Assembly (NCBI RefSeq): GCF_014640615.1
Contig: NZ_BMHH01000024.1
Coordinates: forward strand, 1 to 61,805
Direction of reading: 5' to 3'
From: Paramesorhizobium endophyticum
GTDB lineage: Bacteria > Pseudomonadota > Alphaproteobacteria > Rhizobiales > Rhizobiaceae
DNA length: 61,805 nucleotides
In this document: in pieces, positions 1-61,805 of the stretch
Position numbering within the stretch: position 1 is the stretch's first letter
Layout: each line of letters opens with the position of its first letter
The notes under the pieces: model-generated
What the model saw: the letters and a program-made list of their open reading frames with translations, nothing else
The model's database searches: none
Told to the model about the DNA's origin: nothing
Translations under genes and position numbers: made by a program

Positions 1-2
1 CT

Positions 3-128
3 AATCAAGCTATCCTTCGCCGCCTTACTCTCAATGTGCTCAGGGCAGACCCCGAAAATATTCCCCCCAGTCACAAACGGCTCAAGGCAAGATGGGCCGA
101 CCAGGATTTCCTCACTCTCATTACTCAT
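3..128 (-). CDS. Possible 5' end of an unidentified gene, truncated by the window edge
   Basis: Reading leftward from ATG at 128 there are 42 uninterrupted codons beginning MSNESEEILVGPSC and running off the window. The right end of the window (61737 onward) starts the same way with three amino-acid changes (S to G, T to A, G to E). I do not recognise the protein, and no clear Shine-Dalgarno precedes the ATG. It may be a multicopy gene, or an open frame inside a dispersed repeat. All three base differences between the copies change an amino acid, which does not argue for purifying selection. Confidence 0.3.
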   Translation of the reverse strand, partial: MSNESEEILVGPSCLEPFVTGGNIFGVCPEHIESKAAKDSLI

Positions 129-145
129 ATGCGATAGCCCTACCC
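60..145. repeat. Left copy of an 86-bp inverted repeat that also ends the window
   Basis: Bases 60-145 match the reverse complement of 61720-61805 with only three mismatches. The match may continue beyond the right edge. The adjoining bases 146-225 hold G/C-run sequence (TTGAGGGGGAGATGCCCGG and following) that resembles a short interspersed rhizobial repeat. Unique sequence resumes at about 226. Confidence 0.85.
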
Positions 146-227
146 TTGAGGGGGAGATGCCCGGCAGGGCAGAGGGGGTTGCCTCGCAATTCCCCCAAAG
201 CCACCTACGCCCATATCCCCCTGGCCG

Positions 228-256
228 GCTATCGCATTCGGCGTATATGCGATAGC
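228..256. promoter_or_regulatory. Perfect 10-bp inverted repeat upstream of the LysR gene
   Basis: GCTATCGCAT, a 9-bp spacer, then ATGCGATAGC: a perfect dyad ending 23 bp before the LysR start. The CTATCGC half recurs in the fdsG promoter region at 1241-1247. The layout fits an autoregulatory LysR-type site. However, the same CTATCGCAT also occurs inside the flanking repeat family (around 130 and 61730), so a repeat-derived origin is possible. Confidence 0.45.
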
Positions 257-279
257 GTTGCTTCAGGGGGAGCAAGGCC

Positions 280-1173
280 ATGATCGACAAGCTGGAATTC
301 TTCATTGCGCTGGTGCGGGAAGGGCATTTCGGGCGCGCGGCGGAGGAATGCGGCGTCACGCAGCCGACTCTTTCGGCAGCGATCCGCCAGCTGGAGGATA
401 CGCTCGGCGTCATGCTGGTGCAGCGCGGCTCGCGCTACAAGGGGCTGACGCCGGAGGGGCAGCGGGTGCTCGAATGGGCGCGGCGTATCGTCGGCGATGC
501 CCGCACCATGCGCGAGGAGATCCGCGCCGCGCGGTTCGGGCTTTCCGGACACATCACCATCGCCGCCATTCCCACGGCGCTCGCCATGGTCTCGCGAATC
601 ACCACGCCTTTTCGCGAGCGGCATCCGGATGTAACCTTCTCGATCCTCTCGCGCACGTCATTGGAAGTGCTGTCTCTGCTTTCCAATTTCCAGATAGACG
701 CCGGCATAACCTACATCGACAACGAGCCTCTCGGGAAAGTGACGACCGTACCGCTCTATGACGAGCGCTATCACCTGATTACTTCGAGCGGCAATATTTT
801 CTCGGACCGTGAAACCGTCACCTGGGCGGAAGTGGGCAGGCTGCCGCTCTGCCTGCTCACCCCCGACATGCAGAACCGCCGTATCATCAATCTCCACCTG
901 CGCGATGCGGGCGTCGAGCTGCAGACGACGCTCGAATCCAACTCGATGATCGTGCTTTTTTCCCATATCCGCACGGGGAAATGGGCGAGCATCATGCCGC
1001 TCAACCTCGCGGAAACGCTTGGATTCACCGAGCCGATCCGCTCCATCCCCATCGTGGAGCCGGACGCGCGGCATCTCGTCGGACTCGTCGCCGCCGAGCG
1101 CACGCCTTACACGCCGCTCGTGTCCGCTCTCCTGCATCAGGCGAAGACGCTTGCGGAGAGTTTCAAGGCATGA
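280..1173 (+). CDS. fdsR: LysR-type transcriptional regulator, probable activator of the formate dehydrogenase operon (FdsR-like)
   Basis: 297 residues, the usual LysR length. The N-terminal winged helix-turn-helix is clear (about residues 3-60; HFGRAAEECGVTQPTLSAAI is the recognition region). A periplasmic-binding-like effector domain follows from about residue 90. The ATG is preceded by GGGGAGCAAGG, a good ribosome-binding site. It lies directly upstream of and codirectional with fdsG, the arrangement seen for fds regulators in other proteobacteria. The ligand cannot be read from sequence; formate or a formate-related signal is an inference from context. There is no OxyR-like cysteine pair. 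Confidence 0.85.
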   Translation: MIDKLEFFIALVREGHFGRAAEECGVTQPTLSAAIRQLEDTLGVMLVQRGSRYKGLTPEGQRVLEWARRIVGDARTMREEIRAARFGLSGHITIAAIPTALAMVSRITTPFRERHPDVTFSILSRTSLEVLSLLSNFQIDAGITYIDNEPLGKVTTVPLYDERYHLITSSGNIFSDRETVTWAEVGRLPLCLLTPDMQNRRIINLHLRDAGVELQTTLESNSMIVLFSHIRTGKWASIMPLNLAETLGFTEPIRSIPIVEPDARHLVGLVAAERTPYTPLVSALLHQAKTLAESFKA

Positions 1174-1228
1174 CGTGCCGCTGCCAGGCAGCGTTGGATA
1201 ACGGCATGCTCAACATTCCGGGAGCTTT

Positions 1229-1245
1229 GATAGATTTCTTCTATC
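1229..1245. promoter_or_regulatory. Candidate LysR-type operator upstream of fdsG
   Basis: GATAG, seven bases, CTATC: a 17-bp dyad of the ATAG-N7-CTAT form used by many LysR proteins, 88 bp before fdsG. A second imperfect dyad (CGATA, CTGCGC, TATTG) follows at about 1252-1267. The CTATCGC half-site is shared with the palindrome in front of the LysR gene. Regulatory role is inferred. Confidence 0.45.
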
Positions 1246-1332
1246 GCTCAACGATACTGCGCTATTGATTATAAGCCGACTTTTTGGTCTCATTCTAAAA
1301 AAGAGGGGAGAAACAGGGAGGGCGCTGCAGAC

Positions 1333-1806
1333 ATGCAGACCGCAAGTACCGATATTGCCGCAAGGGCGATAGAGATTATCGATCAATTCAAGGACGTCGA
1401 AGGTCCGCTCCTGCCCATTCTCCACGGGTTGCAGGAGGAGTTCGGCCATGTGCCGAGCGAAACGCTGTCGATTGTCGCGGGCGCGCTGAACCTCTCCCGT
1501 GCGGAAGTGCATGGCGTCTTCACCTTCTACCATGATTTCCGCGAAAACCCCGCAGGCCGCCATGTGCTGAAAATCTGCCGGGCAGAGGCCTGCCAATCCA
1601 TGGGCAGCGAGAGGCTGGCCGAACGCGCTGCGGAGCTTCTTGGCATCGATTGGAATGAAACCAGTGCCGATGGCGCGGTGACGCTGGAGCCGGTCTATTG
1701 CCTCGGCCTTTGCGCCTGTGCCCCCGCCGCCATGCTGGATGGCGAGGTGATCGGCAGGCTCGACGAAGAACAATTGCAGGAAATCGCGGCGGAGGTGCTG
1801 ATATGA
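1333..1806 (+). CDS. fdsG: NAD+-dependent formate dehydrogenase gamma subunit (NuoE-like, [2Fe-2S])
   Basis: 157 residues, homologous to the 24-kDa NuoE subunit of complex I. It carries the four-cysteine thioredoxin-fold [2Fe-2S] signature: CRAEACQ near residue 82 and CLGLCACAP near residue 123. It passes electrons between the flavin subunit FdsB and the cluster chain of FdsA in the soluble cytoplasmic enzyme. It overlaps fdsB by an ATGA, so the two are translationally coupled. Size and cysteine spacing are normal. Confidence 0.93.
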   Translation: MQTASTDIAARAIEIIDQFKDVEGPLLPILHGLQEEFGHVPSETLSIVAGALNLSRAEVHGVFTFYHDFRENPAGRHVLKICRAEACQSMGSERLAERAAELLGIDWNETSADGAVTLEPVYCLGLCACAPAAMLDGEVIGRLDEEQLQEIAAEVLI

Positions 1807-3359
1807 GCGTGACGGTCTATATCCCGCGCGATTCCGGGGCGCTGGCGCTGGGCGCGGAGCGTGTGGCGAAGGCCTTTGCCAGGGAGATGAGCGCGCGAGG
1901 GATCGAAGCGCGCATCGTGCGCAACGGCTCGCGCGGCCTCTATTGGCTGGAGCCGATGGTGGAGGTGGCGACGCCGCAAGGCCGTGTCGCCTATGGCCCG
2001 GTGAAGGCTGCCGATGTCGCCTCGCTGCTCGATGCCGGGTGCCTTGAGGGCGGTGGGCACCGCCTCTCATTGGGCCTCACCGAGGAAATTCCATTTCTCG
2101 CCCGCCAGACACGGCTGACCTTCGCCCGCTGCGGCATCGTCGATCCGCTGTCGCTCGACGATTACCGAGCCCATGGCGGGTTGCGGGGGCTGGAGAATGC
2201 GCTCAAGCTCTCGCCTGCCGAGATTGTGACGCAAGTCACGGACTCCGGCCTGCGCGGGCGCGGCGGCGCGGGTTTCCCGACCGGCATCAAATGGAAGACT
2301 GTGCTCGAAGCGCAGGGGCCGCAGAAATACATCGTCTGCAATGCCGATGAGGGCGATAGCGGCACTTTTGCCGACCGCATGATCATGGAAGGCGATCCCT
2401 TGGTGCTGATCGAGGGGATGATCATCGCCGGCATCGCCACCGGCGCGACGAAGGGCTACATCTACACCCGCTCGGAATATCCGCATGCAATTGCGGCGAT
2501 GAATGCGGCCATCGCGGTCGCGAAACGGGCCGGTATGCTCGGAAAGAGCGTCATGGGTTCCGCCCATGCCTTCGATCTGGAAGTGCGTGTCGGGGCAGGG
2601 GCCTATGTCTGCGGGGAGGAGACGGCGCTGCTCGAAAGCCTTGAAGGCAGGCGCGGCGTGGTGCGAGCCAAGCCGCCTCTTCCAGCGCATAAGGGGCTGT
2701 TCGGCAAGCCCACGGTCATCAACAATGTCATCTCGCTCGCCTCCGTGCCTGTCATCATGGATAGGGGCGCGGCGTTCTATCGCGATTTCGGCATGGGCCG
2801 CTCGCGCGGAACGATCCCCATCCAGATCGCCGGCAATGCCAGGCATGGCGGGCTGTTCGAGACGGGCTTCGGGCTGACGCTGGGCGAGCTGGTGAACGAG
2901 ATCGGCGGCGGCACCGCATCCGGGCGTCCGGTCAAGGCGGTGCAGGTCGGCGGACCGCTCGGGGCCTATTTTCCGCCTGCGCTGTTCGATACGCCGTTCG
3001 ACTATGAGGCCTTCGCGGCTAAAAACGGGCTCATCGGCCATGCCGGGATCGTTGTCTTCGACGATACGGTCGACATGCTGAAACAGGCCCGTTTCGCCTT
3101 CGAGTTCTGCGCCGTGGAAAGCTGCGGCAAGTGCACGCCCTGCCGCATCGGCTCGACACGCGGCGTGGAGCTCGCAGACCGCATTGCCGCCGGGATCGCG
3201 CCGGAAAAGCAAATTGCCGTCATGACCGACCTTTGCAACACCATGAAATTCGGCTCGCTCTGCGCGCTCGGCGGGTTCACGCCCTATCCGGTCATGAGCG
3301 CGCTCACGCATTTCAGGCAGGATTTCGGGCCGGCGCCTATCGCCGAAGCAGCGGAGTAA
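1803..3359 (+). CDS. fdsB: NAD+-dependent formate dehydrogenase beta subunit (NuoF-like, FMN and NAD binding)
   Basis: 518 residues from the ATG that overlaps the fdsG stop; an open frame extends further upstream but only inside fdsG. A short N-terminal thioredoxin-like segment is followed by the NuoF core: glycine-rich GRGGAGFPTG near residue 150 for FMN/NADH, and CNADEGDSGTF just after. The C-terminal [4Fe-4S] site is ESCGKCTPCR near residue 439, with a further Cys in CALGG. It reduces NAD+ with electrons from formate oxidised on FdsA. The gap to fdsA is only 5 bp. Confidence 0.94.
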   Translation: MSVTVYIPRDSGALALGAERVAKAFAREMSARGIEARIVRNGSRGLYWLEPMVEVATPQGRVAYGPVKAADVASLLDAGCLEGGGHRLSLGLTEEIPFLARQTRLTFARCGIVDPLSLDDYRAHGGLRGLENALKLSPAEIVTQVTDSGLRGRGGAGFPTGIKWKTVLEAQGPQKYIVCNADEGDSGTFADRMIMEGDPLVLIEGMIIAGIATGATKGYIYTRSEYPHAIAAMNAAIAVAKRAGMLGKSVMGSAHAFDLEVRVGAGAYVCGEETALLESLEGRRGVVRAKPPLPAHKGLFGKPTVINNVISLASVPVIMDRGAAFYRDFGMGRSRGTIPIQIAGNARHGGLFETGFGLTLGELVNEIGGGTASGRPVKAVQVGGPLGAYFPPALFDTPFDYEAFAAKNGLIGHAGIVVFDDTVDMLKQARFAFEFCAVESCGKCTPCRIGSTRGVELADRIAAGIAPEKQIAVMTDLCNTMKFGSLCALGGFTPYPVMSALTHFRQDFGPAPIAEAAE

Positions 3360-3364
3360 ACCCC

Positions 3365-6244
3365 ATGGCTCTCGTGCATGAAATAGACTACGGCACCCCG
3401 GCTTCCAAATCGCAGAAGTCCGTCACGCTCACGGTTGACGGCGTCGCGGTGACCGTCCCCGAAGGCACGTCCATCATGCGGGCGGCGATGGAGGCTGGGA
3501 TCGAAATCCCCAAACTCTGCGCCACTGACATGGTGGATGCGTTCGGCTCTTGCCGCCTCTGCCTCGTGGAAATAGAGGGGCGCAACGGCACGCCGTCCTC
3601 ATGCACCACGCCAGCGATGGATGGGCTCGTCGTCCGCACCCAGACAGACCGGCTCAAGAATATCCGCCGCGGCGTGATGGAGCTCTACATCTCCGACCAT
3701 CCGCTCGATTGCCTGACCTGCGCTGCCAATGGCGATTGCGAATTGCAGGACATGGCGGGCGCTGTGGGTCTGCGCGAGGTGCGCTACGGCTATGAGGGCG
3801 AGAACCACGTCAAGGCGCATAACAGCGATGCGGTCAATGCCCGCTTCCTGCCGAAAGACGAGTCCAACCCGTATTTCACCTACGATCCCTCGAAATGCAT
3901 CGTCTGCTCGCGCTGCGTTCGCGCCTGTGAGGAAGTGCAGAGCACCTTTGCGCTGACCATCGAGGGCAGGGGGTTCAACTCGCGCGTCTCGCCGGGGATG
4001 CATGAATCCTTCCTCGGCTCCGAATGCGTCTCCTGCGGCGCGTGCGTGCAGGCCTGCCCGACCGCGACGCTGACCGAGAAATCGGTGATCGAAATCGGCC
4101 AGCCCGAGCATTCGAAGGTCACCACCTGCGCCTATTGCGGCGTCGGCTGCTCCTTCAAGGCGGAAATGCGCGGCGAGGAACTCGTCCGCATGGTGCCCTA
4201 CAAGGACGGCAAGGCCAATCGCGGCCATTCCTGTGTCAAGGGCCGCTTCGCCTATGGCTATGCCACGCACAAGGACCGTATCCTCAATCCGATGATCCGT
4301 GAGAAGATCACCGATCCCTGGCGCGAGGTCACATGGGAAGAGGCCTATGCCCATGTCGCCCATGAGTTCCGCCGCATCCAGTATCAATATGGCAAGAGCG
4401 CGGTTGGCGGCATTACCTCGTCGCGCTGCACCAATGAGGAAACCTATCTGGTGCAGAAACTGGTGCGGCAGGGGTTTGGCAACAACAATGTCGATACCTG
4501 TGCCCGCGTCTGTCATTCACCCACCGGCTATGGCCTGAAGCAGACCTTCGGCACCTCCGCCGGCACGCAGGATTTCGACAGCGTGGAGCATAGCGATGTG
4601 GTGCTCGTCATCGGCGCCAATCCGACCGATGGCCATCCGGTGTTCGGCTCGCGGCTGAAAAAGCGGCTGCGGCAGGGCGCGAAGCTTATCGTCATCGACC
4701 CGCGCCGCATCGATCTGGTGCGCACGCCGCATGTGGAAGCGGCCTATCACTTGCCGCTGAAACCCGGCACCAATGTCGCGGTGCTGACGGCGCTCGCCCA
4801 TGTCATCGTCACGGAAGGGTTGTTCAACGAAGCCTTCATTCGCGAGCGCTGCGATTGGGCGGAGTTCCAGGACTGGGCTTCCTTCGTCTCCCTGCCGGAA
4901 AACAGCCCGGAAGCGGTGGAGAAACTTTCCGGCGTTTCCGCCGATCTGATCCGCGGCGCGGCGCGTCTCTACGCCACCGGCGGCAATGGCGCGATCTATT
5001 ACGGCCTAGGCGTCACCGAGCACAGCCAGGGCTCGACCACGGTCATCGCCATCGCCAATCTCGCCATGGCGACCGGCAATATCGGCCGTTCCGGCGTCGG
5101 CGTGAACCCCTTGCGCGGGCAGAACAATGTGCAAGGCTCCTGCGACATGGGCTCCTTCCCGCACGAGCTGCCGGGCTACCGCCATATCTCCGAAGACGCG
5201 ACGCGCGATATTTTCGAAAAGCTCTGGGGCGTGAAGCTCGACAACGAGCCGGGCCTGCGCATCCCGAACATGCTCGACGCCGCCGTGGACGGCTCGTTCA
5301 AGGGTATTTACATCCAGGGCGAGGACATTCTGCAATCGGATCCCGACACCAGGCATGTAGCGGCAGGGCTGGCGGCGATGGAATGCGTCGTGGTGCACGA
5401 CCTCTTCCTCAATGAGACCGCCAATTACGCCCATGTCTTCCTGCCGGGCTCGACCTTCCTGGAAAAGGACGGCACCTTCACCAATGCCGAACGCCGCATC
5501 AACCGCGTGCGCAAGGTGATGAGCCCGAAGAACGGCTATGCTGACTGGGAGGTGACGCAGAATTTGGCAAGGGCCATGGGGCACGGCTGGGATTACACGC
5601 ACCCGTCCCAGATCATGGACGAGATCGCCGCCACCACGCCAAGCTTCGCCGGGGTATCCTACGAGCTTCTGGAGCGCGACGGCTCGGTGCAGTGGCCGTG
5701 CAATGAAAAGGCTCCCGAGGGCACGCCGGTCATGCATGTGGATGGCTTCGTGCGCGGCAAGGGCAAGTTCATCCGCACCGAATATGTGGCGACCGACGAG
5801 CGGACCGGCCCGCGCTTCCCGCTCCTGCTGACCACGGGCCGTATCCTCTCGCAATATAATGTTGGCGCGCAGACGCGGCGCACCGAGAATGTCATCTGGC
5901 ATGAGGAAGACCGGCTGGAAATCCATCCGCACGACGCCGAAAATCGCGGCATACGCGACGGCGATTGGGTGAAGCTCGCAAGCCGGTCCGGCGATACCAC
6001 TTTGCGGGTGAAGGTAACGGACCGCGTCGCGCCCGGCGTCGTCTACACCACCTTCCACCATCCGGCGACGCAGGCGAATGTCGTGACCACCGATTTCACC
6101 GACTGGGCCACGAATTGCCCGGAATACAAGGTGACCGCCGTCCAGGTCGCGCCGTCCAACGGTCCGACCGAATGGCAGGTGGAATATGACGCGCAGGCGA
6201 AGCAAAGCCGCCGGGTTGCGGCCAAGCTGGAAGCCGCGGAGTAA
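3365..6244 (+). CDS. fdsA: NAD+-dependent formate dehydrogenase catalytic alpha subunit (bis-MGD Mo/W enzyme)
   Basis: 959 residues; the ATG at 3365 follows fdsB directly. Domains in order: N-terminal [2Fe-2S] ferredoxin (Cys motif GSCRLC near residue 60), a His/Cys cluster (HPLDCLTCAANGDC), two [4Fe-4S] motifs (CIVCSRCVRACE and CVSCGACVQACP), the molybdopterin [4Fe-4S] domain (CAYCGVGC), then the bis-MGD domains. The Mo ligand is cysteine, not selenocysteine: ARVCHS with Cys383-His384. The conserved active-site Arg lies in NPLRGQNN (about Arg584). These match the Cys-His and Arg of the Rhodobacter capsulatus FdsA active site. It catalyses formate + NAD+ to CO2 + NADH. Confidence 0.96.
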   Translation: MALVHEIDYGTPASKSQKSVTLTVDGVAVTVPEGTSIMRAAMEAGIEIPKLCATDMVDAFGSCRLCLVEIEGRNGTPSSCTTPAMDGLVVRTQTDRLKNIRRGVMELYISDHPLDCLTCAANGDCELQDMAGAVGLREVRYGYEGENHVKAHNSDAVNARFLPKDESNPYFTYDPSKCIVCSRCVRACEEVQSTFALTIEGRGFNSRVSPGMHESFLGSECVSCGACVQACPTATLTEKSVIEIGQPEHSKVTTCAYCGVGCSFKAEMRGEELVRMVPYKDGKANRGHSCVKGRFAYGYATHKDRILNPMIREKITDPWREVTWEEAYAHVAHEFRRIQYQYGKSAVGGITSSRCTNEETYLVQKLVRQGFGNNNVDTCARVCHSPTGYGLKQTFGTSAGTQDFDSVEHSDVVLVIGANPTDGHPVFGSRLKKRLRQGAKLIVIDPRRIDLVRTPHVEAAYHLPLKPGTNVAVLTALAHVIVTEGLFNEAFIRERCDWAEFQDWASFVSLPENSPEAVEKLSGVSADLIRGAARLYATGGNGAIYYGLGVTEHSQGSTTVIAIANLAMATGNIGRSGVGVNPLRGQNNVQGSCDMGSFPHELPGYRHISEDATRDIFEKLWGVKLDNEPGLRIPNMLDAAVDGSFKGIYIQGEDILQSDPDTRHVAAGLAAMECVVVHDLFLNETANYAHVFLPGSTFLEKDGTFTNAERRINRVRKVMSPKNGYADWEVTQNLARAMGHGWDYTHPSQIMDEIAATTPSFAGVSYELLERDGSVQWPCNEKAPEGTPVMHVDGFVRGKGKFIRTEYVATDERTGPRFPLLLTTGRILSQYNVGAQTRRTENVIWHEEDRLEIHPHDAENRGIRDGDWVKLASRSGDTTLRVKVTDRVAPGVVYTTFHHPATQANVVTTDFTDWATNCPEYKVTAVQVAPSNGPTEWQVEYDAQAKQSRRVAAKLEAAE

Positions 6245-6271
6245 ACTGGTTAGTGCAGCGCAAGTGTGCTA

Positions 6272-6290
6272 TGTTGTGTACATCTCAACA
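6272..6290. promoter_or_regulatory. Candidate operator of the toxin-antitoxin pair
   Basis: TGTTG, nine bases, CAACA: a dyad just upstream of the antitoxin ribosome-binding site (AGGAG at 6292-6296), with a TGTACA palindrome inside. RHH antitoxins normally repress their own operon at such short dyads. It also suggests the pair has its own promoter within the fds operon. Confidence 0.4.
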
Positions 6291-6304
6291 CAGGAGTTTT
6301 CGAA

Positions 6305-6574
6305 ATGACGACTAGCACGACCATCACCATTCGGATGCGCCCCGAGCTGAAAGAAAAATTGGAACGTATTGCCGCCGATACGCAGCGCAGCAAATCCTTT
6401 CTCGCCGGGGAGGCAATCGAGGCTTATGTCGACCGCGAACTGGAAATCATCGAGGGGATCAAGCGGGGTATGGCTGATATCGAAGCTGGCCGCGTTGTAC
6501 CACATGACGAAGCCATGGCGGAAATCTATGCCGCTATTGACGCCGTGGAAGCAAAGCGGTCTGCCAAATCGTGA
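6305..6574 (+). CDS. Ribbon-helix-helix antitoxin (CopG/ParD-like)
   Basis: 89 residues from the ATG at 6305, chosen because AGGAG lies 8 bp upstream; an in-frame ATG at 6266 has no such site. The N-terminal TTITIRMRPELKEKLERIA is a typical RHH beta strand and first helix. The acidic C-terminal half would wrap the toxin. The gene overlaps the toxin start by GTGA. It sits between fdsA and fdhD, where most fds operons have nothing. Confidence 0.85.
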   Translation: MTTSTTITIRMRPELKEKLERIAADTQRSKSFLAGEAIEAYVDRELEIIEGIKRGMADIEAGRVVPHDEAMAEIYAAIDAVEAKRSAKS

Positions 6575-6876
6575 GGCGACCAGTCATCTGGGCGCGCGAA
6601 GCGCTGCAGGAGCTGCGAGAGCAGACGGAACTTATCGCTCGCGATAACCCTTCTGCGGCGCGCCGGGTTGCGGATCGTATCCGTGACGCAGCCAAAGCGC
6701 TCGGAGAGGTTCCTACAGGGCGCCGTGGTCGTGTTGCCGGTATTTATGAAAAATCGCTGGGTCGCCCGCCTCACATAATTGCGTATGCGTTGCGACCAAT
6801 GAACGGATGCGAAAGCGTGTTTATCGTGCATATCATCCACACCGCCCGAGATTGGCCCTCCGGACAATGGCCGTAA
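6571..6876 (+). CDS. ParE/RelE-family toxin
   Basis: 101 residues, GTG start overlapping the antitoxin stop. The fold signature is recognisable: N-terminal helix pair (WAREALQELREQTELIARDN and ADRIRDAAKAL), then GRVAGIYEKSL, PHIIAYAL and the final strand VFIVHIIHTARDW. ParE-type toxins poison gyrase while RelE types cleave mRNA; sequence alone does not separate them, though length and strand pattern are more ParE-like. Both genes look intact. Confidence 0.85.
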   Translation: MRRPVIWAREALQELREQTELIARDNPSAARRVADRIRDAAKALGEVPTGRRGRVAGIYEKSLGRPPHIIAYALRPMNGCESVFIVHIIHTARDWPSGQWP

Positions 6877-6889
6877 TAACAGGATCGTC

Positions 6890-7714
6890 ATGAACCGCCG
6901 CCCGATCATATCCGTATCGCGCATCGCCCGCCGCAAGGATGGGCTTTCGCAGGCGGCGCGGATGGTGCCGGAGGAGGTGCCGGTCGCATTCAGCTATGGC
7001 GGGACGACCCATGCGGTGATGATGGGGACGCCTGATGATCTCGAGGATTTCGCGGTCGGGTTCAGCCTGTCGGAAGGCATCATCGACAAGGCCTCGGATA
7101 TGGAGGAAATCGCGGTTGAGGAACATGCACGCGGAATCGATATCCAGATTACGCTTGCGGAAGCCAAGGGCCAGCACCTCGCCGCGCGCCGCCGTCATAT
7201 GGCCGGGCCTGTTGGATGCGGGCTTTGCGGCATCGAGTCGATCGACGAGGCGCTGAAGCCGATTACGCCGGTCCAAAACACAAAACTGCATCTGACGGCG
7301 GATGATATCGCGCGATCCGTCCAACTCCTGTCCGCGCAACAGCCGCTTCACAAGGAGACCGGCGCGGTCCATGCGGCGGGGTTTTATGTGCCGGGCAGGG
7401 GCATTATCGCGGCGAGGGAGGATGTCGGTAGGCACAATGCGCTCGACAAGCTCATTGGCTCGCTAGCTCGGCAAGCCGTCGATGGCCGGACCGGCGTGAT
7501 CGTCGTCACCAGCCGCGTTTCGCTGGAAATGGTGCAGAAGACGGCCGTGATCGGCGCATCCGTGCTGGCGGCGGTTTCCGCCCCCACGGCGCTTGCCATC
7601 CGCACGGCGGAGGAAGCGGGCATCACGCTCATCGCGCTTGTCCGTGGCGAGGAGTTCGACATCTATACCCATCCAGACCGTATCGATATCAGGAGCACGG
7701 CCCATGTCGCATAG
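6890..7714 (+). CDS. fdhD: Formate dehydrogenase accessory sulfurtransferase FdhD (FdsC)
   Basis: 274 residues. FdhD proteins bind bis-MGD and move sulfur from a cysteine desulfurase to the cofactor before insertion into formate dehydrogenase. The CGLCG loop (Cys110, Cys113) carries the conserved CxxC; TPDDLEDFAVGF and GVIVVTSRVSLEMVQK are further family signatures. The start lies 13 bp after the toxin stop, with AGGATCGTC as a weak ribosome-binding site, so expression may depend on readthrough from fdsA or on the toxin-antitoxin promoter. It overlaps fdsD by 11 bp. Confidence 0.93.
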   Translation: MNRRPIISVSRIARRKDGLSQAARMVPEEVPVAFSYGGTTHAVMMGTPDDLEDFAVGFSLSEGIIDKASDMEEIAVEEHARGIDIQITLAEAKGQHLAARRRHMAGPVGCGLCGIESIDEALKPITPVQNTKLHLTADDIARSVQLLSAQQPLHKETGAVHAAGFYVPGRGIIAAREDVGRHNALDKLIGSLARQAVDGRTGVIVVTSRVSLEMVQKTAVIGASVLAAVSAPTALAIRTAEEAGITLIALVRGEEFDIYTHPDRIDIRSTAHVA

Positions 7715-7943
7715 CGGCACCCACGATAAGCTCATCTACATGGCCAATCAGATTGCCACCTTCTTTTCCTCGCAGCCGCGCGAGAGCCAAGTGGCGGGGG
7801 TGGCCAATCACATCAATCTCTTCTGGGAGCCGCGCATGCGCACCCAGCTTTTTGCCGTTCTTGAGGACGAGGGTGGCAAGGGGCTGAACGAGCTGGTCAT
7901 AGAGGCGGCAAAGCAGATACGCAGGCCTGAAAAGGTGAATTAG
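7704..7943 (+). CDS. fdsD: Formate dehydrogenase delta subunit / assembly factor
   Basis: 79 residues from the ATG at 7704, overlapping the fdhD end. The core IYMANQIATFFSSQP followed by HINLFWEPRMR is typical of FdsD. This small protein is needed for an active enzyme in fds systems and is thought to help stabilise or mature FdsA. It closes the operon. Confidence 0.9.
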   Translation: MSHSGTHDKLIYMANQIATFFSSQPRESQVAGVANHINLFWEPRMRTQLFAVLEDEGGKGLNELVIEAAKQIRRPEKVN

Positions 7944-7996
7944 AGAGGATTTGTCTCGATGGAATTGTCCGGGATCGGTTCTATTTTCACCTGCCG

Positions 7997-8180
7997 TGAC
8001 AATGGAAATGTCGAGGCATGGATGCCAGTGACAAGCACTGGCATGACGGAGGGATGGGCCTTGCCGCTCAAGTCCAAACGTCATTGCTTGCCACAATCGT
8101 TGTCGTTGAGTGCGAAAAACTTCGATCCCGTCATGCCAGTGCTTGTCACTGGCATCCATGCCTCAACGGTAATGTTGTCA
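7997..8180. repeat. Dispersed palindromic repeat, copy 1 (two hairpins in inverted arrangement)
   Basis: Two 51-bp arms (7997-8047 and 8130-8180) are near-perfect inverted copies separated by 82 bp. Each arm contains a 9-bp-stem hairpin, ATGCCAGTG with partner CACTGGCAT and loop ACAAG or CTTGT, at 8022-8044 and 8133-8155. Related copies lie at 14335-14533 and 43448-43647. No gene is apparent between fdsD and the transporter leader. Confidence 0.8.
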
Positions 8181-8207
8181 CTCCGTAAAGAAAGCGAACA
8201 CTCTTAA

Positions 8208-8355
8208 ACGCGACAGGGAGGAGCGATTGACCGAAAGTTTGAAACCAGCTTCAACCGGCTGAGCCTTCGGGCCGGGCCGGCAACACCCTTGAAAACCCGA
8301 CAATGAGGTAACCCGCCTGGGAGGAGAACCACGGCGGTAGGAGAGGATTATTGTC
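8208..8355 (+). promoter_or_regulatory. Structured leader of the oxalate/formate-type transporter gene
   Basis: About 150 bases with several foldable elements: TTGAA/TTCAA around 8240-8254; a nested hairpin at 8255-8280 with outer CCGGC/GCCGG and inner GCC-TTCG-GGC (UUCG tetraloop); and CCGCC/GGCGG at 8313-8337 enclosing a GGGAGGAG stretch. The ribosome-binding site (TAGGAGAGG) is just before the ATG. It does not match a riboswitch class I recognise. Confidence 0.35.
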
Positions 8356-10005
8356 ATGTCTACAGACACCACAGCAGGCGTCCTCACAGGCGCCGGAATT
8401 CTCGACCGGGAGCGCATCGTCGCGCAACCGGGCTTCAACCGCTGGCTGGTTCCGCCGGCGGCGCTTGCCATTCATCTGTGCATCGGCATGGCCTATGGCT
8501 TCAGCGTGTTCTGGCTGCCGCTTTCACGGTCGCTCGGCGTCACGCAGCCGGCCGCGTGCCCCGACCTGAACCTGATGACGGCCCTGTTCACCGCGACTTG
8601 CGACTGGCGCGTCGCGGATCTCGGCTGGATCTACACGCTGTTCTTCGTGCTGCTCGGCTGTTCGGCAGCGCTCTGGGGCGGCTGGCTGGAGCGCGCCGGT
8701 CCGCGCAAGGCGGGCTTCGTCGCGGCGCTTTGCTGGTGCGGCGGCATTCTCGTTGCGGCCCTGGGCGTCATGATGCATCAGCTCTGGCTGATGTGGCTGG
8801 GCGCGGGCGTCATCGGCGGTATCGGGCTGGGGCTTGGCTATATCTCGCCGGTTTCGACCCTCATCAAATGGTTCCCGGACCGGCGCGGCATGGCGACCGG
8901 TATGGCCATTATGGGCTTCGGCGGCGGCGCGATGATCGGCGCTCCGCTCGCCGACATGCTGATGAACCATTTCAAGACGGCCACGTCGGTTGGCGTCTGG
9001 GAAACCTTCATCGTCATGGCTGCGATCTATTTCGTCTTCATGATGTGCGGCGCGTTCGGCTATCGCATCCCGCCTGCCGGCTGGCGCCCCGAGGGCTGGA
9101 CACCGCCCGCGAGCCAGAAGGCGATGATCACCACCCGGCACGTGCACTTACGTGACGCTCACAAGACCCCGCAATTCTGGCTCATCTGGGCGGTGCTCTG
9201 CCTCAATGTCTCCGCCGGCATCGGCGTCATCGGCATGGCATCGCCCATGCTACAGGAGATTTTCGGCGGCAAGCTCATCGGCCTGCCCGAACTGACCTTC
9301 ACCCAGCTCGATGCTTCCCAGAAGACTGCCATCGCGGCGATTGCGGCGGGTTTCACCGGCTTGCTATCGCTCTTCAACATCGGCGGACGTTTCTTCTGGG
9401 CCTCGCTTTCCGACAGGATCGGGCGTAAGAACACCTACTATACCTTCTTCCTGCTCGGCATCGTGCTTTATGCGCTGGCGCCGACCCTTGCCGGCATGGG
9501 CAGCAAGGCGCTGTTCGTGCTCGCGTTCGGCATCATCCTGTCGATGTATGGCGGCGGCTTCTCGACGATTCCGGCTTATCTGGCAGATATCTTCGGCACG
9601 CAGTTCGTCGGCGCGATTCACGGGCGGCTGCTGACGGCCTGGGCGACGGCGGGCATCGTCGGCCCGGTGGTGGTCAATTATATCAGAGAGTTCCAGATCG
9701 ATGCGGGCGTGCCGCGCGAGCTGGTCTATAATTTCACCATGTACATCCTTGCCGGAATGCTGGCGCTGGGCTTCCTCGCCAATCTGTTCATCAAGCCGCT
9801 ATCGGAAAAGTGGTTCATGTCGGATGCGGAAGTCGCTGCACTCCAGGCCAAGACCGCCGCGGCTGCTACCGGCCCCAGCGGTTCCTTCGGCATCGGCACC
9901 GGCGGGCTCGATGCCAAGGCCGCGCTTGCCTGGGCGGCGGTCGGCATTCCCATTCTCTGGGGCGTGTGGGTGACGTTCCAGAAATCGATCGTCCTCTTCC
10001 AGTAA
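8356..10005 (+). CDS. Oxalate/formate antiporter (OFA) family MFS transporter
   Basis: 549 residues with about 12 membrane segments and a further C-terminal hydrophobic stretch (ILWGVWVTF). The first segment (HLCIGMAYGFSVFWLPLSRS) and the glycine-rich GLGYISPVSTLIKWFPDRRG loop are characteristic of OFA proteins, which exchange oxalate, formate or similar small carboxylates. Position just after a formate dehydrogenase operon makes formate or oxalate uptake a reasonable inference. It has its own leader and a strong terminator, so it may be a separate unit. Confidence 0.85.
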   Translation: MSTDTTAGVLTGAGILDRERIVAQPGFNRWLVPPAALAIHLCIGMAYGFSVFWLPLSRSLGVTQPAACPDLNLMTALFTATCDWRVADLGWIYTLFFVLLGCSAALWGGWLERAGPRKAGFVAALCWCGGILVAALGVMMHQLWLMWLGAGVIGGIGLGLGYISPVSTLIKWFPDRRGMATGMAIMGFGGGAMIGAPLADMLMNHFKTATSVGVWETFIVMAAIYFVFMMCGAFGYRIPPAGWRPEGWTPPASQKAMITTRHVHLRDAHKTPQFWLIWAVLCLNVSAGIGVIGMASPMLQEIFGGKLIGLPELTFTQLDASQKTAIAAIAAGFTGLLSLFNIGGRFFWASLSDRIGRKNTYYTFFLLGIVLYALAPTLAGMGSKALFVLAFGIILSMYGGGFSTIPAYLADIFGTQFVGAIHGRLLTAWATAGIVGPVVVNYIREFQIDAGVPRELVYNFTMYILAGMLALGFLANLFIKPLSEKWFMSDAEVAALQAKTAAAATGPSGSFGIGTGGLDAKAALAWAAVGIPILWGVWVTFQKSIVLFQ

Positions 10006-10034
10006 TTTCCCCTTTGCCGGCGAAGATGCGATTG

Positions 10035-10067
10035 AACAGGCTCCCGGGCAACCGGGAGCCTGTTTTT
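10035..10067 (+). terminator. Rho-independent terminator of the transporter gene
   Basis: A perfect 13-bp stem (AACAGGCTCCCGG with partner CCGGGAGCCTGTT), GCAA tetraloop, followed by a T run; it lies 30 bp after the stop. Confidence 0.9.
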
Positions 10068-10082
10068 CATTTCGGCCCGCTC

Positions 10083-10280
10083 TCAAATCGGTGATCCCGA
10101 CAACTTGATGTAATTTTGAACATGCGTCGCCCAGTCGGGGCGATCTCCGCAGTTCCGGCGCGGATAATGCTGGCAAATCGCTTCCGCCCGCGATCCATTC
10201 CAGGCTTTTGACGCAGGCTTCTTGTGATTCGGCGGCGCCGCGCTGTTCACGATTCTCGGCGCGGCAAGGATACGCAGCAT
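10083..10280 (-). CDS. Possible small hypothetical protein
   Basis: 65 codons from ATG at 10280 (71 from a TTG at 10298), with GGACGGAG upstream of the ATG. The end AICQHYPRRNCGDRPDWATH...YIKLSG has protein-like composition rather than the Arg/Pro/Ser bias of shadow frames, and two cysteines. No family recognised. It faces the terminator of the preceding gene. Treat as unproven. Confidence 0.35.
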   Translation of the reverse strand: MLRILAAPRIVNSAAPPNHKKPASKAWNGSRAEAICQHYPRRNCGDRPDWATHVQNYIKLSGSPI

Positions 10281-10354
10281 GCCGGACGCTCCGTCCAACC
10301 ATTATTTCGCCCCATGGAAGCGATCTATACCGCCCGTTCTAAGGAACTGGGCTT

Positions 10355-10375
10355 AAGCTGAAACTAATTCAGCTT
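10355..10375. promoter_or_regulatory. Perfect inverted repeat upstream of the TackOD1-GT2-HlyD operon
   Basis: AAGCTGAA, five bases, TTCAGCTT: a perfect 8-bp dyad about 92 bp before the operon's first start codon. Placement fits a regulator site near the promoter; no T run follows, so it is not an obvious terminator. Confidence 0.4.
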
Positions 10376-10466
10376 CTGTTCATGTAACCTTTCTTACAGC
10401 GGTTCGCGAAGCAGACACCCGGTAACGGACTTTTCGCGATTCCCTGCCGATTGATAAGAGACCCCA

Positions 10467-11816
10467 ATGATTCCATCATCCGTAGGCCATGCATTTCCGT
10501 CGCATGGCGCCATAGCCAAGCCAGAACATTTAGCCGACCAAATCCGGAACGCCTGGTATGAGACAGGGTTGACCTGGAAGCCGAGGACGCGCTGGTTTCC
10601 GCGCGTGCCTGCCCATCTCGATGAAATATTCGGCCTTCTTTTCGAAGCCGATGCGGGCGGCGATATCGACGCCGTTCTTTTCTCCGACGAGCGGCTTTCC
10701 TCGCCGCTTCACAATATCAGGGATTTTGCGGGTTCTCTTCAGGCGCCGATGATCGATCTCAAGGGCCGCGCCGGTGATTTCGCCGATGCCCATTTCGATC
10801 TTCTCGAACCGCGCACCTGGACTGACACCGCCCGGCGCATCCTCAAGTTCCGAGAAGGCCGGGAGGCGCTCGCGGCGCAGCATCGCCACAGCGTCGATCC
10901 CGAGGTGCAGCTTCTGGCGCATATGTATGTCTCGGGCCGGGAGTTGCGCGGCATGCGCTATCCGCTCGCGCCGGAAGCCGTGTGCTATCCGGGGTTTTTC
11001 TCCGCGCCGAAGATCGTTCCCCTGGCCGAGAGCCTGGTGTTGCGCGGTTTCCTGAAACGGCGCTTTTTCGACCGCCTGCATGAATGCGCAACCTGCCAAT
11101 CCCGCCGCCTCAGCGTCCGCGAGGAATGCCCGTCCTGCCGTTCGGCGGATTTGCGGGAAAGTGCGCTTCTCCACCATTTCCATTGCGCGGCGGTTCTGCC
11201 GGAAGAACAGTTCCGCCGAGGCATGTCGCTTGTCTGTCCGAAATGCCAGCGGCAGTTGCGCAATTACGGAAAAGACTATGACAGGCCCGGACAGGCCTTC
11301 ACCTGCAACAGCTGCGAGGCCACCTCGTCGGAACTCGAAGTCGGGTTCGTCTGCCTTGATTGCAACGCGCGCATGGACGGCGGAGCCGCAACGCATGTCG
11401 ACCTCCACAGCTATATGCTGACGGATGCGGCCGTTGCATTCTTACAAGGGAGTGCCCCCGCGGTCCCATCCTCCCTGCCTGCTCCGCTGCAAAGGGAAAT
11501 TGCTGATATCGGCGCGCTGGCGCGGACGCAGGCAGGCCTCGCCGAGGTCCGCTTCGCCAAGGGCGAAGAGGTCATCGCTGCGAACGGTCGTCCCATGTTC
11601 GAAAAGTCGCGCGACCTGTTTTTCGAAACCCTCCGCAATGGTCTTGGGAATACCGGCTCTCTCCATGTGGATGGCGATATGGCCTATATTTTCGCCGAAG
11701 CCTTCGACGCCGAGCTTGAGCGGGAATTACAGGCTTTGATCGCGCGCGGCGAGGAGGTTCTCCGGCTGAAACTGTCGCCCAGGCTGACGATTATCCAGCG
11801 TTTCGGAAGAGCGTGA
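10467..11816 (+). CDS. Zinc-ribbon protein with a TackOD1-like output domain
   Basis: 449 residues, no membrane segment. The middle (about residues 205-300) holds repeated metal-binding pairs: CATCQ, CPSC, an HHFHC segment, CPKC, CNSC and CLDC. This pattern resembles the TackOD1 (Thaumarchaeal output domain 1) family, often found with cyclic-di-GMP or polysaccharide genes. The N-terminal 200 residues (with a DAVLFSDE stretch resembling a degenerate signalling domain) are not recognised. A C-terminal region of about 140 residues resembles a partial GGDEF-type alpha/beta domain but lacks a clear GGDEF motif. It heads an operon: 3 bp separate it from the glycosyltransferase. A regulatory role for synthesis is inferred. 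Confidence 0.65.
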   Translation: MIPSSVGHAFPSHGAIAKPEHLADQIRNAWYETGLTWKPRTRWFPRVPAHLDEIFGLLFEADAGGDIDAVLFSDERLSSPLHNIRDFAGSLQAPMIDLKGRAGDFADAHFDLLEPRTWTDTARRILKFREGREALAAQHRHSVDPEVQLLAHMYVSGRELRGMRYPLAPEAVCYPGFFSAPKIVPLAESLVLRGFLKRRFFDRLHECATCQSRRLSVREECPSCRSADLRESALLHHFHCAAVLPEEQFRRGMSLVCPKCQRQLRNYGKDYDRPGQAFTCNSCEATSSELEVGFVCLDCNARMDGGAATHVDLHSYMLTDAAVAFLQGSAPAVPSSLPAPLQREIADIGALARTQAGLAEVRFAKGEEVIAANGRPMFEKSRDLFFETLRNGLGNTGSLHVDGDMAYIFAEAFDAELERELQALIARGEEVLRLKLSPRLTIIQRFGRA

Positions 11817-11819
11817 CCC

Positions 11820-13109
11820 GTGAACATACTGGAGTTGGGCTTCGCCTTCCTGCTGAGCCAGACGACCCTCAGCATTATGTCGGTCTTCTGGTATACGCTG
11901 ATCTTCGAGTTTCCGCGATACATCCTGCCCTTTCTGGTGGCAGGCATGTCCATGCGCTCGCCCGATAGCGAAGCTGTGCTTGAAGAAGAGTCCTCGGCAG
12001 CTTCCGCAACCGGGTGCCCCAGCGTCAGCGTCATTCTCGTCGGCCATAATGAAGAGGACGCGCTGGAAGCTTGCTTGCGCTCCCTGCATGAGCAATCCAT
12101 GCGGGATTTCGAAGTGGTTATCGTTAGCGACGGCTCCACGGACGGGATGACGGAAGTCGCTCGCGGCCTGGTCAAGCAGGGCCTCGCCGCGCGGGTGCTT
12201 TCGACCGATCTTCGGGGCGGCAAGTCGAGCGGCATCAATCTGGCCTGCGCCTATGCCACCGGCGACATCATCATCAATGTCGATTGCGACTGCTCGTTCG
12301 ACCGCCATGCGTTCGAATATCTGCTGCGGCCTTTCTCTGACCCGCGCGTCGGAGCCGTCTGCGGCGACATCGCTCCGCGCAACAGCGACGCCAGCGTGAT
12401 CGCGCAGTTTCAGGAGATCGAGTATCTGCAGTCCATCGCGGTTGGCAAGCGTATTTCGAGCGCGGTCAATCAGGTCGTCTGCGCGTCAGGAGCGTTCAGC
12501 GCGTTCCGGCGCCAAGCCCTCGACGATATCGGCGGCTTCGACGTGGGCGGCGGGGAAGATCTCGACACGACGATCCGGCTTCGGCTGAAAGGCTGGCGCA
12601 TCGAATATGCGCCGGATGCCATCTGTTATACCGACGTGCCGGTCACGATGTACCAGTACATCCGCCAGCGCTTGCGCTGGGAGCGCGACGCGATCTGGAT
12701 ACGCTACCGCAAGCATGCGCGGCTGATGAATCCCTTCTCTCCGGCGTTTCGCCTGAGCGAAGCGGTCCATCAGTGGGATTTCCTGCTCTTCAACGTTCTG
12801 GGAGCATTCATTTTCCCCGTCTATCTGGTGTGGCTGTTCCTGCAATATGGGGCATTCACGCCGGCTATTCTCATAGGCATGCAAATCGGCCTCCTGGTTA
12901 TCGACGTTCTCATCCTCGCGGCCTCGGCCTGGTGCACGGGGCGGCATGTGTTCCTTCGTAACCTGTTGTTCCTGCCGGGCTATTCCCTGTTCATGACCTA
13001 TGTCATGCGGCCCGTCAGGCTTATCGCCTATATCGACGAATGGGCATTCTCCGGCTCTCATCGGGATAATTACACCCCCATAAAAGTCCGCATGCAACGC
13101 CCCTGGTAA
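11820..13109 (+). CDS. Processive family-2 glycosyltransferase, membrane-embedded
   Basis: 429 residues; GTG start 3 bp after the previous stop. An N-terminal membrane segment precedes the GT-A domain: SVILVGHNEEDALEACL, the nucleotide-binding VSDGSTDG, the metal site NVDCDC, the acceptor/base motif GEDLD, and QRLRW (a Q/RxxRW motif of processive synthases). Three or four C-terminal hydrophobic segments follow. The architecture resembles chitin/hyaluronan/NodC and mixed-linkage glucan synthases, so it probably polymerises a beta-linked polysaccharide and threads it across the inner membrane. No PilZ domain is visible. Sugar identity cannot be deduced. Confidence 0.85.
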   Translation: MNILELGFAFLLSQTTLSIMSVFWYTLIFEFPRYILPFLVAGMSMRSPDSEAVLEEESSAASATGCPSVSVILVGHNEEDALEACLRSLHEQSMRDFEVVIVSDGSTDGMTEVARGLVKQGLAARVLSTDLRGGKSSGINLACAYATGDIIINVDCDCSFDRHAFEYLLRPFSDPRVGAVCGDIAPRNSDASVIAQFQEIEYLQSIAVGKRISSAVNQVVCASGAFSAFRRQALDDIGGFDVGGGEDLDTTIRLRLKGWRIEYAPDAICYTDVPVTMYQYIRQRLRWERDAIWIRYRKHARLMNPFSPAFRLSEAVHQWDFLLFNVLGAFIFPVYLVWLFLQYGAFTPAILIGMQIGLLVIDVLILAASAWCTGRHVFLRNLLFLPGYSLFMTYVMRPVRLIAYIDEWAFSGSHRDNYTPIKVRMQRPW

Positions 13110-13121
13110 AACGGAAAATCA

Positions 13122-14132
13122 ATGAAACGCCTGCGCAAACAACCCCGCATCGACGTTCTCGATGCTCAGAAACGCTCGTCGTCCGGCAAGCTGGGACGAA
13201 CGGTCTATCTCGGCCTCGTCATCGTCTTCCTCGGTTCGCTGGCCTATTATCTCTTCGGCAGCATGTTCGTGCTGTCGATTGACGGCACCGTGCTGAAGGA
13301 GCGCTATTCGGTCGGCGCCAACTATCCGGGCAAGGTGACGGCGGTCTATGTGAAGGAGGGCGACAAGGTTGAAGCGGGAACCCCGCTTGCCCGTATCGAA
13401 TCCTTCGAGATGATCCAGGAACTGTCAAACATCGCTTTCCGCGATAGCGATCTCGCCATTCGCGAAGGCCAGCTCCAGGGCAAGCTTGCCTCGATCGATG
13501 CGGTGTATCCATTGGCTGAGCGCACCGCCCGCGAGACGAAGGCGACCTCGAGCCAGTTCGATACCGTTTCGGGCAAGGGTATCGTGTCCTCGCTCTCGAA
13601 AGACGACGCGCTGCGCAACAGCCTTCAGGCTGCGGAGCGGGTGGCGCAATTGCAAAGCGAAAAGGCGGCGACGCAGAACGAACTGAAGCTGCTGCAGCAA
13701 TCCCGTTCGGTCTTCCGCCAGGCCATCGAAAAGCTCAACGGGATTTATGACGATGGCTATCTGCGCGCCAGCACGTCGGGCATCGTGGGCGCGAAGGTGC
13801 CGATTCCCGGGCAGGTCGTGAAGTTTGGCGACGAGCTGATGCAGATCAATGGCGGCAAATCCTATATTCTCGCCTATCTGCCCGACGAATATCTGTTCAA
13901 TATCTGGGAAGGGATGCCCGTCAATGTGAAGGGCGGCGCGCAATCGGCAAACGGGCGGATTGATGCGATTCTCACCGTCGCCGACGCTTTACCGGCGGAA
14001 TTCCAGAACATGTTCCGGCCCCGGGACCGCTCGCGCCTGGTGCGCATCTCGCTCGATGAGAAGAATCCTTTCGCGGTGTCGCAGAAGGTGTCGATCTCCG
14101 GCTGCGCCCTCGGCTATTGCTGGGCGCGGTAA
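13122..14132 (+). CDS. HlyD-like periplasmic adaptor / membrane-fusion protein
   Basis: 336 residues. One N-terminal membrane helix (about residues 26-48) is followed by a biotinyl-lipoyl-like half domain (NYPGKVTAVYVKEGDKVEAG), a helical hairpin rich in Ala/Gln/Glu (about 100-210), then the second lipoyl half (ASTSGIVGAKVPIPGQVVKF). Such proteins couple an inner-membrane synthase or pump to the cell exterior. It lies 12 bp after the glycosyltransferase gene with no ABC transporter nearby, similar in outline to BgsA/BgsB-type glucan systems. It ends with a Cys-containing tail (GCALGYCWAR). Confidence 0.8.
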   Translation: MKRLRKQPRIDVLDAQKRSSSGKLGRTVYLGLVIVFLGSLAYYLFGSMFVLSIDGTVLKERYSVGANYPGKVTAVYVKEGDKVEAGTPLARIESFEMIQELSNIAFRDSDLAIREGQLQGKLASIDAVYPLAERTARETKATSSQFDTVSGKGIVSSLSKDDALRNSLQAAERVAQLQSEKAATQNELKLLQQSRSVFRQAIEKLNGIYDDGYLRASTSGIVGAKVPIPGQVVKFGDELMQINGGKSYILAYLPDEYLFNIWEGMPVNVKGGAQSANGRIDAILTVADALPAEFQNMFRPRDRSRLVRISLDEKNPFAVSQKVSISGCALGYCWAR

Positions 14133-14171
14133 CGTCACGTATCGCTATAGATGTAAGGTGAAGGGGCGTCG

Positions 14172-14195
14172 GCGCTTCAGAATGAACTGAAGCGC
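14172..14195 (+). terminator. Hairpin after the adaptor gene, possible terminator
   Basis: GCGCTTCAG, six bases, CTGAAGCGC: a perfect 9-bp stem 40 bp after the stop. No strong T run follows, so termination is uncertain. Confidence 0.45.
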
Positions 14196-14334
14196 GGCGT
14201 TTCAACAGCCCTCATGGTGAGATGCTCGTGTACGTAACGGAACGAGCCTCGAACCGGGCGCTGTTTCAAGCGAGTTCTGACAGACTCTAAGCGGTTCATG
14301 TTTTGATGGAATCGCCCGAATTCTGTTTGGGACC

Positions 14335-14533
14335 GTTGTTGTCATGGAGACGTCGAGGAATGGATCCCAGTGACGAGCACTGGGATGACGCAGAGGAGGT
14401 GTTCTCTCCACTCCCGGATATGCTTTTGCCAAGCGGCGGAGCTGCGAGGTCAGCCTGCCAACAGCAACGCGACCCATCACCCCAAGGCTCGTCGCTGGGA
14501 TCCATTCCTCTACGGCAGCAATGGCCACAACGA
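14335..14533. repeat. Dispersed palindromic repeat, copy 2
   Basis: The left arm has the hairpin ATCCCAGTG / CACTGGGAT with loop ACGAG (14364-14386) and the flank GTCGAGGAATGG. The right arm (about 14477-14533) is a decayed inverted copy (GGCTCGTCGCTGGGATCCATTCC). The rest of 14196-14616 shows no convincing gene. Confidence 0.7.
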
Positions 14534-14616
14534 TAAAAGAACGAAGCCGCTCTAACGATGAAATGAACTGGTTGCTTGGTATCAATTACACCGATTCGCG
14601 GTAATCGCGCAGCGTA

Positions 14617-14829
14617 TCAGGCTTTCTTCCGCCGGCGCGGCGCGGGCGCCTCGGGTGGCGGGTTGGCGGCTTCGTGATCGAGTCTTTGCTGGCGCAGCCG
14701 CGCGGTCTTTTTGGCCCGCGCGGCCGCTTCGGCGTCTACGATCTGCATGGCCGCGTCATGCGTATGCTGAGCCTTTTGATGGCTGCTGAGCTTGGATGGG
14801 CTGAAAAAGCTTTCCTTGGTGGCGACCAT
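14617..14829 (-). CDS. Small conserved-looking hypothetical protein
   Basis: 70 residues, ATG at 14829 with AGGAG 7 bp upstream, 12 bp after the bS21 stop, so probably cotranscribed with rpsU. The middle is a basic helical stretch (AAARAKKTARLRQQRL) and the end is Pro-rich then basic (RRRKKA). No function recognised; the basic character and ribosomal neighbour hint at RNA or ribosome association, which is speculative. Confidence 0.65.
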   Translation of the reverse strand: MVATKESFFSPSKLSSHQKAQHTHDAAMQIVDAEAAARAKKTARLRQQRLDHEAANPPPEAPAPRRRKKA

Positions 14830-14841
14830 GCTAAACTCCTG

Positions 14842-15111
14842 TTAGCGAGTGGACGCGCCGGGGCGCGCGGGCGAAGCAACTTTCTTCTTCGGTCCCGGAA
14901 TGAGACCTTCGCGCTGCAGCTTCTTGCGGGCCAGCTTGCGGTGGCGCCGGATGGCCTCTGCATGCTCGCGGGCGCGCTTTTCCGACGGCTTCTCATAGGC
15001 GGTATGCGCCTTGGCCTCCCTGAAGATGCCTTCGCGCTGCATTTTCTTCTTCAACACGCGAAGCGCCTGATCGACATTGTTGTCTCTTACGAGTACCTGC
15101 AAAAGTCTCAT
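14842..15111 (-). CDS. rpsU: Small ribosomal subunit protein bS21
   Basis: 88 residues from the ATG at 15111 (AAAGG just upstream). The core [19 protein letters not shown] and [11 protein letters not shown] are the bS21 hallmark; a C-terminal extension ([15 protein letters not shown]) follows the usual end. bS21 helps bind mRNA during initiation. The gene follows cspA, a common rhizobial arrangement, with a terminator-like hairpin between them. Upstream in-frame ATGs lack a ribosome-binding site. Confidence 0.95.
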
Positions 15112-15160
15112 CCTTTCATGGAGCGCCGGGATGGCGCATGTTTTGGGTTGGCGGACAAAC

Positions 15161-15184
15161 AAAAAAGGCCGGGCTTGCCCGACC
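15161..15184 (-). terminator. Terminator or attenuator between cspA and rpsU
   Basis: On the minus strand: GGTCGGG, CAAG, CCCGGCC followed by six T. A strong hairpin placed between cspA and rpsU; it either ends the cspA transcript or limits readthrough into rpsU. Confidence 0.85.
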
Positions 15185-15258
15185 TCTTCCTCTCATCCGC
15201 ACCGCACACTGCCAGTACATCCGTGGTCAGCGACGGGGAATGACATATCGCTCGCCGA

Positions 15259-15468
15259 TTAGGCGGCGCGAAGGTTTTCGGCGGAATTCTTGCCCGACCG
15301 CTTGTCCTGCACGAGGTCATAAGAGATCTTCTGACCTTCGTTCAGGCTGCTCATGCCCGAGCGCTCGACAGCGCTGATATGCACGAAAACGTCATTGGAG
15401 CCGTCCTGCGGCTGAATGAAGCCAAAACCCTTGGTGGCGTTGAACCACTTTACTGTGCCAGTGTTCAT
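15259..15468 (-). CDS. cspA: Cold-shock protein (CspA family)
   Basis: 69 residues, one cold-shock domain with both RNA-binding motifs: KGFGFIQ (RNP1) and VFVHIS (RNP2). AAGGA lies 8 bp before the ATG. CSPs melt RNA secondary structure. The 244 bp upstream up to the next gene probably hold its promoter and a long leader, as is usual for cold-shock genes. Confidence 0.95.
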
Positions 15469-15712
15469 GATGATTTCCTTTCATCAATTGTTGAATTTAG
15501 ACGACCGCGAGGCCGCCTGAGGATCGAATGATGAAGGGAGATTTGTGGGGCGGTTAGTCCACGAACAAAAACCACAAGCAAAAGTCGATAACGACTATAT
15601 AGAGACAATTGCCGGTAAAATCAAGGCGGCAGCCGAGATTTTCCGCCCGGTTTCTTTTTGTGTGTATTGTGGGTGGGGGCAGCCGGCGTGCGACGGCTGC
15701 CCTTCACGCCTA

Positions 15713-17674
15713 TCAGAACGAATAGCCGATCGAAAGCTTCCCGCCGACGCTCTTGCTGTCGCGCCCGTCGCCGATCGCGCCGTTGATTCCGGCCTTCACC
15801 GTGAGTGCGTCGCGCTGCAGCGCCACGTCGAAGCCGATCCGACCGAGATTGCGGCTGTTGAAGGCCGATTCCTGACTGATGGCAAAGCCTTGCAGAGAGC
15901 CGGTGCTAACGGTTTCCGGCGTCGATGCGAGATGCTCGAAAGTCAGGCGCGAGGTGGTGGCAAGCGTCCATTCGCCGATTTTGCGCTGATCGAGGCCGAG
16001 TTCGACACCGGCCTTGAGGCGGACCGCCGTTTCCTCGAACTCGTCGACGGCGAGCGCCAGTTCGCTGCCTTTTTCCTGGAAGGCGTCGAGCTTGACACGG
16101 GCCACGTCCACCCCGGCAAAGGGCGTGATCGCCCATTCGCCCGAGCGGAAGATATGGCCGATTTCGGCATTGACGCCGAAGACGGAGCCGTCCGTGCTGC
16201 CATCGGCGTTGCCGAAACCGCCACCGAGCGCGCGCGAGCTGTCATAGTTCATGATGCTGGCATTGATCCCGCCCGCCACATAGAGGCCGGAATCGAGCGA
16301 GGAGAAGCCGTAGCGCCCGCCGATGGTGGCGAGGAAGCCGTCGAGATCGACCTTTCCGCCCGCCGCCGAGATCGACGCGCCGCCATAACCGAGCGCGCCA
16401 TAGACGAGCGCGCGCTCGTCTATGCGGTATGTCGCGCCGAAGAGGGGCATGACGCTGCGCTGCGAGCTCTTCGCCGTGCCCGAATCGCCATCCGTGGAGA
16501 AGCTTTCGCCCAGCGTCGTCTGCCAGAAGGCGGCGTGGCCGATGTCGAGACCCTTGCCCCGCGCATAGGGCTGGATGGTTTCGCCAAGCTGCGAAGGCAG
16601 GCGCGTGAGCCAGCTGCCGGCGTCGGCATGGACCTGCCCGCCCACTTGCATCTGGACGCCGCCCAGCGTGCCGGCATCGATGGCCGACTGAAGGTAGTAG
16701 TTGTAAGCCGTATAATCGCCCGAGAGTTCGGAATTCTGTAGCGCCTTCAGCAACGCGGCGCCTGTGGCGGCGTTGCCGGTCATCTCGTCTTCTTCAGGCA
16801 GCGATTTGTAATAGACCATCTTGGCGCGCAGCACGTAGATATCGGCCTGCGTCAGCCCAAGCCCTTCCTTCAGGTAATTGTCCATCGAGCCGTAGCTCTG
16901 CGCCACCTGGTCGAACCCGGCCTCCAGAAAGCTCGCCTGTACGCCCATGAGCGGCGCATAGATCGCCTTGGCATATTCACCTGCCGCCCCACCGCCGGCC
17001 TGCGCCGCGATGGCGTCGAGAGAGGCCTTGATGCGGGCCGCCGAATAGGTGTTGGAGGCGAGATAGTCTTTCATGATGTCTTCCTGCGAGACACCGGCGA
17101 TGCTGTGCAGCACAGCGGAAATCCAGCCGGTGCGGTCCTTGCCGGCGGTGCAATGATAGAGCGCCGCGGCATCCGCATGGGCAAGCTCCAGAAACACCTC
17201 GCGCAGGACGCCTCTCGTACGCTCGTCGGCGACGAAGCTGCGGTTGCCCTGCTCAAGAATGGCGATGGAGTCGGCGGGACTGTTGAGCGGTGGCGTGTCC
17301 GAGGTATTGCCGCCGGAGACGTTGTTGTTGAAATAGGTCACGTCCGGCCACAGGCGGTCTTGCGCCGTGGCGATCTCGCCCGGCGTGCGCAGGTCGATGA
17401 CGGTCGAGATGTTCTGCCTCTGGATCGTCGTGTAATCGGCATCGTTGAGCGTCAGCGCGTTGGAGCGGAAGAAGACGCCTGTGCGCATGACGCCATCATT
17501 GGTCGTCGTATAGGCGTAGCCGGTTCCTCCCTTGGAGGCGGCTAGCCCGGCAAGATCGCGGTAGTTGTCAACCGAAGACAGGATCGGCGTATTGATCACC
17601 TCCTGCGCCCATGCCGGTGCCGTCAGTAGCGACGGGAGGGCCGCCGCTACGCAAGAAATCACTCTTTTCATCAT
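15713..17674 (-). CDS. Autotransporter with a tyrosine/lipid phosphatase passenger
   Basis: 653 residues. A signal peptide (to about residue 23, APAWAQE) leads into a phosphatase domain with the P-loop HCTAGKDRTG (residues 174-183, catalytic Cys175). The Lys and Asp in this loop (CxxGKDR) are typical of MptpB/LipA-like atypical lipid and protein tyrosine phosphatases. VIDLRTPGEI near residue 92 is also typical. From about residue 370 the sequence becomes an autotransporter beta-barrel with alternating strands, ending in the outer-membrane signature IGYSF. The phosphatase is thus predicted to be displayed on or released from the cell surface. It is divergent from the TetR gene. Confidence 0.85.
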   Translation of the reverse strand: MMKRVISCVAAALPSLLTAPAWAQEVINTPILSSVDNYRDLAGLAASKGGTGYAYTTTNDGVMRTGVFFRSNALTLNDADYTTIQRQNISTVIDLRTPGEIATAQDRLWPDVTYFNNNVSGGNTSDTPPLNSPADSIAILEQGNRSFVADERTRGVLREVFLELAHADAAALYHCTAGKDRTGWISAVLHSIAGVSQEDIMKDYLASNTYSAARIKASLDAIAAQAGGGAAGEYAKAIYAPLMGVQASFLEAGFDQVAQSYGSMDNYLKEGLGLTQADIYVLRAKMVYYKSLPEEDEMTGNAATGAALLKALQNSELSGDYTAYNYYLQSAIDAGTLGGVQMQVGGQVHADAGSWLTRLPSQLGETIQPYARGKGLDIGHAAFWQTTLGESFSTDGDSGTAKSSQRSVMPLFGATYRIDERALVYGALGYGGASISAAGGKVDLDGFLATIGGRYGFSSLDSGLYVAGGINASIMNYDSSRALGGGFGNADGSTDGSVFGVNAEIGHIFRSGEWAITPFAGVDVARVKLDAFQEKGSELALAVDEFEETAVRLKAGVELGLDQRKIGEWTLATTSRLTFEHLASTPETVSTGSLQGFAISQESAFNSRNLGRIGFDVALQRDALTVKAGINGAIGDGRDSKSVGGKLSIGYSF

Positions 17675-17761
17675 TCATCCCCACAGATTGGAATAGTCCA
17701 GGCGAGAAAAGCCCCGCATGGGGTGGCTGGCTAGACCCGGTTCGTAACACTTGCATGACAA

Positions 17762-17778
17762 TTTGCACTGAGTGCAAA
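17762..17778. promoter_or_regulatory. Perfect 17-bp palindrome between the phosphatase and TetR genes
   Basis: TTTGCACT, G, AGTGCAAA: perfect 8-bp arms around one base, 64 bp before the TetR start and 88 bp before the phosphatase start. A TTGCA half-site also precedes it (around 17751). Location and form fit a TetR operator controlling both divergent genes. Confidence 0.65.
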
Positions 17779-17841
17779 AATATTCGAGTGCTGCGGTAAA
17801 TCTGCATCCGGCCAGCGTCGGCTTCCACACCGTCAAAATTC

Positions 17842-18492
17842 ATGCAAGAAACGGGAATGCACGATGATCTGACACCGCAGGAAGGCTTGCGCGCGCGAAA
17901 GCGGAGGGAGACGTTCCGCCGGATCGCAGACACGGGGCTCGAGTTGTTCCTCGCCAAGGGCTATGCGGCGGCGACCCTCGACGAGATTGCCCAGGCATCC
18001 GGCATCTCGCGGCGCACCTTCTTTCATTATTTCAAGAGCAAGGACGATATCCTGCTCGCCCATATGAGCGGCTATGTGGAGGCTTTGAGGCAACTGGTCG
18101 TGGAGCACGCCGCCGCCGGCTCGCCCTTCGACATCGCCTGTGATGCGCTGAAGGCGCTCACCGCCAGTTCCGAACCATCCCGCGCCATCGCCATTGCCCG
18201 AGTTATGGCGGATAGCGAAGCGCTGCGCGTCCGAGCATCGCTCAGCTACCAGCAGTTCGAGCAGGCCGTCCATGAAGGCTTGTGCGAGGTGTGTCCTGAT
18301 GAAGGCCGTAGCGAAGGCCTGCGGCTCGTCGCCATGATGACGATAGGAATTATGCGCGTTGCCGTGGATGCCTGGCTGCAGAATGACGGCAGGCAGCCTT
18401 TGGCGGAATATATCGGCGAGGCGTTTGCTACGGTGAAGGCAGAGGTCGGCGCTGCGCCGGAGCGCTTACAAACATCCGGGATTCACATCTGA
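17842..18492 (+). CDS. TetR/AcrR-family transcriptional regulator
   Basis: 216 residues (ATG at 17842; 17857 is an alternative). The N-terminal HTH is clear: ATLDEIAQASGISRRTFFHYF, about residues 40-62. The ligand domain is not informative. It could repress the divergent phosphatase autotransporter through the palindrome, itself, or the PACE pump 122 bp downstream, although that gene has its own structured leader. Confidence 0.9.
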   Translation: MQETGMHDDLTPQEGLRARKRRETFRRIADTGLELFLAKGYAAATLDEIAQASGISRRTFFHYFKSKDDILLAHMSGYVEALRQLVVEHAAAGSPFDIACDALKALTASSEPSRAIAIARVMADSEALRVRASLSYQQFEQAVHEGLCEVCPDEGRSEGLRLVAMMTIGIMRVAVDAWLQNDGRQPLAEYIGEAFATVKAEVGAAPERLQTSGIHI

Positions 18493-18540
18493 CCGGCGCG
18501 TGGTTGAAAGTGCGGGCAAATCCATTATATAGCCCCCTTG

Positions 18541-18606
18541 AAAGCGAGGACGGCCTCCCCCGTTTATCGGGCTAGTTCGCTCGGGACGACCCGAGCTTTC
18601 CGGAGG
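18541..18606 (+). promoter_or_regulatory. Guanidine-II (mini-ykkC) riboswitch candidate in the PACE gene leader
   Basis: Two hairpins, each closed by GG/CC pairs around an ACGR loop: GAGG-ACGG-CCTC (18546-18557) and GCTCGGG-ACGA-CCCGAGC (18579-18596), with a 21-base linker. This is the defining pattern of the guanidine-II class. The 3' side of hairpin 1 includes CCTCC (18554-18558), exactly complementary to the ribosome-binding site GGAGG (18602-18606) 7 bp before the ATG. Ligand-stabilised hairpins would therefore free the ribosome-binding site (translational ON switch). Class assignment rests on motif and geometry only. Confidence 0.75.
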
Positions 18607-18613
18607 TTGGAAA

Positions 18614-19057
18614 ATGCGCTCCGTCGGCGATCGTATCCGTCACGCACTCAGCTTTGAAATTATCGGACTTCTGCTCGTCACTCCGCTTGGCGCGCTGGCG
18701 TTTCACATGCCTATGCATGACATGGGTGTGGTCAGCCTCGTGAGCGCGACGATCGCGACGGCATGGAATTTCATCTACAACTACCTGTTCGATGTAGTCC
18801 TCCAACGCACTTCCGGGACCACGGAGAAAAGCGGCCTGACGCGGGTTTGGCACGCAGTGCTGTTCGAGGCCGGCCTTCTGGTGGTGCTGATGCCGTTCAT
18901 CGCCTGGTATCTTGGCGTATCGCTCTGGCAGGCTTTCGTCATGGACGTCTCATTCGCGCTTTTCTATATGGGCTACGCCTTCGTCTTCAACTGGGCTTAT
19001 GATCGGCTCTTCCCACTACCCGAGTGGACGGTTCAGGCTATGGTGCAGCCCGATTAG
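18614..19057 (+). CDS. PACE-family efflux transporter (AceI-like, tandem BTP domains)
   Basis: 147 residues with four hydrophobic helices in two repeats. Conserved PACE motifs are visible: RIRHALSFE in helix 1 with Glu15 at the position of the essential AceI glutamate, TAWNFIYNYLFD ending helix 2, RVWHAVLFEAGLL in helix 3 and FNWAYDRLFP after helix 4. Known PACE proteins export chlorhexidine, other biocides and short-chain polyamines by proton antiport. The leader carries a guanidine-II-like riboswitch, so guanidinium or a derivative is a candidate substrate. Confidence 0.9.
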   Translation: MRSVGDRIRHALSFEIIGLLLVTPLGALAFHMPMHDMGVVSLVSATIATAWNFIYNYLFDVVLQRTSGTTEKSGLTRVWHAVLFEAGLLVVLMPFIAWYLGVSLWQAFVMDVSFALFYMGYAFVFNWAYDRLFPLPEWTVQAMVQPD

Positions 19058-19202
19058 CGGCTGTCGGCATTGCTTTCGCTGGAATGGATGAGGCAAGGCT
19101 GAAAATTAGACTAATTCCATCTGCCGATTCCTTATGGGCTGTTGACTTTCGCGTCTAGGCGTTTCACCGCTGAATGACACGAACCGGCTCGAAGGCGACT
19201 CC

Positions 19203-19961
19203 TTGCCAATACCCGTTTATGTCATCAATCTCGATCGCTCGCATGAGCGGCTGAAGGCTGTGCAGGCCAGCGCAGCGCGGTTCGGCATCGCGATCCGCCG
19301 GGTTCCCGCCGTGGACGGAAGCACCCTGCCGCAATCTGCCCTCAGAGATTTCGACGCGGCAGGGTTCAGGCGCTATCATGGCAAGAATGCCATGCTGGCT
19401 GAGATCGGCTGCTATTTCAGCCATCTGAGGGTGCTCGAGGCGATCGTGGAAGCGCATGACGCCCACGCCGTCATTGTCGAGGACGATATCGAGTTCACCG
19501 CCGATTTCCTGCCATTCATCGAAGAACTCCCGCGGCTGTCCGGTTGGGATGCCGTCAAGCTCGTCAGTCACCGCACCGTGCTTTTCCGCCGTTTTTGGCG
19601 GGCGGGCTCGGGTTATTCAATCGGGCGGTGTGGCCATGGACCGCTTGGAAGCTCAGCCGCCTATGTGGTAAGCCGTGAGGGGGTGAAAAAGATGCTTGCT
19701 GCCCTGAAACCCATGCGTCTTCCCTATGATGTCGCGCTGGAGCGCGGATGGAGCGGTGGTTATGCGATTTTTACAACTGACCGGCCATTAGTTGCGTTGT
19801 CAGGTCAGGCGGTCTCCACCATTGCCGGCCGGGCGGCCTATGCAAGCGCCAAGCTGCCGCCCTGGAAGCGAATCGGAACATTGATGTTCCGGGCAAGCGA
19901 CTATCTGCGCCGGTTACGCTTTGCCTGCGCACCAAACCGCCTGTTGGGCAGGTGGGAATAA
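19203..19961 (+). CDS. Glycosyltransferase family 25 (LPS/glycan biosynthesis)
   Basis: 252 residues from a TTG start. The N-terminal VYVINLDRSHERL and VPAVDGS are GT25 signatures; GCYFSHLRVLEAI and the acidic VIVEDDIEF follow at the expected distance, as in LgtB/Lex1-type galactosyltransferases. Likely a cytoplasmic enzyme adding a sugar to lipooligosaccharide or another surface glycan. It precedes the FucNAc genes by about 200 bp of sequence in which I see no gene. Confidence 0.82.
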   Translation: MPIPVYVINLDRSHERLKAVQASAARFGIAIRRVPAVDGSTLPQSALRDFDAAGFRRYHGKNAMLAEIGCYFSHLRVLEAIVEAHDAHAVIVEDDIEFTADFLPFIEELPRLSGWDAVKLVSHRTVLFRRFWRAGSGYSIGRCGHGPLGSSAAYVVSREGVKKMLAALKPMRLPYDVALERGWSGGYAIFTTDRPLVALSGQAVSTIAGRAAYASAKLPPWKRIGTLMFRASDYLRRLRFACAPNRLLGRWE

Positions 19962-20168
19962 GTCTCGTATCAAGACCCTGGGACGCCTGGATGGCACATC
20001 ATCGCTGAGCCTGCAAAGAAAACCCTGAGCAATTAAGGGAACAGCTTCCATACCGGATGACGCGTTCCCATGGAGGTGCTATGCGGACGGAGAATGTTGC
20101 GGCGTCGACGACTCCATATACGCTCTATGTCGGGTTGCTGGATCAGAATTGCGATGGGGATGGCGAGG

Positions 20169-21197
20169 ATGAAAGTCGATAAAATCCTGATTACCGGAGG
20201 CACCGGGTCCTTCGGCAAGACGATGTTGCGTGATCTGTTATCATCCGATGTTTCGGAAGTGCGCATTCTGAGCCGCGACGAAGAGAAGCAGGACGCTCTG
20301 CGGAACGAACTCAGGGATGGCCGGGCACGCTTTTACATCGGCGATATCCGGGATCGCGAGAGCGTCGACCGCGCCATGGCGGGCGTCGATTGCGTTTTCC
20401 ACGCCGCGGCGCTGAAGCAGGTGCCTTCGTGCGAGTTTTTCCCGCTCGAAGCGGTGCGGACAAACATCATGGGCTCGGAGAACGTCCTGCGATCCGCCGT
20501 TGGCGCAGGCGTGCGGAGCGTGGTTTGCCTCTCCACCGACAAAGCAGTCTTTCCTGTGAACGCCATGGGAATGTCGAAGGCGATGATGGAAAAGCTGGCG
20601 CAGGCTATCGCACGGTCTATCGGCCCCGATGCCTCAACGACCGTGTCGATCGTCAGATATGGCAATGTCATGTATTCCCGTGGCTCGGCTATCCCGCTGT
20701 TCATAAAGCAACTGAAATCCGGCACGCCGATTACCGTTACCGAGCCGACGATGACGCGGTTTCTCATGCCGTTGCGGGATTCAGTCGCACTTGTGCATCA
20801 TGCGTTCCAGCATGCCGGCCAAGGCGATCTGTTTATTCGTAAAGCGCCCGCCGCCACGATCGGAGATCTTGTCACTGCGTTGAAGGAACTTTTCAACCTG
20901 CCTGGTCACCCTGTTGAGATGATCGGATGGCGTCATGCCGAAAAGCTGTACGAGACGCTGGCAAGCGCGCAGGAACTGGCCCAAAGCGAGGATATGGGCA
21001 ATTATTACCGTATTCATATGGACGCCCGCGACTTGAACTACCAAGCCTATTTCTCGGAGGGCGACCAGAAAACGATACAGCGGGAGGACTATCACTCGCA
21101 CAATACCGAGCGGCTGGATGTGGAGGGCATCAAATCGCTTCTGCTCTCGCTGCCGGAAGTGAAGCAGGAACTCGACAGCTGGACGGCCAGCCGATGA
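20169..21197 (+). CDS. fnlA: UDP-GlcNAc 4,6-dehydratase/5-epimerase (CapE/FnlA type), first step to UDP-L-FucNAc
   Basis: 342 residues from the ATG at 20169, which gives the family's normal N-terminus (DKILITGGTGSFGKTM); GGGG lies about 9 bp upstream and an open frame reaches back to 20070. SDR features: GGTGSFG dinucleotide loop and the MSKAMMEKL segment, where Met replaces the usual catalytic Tyr before Lys, as in CapE. Makes the 4-keto intermediate from UDP-GlcNAc. It overlaps the next gene by ATGA. Confidence 0.9.
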   Translation: MKVDKILITGGTGSFGKTMLRDLLSSDVSEVRILSRDEEKQDALRNELRDGRARFYIGDIRDRESVDRAMAGVDCVFHAAALKQVPSCEFFPLEAVRTNIMGSENVLRSAVGAGVRSVVCLSTDKAVFPVNAMGMSKAMMEKLAQAIARSIGPDASTTVSIVRYGNVMYSRGSAIPLFIKQLKSGTPITVTEPTMTRFLMPLRDSVALVHHAFQHAGQGDLFIRKAPAATIGDLVTALKELFNLPGHPVEMIGWRHAEKLYETLASAQELAQSEDMGNYYRIHMDARDLNYQAYFSEGDQKTIQREDYHSHNTERLDVEGIKSLLLSLPEVKQELDSWTASR

Positions 21198-22321
21198 GGA
21201 AGATCGTCATCACGGGATCTGGAGGCCTGTTGGGCTGGCATGCGGCAGTTCGATTGCATGCGGCGAATTGCGCGGAGCGCTTCGCATCGAGGCCCGTGCT
21301 CTACGACATCGTCTGTTTGGACCGCGATAGTTTTTCACAACCCGAAAAGCTGGCGGCTGCCTTGGGCGGTGCGGATGCCGTGCTTCATTTTGCAGGAGTC
21401 AACCGCGGCCCGGACAGGGAGGTCGAGGAAGGCAACCCAAAGATTGCAACCCAGCTTGCCGCAGCATGCAAGGCCGCCGGCATCGAGCCGCATATCGTCT
21501 ATGCGAACTCTACGCACGCCGCTTCCGATACGCCCTATGGCCGGTCCAAGCGGATCGCGGGCGAGATACTCGCCGCTTGCACGTCCCGGTTCACCGATCT
21601 GGTGCTTCCGCATATTTTCGGCGAATGTGCCCGCCCGAACTATAACAATGTTACCGCGACATTTATCCGCAATGTCATCGACGGCACCCCGCCGACGGTG
21701 AACCCCGCCGGACACGTCGATCTGCTGCATGCCGGGGCTGCGGCAGGCGCGGCCATAGACGCGGCGCTGAACGGTACGGTGGGAACGGTGCGCCCTGCCT
21801 CGCGGCCCATGGGCGTGGCAGAACTTCTTGACCGGATATCCGGATTCCATGCCCTCTACGCTGCCGGGGTATATCCGGATTTGTCGGACGCCTTCGACCT
21901 CGCACTATTCAACAGCTATCGGTCGGCGCTCTATCCGGATGGCTTCCCCAGGACCCTGCGGCTGAATACGGACCCGCGCGGCACGCTGTTCGAAGCCGTC
22001 AAAGGCGGCGGCGGCGGGCAGACCTTTCTCAGCTGGACGGAGCCCGGGGTGACGCGCGGAAACCATTTTCATCTCAATAAGGCCGAGCGGTTTCTCGTTC
22101 TCGAGGGTGAGGCCGTCATCCGTATCCGCAAGGTTCTGCGGGACGAGGTCTGGGCTTATCGCGTCGATGGCCAGACGCCAGCGGCAGTGGACATGCCGAC
22201 CCTTCACACCCACAGCATTGAAAATGTGGGCCAGAAGCCGCTTCTCACTCTGTTCTGGACCAACGATATTTTCGACCCCAGCAATCCCGATACCTATGCC
22301 GACCCCGTTCTTGGAGCATGA
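21194..22321 (+). CDS. fnlB: Bifunctional reductase/epimerase (CapF/FnlB type), second step to UDP-L-FucNAc
   Basis: 375 residues, ATG overlapping the previous stop. N-terminal SDR (ITGSGGLLGWHAA; YGRSKRIAGE with the Tyr-x3-Lys pair) and a C-terminal cupin with metal-type histidines (GNHFHLNKAERFLVLEGEA). This SDR-cupin fusion is diagnostic of CapF, which epimerises and reduces the CapE product using NADPH. It overlaps the next gene by ATGA. Confidence 0.92.
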   Translation: MRKIVITGSGGLLGWHAAVRLHAANCAERFASRPVLYDIVCLDRDSFSQPEKLAAALGGADAVLHFAGVNRGPDREVEEGNPKIATQLAAACKAAGIEPHIVYANSTHAASDTPYGRSKRIAGEILAACTSRFTDLVLPHIFGECARPNYNNVTATFIRNVIDGTPPTVNPAGHVDLLHAGAAAGAAIDAALNGTVGTVRPASRPMGVAELLDRISGFHALYAAGVYPDLSDAFDLALFNSYRSALYPDGFPRTLRLNTDPRGTLFEAVKGGGGGQTFLSWTEPGVTRGNHFHLNKAERFLVLEGEAVIRIRKVLRDEVWAYRVDGQTPAAVDMPTLHTHSIENVGQKPLLTLFWTNDIFDPSNPDTYADPVLGA

Positions 22322-23478
22322 GCATGTCCAGAATTAAAGTCATGACGATTCTGGGCACCCGTCCGGAAATCATCCGCCTCTCCCGCGTGATGGCGCGGCT
22401 TGACCAGCATGTCGAGCATTGCATCGTCCACACCGGGCAGAATTACGACTACGAGCTCAATGAAGTCTTCTTCGAGGATCTGGGCGTGCGCCGCCCCGAC
22501 CATTTTCTGGGAACCGGCGGCGGCAGCCTTGGCGAGACGCTGGGAAATATCCTCATCGAAAGCGAGCGCGTGCTTCTCGCCGAGCGTCCGCACGCCGTAC
22601 TGGTGCTGGGCGACACCAATTCGGCCATATCCGCGATCATGGCACGGCGGCTGAAAATTCCGGTCTATCATATGGAAGCCGGCAACCGCTCGTTCGACCG
22701 GAATGTGCCGGAGGAGACGAACCGCAAGCTTGTAGACCATATCTCGGACTTCAATCTGGTCTATACGGAACATGCACGCCGGCATCTGCTCTCGGAAGGC
22801 ATCCAGCATCGCCGAATCTATCTGACCGGCTCTCCGATGCGCGAGGTGCTCGATCATTATCGCCCTTCCATCGAGGTTTCCGATGTCCTTGAACGGCTGG
22901 GATTGACGCGGCGCGGCTATTTCATCGTCTCTCTCCACCGGGAAGAGAATGTAGACAACAAGGAGCGGCTGCGCGAATTGCTGCTTACGCTGAACGCGCT
23001 GGCGGAAACGCATGACATGCCGGTCATCGTGTCCACCCATCCACGAACGAGAAAGCGGCTGGATGCGCTCGACGGCATCGTGGTCGACAAGCGCGTGCAA
23101 TATATGAAGCCGTTCGGCTTCCATGACTACAACAAGCTGCAGATGGAAGCCTTCTGCGCGATTTCCGACAGCGGCACGATCGCCGAGGAAGCCTCCATTC
23201 TGGGATTTCCGGCCATCACCCCGCGGGATGCAATCGAGCGCCCGGAAGGCATGGATGTCGGATGCATCATGGTGACCGGCCTCGACCGCAACACGATCCT
23301 CAACGGCATTGATGTTGTGACCAGCCTGTTCCGCGAGCGGGAGGAGAAAGGCATTCCTCATCCGGTCCCGGCCGACTATTGCGTTCCCAACACGTCTGAA
23401 CGTGTTGTGAGTCTCATCGCCGGGACGGCTCTTCTTTCCAACGGGTGGGACGGCATCCGTCTCAACGATCCCTCCTAA
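22318..23478 (+). CDS. fnlC: UDP-sugar 2-epimerase (CapG/FnlC type) yielding UDP-L-FucNAc
   Basis: 386 residues, non-hydrolysing UDP-GlcNAc 2-epimerase fold: TILGTRPEIIRLSRVM at the N-terminus, HTGQNYDYELNEVFF, HMEAGNRSFDRNVPEE and SDSGTIAEEASILG. The HMEAGNR form (rather than HVEAGLR of WecB) is typical of the FucNAc enzymes. Third gene of a tightly overlapping operon making UDP-N-acetyl-L-fucosamine. Confidence 0.92.
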   Translation: MSMSRIKVMTILGTRPEIIRLSRVMARLDQHVEHCIVHTGQNYDYELNEVFFEDLGVRRPDHFLGTGGGSLGETLGNILIESERVLLAERPHAVLVLGDTNSAISAIMARRLKIPVYHMEAGNRSFDRNVPEETNRKLVDHISDFNLVYTEHARRHLLSEGIQHRRIYLTGSPMREVLDHYRPSIEVSDVLERLGLTRRGYFIVSLHREENVDNKERLRELLLTLNALAETHDMPVIVSTHPRTRKRLDALDGIVVDKRVQYMKPFGFHDYNKLQMEAFCAISDSGTIAEEASILGFPAITPRDAIERPEGMDVGCIMVTGLDRNTILNGIDVVTSLFREREEKGIPHPVPADYCVPNTSERVVSLIAGTALLSNGWDGIRLNDPS

Positions 23479-23489
23479 GGGAGATCATC

Positions 23490-24059
23490 ATGTATCAAGC
23501 TGGCGGAAAGCGCGTTTTCGATATTGTTCTGGCCCTGCTCCTGGCCCTGCCTGCTCTTTTGCTCTGCCTGGCTTGTATCTTTGCGATCCGGATGGAGCGG
23601 AGCGGGCCTGCCGTCTTCCGCCAGGTGCGCGTCGGAAGAAACCAGCGCCCCTTTACGCTCTATAAGCTGCGCACCATGTCACAGGGCACTGGCGACCGCG
23701 CAAGCCATGAGGTGACAGCCAGCCAGATCACTCGCAGCGGACATTTCCTTCGCCGTACAAAGCTGGATGAGCTGCCGCAACTCGTTAATGTGCTGCGCGG
23801 CGACATGAGTTTCGTAGGACCCCGCCCCTGCCTGCCGAGCCAGACGGAGCTCGTCGCTGAGCGACAAAAGCATGGCGTCTTCAACGTGCGGCCGGGTATT
23901 ACCGGGCTCGCACAGCTGCGGGGCATAGATATGTCCACCCCGGTGAAACTTGCGGAGGTCGATGGTCAATATGCGGCGCATATAACGCTGGGGCAGGATT
24001 TGCGCCACATCATCGACACTGCCCTTGGAAGAGGCAGCGGAGACGCGGTCAAGGCATGA
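23490..24059 (+). CDS. Polyprenyl-phosphate phosphoglycosyl transferase (PglC/WcaJ C-terminal type)
   Basis: 189 residues from ATG at 23490 with AAGGGAG upstream. One N-terminal hydrophobic (re-entrant) helix, then the bacterial sugar transferase domain: YKLRTM, the catalytic-type LDELPQLVNVLRGDMSFVGP and RPGITGLAQ. Transfers the first sugar-1-phosphate to undecaprenyl phosphate to begin repeat-unit assembly. The short length matches monotopic PglC-like enzymes. Its last 11 bp overlap the convergent SDR gene. Confidence 0.9.
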   Translation: MYQAGGKRVFDIVLALLLALPALLLCLACIFAIRMERSGPAVFRQVRVGRNQRPFTLYKLRTMSQGTGDRASHEVTASQITRSGHFLRRTKLDELPQLVNVLRGDMSFVGPRPCLPSQTELVAERQKHGVFNVRPGITGLAQLRGIDMSTPVKLAEVDGQYAAHITLGQDLRHIIDTALGRGSGDAVKA

Positions 24060-24951
24060 GGAAACTTAGGCTCTGCGGCATCTGCTCTGCAGGCTGCCAG
24101 CCGAACAGATTTGTTAGCCCGGTGTTGGACTCGACAGCCAGCCCGTCGATCGCGCCGGAAACCAGAGCTTGCCGCGCCGCGAGTTTCCCCGCCAGCCGCA
24201 AAAGCCCGACAGGAACAGGCAGGAGGCGGGCAGGTTTTCCCATCACCTTCCCCATCTCGATGATGAGATTGCGGGTCGATATGGGGCTTGCGTCGGAGGG
24301 CTCGAAAATCCTGCCGTTCGCCTGCCGCCAGCTGTCGCTGCCGGCCGCGGTCATATTGCGGACGAGATCGATGAAGTTTCGCCGAGAGAGGTAATTTCGA
24401 GGCTCATTGGCCGACCCCAGCGGCAGCGGCAGCCCGCGCCGGACCAGCGCCGCAAGCGTGTTAAGTCCACCCCTGCCGCCATCGCCGTAGACGGGGGGCA
24501 AGCGAAGCACGACGGTTGGGATGCTTCCATCGGCAAGCAGCGCTTCTTCAGCCTTGCGCTTGCCTTCGCCATACGAATTTCCCGCTTCCTCCATCCGCGC
24601 ATAAACACTGCTTGCGAATATAATACCCTGGACGGATGTACGTCTCGCGGCTTCCCCTAGAGCATTTGCAGCGGCGGCAGCATTGCCCACGCCTCGCGCT
24701 GTATCCCGCTGCGGGTTGTCCGCTAGATGCAGGACGAACTGCGCGCCCGAAAGAGCCGACGCCATAGCCTCGGTGTCGGCATATGAGGAAACCTGCGCCC
24801 ATTGCGTGGCACTGTTGACCCAGCCCGGCGCAGGGCCACGTGAAATTCCCCGAGCCTCGATGCCCTGCCTGGAAAATTCATCGAGAACGGCACGTCCGAT
24901 AAAACCGCTCGCACCCGTGACGGCGAGCTTTGCGTTTTCGCTACTCTTCAT
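24049..24951 (-). CDS. NAD-dependent epimerase/dehydratase-family 4-ketoreductase (WbpV-like)
   Basis: 300 residues. SDR signatures: VTGASGFIGRAVLDEF and the active-site SYGEGKRKAEE. Sequences like this reduce UDP-4-keto-6-deoxy-HexNAc to QuiNAc in Pseudomonas and Rhizobium and feed the neighbouring phosphoglycosyl transferase; substrate here is inferred. It is the only gene of the cluster on the minus strand: its 3' end overlaps the transferase gene, and its start is 45 bp from the divergent glycosyltransferase. Confidence 0.75.
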   Translation of the reverse strand: MKSSENAKLAVTGASGFIGRAVLDEFSRQGIEARGISRGPAPGWVNSATQWAQVSSYADTEAMASALSGAQFVLHLADNPQRDTARGVGNAAAAANALGEAARRTSVQGIIFASSVYARMEEAGNSYGEGKRKAEEALLADGSIPTVVLRLPPVYGDGGRGGLNTLAALVRRGLPLPLGSANEPRNYLSRRNFIDLVRNMTAAGSDSWRQANGRIFEPSDASPISTRNLIIEMGKVMGKPARLLPVPVGLLRLAGKLAARQALVSGAIDGLAVESNTGLTNLFGWQPAEQMPQSLSFLMP

Positions 24952-24996
24952 GTAATGGTCCCCGCATTGTCGAGCCGGTCCGACCCTAGGATAAGT

Positions 24997-26223
24997 ATGC
25001 GTATTCTCCTGTTAACACAGTATTTTTTTCCTGAACAGTTCTCGAATAACGCGATTGCAAGGGAACTTGTAAAGCGTGGGCATCAGGTGGAAGCAATTAC
25101 TTGCGTGCCGAACTATCCAGCGGGGAAATTCTTCGACGGATATTCTAATCGTGAAAAACGCGAAGAAACCTGGAATGGCGTCCACATATACCGTGCCTTT
25201 ACGGTCCCTCGCGGCAAGCGGGCACTATCACTGATTGCCAATTATCTCACCTATCCCGTCGCTGCCGGCTGGACGATGTTGAGAAAGCTCAAAGGGCGTC
25301 CGGACGTTTCCTTCGTTTCCATGCCATCGCCGCTGCTGCAGGCCTTGGCAGGTATTTTTCTGAAGAAATGGCGTGGCGTTCCCTGCGTCTACTGGGTTCA
25401 GGACATATGGCCGGAAAGCGCGATCTACACGCTCGGCATCAAAAACCGCTTCATTGCCGGCATACTCAATGCGGTCTGCGGGTGGATCTACCGGCAAGGC
25501 GATCTTATTCTCGTCCAGAGCCAAGGCTTTCCGCCTATGATCGAGCGCTTCGGTGTTCCTCGCGAACGTATCCGTGTCTTCCCCAACACCGCGCCGGAAA
25601 CATATAAGCCCGTAGCGCCGGAAGATGCCGCCGAGCAGGGCAAACTCATCAAGGGAAGTGGTTTTCGATTGATGTTTGCCGGGAACATCGGTGAGAGCCA
25701 GGACTTCGATAATCTTATAGAGGCGGTGCGCCTGCTGGAGGATCGAGTGGACCTTTCCGTGGTCGTCATCGGATCCGGCCGTGATGAGGAGCGCGTGAAG
25801 CGGAGGATCGCGGAAGCCGGGATCGAAGACCGCTTCGAGTTTCTTGGACGGCACCCGGAAGAGACGATGCCGCTTTTCTTCGCACATGCTGATGCCATGC
25901 TAGTCAGTCTGAAGGATACGCCCATCTTTGCGCTGACAGTGCCCTACAAGGTTCAATGTTACATGGCATGCGGCAAGCCGCTCATTGCCGCGCTTAATGG
26001 CGAGGGGGCGAGAATAATCGAAGAAGCGGGAGCGGGGCTAGTCGCCAAGGCATCCTCTCCCGAAGGATTGGCCGACGCAATCACGGCGATGGTGAAAAAA
26101 AACGGGGATGAGCGCAGGCAAATCGGTGAGCGCAGCCTTGCCTATTTTCAGGCCCATTACGCAGCAAGCCTCATTTATACGAAATTGGAGACATGGCTGA
26201 GTGATACCGCGGCAAAGAGGTGA
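24997..26223 (+). CDS. wbuB: Glycosyltransferase family 4, WbuB-like (L-FucNAc transferase)
   Basis: 408 residues from ATG at 24997 (AGGA upstream). GT-B fold: N-terminal LLTQYFFPEQFSNNAIAREL, YWVQDIWPESA at the domain junction, GNIGESQDFD and the C-terminal nucleotide-sugar region (ESAIYTL, then YKVQCYMACGKPLIA). In E. coli O26 and relatives wbuB follows fnlABC and adds L-FucNAc; the same set of genes here supports that role. No flippase or polymerase is present in the window. Confidence 0.82.
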   Translation: MRILLLTQYFFPEQFSNNAIARELVKRGHQVEAITCVPNYPAGKFFDGYSNREKREETWNGVHIYRAFTVPRGKRALSLIANYLTYPVAAGWTMLRKLKGRPDVSFVSMPSPLLQALAGIFLKKWRGVPCVYWVQDIWPESAIYTLGIKNRFIAGILNAVCGWIYRQGDLILVQSQGFPPMIERFGVPRERIRVFPNTAPETYKPVAPEDAAEQGKLIKGSGFRLMFAGNIGESQDFDNLIEAVRLLEDRVDLSVVVIGSGRDEERVKRRIAEAGIEDRFEFLGRHPEETMPLFFAHADAMLVSLKDTPIFALTVPYKVQCYMACGKPLIAALNGEGARIIEEAGAGLVAKASSPEGLADAITAMVKKNGDERRQIGERSLAYFQAHYAASLIYTKLETWLSDTAAKR

Positions 26224-26274
26224 ACTCGGAATAATGCTCCTGGGTTTTAAGACCCGGCTTTGTTGGCTGAATTA

Positions 26275-26306
26275 GAAAGGGCCCGGCGTCGCCACGGGGC
26301 CCTTTC
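26275..26306. terminator. Bidirectional terminator between wbuB and the TerC-family gene
   Basis: GAAAGGGCCC, 12 bases, GGGCCCTTTC: a perfect 10-bp stem between convergent genes. T-containing sequence follows on both strands (CCCTTTCG and TTTCTAATT). Confidence 0.7.
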
Positions 26307-26328
26307 GCAATAATTGTTCGCCCGAGTA

Positions 26329-27366
26329 CTAGGCGTTCGCGTTTTCCCGCCTGTTATAGCGGATTGATGACCAGAGCGAGATGCCGATCAGCGTCGCGCC
26401 GCCAAGCCCGGTGATGACTTCCGGAATGTGGACCAATGTCTGGAAATACATCACGACCGACAGGATGAGGATGGCGTAGAAAGCCCCGTGCTCCAGATAG
26501 CGGTATTCGGCGAGCGTGCCCTTTTCCACCAGCATGATTGTCATCGAGCGCACATACATCGCGCCGATGCCAAGGCCGATGGCGATGATGAAGAGGTTCT
26601 GCGTCAGCGCGAACGCGCCGATGACGCCGTCGAAGGAGAAACTTGCATCGAGCACTTCCAGATAGAGGAAGGCGCCGAGGCCGCCCTTCGCCGCCGCGCT
26701 CATCGTTTGCTGCGAGGCGTCGAGCAGCCCGCCGACGACTTCCACGCCAAGGAAGGTCAGAAGGCCGTAGATGCCGGCATAAACGAAGGTTTGCGCTTCC
26801 TCCGGCGGGAGCAGCCTGGAAAACGCCAGGATGAGCGCCAGCACGAAGGCGACCTCGATGCCCTTGACGGTCGCAAAGCGGGCCATCCGGCTTTCGAGCC
26901 ATTGTATCCAGTGCACATCCTTTTCGTGGTCGAAGAAATAGGTGAGCCCGACCATCATCAGGAACGTGCCGCCGAAGGCAGCGATCGGCAGATGCGCTTC
27001 GTGCATGATGCGGGCATATTCCTCCGGTCGGCTTGCCGCAAGGATAACAGCTTCAATGGGACCGATCTTGGCGGCGATGACCACGATGAGCAGCGGAAAG
27101 ACGATCCGCATGCCGAAGACCGCGATGATGATGCCCCAGGTCAGGAAGCGCTGCTGCCAGACAGGCGTCATGTCCTTGAGCTTGTTGGCATTGACAATGG
27201 CGTTGTCGAAGGAAAGCGAGATTTCGAGCACCGCGAGCACGGCACAGATGAAGAAGGTCGAGGCGATGCCTGCGAGCGTCCCCGTGGACTGCCATCCGAG
27301 CCACGCGCCGAGGATCAATCCCACGGCGGTGACGATGAACGCCCATCTGAAATAATGAAGCATCAT
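26329..27366 (-). CDS. TerC/DUF475-family integral membrane protein
   Basis: 345 residues from ATG at 27366 (GGGGAGA upstream; 27363 also possible). About nine membrane segments with two TerC-type acidic motifs: EISLSFDNAIVNA in the first half and EVLDASFSFDGVIGA in the second, the expected metal-binding pair. TerC relatives handle metal ions (Mn2+ in characterised members) or tellurite stress. The cation here is unknown. It has a structured leader. Confidence 0.85.
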   Translation of the reverse strand: MMLHYFRWAFIVTAVGLILGAWLGWQSTGTLAGIASTFFICAVLAVLEISLSFDNAIVNANKLKDMTPVWQQRFLTWGIIIAVFGMRIVFPLLIVVIAAKIGPIEAVILAASRPEEYARIMHEAHLPIAAFGGTFLMMVGLTYFFDHEKDVHWIQWLESRMARFATVKGIEVAFVLALILAFSRLLPPEEAQTFVYAGIYGLLTFLGVEVVGGLLDASQQTMSAAAKGGLGAFLYLEVLDASFSFDGVIGAFALTQNLFIIAIGLGIGAMYVRSMTIMLVEKGTLAEYRYLEHGAFYAILILSVVMYFQTLVHIPEVITGLGGATLIGISLWSSIRYNRRENANA

Positions 27367-27462
27367 CGACGGGTCTCCCCGAAAACGGTCGCGCGTGGGA
27401 AGGCACATGCGTCAAGCATGAGACAAGTTTTCATAATAGCTAATTCCGCCGGCTTGATTTTG

Positions 27463-27505
27463 CTGGCGGTACCGACATCACGAGAGCGCCGTAAACTCTC
27501 GCCAG
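27463..27505 (-). promoter_or_regulatory. Stem-loop in the leader of the TerC-family gene
   Basis: On the minus strand, CTGGC/GCCAG encloses GAGAG/CTCTC in 43 bases, about 100 bases before the start codon. TerC-family genes often carry yybP-ykoY Mn2+ riboswitches. I searched for the GGGGAGUAGC-type loop of that class and did not find it, so the identity is open. Confidence 0.3.
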
Positions 27506-27596
27506 AGGGGCCCGGCACCTTTGTTCATCCCGCGGTCCGATGCCTGGAGGCGGGGTTCTTTCTACTTAGCAGCGCCGCGCCGCACGTCAAGAGGCG

Positions 27597-27625
27597 AAGA
27601 CGGCCGGCATATGGCCGGCCGTCTT
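27597..27625 (-). terminator. Terminator hairpin of the YfdX gene
   Basis: A perfect 12-bp stem (AAGACGGCCGGC / GCCGGCCGTCTT) with a five-base loop, 17 bp past the YfdX stop; only a weak T tract follows. Confidence 0.65.
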
Positions 27626-27641
27626 ATCGACTGACCCTGGA

Positions 27642-28412
27642 TTACTGGGCGGGCTTGGTTGCCGGAGCGGCAGGCGCGGGCTTTGCCGGCTGCGTTCCGG
27701 TGCTCGAGGTGCTGGGCTCCTTCTCGGTGATCGACCGGACGGTGATGGCGTCGTCAGCCTTCATCAGGCTCAGATTCGCCTCATAATAATTTTTCTTCTC
27801 GAGATCGTTCATCGCGGTCTCGACCACCTTGGCGAGAGCGGGAAGCTTCGCGTCGGTCTCGGTAATGAAAACATTGACGTTGGCGAGCTTCAGTTCCTGG
27901 ATGGCCTCCTGGGTCTTGCCGCTGCCGAGATGCTTGTTGGCGTTTTCGACGTGCTTCGCCTTCTCCGGCGTCACATTGTAATCGTCATTGATGCCGACGG
28001 AGAAATCGATCGGAACCTGGCCCGATTGCACGGCGGCAATTTCCTCTGCCGGGCTGTTGGCCTGCTTGAGCTTCTGCACCAGGTCGGATGTGCCGGCCTG
28101 TGCCTTGTCGATATTCTCCTTGACCGCCGTCAGGATGGTCTTGGCGCGGTCAGGGGTGCCTTGGAAGATCGCCAGCCTGGCGAGGGCAATTCCGCGCACG
28201 GCGGCGTAGCCCTCATCGGAAACCGTGTCCAGCTTCTTCATGGCGGCTTCCTGCTGGGGAGACAGCTGGTCCGCCTGCGCGGCTTTCGATTTGTCCGCCG
28301 GTGCGGCTTTCTGCGTCTGCTCTTGTGCAAAGCTCTGGGTTACCGGTGCTATGACAAAGGACGATACAATCGTCGCTGAGAGAAGATAAGCAGAGAAAGA
28401 TTTCAGTTTCAT
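27642..28412 (-). CDS. YfdX-family secreted protein
   Basis: 256 residues. Signal peptide with cleavage after SFA-QE (about residue 29), a charged linker, then the YfdX domain (about 55-230): KLDTVSDEGYAAVRGIALAR, PIDFSVGINDDYNVTPEK and NVNVFITETDAKLP. The C-terminus is a Pro/Ala tail. In E. coli yfdX sits with oxalate/acid-stress genes under EvgA; the protein is periplasmic and chaperone-like in some studies. No such neighbours here. Confidence 0.85.
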   Translation of the reverse strand: MKLKSFSAYLLSATIVSSFVIAPVTQSFAQEQTQKAAPADKSKAAQADQLSPQQEAAMKKLDTVSDEGYAAVRGIALARLAIFQGTPDRAKTILTAVKENIDKAQAGTSDLVQKLKQANSPAEEIAAVQSGQVPIDFSVGINDDYNVTPEKAKHVENANKHLGSGKTQEAIQELKLANVNVFITETDAKLPALAKVVETAMNDLEKKNYYEANLSLMKADDAITVRSITEKEPSTSSTGTQPAKPAPAAPATKPAQ

Positions 28413-28894
28413 GGGATAACTCCGTTTTGGAAAATAGTCCCCCTATTTTCGCATAAAAAATCCCATGTAAATCATGGTTCTGGCCGCATAGTTAATCCTC
28501 CATGTCGCAAGTATTATTATAAGATTGCTGATGGAGGCGTAATTTTATAAGTATAATATACTATAATCATCTCGCCTCCGCCCGTGTACATGGTGGAGGA
28601 ATGGAGCTGTTCGCCACCAAGCCCTATCACCCGCGCCGTGGAAAAAATGCACGAAGCGGGCTCAAGTTCCAGGAACGATATTGTGAGGGGATGTCCGTGC
28701 GGGATTCCGGAAATCGCCATGCTGCGGAGGCATGGGCCCGCTACGCAGCATGATCGGAGGGCGTGCCGAATGTTAACGCTCCAGCTGGAAACCATTTTTA
28801 TAGGGATGCAGCAATTTTGAAATAGAGTAAACTATTATTCAAGAAGCAGAAAACTAAAATGCATATTACTATAGTTTAGTTTCGGGGTCTTAAG
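28413..28894. other. Gene-free AT-rich interval
   Basis: 482 bp between divergent genes with A/T-rich blocks (TATAAGTATAATATACTATA around 28546) that may hold promoters. An inverted repeat AAACTAAA, 16 bases, TTTAGTTT lies at 28851-28882, just before the DUF1345 start. Two weak open frames (28584-28820 plus; 28517-28795 minus) show no protein-like features. Confidence 0.5.
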
Positions 28895-29551
28895 TTGAAC
28901 GGCAGGCACAATTCATTTTATTTCGCTGCCGCTATCGGTTTCCTTATGTTGGCGGCGAGCCTGATATTCGCGCCGCATATCGCTTATGCGGTCACGGTAG
29001 ATGTGTTCTTCGTGACTTATCTGGCGCTGACTCTGCCGAAAATGCTCAAGTCGACGCCTGAGCAGTTGAAGGGCAGCATAGCCCGCTCCGACGAGCCGGT
29101 TTGGCTCATCTTCACCCTTACCTTCGGCGCAGTAGTTGTCGCTGTTGGTTCGCTCTTCGTCTTCATCAATTCGCCCCGGCGTTTCGATCCGCTCGAACTC
29201 GCCCTCACGCTTGCGGCGGTGCCGCTCGGCTGGCTGGCGCTGCACATGATGGCGGCGGTCCATTACGGGCATCTCTATTGGCGGGAGGCGGACAGGAAAA
29301 AGAGCGACAGGCGCAACCAGCACGCGGGCGGCCTCGCCTTCCAGGGCGGTGCGGAGCCTGGAGGTGTCGAATTTCTATATTTCGCCTATGTGATTGGTAT
29401 GGCAACGGAAACGTCGGATACCGCTATCACCAGCACGGAGATGCGCCGGACCAACCTCATCCATGGCATCGTTTCCTATTACTTCAACATGGTGCTCGTT
29501 GCCGCTGCGGTGAATGTCGCCGTTTCGCTTGGACAAGCGTCACAAAACTAG
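28895..29551 (+). CDS. DUF1345 family membrane protein
   Basis: 218 residues, TTG start. Five to six membrane segments. The family markers are seen: DVFFVTYLALTLPKM, the PRRFDPLELALTLAAVPLGW stretch and FLYFAYVIGMATETSDTAI, which resembles a channel/pore turn. Function unknown in the family; found in many rhizobia. It is 30 bp upstream of chrA, so the two may be cotranscribed. Confidence 0.85.
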   Translation: MNGRHNSFYFAAAIGFLMLAASLIFAPHIAYAVTVDVFFVTYLALTLPKMLKSTPEQLKGSIARSDEPVWLIFTLTFGAVVVAVGSLFVFINSPRRFDPLELALTLAAVPLGWLALHMMAAVHYGHLYWREADRKKSDRRNQHAGGLAFQGGAEPGGVEFLYFAYVIGMATETSDTAITSTEMRRTNLIHGIVSYYFNMVLVAAAVNVAVSLGQASQN

Positions 29552-29581
29552 AATAGTTTCCCGCAAAAACGGGGACATGAC

Positions 29582-30802
29582 ATGAACGATGCGGCGATGA
29601 CGGAGGAGAGCAGGGGCGGATTAGAACGGGTGGCGGAAATTTTTGCCGCTTTCCTGAAGCTGGGGCTTACCTCATTCGGCGGCCCGATCGCGCATCTGGG
29701 CTATTTTCGCAATGAGCTCGTCGTGCGCCGCCGCTGGATCGATGAAAAAGGCTATGCGGACCTGGTGGCGCTCTGCCAGTTCCTGCCCGGTCCGACGTCA
29801 AGCCAGACCGGCTTTGCGCTCGGCCTTCTGCGCGGTGGCACTCTTGGCGCGCTCGCGGCCTTCACGGCCTTTACTCTGCCTTCGGCGGCGCTGCTCATTC
29901 TCTTCGCTTATGGTGCGGATCTGTTCGGCGGGCCTGTCGGTTCAGGGATAATACACGGGCTCAAGGTGGTTGCCGTGGCCATCGTCGCGCAGGCGGTGTT
30001 CGGCATGGCGAAGACCCTGTGCCCTGACAGAACCCGCGCCGGCATCGCGCTTGGCGCCGTGCTTGTCGTTACGCTCGCCGCTGGATCATTCGGGCAAATC
30101 ACGGCCATTCTCCTCGGCGCGCTCGCGGGCCTCCTGCTATGCCGTCTTTCAGGGGAAACTGCCGCCACGCATGTGCGCTTTCCCGTCTCACGCATGGCCG
30201 GGGCGGTGTGCGTGATCGCCTTCTTCGCGCTTCTCGTCGGCCTGCCGATCCTCGCGGGGGCCATTTCCAGCCAAGGACTTTCGGTCTTCGACGCCTTCTA
30301 TCGTGCGGGATCGCTGGTGTTCGGCGGCGGACATGTCGTCCTGCCGCTGCTCGAGACGGAGGTGGTGCGCTCGGGATGGGTGGCCGAGAGCCGGTTTCTT
30401 GCCGGTTATGGCGCGGCGCAGGCGGTGCCCGGGCCGCTCTTTACCTTCGCCGCCTATCTCGGTGCGGTCCTCAACCCCGCGCCTAATGGCCTTTTGGGCG
30501 CAATTATTGCGCTGGCGGCCATTTTTGCGCCGGGCTTCCTGCTCCTCATAGGGATCATTCCGTTCTGGGATGCGTTCCGGGGCCTGACGAGCGCAAAGGC
30601 CCTGATGCGCGGCGCTAATGCGGCAGTCGTCGGCATTCTCGGCGCTGCGCTTTATAGCCCCGTCTGGACCAGCGCGATTACGGGGCCAAGGGAATTTGCG
30701 CTCGCGCTCGGTTGCTTCGTCCTGCTCGTGACGTGGAACCTCCCGCCATGGAGCGTCGTTCTTATCGGCGCGGCAGGTGGCGTGCTGATTGGATTGATCT
30801 GA
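29582..30802 (+). CDS. chrA: Chromate transporter (CHR family, two-domain)
   Basis: 406 residues with two homologous CHR domains. Domain 1: FGGPIAHLGYFRNELV with LCQFLPGPTSSQ; domain 2: FGGGHVVLPLLETEVV with GYGAAQAVPGPLFTFAAYLG. These duplicated GGP/GGGH and PGP motifs define long-chain ChrA, which exports chromate from the cytoplasm. The natural anion outside chromate stress is not known. Confidence 0.92.
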   Translation: MNDAAMTEESRGGLERVAEIFAAFLKLGLTSFGGPIAHLGYFRNELVVRRRWIDEKGYADLVALCQFLPGPTSSQTGFALGLLRGGTLGALAAFTAFTLPSAALLILFAYGADLFGGPVGSGIIHGLKVVAVAIVAQAVFGMAKTLCPDRTRAGIALGAVLVVTLAAGSFGQITAILLGALAGLLLCRLSGETAATHVRFPVSRMAGAVCVIAFFALLVGLPILAGAISSQGLSVFDAFYRAGSLVFGGGHVVLPLLETEVVRSGWVAESRFLAGYGAAQAVPGPLFTFAAYLGAVLNPAPNGLLGAIIALAAIFAPGFLLLIGIIPFWDAFRGLTSAKALMRGANAAVVGILGAALYSPVWTSAITGPREFALALGCFVLLVTWNLPPWSVVLIGAAGGVLIGLI

Positions 30803-30882
30803 CCTGATATGACGTATCTCGTGGGTAATTACTGGGGTTATGTTTCAAGTCGGTAATTATATTTGCGCGCATATCTAGTAAA

Positions 30883-30913
30883 AAGAAGTAATTATCATGT
30901 ATAATTTCTTCTT
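30883..30913. promoter_or_regulatory. AT-rich 13-bp inverted repeat upstream of a glycosyltransferase-like gene
   Basis: AAGAAGTAATTAT, five bases, ATAATTTCTTCTT: arms match at 12 of 13 positions. It ends 26 bp before the chosen start codon. It may be an operator or an mRNA hairpin covering the start region. Confidence 0.4.
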
Positions 30914-30939
30914 TATTGGTGCGCAAAGTGAAGCTGTAT

Positions 30940-31758
30940 ATGATCGTAACTTTATCGACGATACCGCCCCGTTTCAGCTATCTAGGAGAGACACTCGCTT
31001 CTATTCTCAATCAGAAAGCTCCCCCGGATCAGGTCATTCTTTACATTCCCACGCGTTATAGGCGTTTTCCAGAGTGGACTGGCGCGTTGCCATCCGTCCC
31101 TCCGGGTATATCGGTCCGCAGGACTCCCGAGGATCTCGGGCCAGCAACGAAAGTCCTTCCGGCAGTTAGGGAATTCGCAGGGCGCGATGTGGATATTCTC
31201 TTTTGCGACGATGATGTCATCTACGACGCGTCATGGTCGCGTAGATTTGCGGCGCTTCGAAAATCCATGCCGAATATTTGCCTTGCGGAAGCAGGTAGAG
31301 ACCTGTTCGACATCGATATAAGCGCACGTCCCGTTGACCGCGTGCCCAGGTTCGGGAGCAACATCAGCAATTGGCGTTTCCGGCTTTCATCCATCTTGAA
31401 ACATCGGCAAAGACGGGCATCGAAATATTCCACCAGCGGCTATTGCGATGTTTTCCTGGGTGTAAGCGGCGTGATGGTGAAGCCCGCCTTTTTTTCGGAA
31501 TCGGCTTTTGAAATCCCAAAAGTACTATGGACCGTAGACGATTACTGGCTTTCCGGTCATCTGGAGACAAACAAGGTTCCGATCTGGCTCAATGCCGATG
31601 CCCCCCGTCGAGCCGACCGGCCCAGCAGGCGCGTGGCGGCATTATTGGATATGGTCCATGAAGATCACGATCGACGGGCCGCCAATCTTGCCTGTATCGA
31701 GTATTACCGGCGTACTTATGGGATTTGGCCGCCGTCCTTGCCCGGCACGCCGGTATAG
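30940..31758 (+). CDS. Glycosyltransferase-like protein with a DxD motif (paralogue of 38270-39169)
   Basis: 272 residues from ATG at 30940; TTG at 30916 and GTG at 30928 are alternatives, and no strong ribosome-binding site decides between them. N-terminal IVTLSTIPPRF, LYIPTRYRRFPEW, LGPATKVLPA and VDILFCDDDVIY suggest a GT-A nucleotide-sugar fold with a metal site; WTVDDYWLSGHL near the end could hold the catalytic base. The paralogue at 38.3-39.2 kb shares all these motifs. The upstream region is AT-rich, unlike neighbours, which hints at transfer. Confidence 0.7.
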   Translation: MIVTLSTIPPRFSYLGETLASILNQKAPPDQVILYIPTRYRRFPEWTGALPSVPPGISVRRTPEDLGPATKVLPAVREFAGRDVDILFCDDDVIYDASWSRRFAALRKSMPNICLAEAGRDLFDIDISARPVDRVPRFGSNISNWRFRLSSILKHRQRRASKYSTSGYCDVFLGVSGVMVKPAFFSESAFEIPKVLWTVDDYWLSGHLETNKVPIWLNADAPRRADRPSRRVAALLDMVHEDHDRRAANLACIEYYRRTYGIWPPSLPGTPV

Positions 31759-31784
31759 AAAGCACCTCCGAGGAGGTGCTTTCT
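31757..31784. terminator. Bidirectional terminator between convergent genes
   Basis: AGAAAGCACCTCC, GA, GGAGGTGCTTTCT: a perfect 13-bp stem that begins inside the TAG stop codon of the glycosyltransferase-like gene and lies 20 bp past the MFS stop. Confidence 0.75.
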
Positions 31785-31803
31785 CATCGAGTATTGATTT
31801 CTG

Positions 31804-33015
31804 TCAGGCCGCTGCGCCGGCAGCAACCACCCTGGTGCGTACGCCGAGCCCGATCATCAGCGCTGCTGCCAGCAGGAGGCTGCCGCCCGCGGTGAAGACG
31901 CCGGTGGCGCCGCCCGCGTCGAAGATTACACCGCCGACCCCGGCTCCTGTGGCAATGGCCAGCTGAAAGGCGGCGACGAGGAGGCCGCCGCCGGTTTCCG
32001 CCTCATCCGGGACGGTGCGGGTCAGCCAGGTCGACCAGGCGACCGGCACGGCGCCGAAGGCAAGACCCCAGAGGGCGATCATCGCAGCGGCGGGAAGTGG
32101 CGCGCTGCCGGCGATGGTAAGGCCGAGCCCGATGATCCCCATCATCAGCGGCATGGTGAAAAGGGTAAGGCGTAAATTCCGCTCCAGCATCATGCCGCCC
32201 AGATAGGTACCGAGAAAATTGGCGACGCCGAATCCCAGAAGGATGGCAGAGATCGAGGCAATGCCGACGCCGGTCACCGTCTCGAGGAACGGGCGGACAT
32301 AGGTGAAAAGCGCGAAATGCCCGGTTATCTCCAGCGTGAGGGCGAGCATGCCCAGCCCGACGCCCGGGCGTAGCAGCACGTCAATCAGCGTGCGTAGCCG
32401 GGCCGTGCCGGTTGGGGCAAGCGAGGGCAGCGCGGCGAACTGAACGATGAGCGTCAGCACGCCGAGACCTGCTGCGATAAGGAAGACGCCGCGCCAGCCC
32501 ATGGCCTCGCCCAGCAGGCTTCCGATTGGCGCGGCCAGCACTGTGGCTGCGGACACGCCGCTGAAAAGGATCGACAGCGCGCGGGGAATGAGCGCTTCGG
32601 GCACAAGCCGCATGGTGATTGCCGCCGCCATGGTCCAGAACCCGCCAAGGGCGATGCCGAGCAGGACGCGACCGGCGATCAGCACGGGCAGGTTGGGCGC
32701 GAAGGCGACCAGAAAATTGGACAGGATCAGCAGGAACGAGAAGACCATAAGCACGTGGCGGCGATCAAAGCGTCTTGTCACTGTTGCGACCAGCAGGCTC
32801 GTGACAAGCGCGACCATCGCCGTTGCGGTCACGGCTTGCCCTGCCGCGCCTTCCGTTATACGCAACTCTGCCGCCATCGGCGTCAACAGGCTCGCGGGAA
32901 GGAACTCCGCCGTAACCAGGCCGAACACGCCGAGCGTCATGGAGGCAACCGCCCCCCAGGCGGGCTTCTCCCGCGCCGGTTCGCCCGATGGGGAGGATGG
33001 TGTCCATTCATTCAT
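31804..33015 (-). CDS. MFS drug/metabolite efflux transporter (DHA1, NepI/AraJ-like)
   Basis: 403 residues from ATG at 33015 (AAGGA 8 bp upstream); an upstream in-frame start at 33060 is less likely. Twelve membrane segments. GLVTAEFLPASLLTPMAAEL in helix 1 and the loop RFDRRHVLM between helices 2 and 3 fit the sugar/nucleoside-efflux branch of DHA1. Divergent from an AraC-family regulator that probably controls it. Confidence 0.85.
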   Translation of the reverse strand: MNEWTPSSPSGEPAREKPAWGAVASMTLGVFGLVTAEFLPASLLTPMAAELRITEGAAGQAVTATAMVALVTSLLVATVTRRFDRRHVLMVFSFLLILSNFLVAFAPNLPVLIAGRVLLGIALGGFWTMAAAITMRLVPEALIPRALSILFSGVSAATVLAAPIGSLLGEAMGWRGVFLIAAGLGVLTLIVQFAALPSLAPTGTARLRTLIDVLLRPGVGLGMLALTLEITGHFALFTYVRPFLETVTGVGIASISAILLGFGVANFLGTYLGGMMLERNLRLTLFTMPLMMGIIGLGLTIAGSAPLPAAAMIALWGLAFGAVPVAWSTWLTRTVPDEAETGGGLLVAAFQLAIATGAGVGGVIFDAGGATGVFTAGGSLLLAAALMIGLGVRTRVVAAGAAA

Positions 33016-33106
33016 GTGGGTTGTCCTTTCGAGGAAACGCTCGGAATTTGTGCGTCGCAACAGAATAGAGTGGACAACCCGGACTATCCATGCCAGTAAA
33101 TCCGGA

Positions 33107-34108
33107 ATGCTTGATCAAAAGTCCGGGACTCGTTCTGCCTCACGCCCGCAGCCTTCGCCTGATCTCATCAGCGAGCTGCTCTTGGGCATGCGCCTCAACG
33201 GCATTCAATACCGGCGGATCCAGATGTCCCCGCCCTTCGGCATCAGCTATGGCGAGGCGGAGGGGAGGGCGCAGTTCCATTTCGTGGCTCGCGGCCCGGT
33301 GATCGTGCGCACAGCCGTGGGGACCGTGCAGAAACTCGATTCGCAGGATGCGGTGCTTCTGCCGCGCGGTGGGCGGCACGAACTGCTCTCCGCGCCGGAT
33401 TTGCCGAGCCGTGACATCGTCACCTATGAAGCGGTTCCGCTCTGCGACACGGTCGGCGCGATCAATGCCTGCAAGGAAGATACCTGCCGGTCGACGGATG
33501 CGGTGATCTTCAGCGGCTGCATGGATTTCGATCTGGGCGCCATGCATCCGCTCGTCGCGCTCATGCCCGAAGTGATGCATGTCGGCACGCTGCTGGGGCG
33601 GCAGCCGGAAATATTGCCGATGCTTGAGGCCATGGAGCGCGAGGCGCGGATGGAGCGCGCGGGCTATGCCGGCATATTGGCGCGGCTGGCGGATGTCGTC
33701 TCTGCTTCAATTGTGCGCGGCTGGGTGGAATGCGGCTGCGGCGACGCGACGGGCTGGGTCGATGCATTGCGCGATCCCAAGCTCAGCCGGGTCATCGCGG
33801 CGCTGCATGGCGATCCGGGCCGCGACTGGACGGTTGCCGAACTGGCGGCGGAAATGGGCGCGTCCCGCTCCGTTTTCGCCGAGCGTTTCCTTGAAGTCAC
33901 CGGCATGACGCCGGTGCGGTATCTGACGGAACTGCGCATGCGCCTCGCCGCGCAATGGATCGGGCGCGAAAAGCTCCCCATCGAAAGCGTGGCGCATCGC
34001 CTGGGCTACGGGTCGCAGGCGGCATTCAGCCGGGCCTTCAAGCGGGTGGTCGGCCATTCGCCCGGCATGGTCCGCGCGGCCTCGAACAGGGCAGAGCAGC
34101 ATTTATGA
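33107..34108 (+). CDS. AraC-family regulator with N-terminal cupin (cupin_6 type)
   Basis: 333 residues from ATG at 33107. The cupin-like sensor is at about residues 20-190 (FHFVARGPVIVRTAVGTVQ; LLPRGGRHELL). The AraC HTH pair is at the C-terminus: DWTVAELAAEMGASRSVFAE and IESVAHRLGYGSQAAFSRAF. Divergent from the MFS gene with about 90 bp between. The open frame extends far upstream, but only antisense to the transporter. It overlaps the next gene by ATGA. Confidence 0.87.
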   Translation: MLDQKSGTRSASRPQPSPDLISELLLGMRLNGIQYRRIQMSPPFGISYGEAEGRAQFHFVARGPVIVRTAVGTVQKLDSQDAVLLPRGGRHELLSAPDLPSRDIVTYEAVPLCDTVGAINACKEDTCRSTDAVIFSGCMDFDLGAMHPLVALMPEVMHVGTLLGRQPEILPMLEAMEREARMERAGYAGILARLADVVSASIVRGWVECGCGDATGWVDALRDPKLSRVIAALHGDPGRDWTVAELAAEMGASRSVFAERFLEVTGMTPVRYLTELRMRLAAQWIGREKLPIESVAHRLGYGSQAAFSRAFKRVVGHSPGMVRAASNRAEQHL

Positions 34109-35319
34109 GCAAAAAGCAGATTGCGATCATCGGCGGCGGTCCGGCGGGGCTGATGGCGGCGGAAGTCCTGTCGGCGCAGGGGCACGGCGTGACGGTCTAT
34201 GACGCCATGCCCACCGTGGGGCGAAAATTCCTGCTGGCGGGAAAGTCCGGCCTCAACATCACCCATGCGGAGGATCATGCGCGGTTCCTGATGCGCTTCG
34301 GTCCTGCTTTCGAACGGCTGCGCGCCGCGCTCGACGATTTCACGCCCGCCGATATCCGCGCCTGGGCGACGGGACTTGGCATTGAAACCTTCACCGGCTC
34401 TTCGGGCCGAGTCTTCCCGACGATGATGAAAGCCTCGCCGCTTTTGCGCGCCTGGCTGGCGAGGCTGGGAGGGCAGGGCGTGACGATCCTCACGCGCCAT
34501 CGCTGGCGGGGATTTGCGGAAGAAGGCTGCATTTTCAGTACGCCGGAGGGCGAGAAAATCGTGAAAAGCGACGCGGTGCTGCTGGCGCTTGGCGGCGCGA
34601 GCTGGCCGCGGCTGGGGTCGGATGGCGCCTGGGTATCCCGGCTCACGGACAAGGGCGTGGAAGTGAACACGCTTCGCCCCGCCAATTGCGGCTTCGATGT
34701 TCAGTGGAGCGAGAGTTTCCGGGAGCGTTTTGCCGGCGCGCCGGTGAAATCGGTGACCGCGACCTCAGACGCAGGCTCGTATTCGGGCGAGTTCGTGATT
34801 ACGCGAGATGGCATCGAGGGCGGTCTTGTCTATATGCACGCGGCGGCGTTGCGCGACCGGCTGGAAAAGGAAGGCAGCGCCGTGCTCCATCTCGACCTGG
34901 CGCCGGGTCGCATGGCCGACCGCCTCGCGCACGACCTTGCCCGGCAGGGCGCGAAGATGAGCTTCTCCAACCGCTTGCGCAAAGGAGCGGGTCTCGAAGG
35001 CGTCAAGGCCGCGCTTGTGCGGGAAATCGTGCCCGAATCTGCCGGTTTCGATCCCGAACATCTTGCCCGCATTATTAAGGCGTTGCCCGTTCCTGTTCTG
35101 CGACCCCGGCCCATCGAGGAGGCCATTTCCTCGGCGGGCGGCATCGCATGGACGAGCATCGGCGAGGATTACATGCTGAAACCGCTTCCCGGCGTTTTCG
35201 CCGCCGGGGAGATGCTGGATTGGGAGGCGCCCACCGGCGGATATCTCCTCAGCGCCTGCCTCGCAACGGGCAAGGCCGCCGCGCGCGGCATTCATGGCTG
35301 GCTGGAGGCCGCCGCCTGA
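34105..35319 (+). CDS. BaiN/HI0933-family flavoprotein (TIGR03862-like)
   Basis: 404 residues. FAD-binding Rossmann motif at the N-terminus (AIIGGGPAGLMAAEVLSAQG), then GRKFLLAGKSGLNITHAE and SSGRVFPTMMKASPLLRAW, both hallmarks of this family of putative NAD(P)/FAD oxidoreductases. A C-terminal FAD segment (GVFAAGEMLDWEAPTGGYLL) completes it. Substrate unknown. ATGA overlap with the AraC gene suggests joint expression. Confidence 0.85.
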   Translation: MSKKQIAIIGGGPAGLMAAEVLSAQGHGVTVYDAMPTVGRKFLLAGKSGLNITHAEDHARFLMRFGPAFERLRAALDDFTPADIRAWATGLGIETFTGSSGRVFPTMMKASPLLRAWLARLGGQGVTILTRHRWRGFAEEGCIFSTPEGEKIVKSDAVLLALGGASWPRLGSDGAWVSRLTDKGVEVNTLRPANCGFDVQWSESFRERFAGAPVKSVTATSDAGSYSGEFVITRDGIEGGLVYMHAAALRDRLEKEGSAVLHLDLAPGRMADRLAHDLARQGAKMSFSNRLRKGAGLEGVKAALVREIVPESAGFDPEHLARIIKALPVPVLRPRPIEEAISSAGGIAWTSIGEDYMLKPLPGVFAAGEMLDWEAPTGGYLLSACLATGKAAARGIHGWLEAAA

Positions 35320-35370
35320 CCGCCATAATTCCGGCATTTCCGAGGTGTTTGCTGCGGCCTTGGAGGAAAC

Positions 35371-36321
35371 ATGAAACCGATCCTCTCAAGCGCGGCGCTG
35401 ACGGTTTTTCTGGCGCTTGGCAGTGCAGCCGTTGCCGCGCCGGCGAATTTTCTCTTTCTGGACTCAGGCGCTCTTGAAGACGCGCGAGCGCTTCTCGAAC
35501 GCCCCGATATCGACGGCGCGCAAGTCGTTTATACCTGGAAATCGCTGGAGCCCGCCAAAGGGCAATATGATTTTTCGCATATCGAGCGCGATCTTGCCGC
35601 TGCAAATGCCATGCACAAGAAGCTCTTCATCCAGATACAAGACCGTTTCTTTTTGCCCGGCGACCGGGATATTCCCGATTATCTGCTGACTGAACCGAAA
35701 TATGGCGGCGGCCTCGCAGCACAGAAGGATAAACCCGGCATGGGGGCGCCTGTTCAAGGCTGGCTAGCGATGCAATGGAACCCCGCCGTGCGCGAGCGCT
35801 ATCAGGCGCTTTTAAAGGCGCTGGCCGCGAAGTTTGACGGCAGGGTGTTTGGCATAAATCTGCCGGAAACAGCTGCCGATATCGACCAGAAACATGACAA
35901 ATCCGGCTTCAGCTGCGATTCATATTTCGACGCGGAAATGGCGAACCTGAAAGCGGCCAGAGATGCCTTTACCCGATCGCATGTCGTGCAATATGTGAAT
36001 TTCTGGCCATGCGAATGGAACAATGACCATAATTATATGGGCCGCATTTTTGCTTATGCAGCGGCGCACCGGATCGGGCTTGGCGGACCCGACATCGTGC
36101 CGTTCCGCAAGGCGCAGATGAAGAATTCCTATCCCTTCTTCAATCGCTACAAGGGCAAGCTGGACCTTGCCGCCTTTGCCGTCCAGCAGCCGACGCTCAC
36201 CTACACGAATCCCAAAACCGGCAAGCCTTTCACCAGGGACGAGTTCATCCGCTTCGCTGACGATTATCTGGGAGCAGACATCATCTTCTGGAGCCCTTCG
36301 ACGCCTTGGCTCAGGAAATAA
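35371..36321 (+). CDS. Secreted TIM-barrel-like protein, possible glycoside hydrolase
   Basis: 316 residues. Signal peptide (cleavage near AAVAA-PA, residue 23). The body looks like a (beta/alpha)8 hydrolase: VVYTWKSLEPAKGQYDFSHI is the usual early strand of clan GH-A enzymes, and KLFIQIQDRFF and FGINLPETAADID follow. Glu in LPET could be the acid/base, but the typical Asn-Glu pair is not seen and I cannot assign a family. Preceded by GGAGGAAAC, a good ribosome-binding site. Confidence 0.65.
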   Translation: MKPILSSAALTVFLALGSAAVAAPANFLFLDSGALEDARALLERPDIDGAQVVYTWKSLEPAKGQYDFSHIERDLAAANAMHKKLFIQIQDRFFLPGDRDIPDYLLTEPKYGGGLAAQKDKPGMGAPVQGWLAMQWNPAVRERYQALLKALAAKFDGRVFGINLPETAADIDQKHDKSGFSCDSYFDAEMANLKAARDAFTRSHVVQYVNFWPCEWNNDHNYMGRIFAYAAAHRIGLGGPDIVPFRKAQMKNSYPFFNRYKGKLDLAAFAVQQPTLTYTNPKTGKPFTRDEFIRFADDYLGADIIFWSPSTPWLRK

Positions 36322-36352
36322 CTGTCAGGGGCGCGGCACAATATCTCATCTT

Positions 36353-36366
36353 TTGACCTTGGTCAT
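36353..36366. promoter_or_regulatory. FNR/FixK-type box upstream of fixL
   Basis: TTGAC, CTTG, GTCAT: one mismatch from a perfect TTGAC-N4-GTCAA dyad, 47 bp before the fixL start. FixK in this window has the E-x-x-S-R recognition helix expected to read TTGA half-sites. Feedback control of fixLJ by FixK is inferred. Confidence 0.4.
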
Positions 36367-36413
36367 TCCGGTTGCGGGCCTTAAGAATGCCGCGCATTGC
36401 GGAGTGACAGGAA

Positions 36414-37631
36414 TTGACCGTTTTCGACATGACATGGCTCCTGGTGGACCTTGTCCTCCTGGGATTTGTTGTTTTCACCGGGCTGAAATACCGTCAGGCC
36501 CGTCGGAACCTCAATTCCCGGGAAGCCCATCTTCGGCTGATCCTGGACACGGTGCCCGATGCCACTGTGGTGATCGACATGCACGGTGTCATCCTCTCCT
36601 TCAACAAGGCAGCAATCCGCCAGTTCGGCTATACCGAAACTGAAGCCGTCGGACAGAACATCAAGATTCTCATGCCGGAGCCCTATCAGGCCCAGCATGA
36701 CGGCTATATCGACCGTTATCTCAATACGGGCGAACGCCGGATCATCGGCATCGACCGCATCGTCGTGGGCCGGCGCAAGGATGGCTCCACCTTCCCGATG
36801 AAGCTTGCCGTCGGCGAGATGAAGACCGGGGGGCAGGTGTTTTTCACCGGCTTTATTCGCGACCTGACCGAGCGGGCGGAGTCCGAGGCGCGGCTTGAGG
36901 AAATCCAGGGCGAGCTTGCCCGCCTCGCGCGCCTCAACGAACTGGGCGAAATGGCTTCGACGCTTGCCCATGAACTGAACCAGCCGCTTTCGGCCATCGC
37001 CAATTATGTGCAGGGCTGCATCCGCCTCCTGCGGAACATGGACGATGCGCTCGCCTCCCGCATGCGCGAGGCACTGGAAGAGACCGCGCGGCAGTCGTTG
37101 CGCGCCGGGCAGATTATCCGTCACTTGCGTGAGTTCGTCACCCGTGGCGAAACCGAGAAGAAGCCGGAGGATATTCACAAGCTGATCGAGGAAGCGGGCG
37201 CGCTGGCGCTGGTGGGATCGCGTGAGCTGGGGGTGCGGACGGTCTTCGATTTCAAGGCGGAGCAGACGCTTTTCCTGGTCGACCGGGTGCAGATCCAGCA
37301 GGTGCTGATCAACCTGATGCGCAACGCCATGGATGCGATGAAGGAAAGCCCGCAGCGCGAGCTGGTGGTGCGCACCGAGCCCGTCAATGAGGGGGAAGTC
37401 ATGGTTGAAATCTCGGATACCGGCCCCGGCGTTTCGGAGGAGATCGTCGCCCAGCTTTTCCAGCCCTTCGTCACCACCAAGCCTGGCGGCATGGGAATAG
37501 GGCTCTCCATATCGAAAAGGATCATCGAGGCTCATGGAGGAGAGCTGACGATGCAGCGCAATGAGAAGGGAGGGGCGAGCTTCCGCTTCACTCTCCCGGC
37601 GGTCAAGGAGCGGGCAGGCCATGAGCAGTGA
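36414..37631 (+). CDS. fixL: Oxygen-sensing histidine kinase FixL
   Basis: 405 residues, TTG start after ACAGGAA. One N-terminal hydrophobic segment, then a haem PAS domain (about 40-150). The proximal haem His is kept (His95 in [11 protein letters not shown]) as is the distal Arg (IGIDRIVVG). After a short coiled coil comes the phosphoacceptor helix ([12 protein letters not shown], His186) and the HATPase ([27 protein letters not shown]). Under low O2 it should phosphorylate FixJ. It overlaps fixJ by 11 bp. Shorter at the N-terminus than multi-span FixL proteins. Confidence 0.93.
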
Positions 37632-38238
37632 AGTTGTGATCCATATCGTCGATGACGAGGAGCCGGTGAGGAAGTCGCTGGCCTTCCTCCTGACGGTTTC
37701 TGGCTATGCCGCGCGCGTCCACGCCTCGGCGCCCTCTTTTCTCGCCATCGCGAAGGAATTGGACAATGCCTGTCTCATCACCGATTTGCGGATGCCCGAG
37801 ATGAGCGGTCTCGACCTCCTGCGCCGCCTGCGCGAGGAGAACGCGATGCTGCCGGCAATCGTGATCACCGGCCATGGGGATGTGCCGATGGCGGTGGAGG
37901 CGATGAAGGCGGGTGCGCTCGACTTCATCGAAAAGCCTTTCGAGGAGGAAGTGCTACTGGAAGCCGTCGGCCGCGCCGTAGCCGAATTGGAGAAGAAGCC
38001 GCGGGACAGCGATACGGCCGCCCGCATACGCTTGCGCCTGAGTCTGCTCTCCGAACGGGAGCGGCAGGTGATGGAGGGCATCGTCGCCGGGCTTCCCAAC
38101 AAATCCATCGCCTACGATCTCAATATCAGCCCGCGGACGGTCGAGGTGCACCGCGCCAACGTCATGAGCAAGATGCAGGCCCGGAACCTGCCGGAGCTGG
38201 TGCGGATGGTGCTGGAAGTGCGCGATAGCGGGGGTTGA
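37621..38238 (+). CDS. fixJ: Response regulator FixJ
   Basis: 205 residues from ATG at 37621. Receiver domain with acidic pair VDDEE and phosphoacceptor [12 protein letters not shown] (Asp54), IVITGHGD and IEKPFEEE; then a LuxR-type HTH ([36 protein letters not shown]). Activates fixK and related promoters under microaerobiosis. Convergent with the glycosyltransferase-like gene 31 bp away. Confidence 0.94.
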
Positions 38239-38269
38239 GGAAAGACCGGCCCATTTCGGGACCGTTTCC

Positions 38270-39169
38270 CTAATTTTTGCCCGCCTTTTCCAGCCCGCGG
38301 TGGGCGAGCTCCTTCATCGATGAGCTTGCCCGGCATTTGTAGTATTTGTCTATCTCACCGCACGGCTTCCAGATGCCATATTTTTGGCGGAAATATTCAA
38401 TCACCAGCAAGTCGGCGCTGACGCGGTCATGCCCCTGTTCCACGAGGCTGTGCAGCGCATCTATTGCGCCGTTCGTCGAATCGGCGGGCCGTTTCGGATA
38501 TCCGTTCATCCAAATCGGTATGCCCACGCGCTCCAGATGTCCGGAAATCCATGGATCGTCGACGGTCCACATCACGTCCGGGATGTCATAGAACAATTCA
38601 TCGAACCATTCCGGTCTGACAAGCACGCCAGCGTAGCCGGAAATCTGATCGACATAACCGCTTACGGTAAGATATGGTTTGTACTTGAAGAGGCTGAAAA
38701 TTCGTCGCAGACGGTAATTCAGGTCTTTCCGCCGCTTTCCGCCGCGAGGAAGCCGGTCGGGTGGACGGCAGTTATCCGCGATGTCGGGAAAGCTTTCGCC
38801 CACTTCCACAATGCAGGTGTCCGGGTGCTGCTGCGCCGCGGCGTCCTTGAACCGTTGATGCCAACTGCTCTCATAGATTTTATCGTCGTCGCAGAAGAGG
38901 ATATCTACGTCTTGTCCTTGTAAATCGGCCGCTGCCGGAAGCACCTTGGTCGCGGGGCCATAATCCTTCTCGCATCGAACAATTTTTATGCCCGGTGGGA
39001 CGCGAGGAAGACGGCCATCCCAGCCAGGGAAGCGCCGATATGCCTGCGGGATATAGAGCCGGATATCATCGGGCTTGAGGCTCTGTGACAGCAGGGATAA
39101 GAGAGTCGGCTCCAGTAGATGGAAACGCGACGGGATCGTCGAGAGTGATACTATCGTTGGTCTAGCCAT
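38270..39169 (-). CDS. Glycosyltransferase-like protein with a DxD motif (paralogue of 30940-31758)
   Basis: 299 residues, ATG at 39169. Shares IVSLSTIPSRF, LYIPQAYRRFPGW, YGPATKVLPA, VDILFCDDDKIY and WTVDDPWISGHLE with the gene at 31 kb, plus a longer Cys-containing C-terminus (YKCRASSSMKELAHRGLEK). Probably a GT-A type sugar transferase acting on a surface glycan. It splits the FixLJ-FixK region and is on the opposite strand to it. The 296 bp downstream in plus coordinates (39170-39465) hold no gene I can support. Confidence 0.7.
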   Translation of the reverse strand: MARPTIVSLSTIPSRFHLLEPTLLSLLSQSLKPDDIRLYIPQAYRRFPGWDGRLPRVPPGIKIVRCEKDYGPATKVLPAAADLQGQDVDILFCDDDKIYESSWHQRFKDAAAQQHPDTCIVEVGESFPDIADNCRPPDRLPRGGKRRKDLNYRLRRIFSLFKYKPYLTVSGYVDQISGYAGVLVRPEWFDELFYDIPDVMWTVDDPWISGHLERVGIPIWMNGYPKRPADSTNGAIDALHSLVEQGHDRVSADLLVIEYFRQKYGIWKPCGEIDKYYKCRASSSMKELAHRGLEKAGKN

Positions 39170-39465
39170 GTTGCCTCCGGCCGGCTACACCCCCTCAAGT
39201 TTCATAAGCGGCAGGCTATCAATTGGTAAATGCCCTACGCCGCCATCAAGTCCCGTTTCGATTAAGCCTATGACATGCTTGATCTTTAACGCGTGACGCC
39301 TACCATAGGTTGGTCATGCCTGCAACTGTCTTGGCAGATGGAGCAGTTGCAGCATGATATGGCCTGCTGTTCAACGCAGCTGCAGGGAAGCCATCCATTG
39401 CGCCGATGGAAAGGCATTTGATTTATCGCAAGGCGAGTTTGGTTTGCGTCTGGACATGATGTCGA

Positions 39466-39843
39466 ATGGCGCATTCCCAGCCAACTCAGGAAATTGCCTT
39501 GCTGATCGGTACCACCATTCTCGTCGTCGCGGCGGATTCTGCTTTCCGGCAGTCGCTGGGCTTCGTCCTCGAGGCGGAGGGGCATCGTGTCGAGGTGGCG
39601 GGGCAATTGCCGCATCCTGATGACATCATCCGCTATGGCTGCATCGTTGCAGACGACCGCGCCGTGGCGGCGAAGCCGGGCGACCTGCCCGCGCTTTCCA
39701 CGCTGGGGCGGCCCGTCGTGCTGCTCGTCAACCACGCCGAGGGCACGGTCGTGGGTCATCCCGTCCGCCTGGTGGAGAAGCCACTTCTCGGGCGCACGCT
39801 TGTCGAGGCGGTGCGCGGTGTGTTGGGTGAAAGCGAGCCATAG
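39466..39843 (+). CDS. Degenerate receiver-like protein next to fixK
   Basis: 125 residues. The fold order resembles a response-regulator receiver: TILVVAADSAFRQSLGFVLEAEG, then CIVADDRAVA at the phosphoacceptor strand, VVLLVNH and VEKPLLGRTLVEAVRG with the conserved Lys-Pro. The first acidic pair is reduced to AD, so phosphorylation is uncertain. Stand-alone receivers like this occur beside fix genes in rhizobia, and some (FixT-type) dampen FixL. Ribosome-binding site weak. Confidence 0.65.
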   Translation: MAHSQPTQEIALLIGTTILVVAADSAFRQSLGFVLEAEGHRVEVAGQLPHPDDIIRYGCIVADDRAVAAKPGDLPALSTLGRPVVLLVNHAEGTVVGHPVRLVEKPLLGRTLVEAVRGVLGESEP

Positions 39844-39885
39844 CATAATCCCGAAAAGTTGCAGACTTTTCGGATAAGATCATGC
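39843..39885. repeat. Short rhizobial-type palindromic repeat
   Basis: A hairpin CCGAAAAGT, TGCAG, ACTTTTCGG with outer near-complementary flanks (GCATAATC, GATCATGC). Sequences of this form are widely scattered between genes in Brucella and rhizobia. It starts at the receiver gene's stop and could also end its transcript. Confidence 0.6.
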
Positions 39886-39895
39886 GGCGAACTGT

Positions 39896-39916
39896 CTAAG
39901 TAATTTCCCGTACGGG
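39896..39916. promoter_or_regulatory. Candidate FixJ site in the fixK promoter
   Basis: CTAAGTAATTTCCC followed by a CCCGTACGGG palindrome, about 70-90 bp before fixK. The GTAA/CTAAGTA-type core resembles reported FixJ targets upstream of fixK in rhizobia. A second perfect palindrome, TGGGTCGACCCA, lies at 39956-39967 next to the fixK ribosome-binding site. Confidence 0.45.
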
Positions 39917-39982
39917 CATAACCGAATTTCCCCGCGAGGCGATCCGGGCCACTGATGGGTCGACCCAATCGGAGGTTCCAGG

Positions 39983-40606
39983 ATGCTTGCTCACAGCGAA
40001 ACCGCTCCCAGACAAATGCACAAGCCCTTCGTGGCCGCGCAGCCGCATCAGCTGCTCTTCTATTCGCCGAACAAGGAGATTTACGCTCAGGGCGAGCGGG
40101 CGACCGCGCTCTATCAGGTGGAGTTTGGAGCCGTCCGCATCTATCGCCTCCTCTCGGACGGACGCCGCCAGATCAGTGCTTTCCACCTGTCGGGCGAGGT
40201 TTTCGGCTTCGAATCCGAAGGGCATCATCGCTTCTTCGCCGAGGCGCTGTGCAATTCGGCGATCCGGGTTCACCGCACGCCCGTCGAGCCCGATTTGTCG
40301 GGCAGTGTCCTCTCGGCGGCGGTGTCGGCCCTGGTGCGGGCGCAGGAGCATCTTCTCGTGATCGGCCGCCAGAACGCCGCCGAGCGTGTGGCTGCCTTCC
40401 TCCTCGACATGGCTGACCGGCAGGAGGGCGAGCGGAAAATCGAGCTTCCCATGTCGCGCGCCGATATCGGCGATTATCTTGGCCTTACCATCGAAACTGT
40501 TTCGCGCGTGTTTTCCAAATTCCGCCGCAACGGCCAGATCCGCCTCGACGGCGCGCGCAGTGTGATCATCGAGAGACCGGAGGCGCTGAAGGCGATGTGC
40601 GCCTGA
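39983..40606 (+). CDS. fixK: Crp/Fnr-family regulator FixK
   Basis: 207 residues; GGAGG 8-12 bp before the ATG. A cyclic-nucleotide-like sensor domain (GERATALYQVEFGAVRIYR; GEVFGFES) without the N-terminal Cys cluster of FnrN/Anr, so not itself an O2 sensor. HTH: SRADIGDYLGLTIETVSRVF with the E-x-x-S-R signature for TTGA half-sites. Typically switches on the cbb3 oxidase, haem and denitrification genes; none lie in this window. Part of the FixLJ cascade. Confidence 0.92.
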   Translation: MLAHSETAPRQMHKPFVAAQPHQLLFYSPNKEIYAQGERATALYQVEFGAVRIYRLLSDGRRQISAFHLSGEVFGFESEGHHRFFAEALCNSAIRVHRTPVEPDLSGSVLSAAVSALVRAQEHLLVIGRQNAAERVAAFLLDMADRQEGERKIELPMSRADIGDYLGLTIETVSRVFSKFRRNGQIRLDGARSVIIERPEALKAMCA

Positions 40607-40674
40607 GCGCGGCTCTTTCGCTGGATTTCTGGCCGCCTATCCCATAAACTCCGCCCAACGATATGGAGGGGTTT

Positions 40675-41973
40675 ATGGGCTTTACGGATCTTTTCGCGCG
40701 CTTTGTGGCTGTGGTGGGCGATGCGGCGGTCTATCTGCGCCATCGCAAGGACGGGCCGAAAGTGCAGGCCTTCGGCACCGCGCCGGCCATTCCGCCCGCC
40801 AGGCCGCAGGGGATACCGACGCTGAAAATGCCCACCGCCAAGGGCTGGGCTGAGCATGAAACGCCCGTGGCCGCGCCGGGCCTCAAGGTCAATGCCTTCG
40901 CGCGCGGCTTGAAGCATCCGCGCTGGATCCATGTCATGCCTAATGGCGATGTGCTGACGGCGGAGGCGCTGAGCACGCCGGGCGGCATCCGCTCGGTTTT
41001 CGACTATGCGCAATACAGCACCATGAAGCGCGCAGGCGCGGTGGGCGAGAGCGCCAACCGCATCACCCTCCTGCGCGACGCTGACGGAGACGGCGTTGCC
41101 GAAACGCGCGAGACTTTCCTCTCAGGCCTCAACCAGCCCTTCGGCATGGCGCTGCTGGGCGAGACATTCTATGTCGGCAATACGGATGGCGTGGTGGCGT
41201 TTCCGTACAAGACCGGCGAAACTCGCGTTACGGCTCACGGCAGGAAGCTCAACGATTTGAAGCCCGGCGGCCATTGGACACGCAGCCTGCTGCTGAGCCC
41301 TGACGGCAGGAAGCTCTATATCGGCGTCGGCTCGCTCAGCAATATCGCCGAGGAGGGCATGGAAGCCGAGGAGGGGAGGGCGGCGATCCATGAGCTCGAT
41401 CTCGAAACCGGCAAGACGCGCATCTTCGCTTCCGGCCTGCGCAACCCTGTCGGCATGGCGTGGGAGCCGACGACGCAAACGCTCTGGACCGTGGTCAACG
41501 AACGCGACGGGCTCGGCGACGAGACGCCGCCCGATTATCTGACCTCGGTGCAGGAGGGCGGGTTCTATGGCTGGCCCTATTGCTATTGGGGGCAGACGGT
41601 GGACGACCGCGTGCCGCAGGACCCCGCCATGATCGCCAAAGCAATCAGGCCGGACTTCGCGCTGGGCGGCCACACTGCCTCGCTCGGCCTCTGCTGGATG
41701 CCATCGGGCACGCTGCCCGGTTTCCCTGACGGCATGGTCATCGGCCAGCACGGTTCCTGGAACCGCAGCAAGCTGAGCGGCTATAGGGTTGTGTTCGTGC
41801 CCTTCGAGAACGGGAGACCCTCCGGACCGGCGCGCGACATCCTCACCGGATTCCTTTCCGCCGACGAGAAGGAGTCCCACGGGCGCCCGGTCGGCGTGAC
41901 CATCGGCCCTGACGGCTCGCTGCTGGTAGCCGACGATGTGGGCGACGTGATCTGGCGGGTGACGGGGGAATGA
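40675..41973 (+). CDS. PQQ-type soluble sugar dehydrogenase (sorbosone dehydrogenase-like)
   Basis: 432 residues from ATG at 40675, which has GGAGGGG at ideal spacing (the ATG at 40663 overlaps that site). Beta-propeller of the glucose/sorbosone dehydrogenase family: FARGLKHPRWIHVMPNGDVL, RNPVGMAWEP, YGWPYCYWGQ and IGQHGSWNRSKLSGY with catalytic-type His. No clear signal peptide; the N-terminus is weakly hydrophobic. Substrate and cofactor use are inferred from family. Confidence 0.85.
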   Translation: MGFTDLFARFVAVVGDAAVYLRHRKDGPKVQAFGTAPAIPPARPQGIPTLKMPTAKGWAEHETPVAAPGLKVNAFARGLKHPRWIHVMPNGDVLTAEALSTPGGIRSVFDYAQYSTMKRAGAVGESANRITLLRDADGDGVAETRETFLSGLNQPFGMALLGETFYVGNTDGVVAFPYKTGETRVTAHGRKLNDLKPGGHWTRSLLLSPDGRKLYIGVGSLSNIAEEGMEAEEGRAAIHELDLETGKTRIFASGLRNPVGMAWEPTTQTLWTVVNERDGLGDETPPDYLTSVQEGGFYGWPYCYWGQTVDDRVPQDPAMIAKAIRPDFALGGHTASLGLCWMPSGTLPGFPDGMVIGQHGSWNRSKLSGYRVVFVPFENGRPSGPARDILTGFLSADEKESHGRPVGVTIGPDGSLLVADDVGDVIWRVTGE

Positions 41974-42028
41974 TCGGTCTGTAAGAAAGTGCGCTGGTGG
42001 GTACCCAAACGCTCCCCCATCGCCTTCG

Positions 42029-42343
42029 TTACGGCGTCTTCGGCAGATATTCCCGGAACCGGCTTTTCTGCAGTTCGGCGCCGGCTTCCTCCGGGCTTAG
42101 GGAGGCGAGGCGGGTGAGCACGCCGATGGCTCCGGTGAGGAGCTGGCGTTCGACGTCGATGAAGGTGGCGTTTTCAGGAAGATCGGCGGCAAGCTCGATC
42201 GTGGCGCAAGGGCCGAATTCGTTGCCGTCCTCGGCGGAGAGCTGAAGCCGAACCACGCCGCTTACCGTTATGCCGTCCGAACCTTCATGATGCCGCAATC
42301 CGGAAACCTGTACATCGGTAATCGAGCGGTTGCTGTAATTCAT
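42029..42343 (-). CDS. Small hypothetical protein
   Basis: 104 residues from ATG at 42343, with AGGAGG upstream. Beta-rich, no signal peptide: ITDVQVSGLRHHEGSDGITV then a helical C-terminus (LTRLASLSPEEAGAELQKSR). No family recognised. Codon use resembles the neighbours. About 200 bp of AT-rich sequence separates it from the next gene. Confidence 0.6.
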   Translation of the reverse strand: MNYSNRSITDVQVSGLRHHEGSDGITVSGVVRLQLSAEDGNEFGPCATIELAADLPENATFIDVERQLLTGAIGVLTRLASLSPEEAGAELQKSRFREYLPKTP

Positions 42344-42601
42344 GCCGAAGGGCCTCCTCTGCCTGCCGCCCCTGCCCCTTAAAGTTGTACACACGAATCA
42401 GAGAAACATCTCCTGATATGGGGAGCGGGTCAAGTGCGAATAATGGCCCGCTATTTCCTACCAGCGCGCTCGCCGCCTTGACGTGACACAAATTCGCCAA
42501 ACTATTCCCAATTTTTTGCCAATTTACAGAGAATCAGAATATACTTAAATATAGAGAATGTGGGCGGAGAATCGGTGTGCCAGGGGGCGGCCGGTTCCGG
42601 A

Positions 42602-43075
42602 ATGACAACCGGGGCGGTTCAAAATAAAGTGACAACGGCAAATCACGTTTCGTCCAGTTCCATAGAGGGACGGCGCAAGGCTGATCTGGATCGCGGCATC
42701 GCGGTCCGTGCGGTGGGAATGGACGAAAAGTCGCCGACAAAGCTCAAGACCGAGCTATCCCGTTATAATGCGAGGAAGGTGCAGGCTTTCATGCGCGAAA
42801 ATCTTGCGCGGAAGTTGACCGTGGCCGATCTCGCCGAAATTTGCGACCTTTCCCCCAGCCATTTCATCAGTGCCTTCACCGAGACCTTCGGGCAGGCGCC
42901 CTATGGCTATCTCCTGAATTTGCGCCTCGCCCATGCCGAAAGGCTGCTGACCCAGCGCGACATGCCGATCGCGGAGGTGGCCTATCTGAGCGGGTTCTCC
43001 AGCCAGAGCCACCTGACCACGGCGATGAAGAAGATGAAGGGCAAGACCCCCTCCATGATCCGCGGCAGGAAATAG
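42602..43075 (+). CDS. AraC-type HTH protein lacking a sensor domain
   Basis: 157 residues from ATG at 42602 (GTG at 42560 is an alternative). The N-terminal 60 residues are low-complexity and polar. The rest is an AraC DNA-binding domain: LTVADLAEICDLSPSHFISA and IAEVAYLSGFSSQSHLTTAM. Small stand-alone AraC proteins like this are common in rhizobia; targets unknown. The upstream A/T-rich stretch (42500-42560) may hold the promoter. Confidence 0.82.
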   Translation: MTTGAVQNKVTTANHVSSSSIEGRRKADLDRGIAVRAVGMDEKSPTKLKTELSRYNARKVQAFMRENLARKLTVADLAEICDLSPSHFISAFTETFGQAPYGYLLNLRLAHAERLLTQRDMPIAEVAYLSGFSSQSHLTTAMKKMKGKTPSMIRGRK

Positions 43076-43097
43076 GGCGGCGCCGCGCAGGGGGCCA

Positions 43098-43385
43098 TTA
43101 TACAAGCTGCCAGGCTATATCATGCCAATGAGGATCGTTCTGCTCGATCAGGTTGATCTTTCCACTGGCGCGGCCATTTCTGATGGTCTTTTCTCGGGTG
43201 ATGGCTGTGATGAGTTCGAACTCATCAAACCACACCAGCCGCATCACCCCATACTGGGAAGCGAATTTCGAGCCCTGCCCGGAGCGGTGCTGCAACAGCC
43301 TGCCTGCTAGATCGCTCGTCATCCCGACGTAAAGCGTTCCGTTTTTCTGCGACGCCAATATATAAACATACCCACGCCGTGCCAT
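43098..43385 (-). CDS. GIY-YIG family small endonuclease-like protein
   Basis: 95 residues. The catalytic pattern is present: GYVYILASQKNGTLYVGMT (GIY-YIG as GYVYI...LYVG), a conserved Arg in DLAGRLLQHR and Glu in TREKTIRNG. This is the short YhbQ-like form with only the nuclease domain, frequent in alphaproteobacteria; a role in DNA repair is assumed but unproven. Confidence 0.85.
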   Translation of the reverse strand: MARRGYVYILASQKNGTLYVGMTSDLAGRLLQHRSGQGSKFASQYGVMRLVWFDEFELITAITREKTIRNGRASGKINLIEQNDPHWHDIAWQLV

Positions 43386-43447
43386 GAATTCTACGATACA
43401 TATGCAGAATGCTTTCAGGCAAGCTTAAAACGCCGTGCGGTTTTAAA

Positions 43448-43647
43448 CGTTGAGACCTTGATTCCTGTGACGAGCACAGGACGTGGTGGAGGGTGTCCTC
43501 TCGCCCGGAACCGGTAGCGCTTGCCACCGAGAGGCAGGTCGCGACATGAAGCAGTCATGCAAACTACGAGGTTGGTGGGTATCACCGCCAGCCAAACCAT
43601 CCGTCATTCCTGTGCTTGTCACAGGAATCCATGCCTCGACCTTTCCG
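43448..43647. repeat. Dispersed palindromic repeat, copy 3
   Basis: Left hairpin ATTCCTGTG / CACAGGA with loop ACGAG (43461-43483) and right hairpin ATTCCTGTG / CACAGGAAT with loop CTTGT (43606-43628), in inverted arrangement, with the flank ATCCATGCCTCGAC shared with copy 1. I see no gene in 43386-43921. Confidence 0.75.
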
Positions 43648-43877
43648 CCGTCAGGACGGCAGAAATAGCGGCTCCGCCCATCCACCCCAAAAGCTTTCTC
43701 GCAAATTCTTGCCCTTCTATTAAGCCGTTGTTAACGACGCCGTTCATTTCGAAGTCTCTTTTTCAGCGACTGCTTATGAAAACCGTAGGATGTTGAAATA
43801 CAGCCCGGCGCAAATCAGTCTTCACCTACCCCTTGATTGACTATCCGATGCTCGAAAAGCCTCGGCCGGAAGCGAAT

Positions 43878-43901
43878 CAGGCAGCAAGAGGCTGCTGCCT
43901 G
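43878..43901 (+). promoter_or_regulatory. Hairpin in the leader of the giant repeat protein
   Basis: CAGGCAGCA, six bases, TGCTGCCTG: a perfect 9-bp stem 69 bases before the start. Farther on, CGGTCC (43910-43915) and GCGGTC (43932-43937) can each pair with GGACCGC (43961-43967), which lies between the ribosome-binding site (GAGGGG) and the ATG. This would allow alternative structures over the start. Confidence 0.35.
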
Positions 43902-43969
43902 GGTTTGGACGGTCCTTTTGCATGAGGCAGCGCGGTCATCGGATGGATTCGCATTCGAGGGGACCGCTC

Positions 43970-46900
43970 ATGTTTCACATTGCCCTGCTGCCGACGATGG
44001 TGCGCCGTTTCAAGCCTGCCATTGCAAAGCGCGCCTTCATGCCTGCCATGGCGATGTTGACGGTTTCGGCGGCCTTAGTGGGCTTTTCAAATAGTGAAGC
44101 GCGGGCGCAGGCTGCCCAGCCGACTTTTCCGGCCTGTGCGCCTACCATCTATTTTGGTCAGGATGGTGCGACGCAACTGGTAAGCACGGATACCACCACG
44201 ACCCCCTTCACCCTTACGCCTATAGGCGGGCCGAATAGCCTTGGCTACAACGCCATGGCGTATGACCCTTCTACCAATTATATCTATGCGACGCGGTGGG
44301 ATGCCAGTGCGGGTGCCTATAAGCTCTTGCGCGTCGGTGCCGATGGTTCCGTACAGGATTTAGGGGTCATTGGAGGGGGCGGGATTAACGCCGGCGGCGG
44401 TCTTTTGAATGGCAGCGGTATCGCCTCGGGCGAGATCGGTGCGGACGGCTATTTTTATCTAAAGCACAATTCCACCTCCAATCAGATGTTCCGGGTTGAT
44501 CTGTCAACCCGAACGGCCACGCTCATCACGATGAGCCGATCATTCGCCTCGGGAGATTGGGCGTGGCACAACGGATTCCTGTATGCGCACGACCAGGTGA
44601 CCGGCATCCTTAACGCGGTCAATCCGCGGACAGGCGCGGTGACGCAAATAGGAAACACGGGCCTATCCGGAGCGGATGCTTTCGGAAGTATGATTGGCGC
44701 TACGAATGGCGTTTTTGGCCGGAATAATAATGGCGGATTCTACCAGTTCGATGTGAATACCGGTGCTGCTACGCTTATTTCCAATATGGCAGCAGCGGGG
44801 GGCGATGGCGCGAAGTGCGTGAATTCGCCCGTGAATTTGCCTGTCGACCTTTCAATTACCAAGGATGATGGCGTCACAGTCTATACTCCCGGCCTCGACG
44901 CGAGCTATACCATTGTCGTTACCAACAATGGTTCCCATGGCGTAACCGGCGCGAAAGTCAGCGATCCACTGCCTGCGGGTTTTACCGGCACCTGGACCTG
45001 CGGCAATGCCACGGGCGGCGCGGTCTGCGGCGCGCCGAGCGGCACGGGCTCGCTCAACACCACGGCGGATCTGCCGGCTGGCAGTTCCGTCACCTACGCA
45101 TTCAGCACAGGCATACCGTCGAGCTATAGCGGCGCGCTGACCAACACCGCCACGGTGACCGCCCCTGACGGCGTGACCGATACGAACCCCGGCAACAATT
45201 CCGCCAGCGATACCAACACGATGGCGCCGCCGCCTGTGTCGGGGGCGTGCTCGCCCCGCGAGATAACTCCGGGAGCGACCTTCTCGTTTGCCCCTTTGGG
45301 CATCACCGGTCAAGTCACCAAAACTGGCTCCCCCACCGGATGGGATCCCGCGTGGACAACGATGGGCAGGGACTACTCGATTACCTGGACCTTCGCGCAG
45401 CCGATTCCGGCAAACTGGATTCAATTCGCAGTTTGGGATGTCGGCGGCAGAAACACATATACGGCCACCACGCTACCCTCGATCAGAGTCACAGTGTCGG
45501 GCGGCACGGCAACTACAGCTGACTTCTCTCTCGTTCCGGGGGGGTACTCCACGCTGTATGCCGATATGGCCTACAATGCCTCGACGGGTGCTTTCCGGTA
45601 CATCCCCCGAAGCGATGAAATGAAAGCGGCCGGTACGCTGCGCGGAAATTCGGCAGATACCGTCAGGACCCTGACAATTACAGCCACTGGTATTCTCGCC
45701 GGTGATTACATTGGCAATTCGCTATATGCGCGTCCCGCCTGCATCACCATGGAGAAGGTGAGCCAGAACGGCACGGGCAGCTTTAATTTCAATATGAGCA
45801 ATGTGGTGCAGGCGAACGGCACGGCGGTGCCGTCGGCCACGCTGACCACTACGACTCCCGGCACGGCCGTTTCGACGCCCGCCTATAATGCACGTCCCGG
45901 CGCCAACATGGTGCTGAGCGAGGTCATTCCTGCCGGCTGGAGCGTCTCCTCTGCGGTCTGTACCGACCGGAACGCCGGCGGCACGGGAAACCCGACCGTC
46001 ATCGGCAGCTTCACTTCGCCCGCGCTCACCATTCCGGCGGCGAGCGTGCGCCCGCAGGCCGATATTCTCTGCCGCTTCACCAACACCACCGCGACCGACC
46101 TTGCCATCACCAAAGATGACGGCGCGGCGGAATATGGTCCGGGCACCGACGTTACCTACAACATCACCGTCACCAATAACGGCCCGACCGCCGTCACCGA
46201 TGCCGTGATCCGCGATCCTCTTTCCGCCGGCATCACCACGGCAAGCTGGACCTGCGGCAATGCCACCGGCGGCGCGGTCTGCCGCGCGCCCAGCGGCACG
46301 GGCGCAATGTCCACCACGGCGGACCTCCCCGCGGGAGCATCTCTGACCTATCAGATGACGATGAGCGTGCCGGCGGATTTCACCGGCGACCTCGTCAACA
46401 CGGCGACCGTCGCTCCGCCCGCCGGGCTGACGGATTCCGACCCCTCCAACAACAGCGCGACCGACACGAACAAGGCCGGTGCGCCGAAGGTGCGCGTCAA
46501 GAAAGAGCTGATCGGCGAAAGCGTCACCACCAACAATATCGCCGAGCCCGGTGAGGTGCTCACCTACAAGGTGACGATCACCCATGAGAGCGGCATCGCC
46601 TTCAAGGATTTCGATTTCATCGAGAACATCCCGAACGGCGCGACCATGACCCGCGTTTCGGGCGCTGATGGCTTCACCGCCCCGGTGGCGGGCGCGTCTA
46701 CGGTGCAATTGCGTGTGCCGGAAGTGCCTGTCGGCGGCGTGGCCGAGGTCGAGATCGACCTGACGGTCGCCGCGCCCATCCCGCTCGGCGTGTCGCAGAT
46801 CCGCAATCTCGTCAGCGGCGGCGATGTGCCCGCGGATTGCGCGGATTGCTCGGTGGCGACACCCACACCGCCATATTCGCCGGTCAGCCCTCCAACCATC

Positions 46901-49900
46901 TCCTGCTCGACAACGGGTGCGTACTTCAACACCGCCTTCAACGGTAGCGGCGGCATGAAAGCCAGCGGCTCCGACGATTACTGGCAGGTTGCGCTCACCG
47001 CGGCGAACGTCACCACCCCGCCGGCCACCCTTTCCTATGGTGCCGCAACGGTCGTTTCCGCTCCGCCCGCCAACTACATCAAATCGCCTTTCGGCAACGC
47101 GAACTGGATTGCGCATCAGGCGAATGGAGGGCACACGGGCAACGTCGATGTATTCTACCGCTACCAGTTCAACCTCGATCCGGGGGTCGATCCGAAGTCG
47201 CTCGCCCTGGCGATGAACTATTATTCCGATAACTCCGTCTATCAAGTCTGGGTGAACGGGGTCGCGCAGAATATCCGCTCCAGATATGGCTCGGCAGACC
47301 CTTATTTCTATGCTGGCTTCGCCGCTAATGGGGTCGCCAGCGGGATCCTCAACAAGGATTGGAAGACGGGCCTCAACACCATCATCGTGCACGTCAAGTC
47401 CGGCCCGGGCGCACAGGCGTTCATGGCGCAGATTACCTCGGACTCCATCTGCCAGCCCAAGCTGACGCTGCGCAAGGAAGTGATCAATGACGGGGAAGGC
47501 ACCGCGACACCCGCCAATTTCACGCTCACCGCCACCGGCAAATCGCCGCTGACAAATGCTATCCAGGGGCCGATGGGCGATACGGCGGTTACCAACGCCT
47601 CGATCCCCGCGGGCACCTATACGCTCGCCGAGGTGAACCAGCCCGGCTATGTCGCCAGCGCCTATAGCTGCGCGGTCGACGGCGGTGCGTCCACGGTTCT
47701 TGCAAACAACGAGCTGACGCTCGCAAACGGGCAGAACGCTATCTGTACGATTGTCAATGACGATCAGAATCCGTCGCTGACCATCGACAAGACCGGCGCT
47801 TTCAAGAACGACCGGGACGGCGACGGCTTCGTCGATGCCGGTGACACGATCACCTATAGCTTCCTGGTCAAGAACACCGGCAATGTGCCGCTGACCGATG
47901 TGACGGTAAAGGACGATCTCCTTGCCCGCGCCGGCTTGACGGTGACGCCGGGGCCGCAGACGCTGCAGCCCGACGCCGAAATCACCTTCACCGCCACCTA
48001 CACGGCGCTCCAGGACGATATCGAGGCTGGCCAGGTCACGAATACGGCGACGGCCGTCGGCACGCCGCCCTTCGGCGATCCGATCGAAAGCGAGCCCGAT
48101 ACGCTCGTGATGCCGCCCGACAGCCAGCCGGTCGTCAAGGTCAAGAAGGAACTCATCAACGAAAGCATCAACGCCAACAATGTGGCCGAGGCGGGCGAAG
48201 TGCTCACCTATAGGGTCACGCTCACCCATGTGAGCGGCGCTTCCTTCAAGGATTTCGATTTCATCGAGAACATCCCGAACGGCGCGACCATGACCCGCGT
48301 CTCGGGCGCTGATGGATTCACCGATCCGGTGGCAGGTGCGTCAACGGTGCAATTGCGCGTGCCGGAAGTCCCGGCAGGCGGAACCGTCGAGGTCGAGATC
48401 GACCTGATGGTCGCAGCGCCCGTCCCGCTCGGCATATCGCAGATCCGTAACCTCGTCAGCGGCGGCGACGTGCCGCCGGACTGCACGGAATGCTCGGTGG
48501 ATTTGCCGACGCCGCCCTATACGCCGCAGTTCCCTGAGACGATTTCCTGTACGACGCCGGGCGCGTTCTTCAACACGGCCTATAATGGCGCGGGCGGGGC
48601 CAAGCCGAGCGGCTTCGACACCTACTGGCAGGTCGCGTACAACACGAACGGCACGCTGCCGGCCAGCTCGGCCTACGGCGCCGCGACGGTGGTCAGCAAC
48701 CCGAATTCCGGCTGGGCGACTTCGCCCTACAGCAATGCGCGCTGGATTGCGCGCAGCGCGACCGGCACGCCGAACGGACCCTATGACGCCTATTACCGCT
48801 ACCAGTTCAATCTGGATGCGGCTGTCGATCCGTCTTCGCTCAGCCTGAAGATGAACTATTACGCTGACGATAACGTCGTTCAGGTCTATGTGAACGGAGC
48901 CGCGCAGGGCATCTCCGCGACCTCCGCCTATGCCACCGGCAGGGGCGCATCCGGCACGCTCAACAAGAACTTCAAGACGGGCCTCAACGAGATCATCGTC
49001 CACACGCTTAATACCGGCGGCGTGGGCGGCTTCATGGCGCAGATCGACGCGGGCAACATCTGCCAGCCGAAGATCACGCTGCGCAAGGAAGTGATCAACG
49101 ACCAGAAGGGTACCGCTGTCCCCACAGACTTCACGCTGCGCGCGACGGGCAAGTCGCCGCTCACGAAGGTGATCGTAGGGAAGATGGGCGAGCCGGCCGT
49201 CACCAACGCCTCGGTTCCCGCCGGTACCTTCATCCTCGGCGAGGACAACCAGCCCGGCTATCTTGCCAGCACCTATAGCTGCGCCGTTGATGGCGGCGCG
49301 GAGACGATCCTCACCAATAGCGAGCTGACGCTCGTGAACGGGCAGAACGCGATCTGCACGATCATCAACAACGACCAGGCGCCCGAGCTGAAGCTCGAGA
49401 AGACCGGCAAGCTCAACGACCGCAACGGCAACGACCTCATCGATCTGGGCGAGACGATCAACTATTCGTTCCGCGTCGAGAACGTTGGCGACGTGCCGCT
49501 GACGAACGTCACCGTCAATGACGATCTTCTTGCCCGCGCTGGCATCTCCGTGACGCCGGGACCGCAGACGATCCAGCCCGGGGGCGTGGTGACCTTCACG
49601 GCCACCTATACGCCCACTCAGGCCGACATCAACGCAGGCAGCGTGGTGAACACCGCGACCGCCACAGGCACGCCGCCCGTGGGCGATCCCGTTCCGAGCA
49701 ATCCCTCGACGGCTACCGTGCCGCCCGACCAGACGCCGGGCCTGACCATCGACAAGGAAGGCGTACTCAACGACAAGGACGGCGATGGCCTCATCGATCT
49801 GGGCGAGACGATCTCCTACACCTTCCTCGTCACCAATACCGGCACGGTCACATTGACTGATGTCACGGTCAACGACCCCTTGGTGGAGGTCGAGGAAGAC

Positions 49901-52900
49901 CCGGTGACACTCGCGCCGAAGGGCACCTTCACCTTCCACGGCAGCTATACGCCGACGCAGGAGGACATCAACAAGGGCAATGTCGTGAACACGGCCCATG
50001 CCACCGGCACGCCGCCTTCCGGGCCGGCCATCGACAGTGATCCCGACACAAAAATCGTGCCGCCCGACCAGACGCCACGCCTGATCATCGACAAGGTCGG
50101 CACGCTCAACGACACGGACGGCGACGGCGTCATCGATCCGGGCGAGACGGTGAACTACAGCTTCACGGTCACCAACACCGGCACCGTGACGATGTCGAAC
50201 GTCACCGTCGACGACCCGAAGCTGAAGGCGGCTGGCTTGACGGTGCTCGAGACCCCGCAAACGCTGACTCCCGGCCAGAGCTTCACTTTCACTCTCTCGG
50301 GCAGCTACGAGCCTGAGCAGTCGGAGATTGACGCCAACCTCGTCATCAACACCGCGACGGCCACCGGCAACACGCCGTCCGGCACGTTCTACCGGAGCAA
50401 TCCTGACTCCGAGCAGGTGCCCCCGGACCAGACGCCAGGCTTCTCCATCGACAAGATCGGCAAGCTCAACGATCTCGACGGCGACGACAAGATCGATCTC
50501 GGCGAGACGATCAGCTACAGCTTTATCGTCCGCAACACCGGCGCGGTAACGCTCAACAACGTCACCGTCGAGGACACGCTACTGGCCAACCGCGGTATCG
50601 CCATCGATCCGGGCCCGCAGACGCTCGCGCCCGGCGGCGTGGTGACTTTCACGGCCACCTACGAACCCGATCAGGCAGACATCGACAAGGGCGATGTCGT
50701 GAACACGGCGAAAGCCATCGGCACGACGCCATCAGGCACATCAGTTGAAAGCGATCCCGACACCGAGACGGTGCCGCCGCAGCAGACGCCCGGCCTCACC
50801 ATCGACAAGGTTGGCGAACTCAACGACACGGACAATGACGGCAAGGTCGGTCCCGGCGAGACAGTGGACTATACCTTCACGGTCACCAACACCGGCATGG
50901 TGACGATGACGGATGTCACAGTCGACGATCCTAAGCTGAAGGCGGCGGGCCTGACCGTGCTCGAGGCCCCGCAGACGCTGTCTCCCGGCCAGAGCTTCAC
51001 TTTCCACCTCTCCGGCAGCTACCAGCCGGGGCAGACGGAGATCGACGCAAACCTAATCGTCAACACGGCCACGGCCACTGGCACCACGCCGCAGGGCAGC
51101 CCGTTCCGGAGCGATCCGGATACGGAAACCGTGCCGCCGGCGCAGAATGCCGGGCTGCTCATCGACAAGATCGGCAAGCTCAACGATCTCGACGGCGACA
51201 ACAAGATCGATCCGGGCGAGACGGTCAGCTATTCCTTCCGCGTCACCAATATTGGAGCCGTGACGCTCGACAACGTCATGGTCGACGATCCGAAGCTGAC
51301 GGTGGTGGGCGTGACGATCGTGGAAGGCCCACAGACGCTGGCGCCCGGCGCAAGCTTTGTCTTCACGGCGACGGAATATACGCCTGTGCAGGGCGAAATC
51401 GACGCCGGCGAGGTCAAGAACACCGCCACCGCGAGGGGCGTCACGCCCTCTGGCGATCCGGTGGTGAGCAATCCGGACGAGGAGACGGTGCCGCCCGACC
51501 AGAGCGCTGCGCTGACGATCGACAAGGAAGGCCTGCTCAACGATAAGGACGGCGACAACAAGATCGATCCGGACGAGACGATCACCTACACTTTCACCGT
51601 GCGCAACACCGGCAATGTCACGCTGGTCGGCGTCACCGTGAAGGACGACCTGCTCGCCGCGCGCAGCATCTCCGTGACGCCCGGTCCGCAGACGCTGGCT
51701 CCCGGCGGACAGGTAGTGTTCACCGCTGTCTATACGCCTGAGCAGGCTGATATCGAGGGCGAGTTCGTCAAGAACACGGCGACCGCCACGGGCTCCGACC
51801 CCGAGGGGAACCTGATCGAAAGCCCTGAGGACACCGCCCAGGTTCCGCCGGATCGTACGCCCGGCATTACCATCGACAAGACCGGCACGCTTCAGGACAA
51901 GGACGGCGATGGCCTCATCGATGAGGGCGAGGACATCACCTATACGTTCCTCGTCACGAACACCGGCAATGTCACGCTGAAGAACGTGACCGTGGACGAT
52001 CCGCTCGTGAAGGTGGTCGAAGAGCCGCAGACGCTTCTGCCCGGCGGCACGTTCACCTTCCATGGCTCGTACACACCCGTCCAGGCAGATATCGACGCGG
52101 GGAATGTCAAGAACACCGCCCATGCCGTAGGCACGGTTCCATCAGGCGATACGGTGAGGAGCGAGCCCGATTCCTATACGGTGCCGCCCGACCAGACGCC
52201 GGGGCTCGTCCTCGAGAAACAGGGCACGCTCAACGACAGCAACGGCAACAAGCTCCTCGATCTGGGCGAGACGATCTCCTACACCTTCACCGTCACCAAC
52301 GCGGGCAAGGTGACGCTCTCGAACGTCACGATCGACGATCCGTTGGTGACGGTCGTTGAAGGCCCGCAAGTGCTGGGACCGCGCGGAACCTTCGTGTTCC
52401 ACGGCACCTACACGCCTGTGCAGGCCGACATCGACGCCGGCAAGGTGCTCAACACTGCCGTCGCGAAAGGCGTCACGCCGGCCAACACGCCCGTGGAGAG
52501 TGAGCCGGATTCCTTCGAGGTCACGGCGAATATTACGCCAGGGCTGACCATCAAGAAGTCGGGCGTGCTCAACGACAATGACGGCGACAACCGCATCGAT
52601 CTTGGCGAAACGATCAGCTACTCGTTCCTGGTGACGAACACCGGCACCGTAACGCTCAATAACGTCACGGTGGCGGACACGTTGCTGGCGGACCGTGACA
52701 TAGCGGTGACGCCGGGACCCCAGACGATTGCGCCTGGCGGATCGGTGACGTTCACGGCTCTCTATCCGCCCACGCAGGCCGATGTCGACGCGGGCGATGT
52801 AGTGAACATGGCTACGGCCACGGGCACGACGCCGACCGGCACGCCTGTGAAAAGTAATGAGGACCGGGCAACCGTGCCGCCCGATCAGATGCCGCGCCTG

Positions 52901-55900
52901 ACGATCGACAAGGTCGGCACGCTGAACGATCTGGACGGTGACAATGTCATCGATCCGGGCGAAACGGTGGACTACATTTTCAAAGTGACGAACACCGGCA
53001 CCGTGACGATGAACAACGTCACTGTTAACGATCCGAAGCTGGTGGCGGCTGGTCTGACCGTGATCGAGAGTTCGCGGACGCTTGCGCCGGGCGAAAGCTT
53101 CACTTTCCATCTCTCCCGCAGCTATGAGCCAAGCCAGGCAGAGATCGACGCTGGCAAGGTGGTCAACACCGCGACGGCGACCGGCACGACGCCATCAGGC
53201 ACGCCCTATGAGAGCAATCCGGACACCGAACAGGTCCCGCCGGACCAGGTTTCGGGGCTGACCATCAAGAAGTCGGGCGTGCTCAACGACAATGATGGCG
53301 ACGACCACATCGATCTTGGCGAAACGATCAGCTACTCGTTCCTGGTGACGAACACCGGCGCTGTGACGCTAAGCAATGTGACGGTGGACGACACGCTGCT
53401 GGCCGACCGCAGCATCACGGTGACGCCGGGACCCCAGACGATTGCGCCCGGCGGATCGGTGACGTTCACGGCGGTCTATCCGCCCTCGCAGGCCGATGTC
53501 GACGCGGGCGATGTGGTGAACATGGCTACGGCCACGGGCACGACGCCGACCGGCACGCCGGTGGAAAGTAATGAGGACCGGGCGACCGTGCCGCCCGATC
53601 AGATGCCGCGCCTGACAATCGACAAGGTCGGCACGCTGAACGATCTGGACGGCGACAATGTCATCGATACGGGCGAAACGGTGGACTACACCTTCAAGGT
53701 GACGAACACCGGCACCGTGACGATGAACAACGTCACTGTTAACGATCCGAAGCTGGTGGCGGCTGGACTGACCGTGGTCGAGGCCCCGCGGACGCTTGCG
53801 CCGGGCGAAAGCTTCACTTTCCATCTCTCCCGGAGCTATGAGCCAAGCCAGGCGGAGATCGACGCGGGCAAGGTGGTCAACACCGCGACGGCGACCGGCA
53901 CGACGCCATCAGGCACGCCGTATGAGAGCAATCCGGACACCGAACAGGTCCCGCCGGACCAGGTTCCGGGGCTGAAACTCCGCAAGTCTGGCCAGTTGCA
54001 GGACACGAACCGAAATAACCTTGTCGATGCAGGTGAGCAGATCGTCTTCACCTTCGTGATAACGAACACCGGCGCTGTGACGATGACCGATGTCACGGTC
54101 AACGACCCGATGCTGAAGCGGAACAATTTGACGGTAACGCCGGGCCCGCAGACGCTGGCTCCGGGTGCGGAAGCCATCTTTACGGCAACCTATACGGCGA
54201 AGCAGGAAGACATCGACGGCGGCAAGGTGGAGAACACCGCGACCGGCACCGGCACGCCTCCGGGCGGCAAGACGCCGATCGACAGCCCGCCGGACACTGT
54301 GACGGTTCCGCCGAACGAGGCGACGGGACTGTCGATGCGCAAGTCGGGCCAACTGCAGGACACGAACGGCAATAACCTTGCCGATGCGGGTGAGCAGATC
54401 GTCTACACCTTCGTTGTGAAGAACACCGGTGCGGTGACGATGACCGATGTCACCGTCAACGACCCGATGCTGAAGCGGAACAATTTGACGGTAACGCCAG
54501 GCCCGCAGACGCTTGCGCCGGGTGAGGAAGCCATCTTCACGGCGACCTATACGGCGAAGCAGGAAGACATCGACGGCGGCAAGGTGGAGAACACCGCGAC
54601 CGGCACCGGCACGCCTCCGGGCGGCAAGACGCCGATCGACAGCCCGCCGGACACTGTGACGGTTCCGCCGAACGAGGCGACGGGTCTGTCGATGCGCAAG
54701 TCGGGCCAACTGCAGGACACGAACGGCAATAACCTTGCCGATGCGGGTGAGCAGATCATCTACACCTTCGTTGTGAAGAACACCGGTGCGGTGACGATGA
54801 CCGATGTCACCGTCAACGACCCGATGCTGAAGCGGAACAATCTGACGGTAACGCCTGGTCCGCAGACGCTTGCTCCGGGCGAGGAAGCCATCTTCACGGC
54901 GACCTATACGGCCAAGCAGGAGGATATCGATGGCGGCAAGGTGGAAAACACCGCGACCGGCACCGGCACACCTCCTGACGGCGGCACGCCGATCGAAAGC
55001 CCGCCCTCGACGGTCGTCGTGCCGCCGAACGAAGCGACAGGCCTGTCGATGCGCAAGTCCGGCGAGCTCAAGGACACGAACGGCAACAAGCTTGTCGATC
55101 CGGGTGAAGAGATCGTCTACACCTTCGTCGTGAAAAACACCGGCGCGGTGACGATGACGGACGTGACCGTCAACGACCCGATGCTGAAGCGGAACAACCT
55201 GACGGTAACGCCGGGTCCGCAGACGCTTGCTCCGGGTGAGGAAGCCACGTTCACGGCGACTTATACGGCGACGCAGCGCGACATTGACGGCGGCAAGGTG
55301 GAGAACACCGCGACCGGCACCGGTACGCCTCCTGATGGCGGCACGCCGATCGACAGCCCGCCTGACACCGTCACGGTTCCGCCAGTCGAAGCTTCCCGCC
55401 TCGAGGTGGAGAAGACCGGCAAGTTCAACGACAATGACAATAATGGCTATGCAAGCCTCGGTGACACGATCACCTACAGCTTCACCATCACCAATACCGG
55501 TGGCCAGGTCATTGACAATGTTTCGCCGGTTGACGAGGGGCCGACCTTCAACGGCGAGCGCGCCGCGGGCCAGCTTTCCGCCTTCGAACCGGAAAGCGTG
55601 ACGCTGGAGGCCTATGGCAAACAGGTCTTCACGGCGACCTATGCCCTGACGCAGGAGGATATCGACAACGCCGCCGGCGTGACGGACGGCATGGAAAACT
55701 CGGCGACCGCCAAGGGAACGATCGTTGGCGGCGGCGGCGAGGTGCCCTCGACGACGTCGACATCGAAGGTGACGATCCCGCCGGTCCAGCCGTCGGACAT
55801 CACGATCCTCAAGCAGGCCGGGCTGCGGCAGATCAAGCGTGGCGAGAAGGCTCCGTTCACCATCACGGTGACCAACCACTCCACGCGCAATGCGGGGCTC

Positions 55901-56782
55901 GTCAGCGTCACCGACACCATCCCGTCCGGTTTCCGCTACGTCGATGGGTCGGCGACCATCTGGTACGAGGAGCCCACTCGAACCGATCCCGTGGAGATCA
56001 AGCCCGTCGTCAATGGCCGGCAGGTGCGCTTCGACGATGTAGAACTCGGTCCGAACGCGGTTGTGAAGATCCGGCTCTCCATGCTGGCGCTGAGCACCGC
56101 CGGGCCGGGCAAGCACACCAACAAGGCGACCGTCCACACCCCCGATGGCGAGTCTCTCGCTCCGGAAGCGCGGGCCGATGTCGAGATCATGATCGAGCCG
56201 GTGTTCGATTGCGGCGACATCGTCGGCAAGGTGTTCGATGACCAGAACCGCAACGGCTATCAGGACAAGGGCGAGCCGGGCCTGCCGGGCGTGCGCATCG
56301 CCACGGTCCGCGGCTCGCTGGTGACGACCGACAAGCATGGCCGCTTCCACGTGGCCTGCGCCGACCTGCCCGACAACCGTATCGGCACGAACTTCATCAT
56401 GAAGCTCGATCCGCGCACCCTGCCTGCCGGTTACCGGCTGACGACGGAAAACCCGCGCGTCATCCGCCTGACCGCCGGCAAGATGTCGACGCTGAACTTT
56501 GGCGCCTCGATCGGTCGCGTCGTCCGTCTCGACCTGACGGACGCGGCCTTCGAGCCGGGCACCACCAGCCTGAAGCAGAAGTGGCTGAAGGGCCTCGAGC
56601 AACTGTTCGAGGCGCTTGAAGGCGAGCCGTCGACGTTGCGGCTCAGCTATGGCGCGGCTGCGGATGCGGCACTTGCCCGCGAGCGTATCGAAGCCCTGCA
56701 GGAGGACATCGCCAAACGATGGAAATCGGTCAGGGGCCGGTACGAACTCAACATCGAAACCCGCGTGGAGGCAGGTCAATGA
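43970..56782 (+). CDS. Giant secreted repeat protein (DUF11/TIGR01451-type repeats, SdrD-B-like and OmpA-like C-terminus)
   Basis: 4270 residues from ATG at 43970 (GAGGGG upstream). Signal peptide ends near ARAQA (about residue 48). Then: a propeller-like DUF6923-type region (about 50-285); DUF11 domains at about 290-420 and 707-837; a duplicated block of about 545 residues (from 841); 19 repeats of about 119 residues, most with an aspartate-rich loop such as DGDGLID followed by GET and VTNTG, which suggests calcium binding; a last DUF11 domain (about 3943-4077); an SdrD-B/Cna-B-like domain (KVFDDQNRNGYQDKGEPGLP, about 4079-4180); and a C-terminal segment resembling a divergent OmpA domain. 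Probably a surface fibre or adhesin. Stop overlaps the next gene's start (ATGA). Confidence 0.85.
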   Translation: MFHIALLPTMVRRFKPAIAKRAFMPAMAMLTVSAALVGFSNSEARAQAAQPTFPACAPTIYFGQDGATQLVSTDTTTTPFTLTPIGGPNSLGYNAMAYDPSTNYIYATRWDASAGAYKLLRVGADGSVQDLGVIGGGGINAGGGLLNGSGIASGEIGADGYFYLKHNSTSNQMFRVDLSTRTATLITMSRSFASGDWAWHNGFLYAHDQVTGILNAVNPRTGAVTQIGNTGLSGADAFGSMIGATNGVFGRNNNGGFYQFDVNTGAATLISNMAAAGGDGAKCVNSPVNLPVDLSITKDDGVTVYTPGLDASYTIVVTNNGSHGVTGAKVSDPLPAGFTGTWTCGNATGGAVCGAPSGTGSLNTTADLPAGSSVTYAFSTGIPSSYSGALTNTATVTAPDGVTDTNPGNNSASDTNTMAPPPVSGACSPREITPGATFSFAPLGITGQVTKTGSPTGWDPAWTTMGRDYSITWTFAQPIPANWIQFAVWDVGGRNTYTATTLPSIRVTVSGGTATTADFSLVPGGYSTLYADMAYNASTGAFRYIPRSDEMKAAGTLRGNSADTVRTLTITATGILAGDYIGNSLYARPACITMEKVSQNGTGSFNFNMSNVVQANGTAVPSATLTTTTPGTAVSTPAYNARPGANMVLSEVIPAGWSVSSAVCTDRNAGGTGNPTVIGSFTSPALTIPAASVRPQADILCRFTNTTATDLAITKDDGAAEYGPGTDVTYNITVTNNGPTAVTDAVIRDPLSAGITTASWTCGNATGGAVCRAPSGTGAMSTTADLPAGASLTYQMTMSVPADFTGDLVNTATVAPPAGLTDSDPSNNSATDTNKAGAPKVRVKKELIGESVTTNNIAEPGEVLTYKVTITHESGIAFKDFDFIENIPNGATMTRVSGADGFTAPVAGASTVQLRVPEVPVGGVAEVEIDLTVAAPIPLGVSQIRNLVSGGDVPADCADCSVATPTPPYSPVSPPTISCSTTGAYFNTAFNGSGGMKASGSDDYWQVALTAANVTTPPATLSYGAATVVSAPPANYIKSPFGNANWIAHQANGGHTGNVDVFYRYQFNLDPGVDPKSLALAMNYYSDNSVYQVWVNGVAQNIRSRYGSADPYFYAGFAANGVASGILNKDWKTGLNTIIVHVKSGPGAQAFMAQITSDSICQPKLTLRKEVINDGEGTATPANFTLTATGKSPLTNAIQGPMGDTAVTNASIPAGTYTLAEVNQPGYVASAYSCAVDGGASTVLANNELTLANGQNAICTIVNDDQNPSLTIDKTGAFKNDRDGDGFVDAGDTITYSFLVKNTGNVPLTDVTVKDDLLARAGLTVTPGPQTLQPDAEITFTATYTALQDDIEAGQVTNTATAVGTPPFGDPIESEPDTLVMPPDSQPVVKVKKELINESINANNVAEAGEVLTYRVTLTHVSGASFKDFDFIENIPNGATMTRVSGADGFTDPVAGASTVQLRVPEVPAGGTVEVEIDLMVAAPVPLGISQIRNLVSGGDVPPDCTECSVDLPTPPYTPQFPETISCTTPGAFFNTAYNGAGGAKPSGFDTYWQVAYNTNGTLPASSAYGAATVVSNPNSGWATSPYSNARWIARSATGTPNGPYDAYYRYQFNLDAAVDPSSLSLKMNYYADDNVVQVYVNGAAQGISATSAYATGRGASGTLNKNFKTGLNEIIVHTLNTGGVGGFMAQIDAGNICQPKITLRKEVINDQKGTAVPTDFTLRATGKSPLTKVIVGKMGEPAVTNASVPAGTFILGEDNQPGYLASTYSCAVDGGAETILTNSELTLVNGQNAICTIINNDQAPELKLEKTGKLNDRNGNDLIDLGETINYSFRVENVGDVPLTNVTVNDDLLARAGISVTPGPQTIQPGGVVTFTATYTPTQADINAGSVVNTATATGTPPVGDPVPSNPSTATVPPDQTPGLTIDKEGVLNDKDGDGLIDLGETISYTFLVTNTGTVTLTDVTVNDPLVEVEEDPVTLAPKGTFTFHGSYTPTQEDINKGNVVNTAHATGTPPSGPAIDSDPDTKIVPPDQTPRLIIDKVGTLNDTDGDGVIDPGETVNYSFTVTNTGTVTMSNVTVDDPKLKAAGLTVLETPQTLTPGQSFTFTLSGSYEPEQSEIDANLVINTATATGNTPSGTFYRSNPDSEQVPPDQTPGFSIDKIGKLNDLDGDDKIDLGETISYSFIVRNTGAVTLNNVTVEDTLLANRGIAIDPGPQTLAPGGVVTFTATYEPDQADIDKGDVVNTAKAIGTTPSGTSVESDPDTETVPPQQTPGLTIDKVGELNDTDNDGKVGPGETVDYTFTVTNTGMVTMTDVTVDDPKLKAAGLTVLEAPQTLSPGQSFTFHLSGSYQPGQTEIDANLIVNTATATGTTPQGSPFRSDPDTETVPPAQNAGLLIDKIGKLNDLDGDNKIDPGETVSYSFRVTNIGAVTLDNVMVDDPKLTVVGVTIVEGPQTLAPGASFVFTATEYTPVQGEIDAGEVKNTATARGVTPSGDPVVSNPDEETVPPDQSAALTIDKEGLLNDKDGDNKIDPDETITYTFTVRNTGNVTLVGVTVKDDLLAARSISVTPGPQTLAPGGQVVFTAVYTPEQADIEGEFVKNTATATGSDPEGNLIESPEDTAQVPPDRTPGITIDKTGTLQDKDGDGLIDEGEDITYTFLVTNTGNVTLKNVTVDDPLVKVVEEPQTLLPGGTFTFHGSYTPVQADIDAGNVKNTAHAVGTVPSGDTVRSEPDSYTVPPDQTPGLVLEKQGTLNDSNGNKLLDLGETISYTFTVTNAGKVTLSNVTIDDPLVTVVEGPQVLGPRGTFVFHGTYTPVQADIDAGKVLNTAVAKGVTPANTPVESEPDSFEVTANITPGLTIKKSGVLNDNDGDNRIDLGETISYSFLVTNTGTVTLNNVTVADTLLADRDIAVTPGPQTIAPGGSVTFTALYPPTQADVDAGDVVNMATATGTTPTGTPVKSNEDRATVPPDQMPRLTIDKVGTLNDLDGDNVIDPGETVDYIFKVTNTGTVTMNNVTVNDPKLVAAGLTVIESSRTLAPGESFTFHLSRSYEPSQAEIDAGKVVNTATATGTTPSGTPYESNPDTEQVPPDQVSGLTIKKSGVLNDNDGDDHIDLGETISYSFLVTNTGAVTLSNVTVDDTLLADRSITVTPGPQTIAPGGSVTFTAVYPPSQADVDAGDVVNMATATGTTPTGTPVESNEDRATVPPDQMPRLTIDKVGTLNDLDGDNVIDTGETVDYTFKVTNTGTVTMNNVTVNDPKLVAAGLTVVEAPRTLAPGESFTFHLSRSYEPSQAEIDAGKVVNTATATGTTPSGTPYESNPDTEQVPPDQVPGLKLRKSGQLQDTNRNNLVDAGEQIVFTFVITNTGAVTMTDVTVNDPMLKRNNLTVTPGPQTLAPGAEAIFTATYTAKQEDIDGGKVENTATGTGTPPGGKTPIDSPPDTVTVPPNEATGLSMRKSGQLQDTNGNNLADAGEQIVYTFVVKNTGAVTMTDVTVNDPMLKRNNLTVTPGPQTLAPGEEAIFTATYTAKQEDIDGGKVENTATGTGTPPGGKTPIDSPPDTVTVPPNEATGLSMRKSGQLQDTNGNNLADAGEQIIYTFVVKNTGAVTMTDVTVNDPMLKRNNLTVTPGPQTLAPGEEAIFTATYTAKQEDIDGGKVENTATGTGTPPDGGTPIESPPSTVVVPPNEATGLSMRKSGELKDTNGNKLVDPGEEIVYTFVVKNTGAVTMTDVTVNDPMLKRNNLTVTPGPQTLAPGEEATFTATYTATQRDIDGGKVENTATGTGTPPDGGTPIDSPPDTVTVPPVEASRLEVEKTGKFNDNDNNGYASLGDTITYSFTITNTGGQVIDNVSPVDEGPTFNGERAAGQLSAFEPESVTLEAYGKQVFTATYALTQEDIDNAAGVTDGMENSATAKGTIVGGGGEVPSTTSTSKVTIPPVQPSDITILKQAGLRQIKRGEKAPFTITVTNHSTRNAGLVSVTDTIPSGFRYVDGSATIWYEEPTRTDPVEIKPVVNGRQVRFDDVELGPNAVVKIRLSMLALSTAGPGKHTNKATVHTPDGESLAPEARADVEIMIEPVFDCGDIVGKVFDDQNRNGYQDKGEPGLPGVRIATVRGSLVTTDKHGRFHVACADLPDNRIGTNFIMKLDPRTLPAGYRLTTENPRVIRLTAGKMSTLNFGASIGRVVRLDLTDAAFEPGTTSLKQKWLKGLEQLFEALEGEPSTLRLSYGAAADAALARERIEALQEDIAKRWKSVRGRYELNIETRVEAGQ
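46490..49737 (+). repeat. Two tandem copies of a ~1.64-kb block inside the giant gene
   Basis: Copy 1 begins at about 46490 and copy 2 at about 48132. Each encodes, in order, a VKKELI-type DUF11 domain, a beta-rich module starting TISC, a prealbumin-like module starting LRKEVIND, and one 119-residue repeat. The two copies share long identical DNA stretches (for example around 46610 and 48250) but have diverged in the TISC module. Confidence 0.75.
52541..53968 (+). repeat. Two tandem 714-bp units inside the giant gene
   Basis: Units 52541-53254 and 53255-53968 are near-identical in DNA. Each encodes a pair of 119-residue repeats (TIKKSGVLNDNDGD type then TIDKVGTLNDLDGD type). 714 is exactly twice 357, so the coding frame and domain period are preserved. 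Confidence 0.85.
53969..55396 (+). repeat. Four tandem 357-bp units inside the giant gene
   Basis: Units start at 53969, 54326, 54683 and 55040, each exactly 357 bp (119 codons) and almost identical, encoding the RKSGQLQDTNGNN form of the repeat. Codon-level similarity shows recent amplification. Confidence 0.88.
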
Positions 56783-59700
56783 GAACGATGTCCTCGACGT
56801 CATCCACCTTCGCCCGCGTGATCACGAAAAAGCGCAACCTGCTTCTGGCAGGCTGCGCCCTGGCTGCGGCCCATGCGGCGGTTATCGAGGCTCACGCCGA
56901 GGACCGGCTTCGCGGCAAGGTGCTCGATAACAGCACGGTCAGCAATGTCGCGCCCGCGCCCAACACCGAGCAGGAAAGCCCCGGCGAGGAAGGCGAAATC
57001 CCGTTCTCCATCAGCGTGGACGGGGAGACGCTTGCCGAATCCGGAAAGAAGGCGGAGCCCGGCAAGACCCAGGCCGACAAGCAGCGCAAGACCGATACCG
57101 GCCTTGCCGCCGTCGATATCCAGGTGAAGTTCGACGGGCTCGAGGCCAAGCCGACCCTCAATGTCTCGACCACGCCGATCCGGCGCGCATATAAGGCTGG
57201 CGAACCGGTGCGCTTCCTCGCGACCTCCAACTATCCGGCGTTCATCACGCGCTCGGAAATCCGCATTCTGGAAGCGGACAAGCCGCTAAGGGACGAGCCG
57301 GTGGCGACCATATCCGTCGCCATCAATGGCGAGGCGGAATGGGTGATGCCGGAAACCGAGAACGACAAGACCCGGTTCAAATATGTCCTGCGCGTCTATG
57401 ATAACAAGGGCCGGTATGACGAGACGCTGCCGCGCACGATTGCCCGCACGGAGAGGGAGCTGCCGAAGGAAGACACCAAGGTCACCGACGCTCCCGCGCC
57501 GGGCATGGGCGAGGACAATACAGGCTCGCGCAACATCCAGGTGAACGGCGGCGCCGTGACGGTCTTTGGCCGTAACGTGCCGGAAGGCTATCAGGTGAAG
57601 GCGCTCGACGGCATCGTGCCGCTCGACAAGAACCAGTCCTTTGTCGTGCAGCGCATCCTGCCGCCGGGCGATCATAATGTCGATGTGGCGGTGCTCGGTT
57701 CGCTGAAGGGCAGCGCGCTCGATTTCAGCCGCCAGATCAACATTCCCGACAATGACTGGTTCTATGTCGGCCTTGCGGACCTGACCGTGGGCAGGCGCAT
57801 GGGCGATGCCAGGATCGAAGAGGTGCGCCCAGGCGAATATGACAAGACCTACACCAAAGGTCGGCTCGCCTTCTATGTGAAGGGCAAGATCAAGGGCAAA
57901 TATCTGCTGACGGCCGCCGCTGACACGCGCGAGAGCGAGATCAAGGACATGTTCCGCGGCCTCGACGATCGCGACCCTCGCAGCCTGCTGCGGCGCATCG
58001 ATCCCGATGCCTATTATCCGGTCTATGGCGACGACTCGACCATCATCGAGGATGCGCCGACCAACGGCAAATTCTATGTGCGGCTGGATCGCGGCGATAG
58101 CCATGTGATGTGGGGCAATTACAAGGCCGCCATCGCCGGCACGGAGTTCATGAATTCCGAACGCGCGCTCTATGGCGCGAGCGGCGTTTACCGCTCCGAG
58201 GCGGTGACCTCGTTCGGCGAACGCCAGACGGAGGTCAACGTCTATGCCGCTCAGCCGGACACGCTGCCGCAGCGCGACGAGTTCCTGGGAACCGGCGGCT
58301 CGGCGTATTTCCTCAAGCGGCAGGACATCACAACCGGCTCCGAAACGCTCACCGTCGAGGTGCGCGATCAGGTGACGGGGCAGGTGCTGGAGCGCAGGAA
58401 CCTTATCTATGGCGAGGATTATACGCTCGATTACCTGCAGGGCGTGGCAATCCTCAAGCGGCCCTTGTCGTCATCGTCAGGCACTGGCGGAGCGATCCGC
58501 GAGGGCGCGCTGGGCGGCAATCGCGTCTACCTCATTGCCCAGTACGAATATACGCCGTCCGCAGGTGAAGTGGATGGGTATGTCTATGGGGGCCGGGGCC
58601 AGCATTGGTTCGATGACAAGGTGCGTGTCGGTGTCACCGGCATGAACGAGACGACCGGCGAGGCCAACCAGCAGGCGGTGGGTGCTGACATCACCATTCG
58701 CCATTCGGAAAAGACCTTCCTCGAGGCGGAGGTTTCCCATTCCAAGGGGCCGGGCTTCGGTCTGTCGCGCTCCACCGATGGCGGCCTGACCATCGATGAC
58801 AATCCCACCACCGGCTCGCGTGACCGCGCGGCAACCGCCTGGCGCACCAAGGGCCAGATCGACCTGGAGGATATTACCAAGAGCGGCATCAAGGGGACTG
58901 TCGGCGGATATTACGGGGAAAAGCAGGCTGGCTTCTCCACGCTCGCCGAGCAGGTTTCCGCGGACGAGCGCATCTGGGGTGCCCATGCCGACCTCGAGTT
59001 GACCGAGGACACCGACCTCAAGCTCACCTATGACGACTATAAGGAGGGGCGCGACCTCGATTTCTACGGTAACGAGACGGGCGGACGGACCAAGCGCAAG
59101 GGCGAGGCGACCGTCAGCAAGCAGTTCGACGAACATTGGAAGGCGTCCTTCGGCGTCTCCTATACCGAGCTGCGTTCGCCCATCGCGGTCCGCTCCGGCA
59201 AGAGCGGCAATAATGGCGAAAGGCTCGATGCGGGCGTCAAGCTCGAATATGCGCCGGATGCCGACCAAAAATACTACGTGTTCGGCCAAGGCACGCTGTC
59301 ACGCGATGGCGATGTTCGCCGCAACGACCGGCTCGGGGTCGGCACGAAATATCAGTTGACCGAAAAGATCGGACTGGAAGGCGAGATCTCCTACGGCAAT
59401 TCGGGGCTGGGCGGGCTTGCGGCCATCAATTATTCGCCCACAGCCGATGATAATTACTATTTCGGCTATAGGCTCGACCCCGACCGCGCCTTCGATCTCG
59501 ACCGCAGCTATGACCTCGATGGCGCCGACAAGGGCACCTTCGTCCTGGGTATGCGACGCAAGCTCGACGAGACGCTGTCGGCCTATGCGGAGAACAATTA
59601 CGATCTCTTCGGCCGCAGGACGTCGCTCACCAAGACCTATGGCGTCGTCTATACGCCGGATGCGATGTGGACCATTGATGGCGGCTTCGAGGCCGGCACG

Positions 59701-60546
59701 GTCGAGGACGATACGACGACCACCATCGTCAATTCCGACGGCACGGCCACCACGACCGAAAATTCCGATTTCGACCGCAAGGCGGTTTCGCTGTCGGTGG
59801 CCTATAAGGACGAGGAGCGCGGCATCAACGCCCGCATGCGCGGCGAGGTTCGGATCGAGGATTCCGGCGACGGCACTCGCGACCGCAACACCTATCTCTT
59901 CGCCACGGGCCTTTCCTGGAAAACCAGCGAGGATTGGCGCTTGCTCGTCAATGTCGATACAGTGCTTTCGGATTCGTCGGGGGAGAGCTCGTTCAACGAC
60001 GGCGACTATGTCGACGCCTCCATCGGCTATGCCTATCGCCCTGTCGACAATGACCGGCTGAACGCGCTGTTCAAATATGCCTGGGTCTATGATCTTCCCG
60101 GAACGGACCAGGTGAGCGCCATCACCGGCGATGAATATGGTCCCGCGCAGCGCAGCCATATCCTGTCGGCGGACTTCACCTATGAGCTGATGCCCTGGCT
60201 CTCCATAGGCGGCAAATACGGCATGCGCTACGGGCAGGTCCGCGAAAGGCTGCTGGACGGAGACCGCGAGGAATTCTCCGACTGGTATACCTCCTCGGCC
60301 CATCTCGGCATCGTCCGTGCCGACCTGCATATCGTCAAGAACTGGGATGCGCTCATCGAAGGCCGGGTGATGCATATGCCGGAGGCGAAAACCACCGATT
60401 ATGGCGCGCTCCTCGCAGTCTACAGACATGTCGGCGAGAACTTCAAGGTGGGTGCAGGCTATAATTTCGGCATCTTCTCCGATGATCTGCGCGACCTGAC
60501 TCTCGACGACCGGGGCGTGTTCATGAATGTGATCGGGAAGTTCTAG
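56779..60546 (+). CDS. Outer-membrane beta-barrel partner of the giant repeat protein
   Basis: 1255 residues from ATG at 56779, overlapping the upstream stop by ATGA. Signal peptide with a hydrophobic core (LLLAGCALAAAHAAVIEAHA, cleavage near residue 41). A Gly/Lys/Glu-rich linker is followed by Ig-like beta domains (about 125-320: VSTTPIRRAYKAGEPV; IQVNGGAVTVFGRNVPEG). Then come about 900 residues of alternating amphipathic strands with a DPDAYYPVYGDDS motif near residue 414, ending in the outer-membrane signature VIGKF. No TonB box or plug was recognised. The coupling suggests it exports or anchors the giant protein. Confidence 0.75.
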   Translation: MRTMSSTSSTFARVITKKRNLLLAGCALAAAHAAVIEAHAEDRLRGKVLDNSTVSNVAPAPNTEQESPGEEGEIPFSISVDGETLAESGKKAEPGKTQADKQRKTDTGLAAVDIQVKFDGLEAKPTLNVSTTPIRRAYKAGEPVRFLATSNYPAFITRSEIRILEADKPLRDEPVATISVAINGEAEWVMPETENDKTRFKYVLRVYDNKGRYDETLPRTIARTERELPKEDTKVTDAPAPGMGEDNTGSRNIQVNGGAVTVFGRNVPEGYQVKALDGIVPLDKNQSFVVQRILPPGDHNVDVAVLGSLKGSALDFSRQINIPDNDWFYVGLADLTVGRRMGDARIEEVRPGEYDKTYTKGRLAFYVKGKIKGKYLLTAAADTRESEIKDMFRGLDDRDPRSLLRRIDPDAYYPVYGDDSTIIEDAPTNGKFYVRLDRGDSHVMWGNYKAAIAGTEFMNSERALYGASGVYRSEAVTSFGERQTEVNVYAAQPDTLPQRDEFLGTGGSAYFLKRQDITTGSETLTVEVRDQVTGQVLERRNLIYGEDYTLDYLQGVAILKRPLSSSSGTGGAIREGALGGNRVYLIAQYEYTPSAGEVDGYVYGGRGQHWFDDKVRVGVTGMNETTGEANQQAVGADITIRHSEKTFLEAEVSHSKGPGFGLSRSTDGGLTIDDNPTTGSRDRAATAWRTKGQIDLEDITKSGIKGTVGGYYGEKQAGFSTLAEQVSADERIWGAHADLELTEDTDLKLTYDDYKEGRDLDFYGNETGGRTKRKGEATVSKQFDEHWKASFGVSYTELRSPIAVRSGKSGNNGERLDAGVKLEYAPDADQKYYVFGQGTLSRDGDVRRNDRLGVGTKYQLTEKIGLEGEISYGNSGLGGLAAINYSPTADDNYYFGYRLDPDRAFDLDRSYDLDGADKGTFVLGMRRKLDETLSAYAENNYDLFGRRTSLTKTYGVVYTPDAMWTIDGGFEAGTVEDDTTTTIVNSDGTATTTENSDFDRKAVSLSVAYKDEERGINARMRGEVRIEDSGDGTRDRNTYLFATGLSWKTSEDWRLLVNVDTVLSDSSGESSFNDGDYVDASIGYAYRPVDNDRLNALFKYAWVYDLPGTDQVSAITGDEYGPAQRSHILSADFTYELMPWLSIGGKYGMRYGQVRERLLDGDREEFSDWYTSSAHLGIVRADLHIVKNWDALIEGRVMHMPEAKTTDYGALLAVYRHVGENFKVGAGYNFGIFSDDLRDLTLDDRGVFMNVIGKF

Positions 60547-60576
60547 GAAGAGCTTGAAGCCAATCAGGCCCAATTG

Positions 60577-60606
60577 CGGCGGCTGGCACCAACCAGCCGC
60601 CGTTTT
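60577..60606 (+). terminator. Rho-independent terminator of the repeat-protein operon
   Basis: CGGCGGCTGG, CACCAA, CCAGCCGCCG then TTTT, 31 bp after the barrel-protein stop. Confidence 0.88.
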
Positions 60607-60687
60607 CTATCCCGCAATCAGGGTGTTGAAGGCCATGCGATTGTCTGGCATGGCAGGCCATGAATGCAGACAGGAGCGAGGACAACC

Positions 60688-61701
60688 ATGACTGACACCA
60701 CCATTCTCTCCGTTGCCGAACTGTTCGAGCAGGTGCAGGAAATCTTCCTGAAGGCGGGATGCAGTAAAGACCAGGCCGCCGCACTTGCGCGCGTGATCGT
60801 CGCGGGAGAGCGCGATGGCTGCAAGTCCCACGGCATTTACCGGATCGAGGGCTGCGTGCGCACGATCGAGGCGGGGAAGGTCGTGGCCGACGCGGTGCCG
60901 GTGGTCACGGTCGATGACAGCGCTATCGTGCGTGTGGATGCGAAGGGCGCGTTTTCCAACGCGGCGTTCGAGATGGGCCTGCCGTCCTTGGTAAAGCGCG
61001 CGCGGGAATTGGGGCTGGCGGCGATGGTCGTCAATGATTGCACGCATTTCGCGGCGCTTTGGCCGGAAGTGGAGGCGATTGCGGAGGAGGGGCTGGCGGG
61101 AATCGCCATGTGCCCGAGCTATTCCGTCGTCGCGCCGGCGGGCGGTCGTGAGCCGCTTCTGGGAACGAATCCATTCGCCTTCGGCTGGCCGCGCGAGAAC
61201 GATCACCCCTACGTCTTCGATTTCGCCACCAGCGTGGCCGCGCGCGGAGAGATCGAACTGCATAGGCGCGCGGGCAAGCCCCTGCCGAAAGGCTGGGCGC
61301 TCGATAGCGACGGCCAGCCAACGACCGATCCGGTGGCGGCGCTCGCCGGCGCGATGCTTCCCTTCGGCGGACACAAGGGGTCCGCCATCTCCACCATGAT
61401 CGAGCTCTTGGCTGCCGTTATGATCGGTGACCGCATGAGCACGGAAGCGCTGGAAGTTTCGGGCACAACGACGCTGGCGCCGAACCATGGCGAACTGATC
61501 ATCGCTTTCGATCCGCAAAAATTCGCAGCCGGGCGGAAGGGCAACCCGCTCGCCCATGCGGAAAACTTGTTCGAGGGCATCATGGGGCAGGGCGCTCGCC
61601 TGCCGTCGCAGCGCCGCTTCGCCGCGCGCGCGAAGTCCATGGCGCAGGGGATAGAGCTTACAGCGGCGGAAATGGAGCAATTGCAGGCGCTTCGGAGATA
61701 A
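60688..61701 (+). CDS. Malate/L-lactate dehydrogenase-family (Ldh_2) oxidoreductase, DpkA-like
   Basis: 337 residues from ATG at 60688 (GCGAGGAC upstream). Family motifs: ERDGCKSHGIYRIEGCV with the catalytic-type His, NDCTHFAALWPEVEAIAEEG, GTNPFAFGWPR and GGHKGSAIS. Members reduce cyclic imino acids (delta1-piperideine-2-carboxylate or delta1-pyrroline-2-carboxylate) or 2-oxo acids with NAD(P)H; the SHGIYR form favours the DpkA branch. No neighbours narrow the substrate. Confidence 0.82.
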   Translation: MTDTTILSVAELFEQVQEIFLKAGCSKDQAAALARVIVAGERDGCKSHGIYRIEGCVRTIEAGKVVADAVPVVTVDDSAIVRVDAKGAFSNAAFEMGLPSLVKRARELGLAAMVVNDCTHFAALWPEVEAIAEEGLAGIAMCPSYSVVAPAGGREPLLGTNPFAFGWPRENDHPYVFDFATSVAARGEIELHRRAGKPLPKGWALDSDGQPTTDPVAALAGAMLPFGGHKGSAISTMIELLAAVMIGDRMSTEALEVSGTTTLAPNHGELIIAFDPQKFAAGRKGNPLAHAENLFEGIMGQGARLPSQRRFAARAKSMAQGIELTAAEMEQLQALRR

Positions 61702-61719
61702 GATCGCGCCCCCCCTTGC

Positions 61720-61805
61720 GGGTAGGGCTATCGCATATGAGTAATGAGGGTGAGGAAATCCTGGTCGGCCCATCTTGCCTTGAGCCGTTTGTGGCTGAGG
61801 GGAAT
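61720..61805. repeat. Right copy of the 86-bp inverted terminal repeat
   Basis: Reverse complement of 60-145 with three mismatches; it runs to the last base of the window. Confidence 0.85.
61737..61805 (+). CDS. Possible 5' end of an unidentified gene, second copy, truncated
   Basis: 23 codons from ATG at 61737 (MSNEGEEILVGPSC...), matching the start of the frame at the left edge of the window in opposite orientation. Too short to identify, and with no obvious ribosome-binding site. Confidence 0.3.
   Translation, partial: MSNEGEEILVGPSCLEPFVAEGN

Follow-up and report, generated by a model that had tools for sequence, protein, structure and literature searches.

Introduction

In riboswitches of the guanidine-II class, guanidinium drives the docking of two RNA loops, and the stem-loops also bind methylguanidine, aminoguanidine and agmatine (PMC5486947). 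The SMR exporter Gdx is described as guanidine-selective (PMC12186494). Another family of efflux pumps, PACE, is known to confer resistance to disinfectants. Members of this family export chlorhexidine, and short diamines have been proposed as their natural substrates (PMC9045395). In the open-licence text available to us, we found no report linking a guanidine riboswitch with PACE; supplementary gene tables (PMC2864571, Additional file 8) may hold a bare entry. The consulted part of the guanidine-IV riboswitch paper (PMC7736828) makes no mention of PACE, BTP or DUF2061.

Here we describe a firm link between guanidine-II-type RNA and one group of PACE transporters. The locus lies in a window of 61,805 nucleotides (the whole stretch of DNA analysed, contig NZ_BMHH01000024.1 of Paramesorhizobium endophyticum), for which an earlier note had proposed a guanidine-II-like riboswitch controlling a PACE pump.

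A probable guanidine-II riboswitch precedes a PACE gene

The features of the locus are collected in table 1. The two ACGR hairpins, P1 and P2, carry ACGG and ACGA loops and are separated by 21 bases, and CCTCC on the 3' side of P1 (18554-18558) is fully complementary to the Shine-Dalgarno GGAGG; on both points our reading agrees with the earlier note. The P2 region lies 8 nt from the Shine-Dalgarno. The guanidine-II covariance model, RF01068, which the note had suggested running, matched the window over all 48 model positions with an E-value of 2.4e-4 (301 bases, 4227 families), although its score is 2.3 bits short of the gathering score of 32. Because the score lies under the gathering level, the riboswitch is absent from the default Rfam scan. 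The sole listing of that scan is an unrelated terC RNA (RF03067) at 27463-27523 on the minus strand, with 62.4 bits against a gathering score of 39.9. When RF01068 was run across the 4.93 Mb genome, the window site ranked best (E 9.3e-4) and the runner-up reached 18.4 bits (E 0.49). The window RNA shares the features of the class, namely the two tetraloops, G-C closing pairs, a spacer of 21 nt (at least 13 nt in the class) and a position in a 5' leader with a possible path to translational control. It is very probably a guanidine-II riboswitch, which would bind guanidinium.

Table 1. Coordinates of the features discussed in the text (window positions unless a locus is given).
Feature	Position	Strand	Basis
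Candidate promoter, TTGAAA 18504-18509 and TATATA 18526-18531	18504-18531	+	by eye
Guanidine-II riboswitch aptamer (very probable)	18542-18594	+	RF01068 match, 29.7 bits
Hairpin P1, GAGG-ACGG-CCTC	18546-18557	+	read from sequence
Anti-Shine-Dalgarno strand (predicted), CGGCCTCC	18551-18558	+	MFE fold; overlaps loop and 3' side of P1
Hairpin P2, GCTCGGG-ACGA-CCCGAGC	18579-18596	+	read from sequence
Shine-Dalgarno GGAGG	18602-18606	+	sequence; 7 nt before ATG 18614
PACE (BTP, PF05232) transporter, 147 aa, four predicted membrane helices	18614-19057	+	profile matches
Guanidine-I riboswitch and guanidine-carboxylase-type operon	L283:5888-15661, contig C31 of the window's genome		
RF01068 upstream of ATP synthase F0 subunit a	L123, L132, L134, L137, L144, L147, L241, L242, L244-L246, L249, L254, L255, L257, L260, L262, L276		

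From the position of the candidate promoter, transcription would start just before hairpin 1. A consensus promoter scan returned nothing at its threshold in 18504-18531. Among 112 riboswitch leaders, 84 carry a TATAT-like element at a distance of 13-23 nt upstream of the hairpin-1 loop; of 53 leaders without the riboswitch, which serve as a rough control, 13 do.

That the downstream gene encodes a PACE protein, as the note had stated, was borne out by 162.1 bits to PF05232 (BTP), in two stretches, and 143.5 bits to the PACE model NF033664 (cut-off 80). Its product remained under the cut-offs of both specialised models, with 91.3 bits to the AceI-type chlorhexidine exporter model NF033663 (cut-off 180) and 135.1 bits to the multidrug/biocide PCE model NF033665 (cut-off 165). 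Chlorhexidine is a bisbiguanide. This was the sole PACE gene found in the window's genome. The AlphaFold2 model of the protein has a mean pLDDT of 89.1, and no SMR chain occurred among the 50 listed of 104 Foldseek-ranked chains aligned to it.

The hairpin pair is kept in front of one group of PACE genes

The earlier note had asked what share of PACE homologues carries the motif. Among 199 genomes of the same family, 48 had a PACE match, and we examined the best 30 loci, the window included. Two ACGR hairpins were found within 140 nt before the gene in 26 of the 30; two of the others are degenerate (L022, L040) and two lack the hairpins (L035, L037). RF01068 matched beside PACE at E<=1 in 25 of these 30 loci; in 19 of them, all other than the window, the match scored 32 bits or more. 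Before more distant same-family PACE genes the pair was seen in none of 20. From the named genome collection we took the best 80 of at least 551 confirmed PACE relatives. Both hairpins were present in 78 of these 80, the exceptions being the damaged hairpins of L076 and L103, so that the loss in close orthologues named by the note as counter-evidence was not seen. The genera among these best 80 of at least 551 include Rhizobium, Agrobacterium, Microvirga, Paracoccus, Tritonibacter, Pleomorphomonas, Aquabacter and Devosia, and a gammaproteobacterium, Marinobacterium lutimaris, is also among them.

Wider samples contained fewer such loci. In a class-wide sample of 337 genomes (the window's genome uncounted), seven genomes held eight genes of at least 51% identity, and four of these genes adjoin an RF01068 match. 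In a phylum sample, PACE was present in 74 of 398 genomes, and the hairpin pair in 4 of 24 newly fetched loci. At one locus (L223) the ACGR pair is unusually distant from the PACE start as matched (81 and 117 nt), and the gene may truly begin further upstream.

The window's TetR gene, which ends just upstream at 18492, and three other neighbours were found at none of the best 80 of at least 551 named loci. Their absence from all 80 indicates that the RNA and the PACE gene form a conserved unit. Elsewhere in the window, 15713-17674 on the minus strand encodes a protein in which a tyrosine-phosphatase domain is joined to an autotransporter beta-domain.

A FastTree tree of 160 distinct PACE proteins from 165 loci, built on few columns and with many weak forks, placed all 107 riboswitch-bearing rows in one group of 123, and the motif occurred in none of the 37 rows outside. 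The riboswitch label changed seven times on the tree versus 44.6 times in shuffles, none of 500 being as low. The guanidine claim should be limited to this one group. Within it, eight rows form a subgroup without the motif. In five loci of this subgroup (L035, L037, L153, L154 and L221) we noticed by eye a conserved GATAGTATCTAAC-like repeat upstream, which is perhaps the operator of a protein repressor. Ser13 was found in 98% of riboswitch-group rows and in fewer than 20% of 32 outside rows, and it is not among the three commonest residues in 13 related rows without the motif. A45, Y99 and Y118 are likewise typical of the riboswitch group. Residues R77, H80, W51 and D130 are conserved in all or nearly all rows, and E15 and E85 are invariant.

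Predicted folding is consistent with a translational ON switch

In the MFE fold of the window leader, CGGCCTCC (18551-18558) pairs with GGAGGTTG (18602-18609). This strand shares bases with the P1 loop and the P1 3' arm, so its pairing with the Shine-Dalgarno and an intact P1 exclude one another. The mean unpaired probability of the Shine-Dalgarno hexamer was 0.03 in the free ensemble versus 0.74 with P1 and P2 held formed. Over 104 leaders (L223, L042 and L113 left out, repeats removed), mean accessibility went from 0.28 to 0.41 when the hairpins were held formed; it increased in 69 leaders, by more than 0.2 in 29, and decreased by more than 0.2 in none, while 35 of the 104 had no predicted rise.

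As a whole, the window leader does not fold into an exceptionally stable structure (z -0.35). Swapping the Shine-Dalgarno region between species weakened the pairing modestly (64 of 5000 permutations were as low), and a leader's own anti-Shine-Dalgarno/Shine-Dalgarno pairing fell below the median of the swaps in only 53 of 100 leaders (taken from 111, with L223 left out and repeats removed). Covariation was analysed in 40 hand-picked leaders, the window and 39 of the 80 named loci. The four core P1 pairs form in all 40; since they hardly vary, covariation in P1 says little. The outer pairs of P2 had compensatory changes in 22 cells, a value reached in none of 500 shuffles.

We propose the following mechanism. 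Without guanidinium, folding predicts that the 3' side of P1 would pair with the Shine-Dalgarno and translation would be blocked. With guanidinium bound, the two ACGR loops would dock, as is known for the class, P1 would be held and the Shine-Dalgarno freed. The leader would act as a translational ON switch for the downstream PACE gene, and the PACE protein would then carry guanidinium, or a guanidino compound very close to it, out of the cell. Judging from its regulon position and from the mutual exclusion, it may fill the slot taken in related genomes by the SMR exporter Gdx.

PACE and SMR genes exclude each other behind the riboswitch

We searched the 199 same-family genomes with RF01068 at E<=0.05 and assigned genes by a 200-nt rule. 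Of 149 matches, 26 immediately precede PACE and 61 an SMR gene, with the remaining 62 elsewhere. The motif end lies 15-43 nt from the gene match in the case of PACE; for SMR the range is 14-184 nt, most distances being near 20. Counted per genome, 26 have riboswitch-PACE, 60 have riboswitch-SMR and none has both; six more riboswitch-SMR pairs at 208-257 nt, added by hand, raise the SMR count to 66 genomes. With kinship ignored, Fisher's test for this exclusion gives a p-value of 4e-5, or 1e-5 with the six added. By genus (n=109), 18 have riboswitch-PACE and 43 riboswitch-SMR (p 7e-4, kinship again ignored), and the one genus with both arrangements has them in different species. In none of these genomes does the riboswitch stand before both, the pattern that a replacement of the guanidinium exporter Gdx by PACE would leave. 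Seven of the 26 riboswitch-PACE genomes also have an SMR gene of at least 78 bits that lacks the riboswitch; a Gdx-like gene may therefore accompany riboswitch-PACE in some of them.

No Gdx-like SMR was found in the window's genome, where the single SMR resembles Qac (113 bits against the Qac model, cut-off 188; 49.5 bits against SugE, cut-off 126). The same genome carries a guanidine-I riboswitch (81.6 bits, gathering score 63) ahead of an operon that encodes a substrate-binding protein, an ABC ATPase, two DUF1989 proteins, a urea-carboxylase-family protein (1755.6 bits) and an allophanate hydrolase. Such a layout has been described for guanidine assimilation (PMC12186494). The operon makes it very probable that this organism encounters guanidine, against which PACE would act as a safety valve.

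The tandem hairpins also precede ATP synthase and antiporter genes

We examined 53 of the 62 RF01068 matches that are next to neither PACE nor SMR; nine fall outside this count. Two ACGR hairpins, 26-31 nt apart, precede ATP synthase F0 subunit a in 17 of 18 same-family loci, and in some of these leaders the hairpins lie 19-22 nt from a subunit start. Tandem ACGR hairpins were also found at all five loci with ChaA-like Ca2+/H+ antiporter genes (L122, L136, L138, L263 and L264), and at L251 before a gene that resembles, by eye, an MnhF/PhaF antiporter subunit. Within the family, RF01068 further precedes 12 DUF1989 genes of guanidine degradation. The motif before ATP synthase and ChaA-like genes suggests a regulon wider than exporters and degraders. 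One review makes no mention of 'ATP synthase'.

Discussion

We consider it probable that 18542-18594 is a guanidine-II translational ON switch and that the PACE protein behind it exports guanidinium or a close guanidino compound in place of Gdx. Guanidinium is likely the PACE substrate, judging from regulon position and mutual exclusion with SMR. Its export by the window protein gains support because the riboswitch stands before both genes in none of the 199 genomes, because no Gdx-like SMR was found in the window's genome and because that genome holds a guanidine-carboxylase-type operon.

The RNA could be a guanidine-II riboswitch while the main PACE substrate is larger, such as methylguanidine, agmatine, a biguanide or a diamine, with guanidinium as one inducer. 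The binding of methylguanidine, aminoguanidine and agmatine by guanidine-II stem-loops (PMC5486947) would fit this, as would chlorhexidine export by PACE and the short diamines proposed as natural substrates (PMC9045395). We nevertheless regard it as unlikely, given that the motif sits before PACE as it does before Gdx-type SMR genes, with both arrangements together in none of the 199 genomes, that Gdx is described as guanidine-selective (PMC12186494) and that the window's genome encodes a guanidine-carboxylase-type operon. Still less probable is that the tandem hairpins sense a different signal here, for example cation or proton stress. The hairpins before ATP synthase subunit a (17/18) and ChaA (5/5) point that way, and Gdx and PACE are likewise proton-coupled; however, loops and closing pairs match the validated class, and in this family the motif precedes SMR genes (61 matches) and the 12 DUF1989 guanidine-degradation genes.

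Regulation by a protein, acting on the hairpins or in the form of the neighbouring TetR as the true PACE regulator, appears very improbable to us. The TetR gene does end just upstream, and riboswitch-less PACE genes of the same tree group have the GATAGTATCTAAC-type repeat, suggesting that some members of the family are under protein control; against this, TetR is found at none of the best 80 of at least 551 named loci that keep RNA and PACE together. The sub-threshold Rfam score of the window could suggest chance hairpins, but this idea is contradicted by conservation (78 of the best 80 of at least 551 and 26 of 30 leaders, versus none of 20 distant ones) and is scarcely credible.

A guanidinium-exporting PACE under a guanidine-II switch would have consequences for the family. 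The native substrates of PACE would include guanidinium or a guanidino compound, and chlorhexidine export by other members of the family would be a vestige of that activity, comparable to drug export by Qac-type proteins among the SMRs. We lean slightly towards the broader view that the Ser13-marked PACE group comprises dedicated guanidinium/proton antiporters that replace Gdx as the riboswitch-controlled exporter in many alphaproteobacteria. A guanidine-specific riboswitch points one PACE group to a testable substrate, and PACE becomes the fourth transporter family proposed to handle guanidine, after SMR, MATE and PnuC. One riboswitch would have held its regulatory position through a swap of the exporter downstream.

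Like the guanidine-II RNAs (mini-ykkC, RF01068) that precede SMR/Gdx genes, the window leader has two GC stems with ACGR loops, a spacer of at least 13 nt, a position about 20 nt before the start codon and proposed translational control (PMC5486947, PMC12186494). Unlike them, it precedes the gene of a PACE (BTP) transporter, which has no sequence relationship to SMR, and its P1 consists of only four strong pairs, with the 3' side doubling as anti-Shine-Dalgarno. The window protein resembles the PACE family members AceI and PA2880 in its two BTP halves, E15/E85 and four predicted helices, whereas, in contrast to AceI and PCE, it stays under both cut-offs, belongs to its own S13-marked group and is predicted to be riboswitch-controlled. 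The case is comparable to MATE and PnuC under the guanidine-IV riboswitch, non-SMR transporters for which guanidine export was likewise proposed from regulon position (PMC7736828), but here both the riboswitch class and the transporter family are different.
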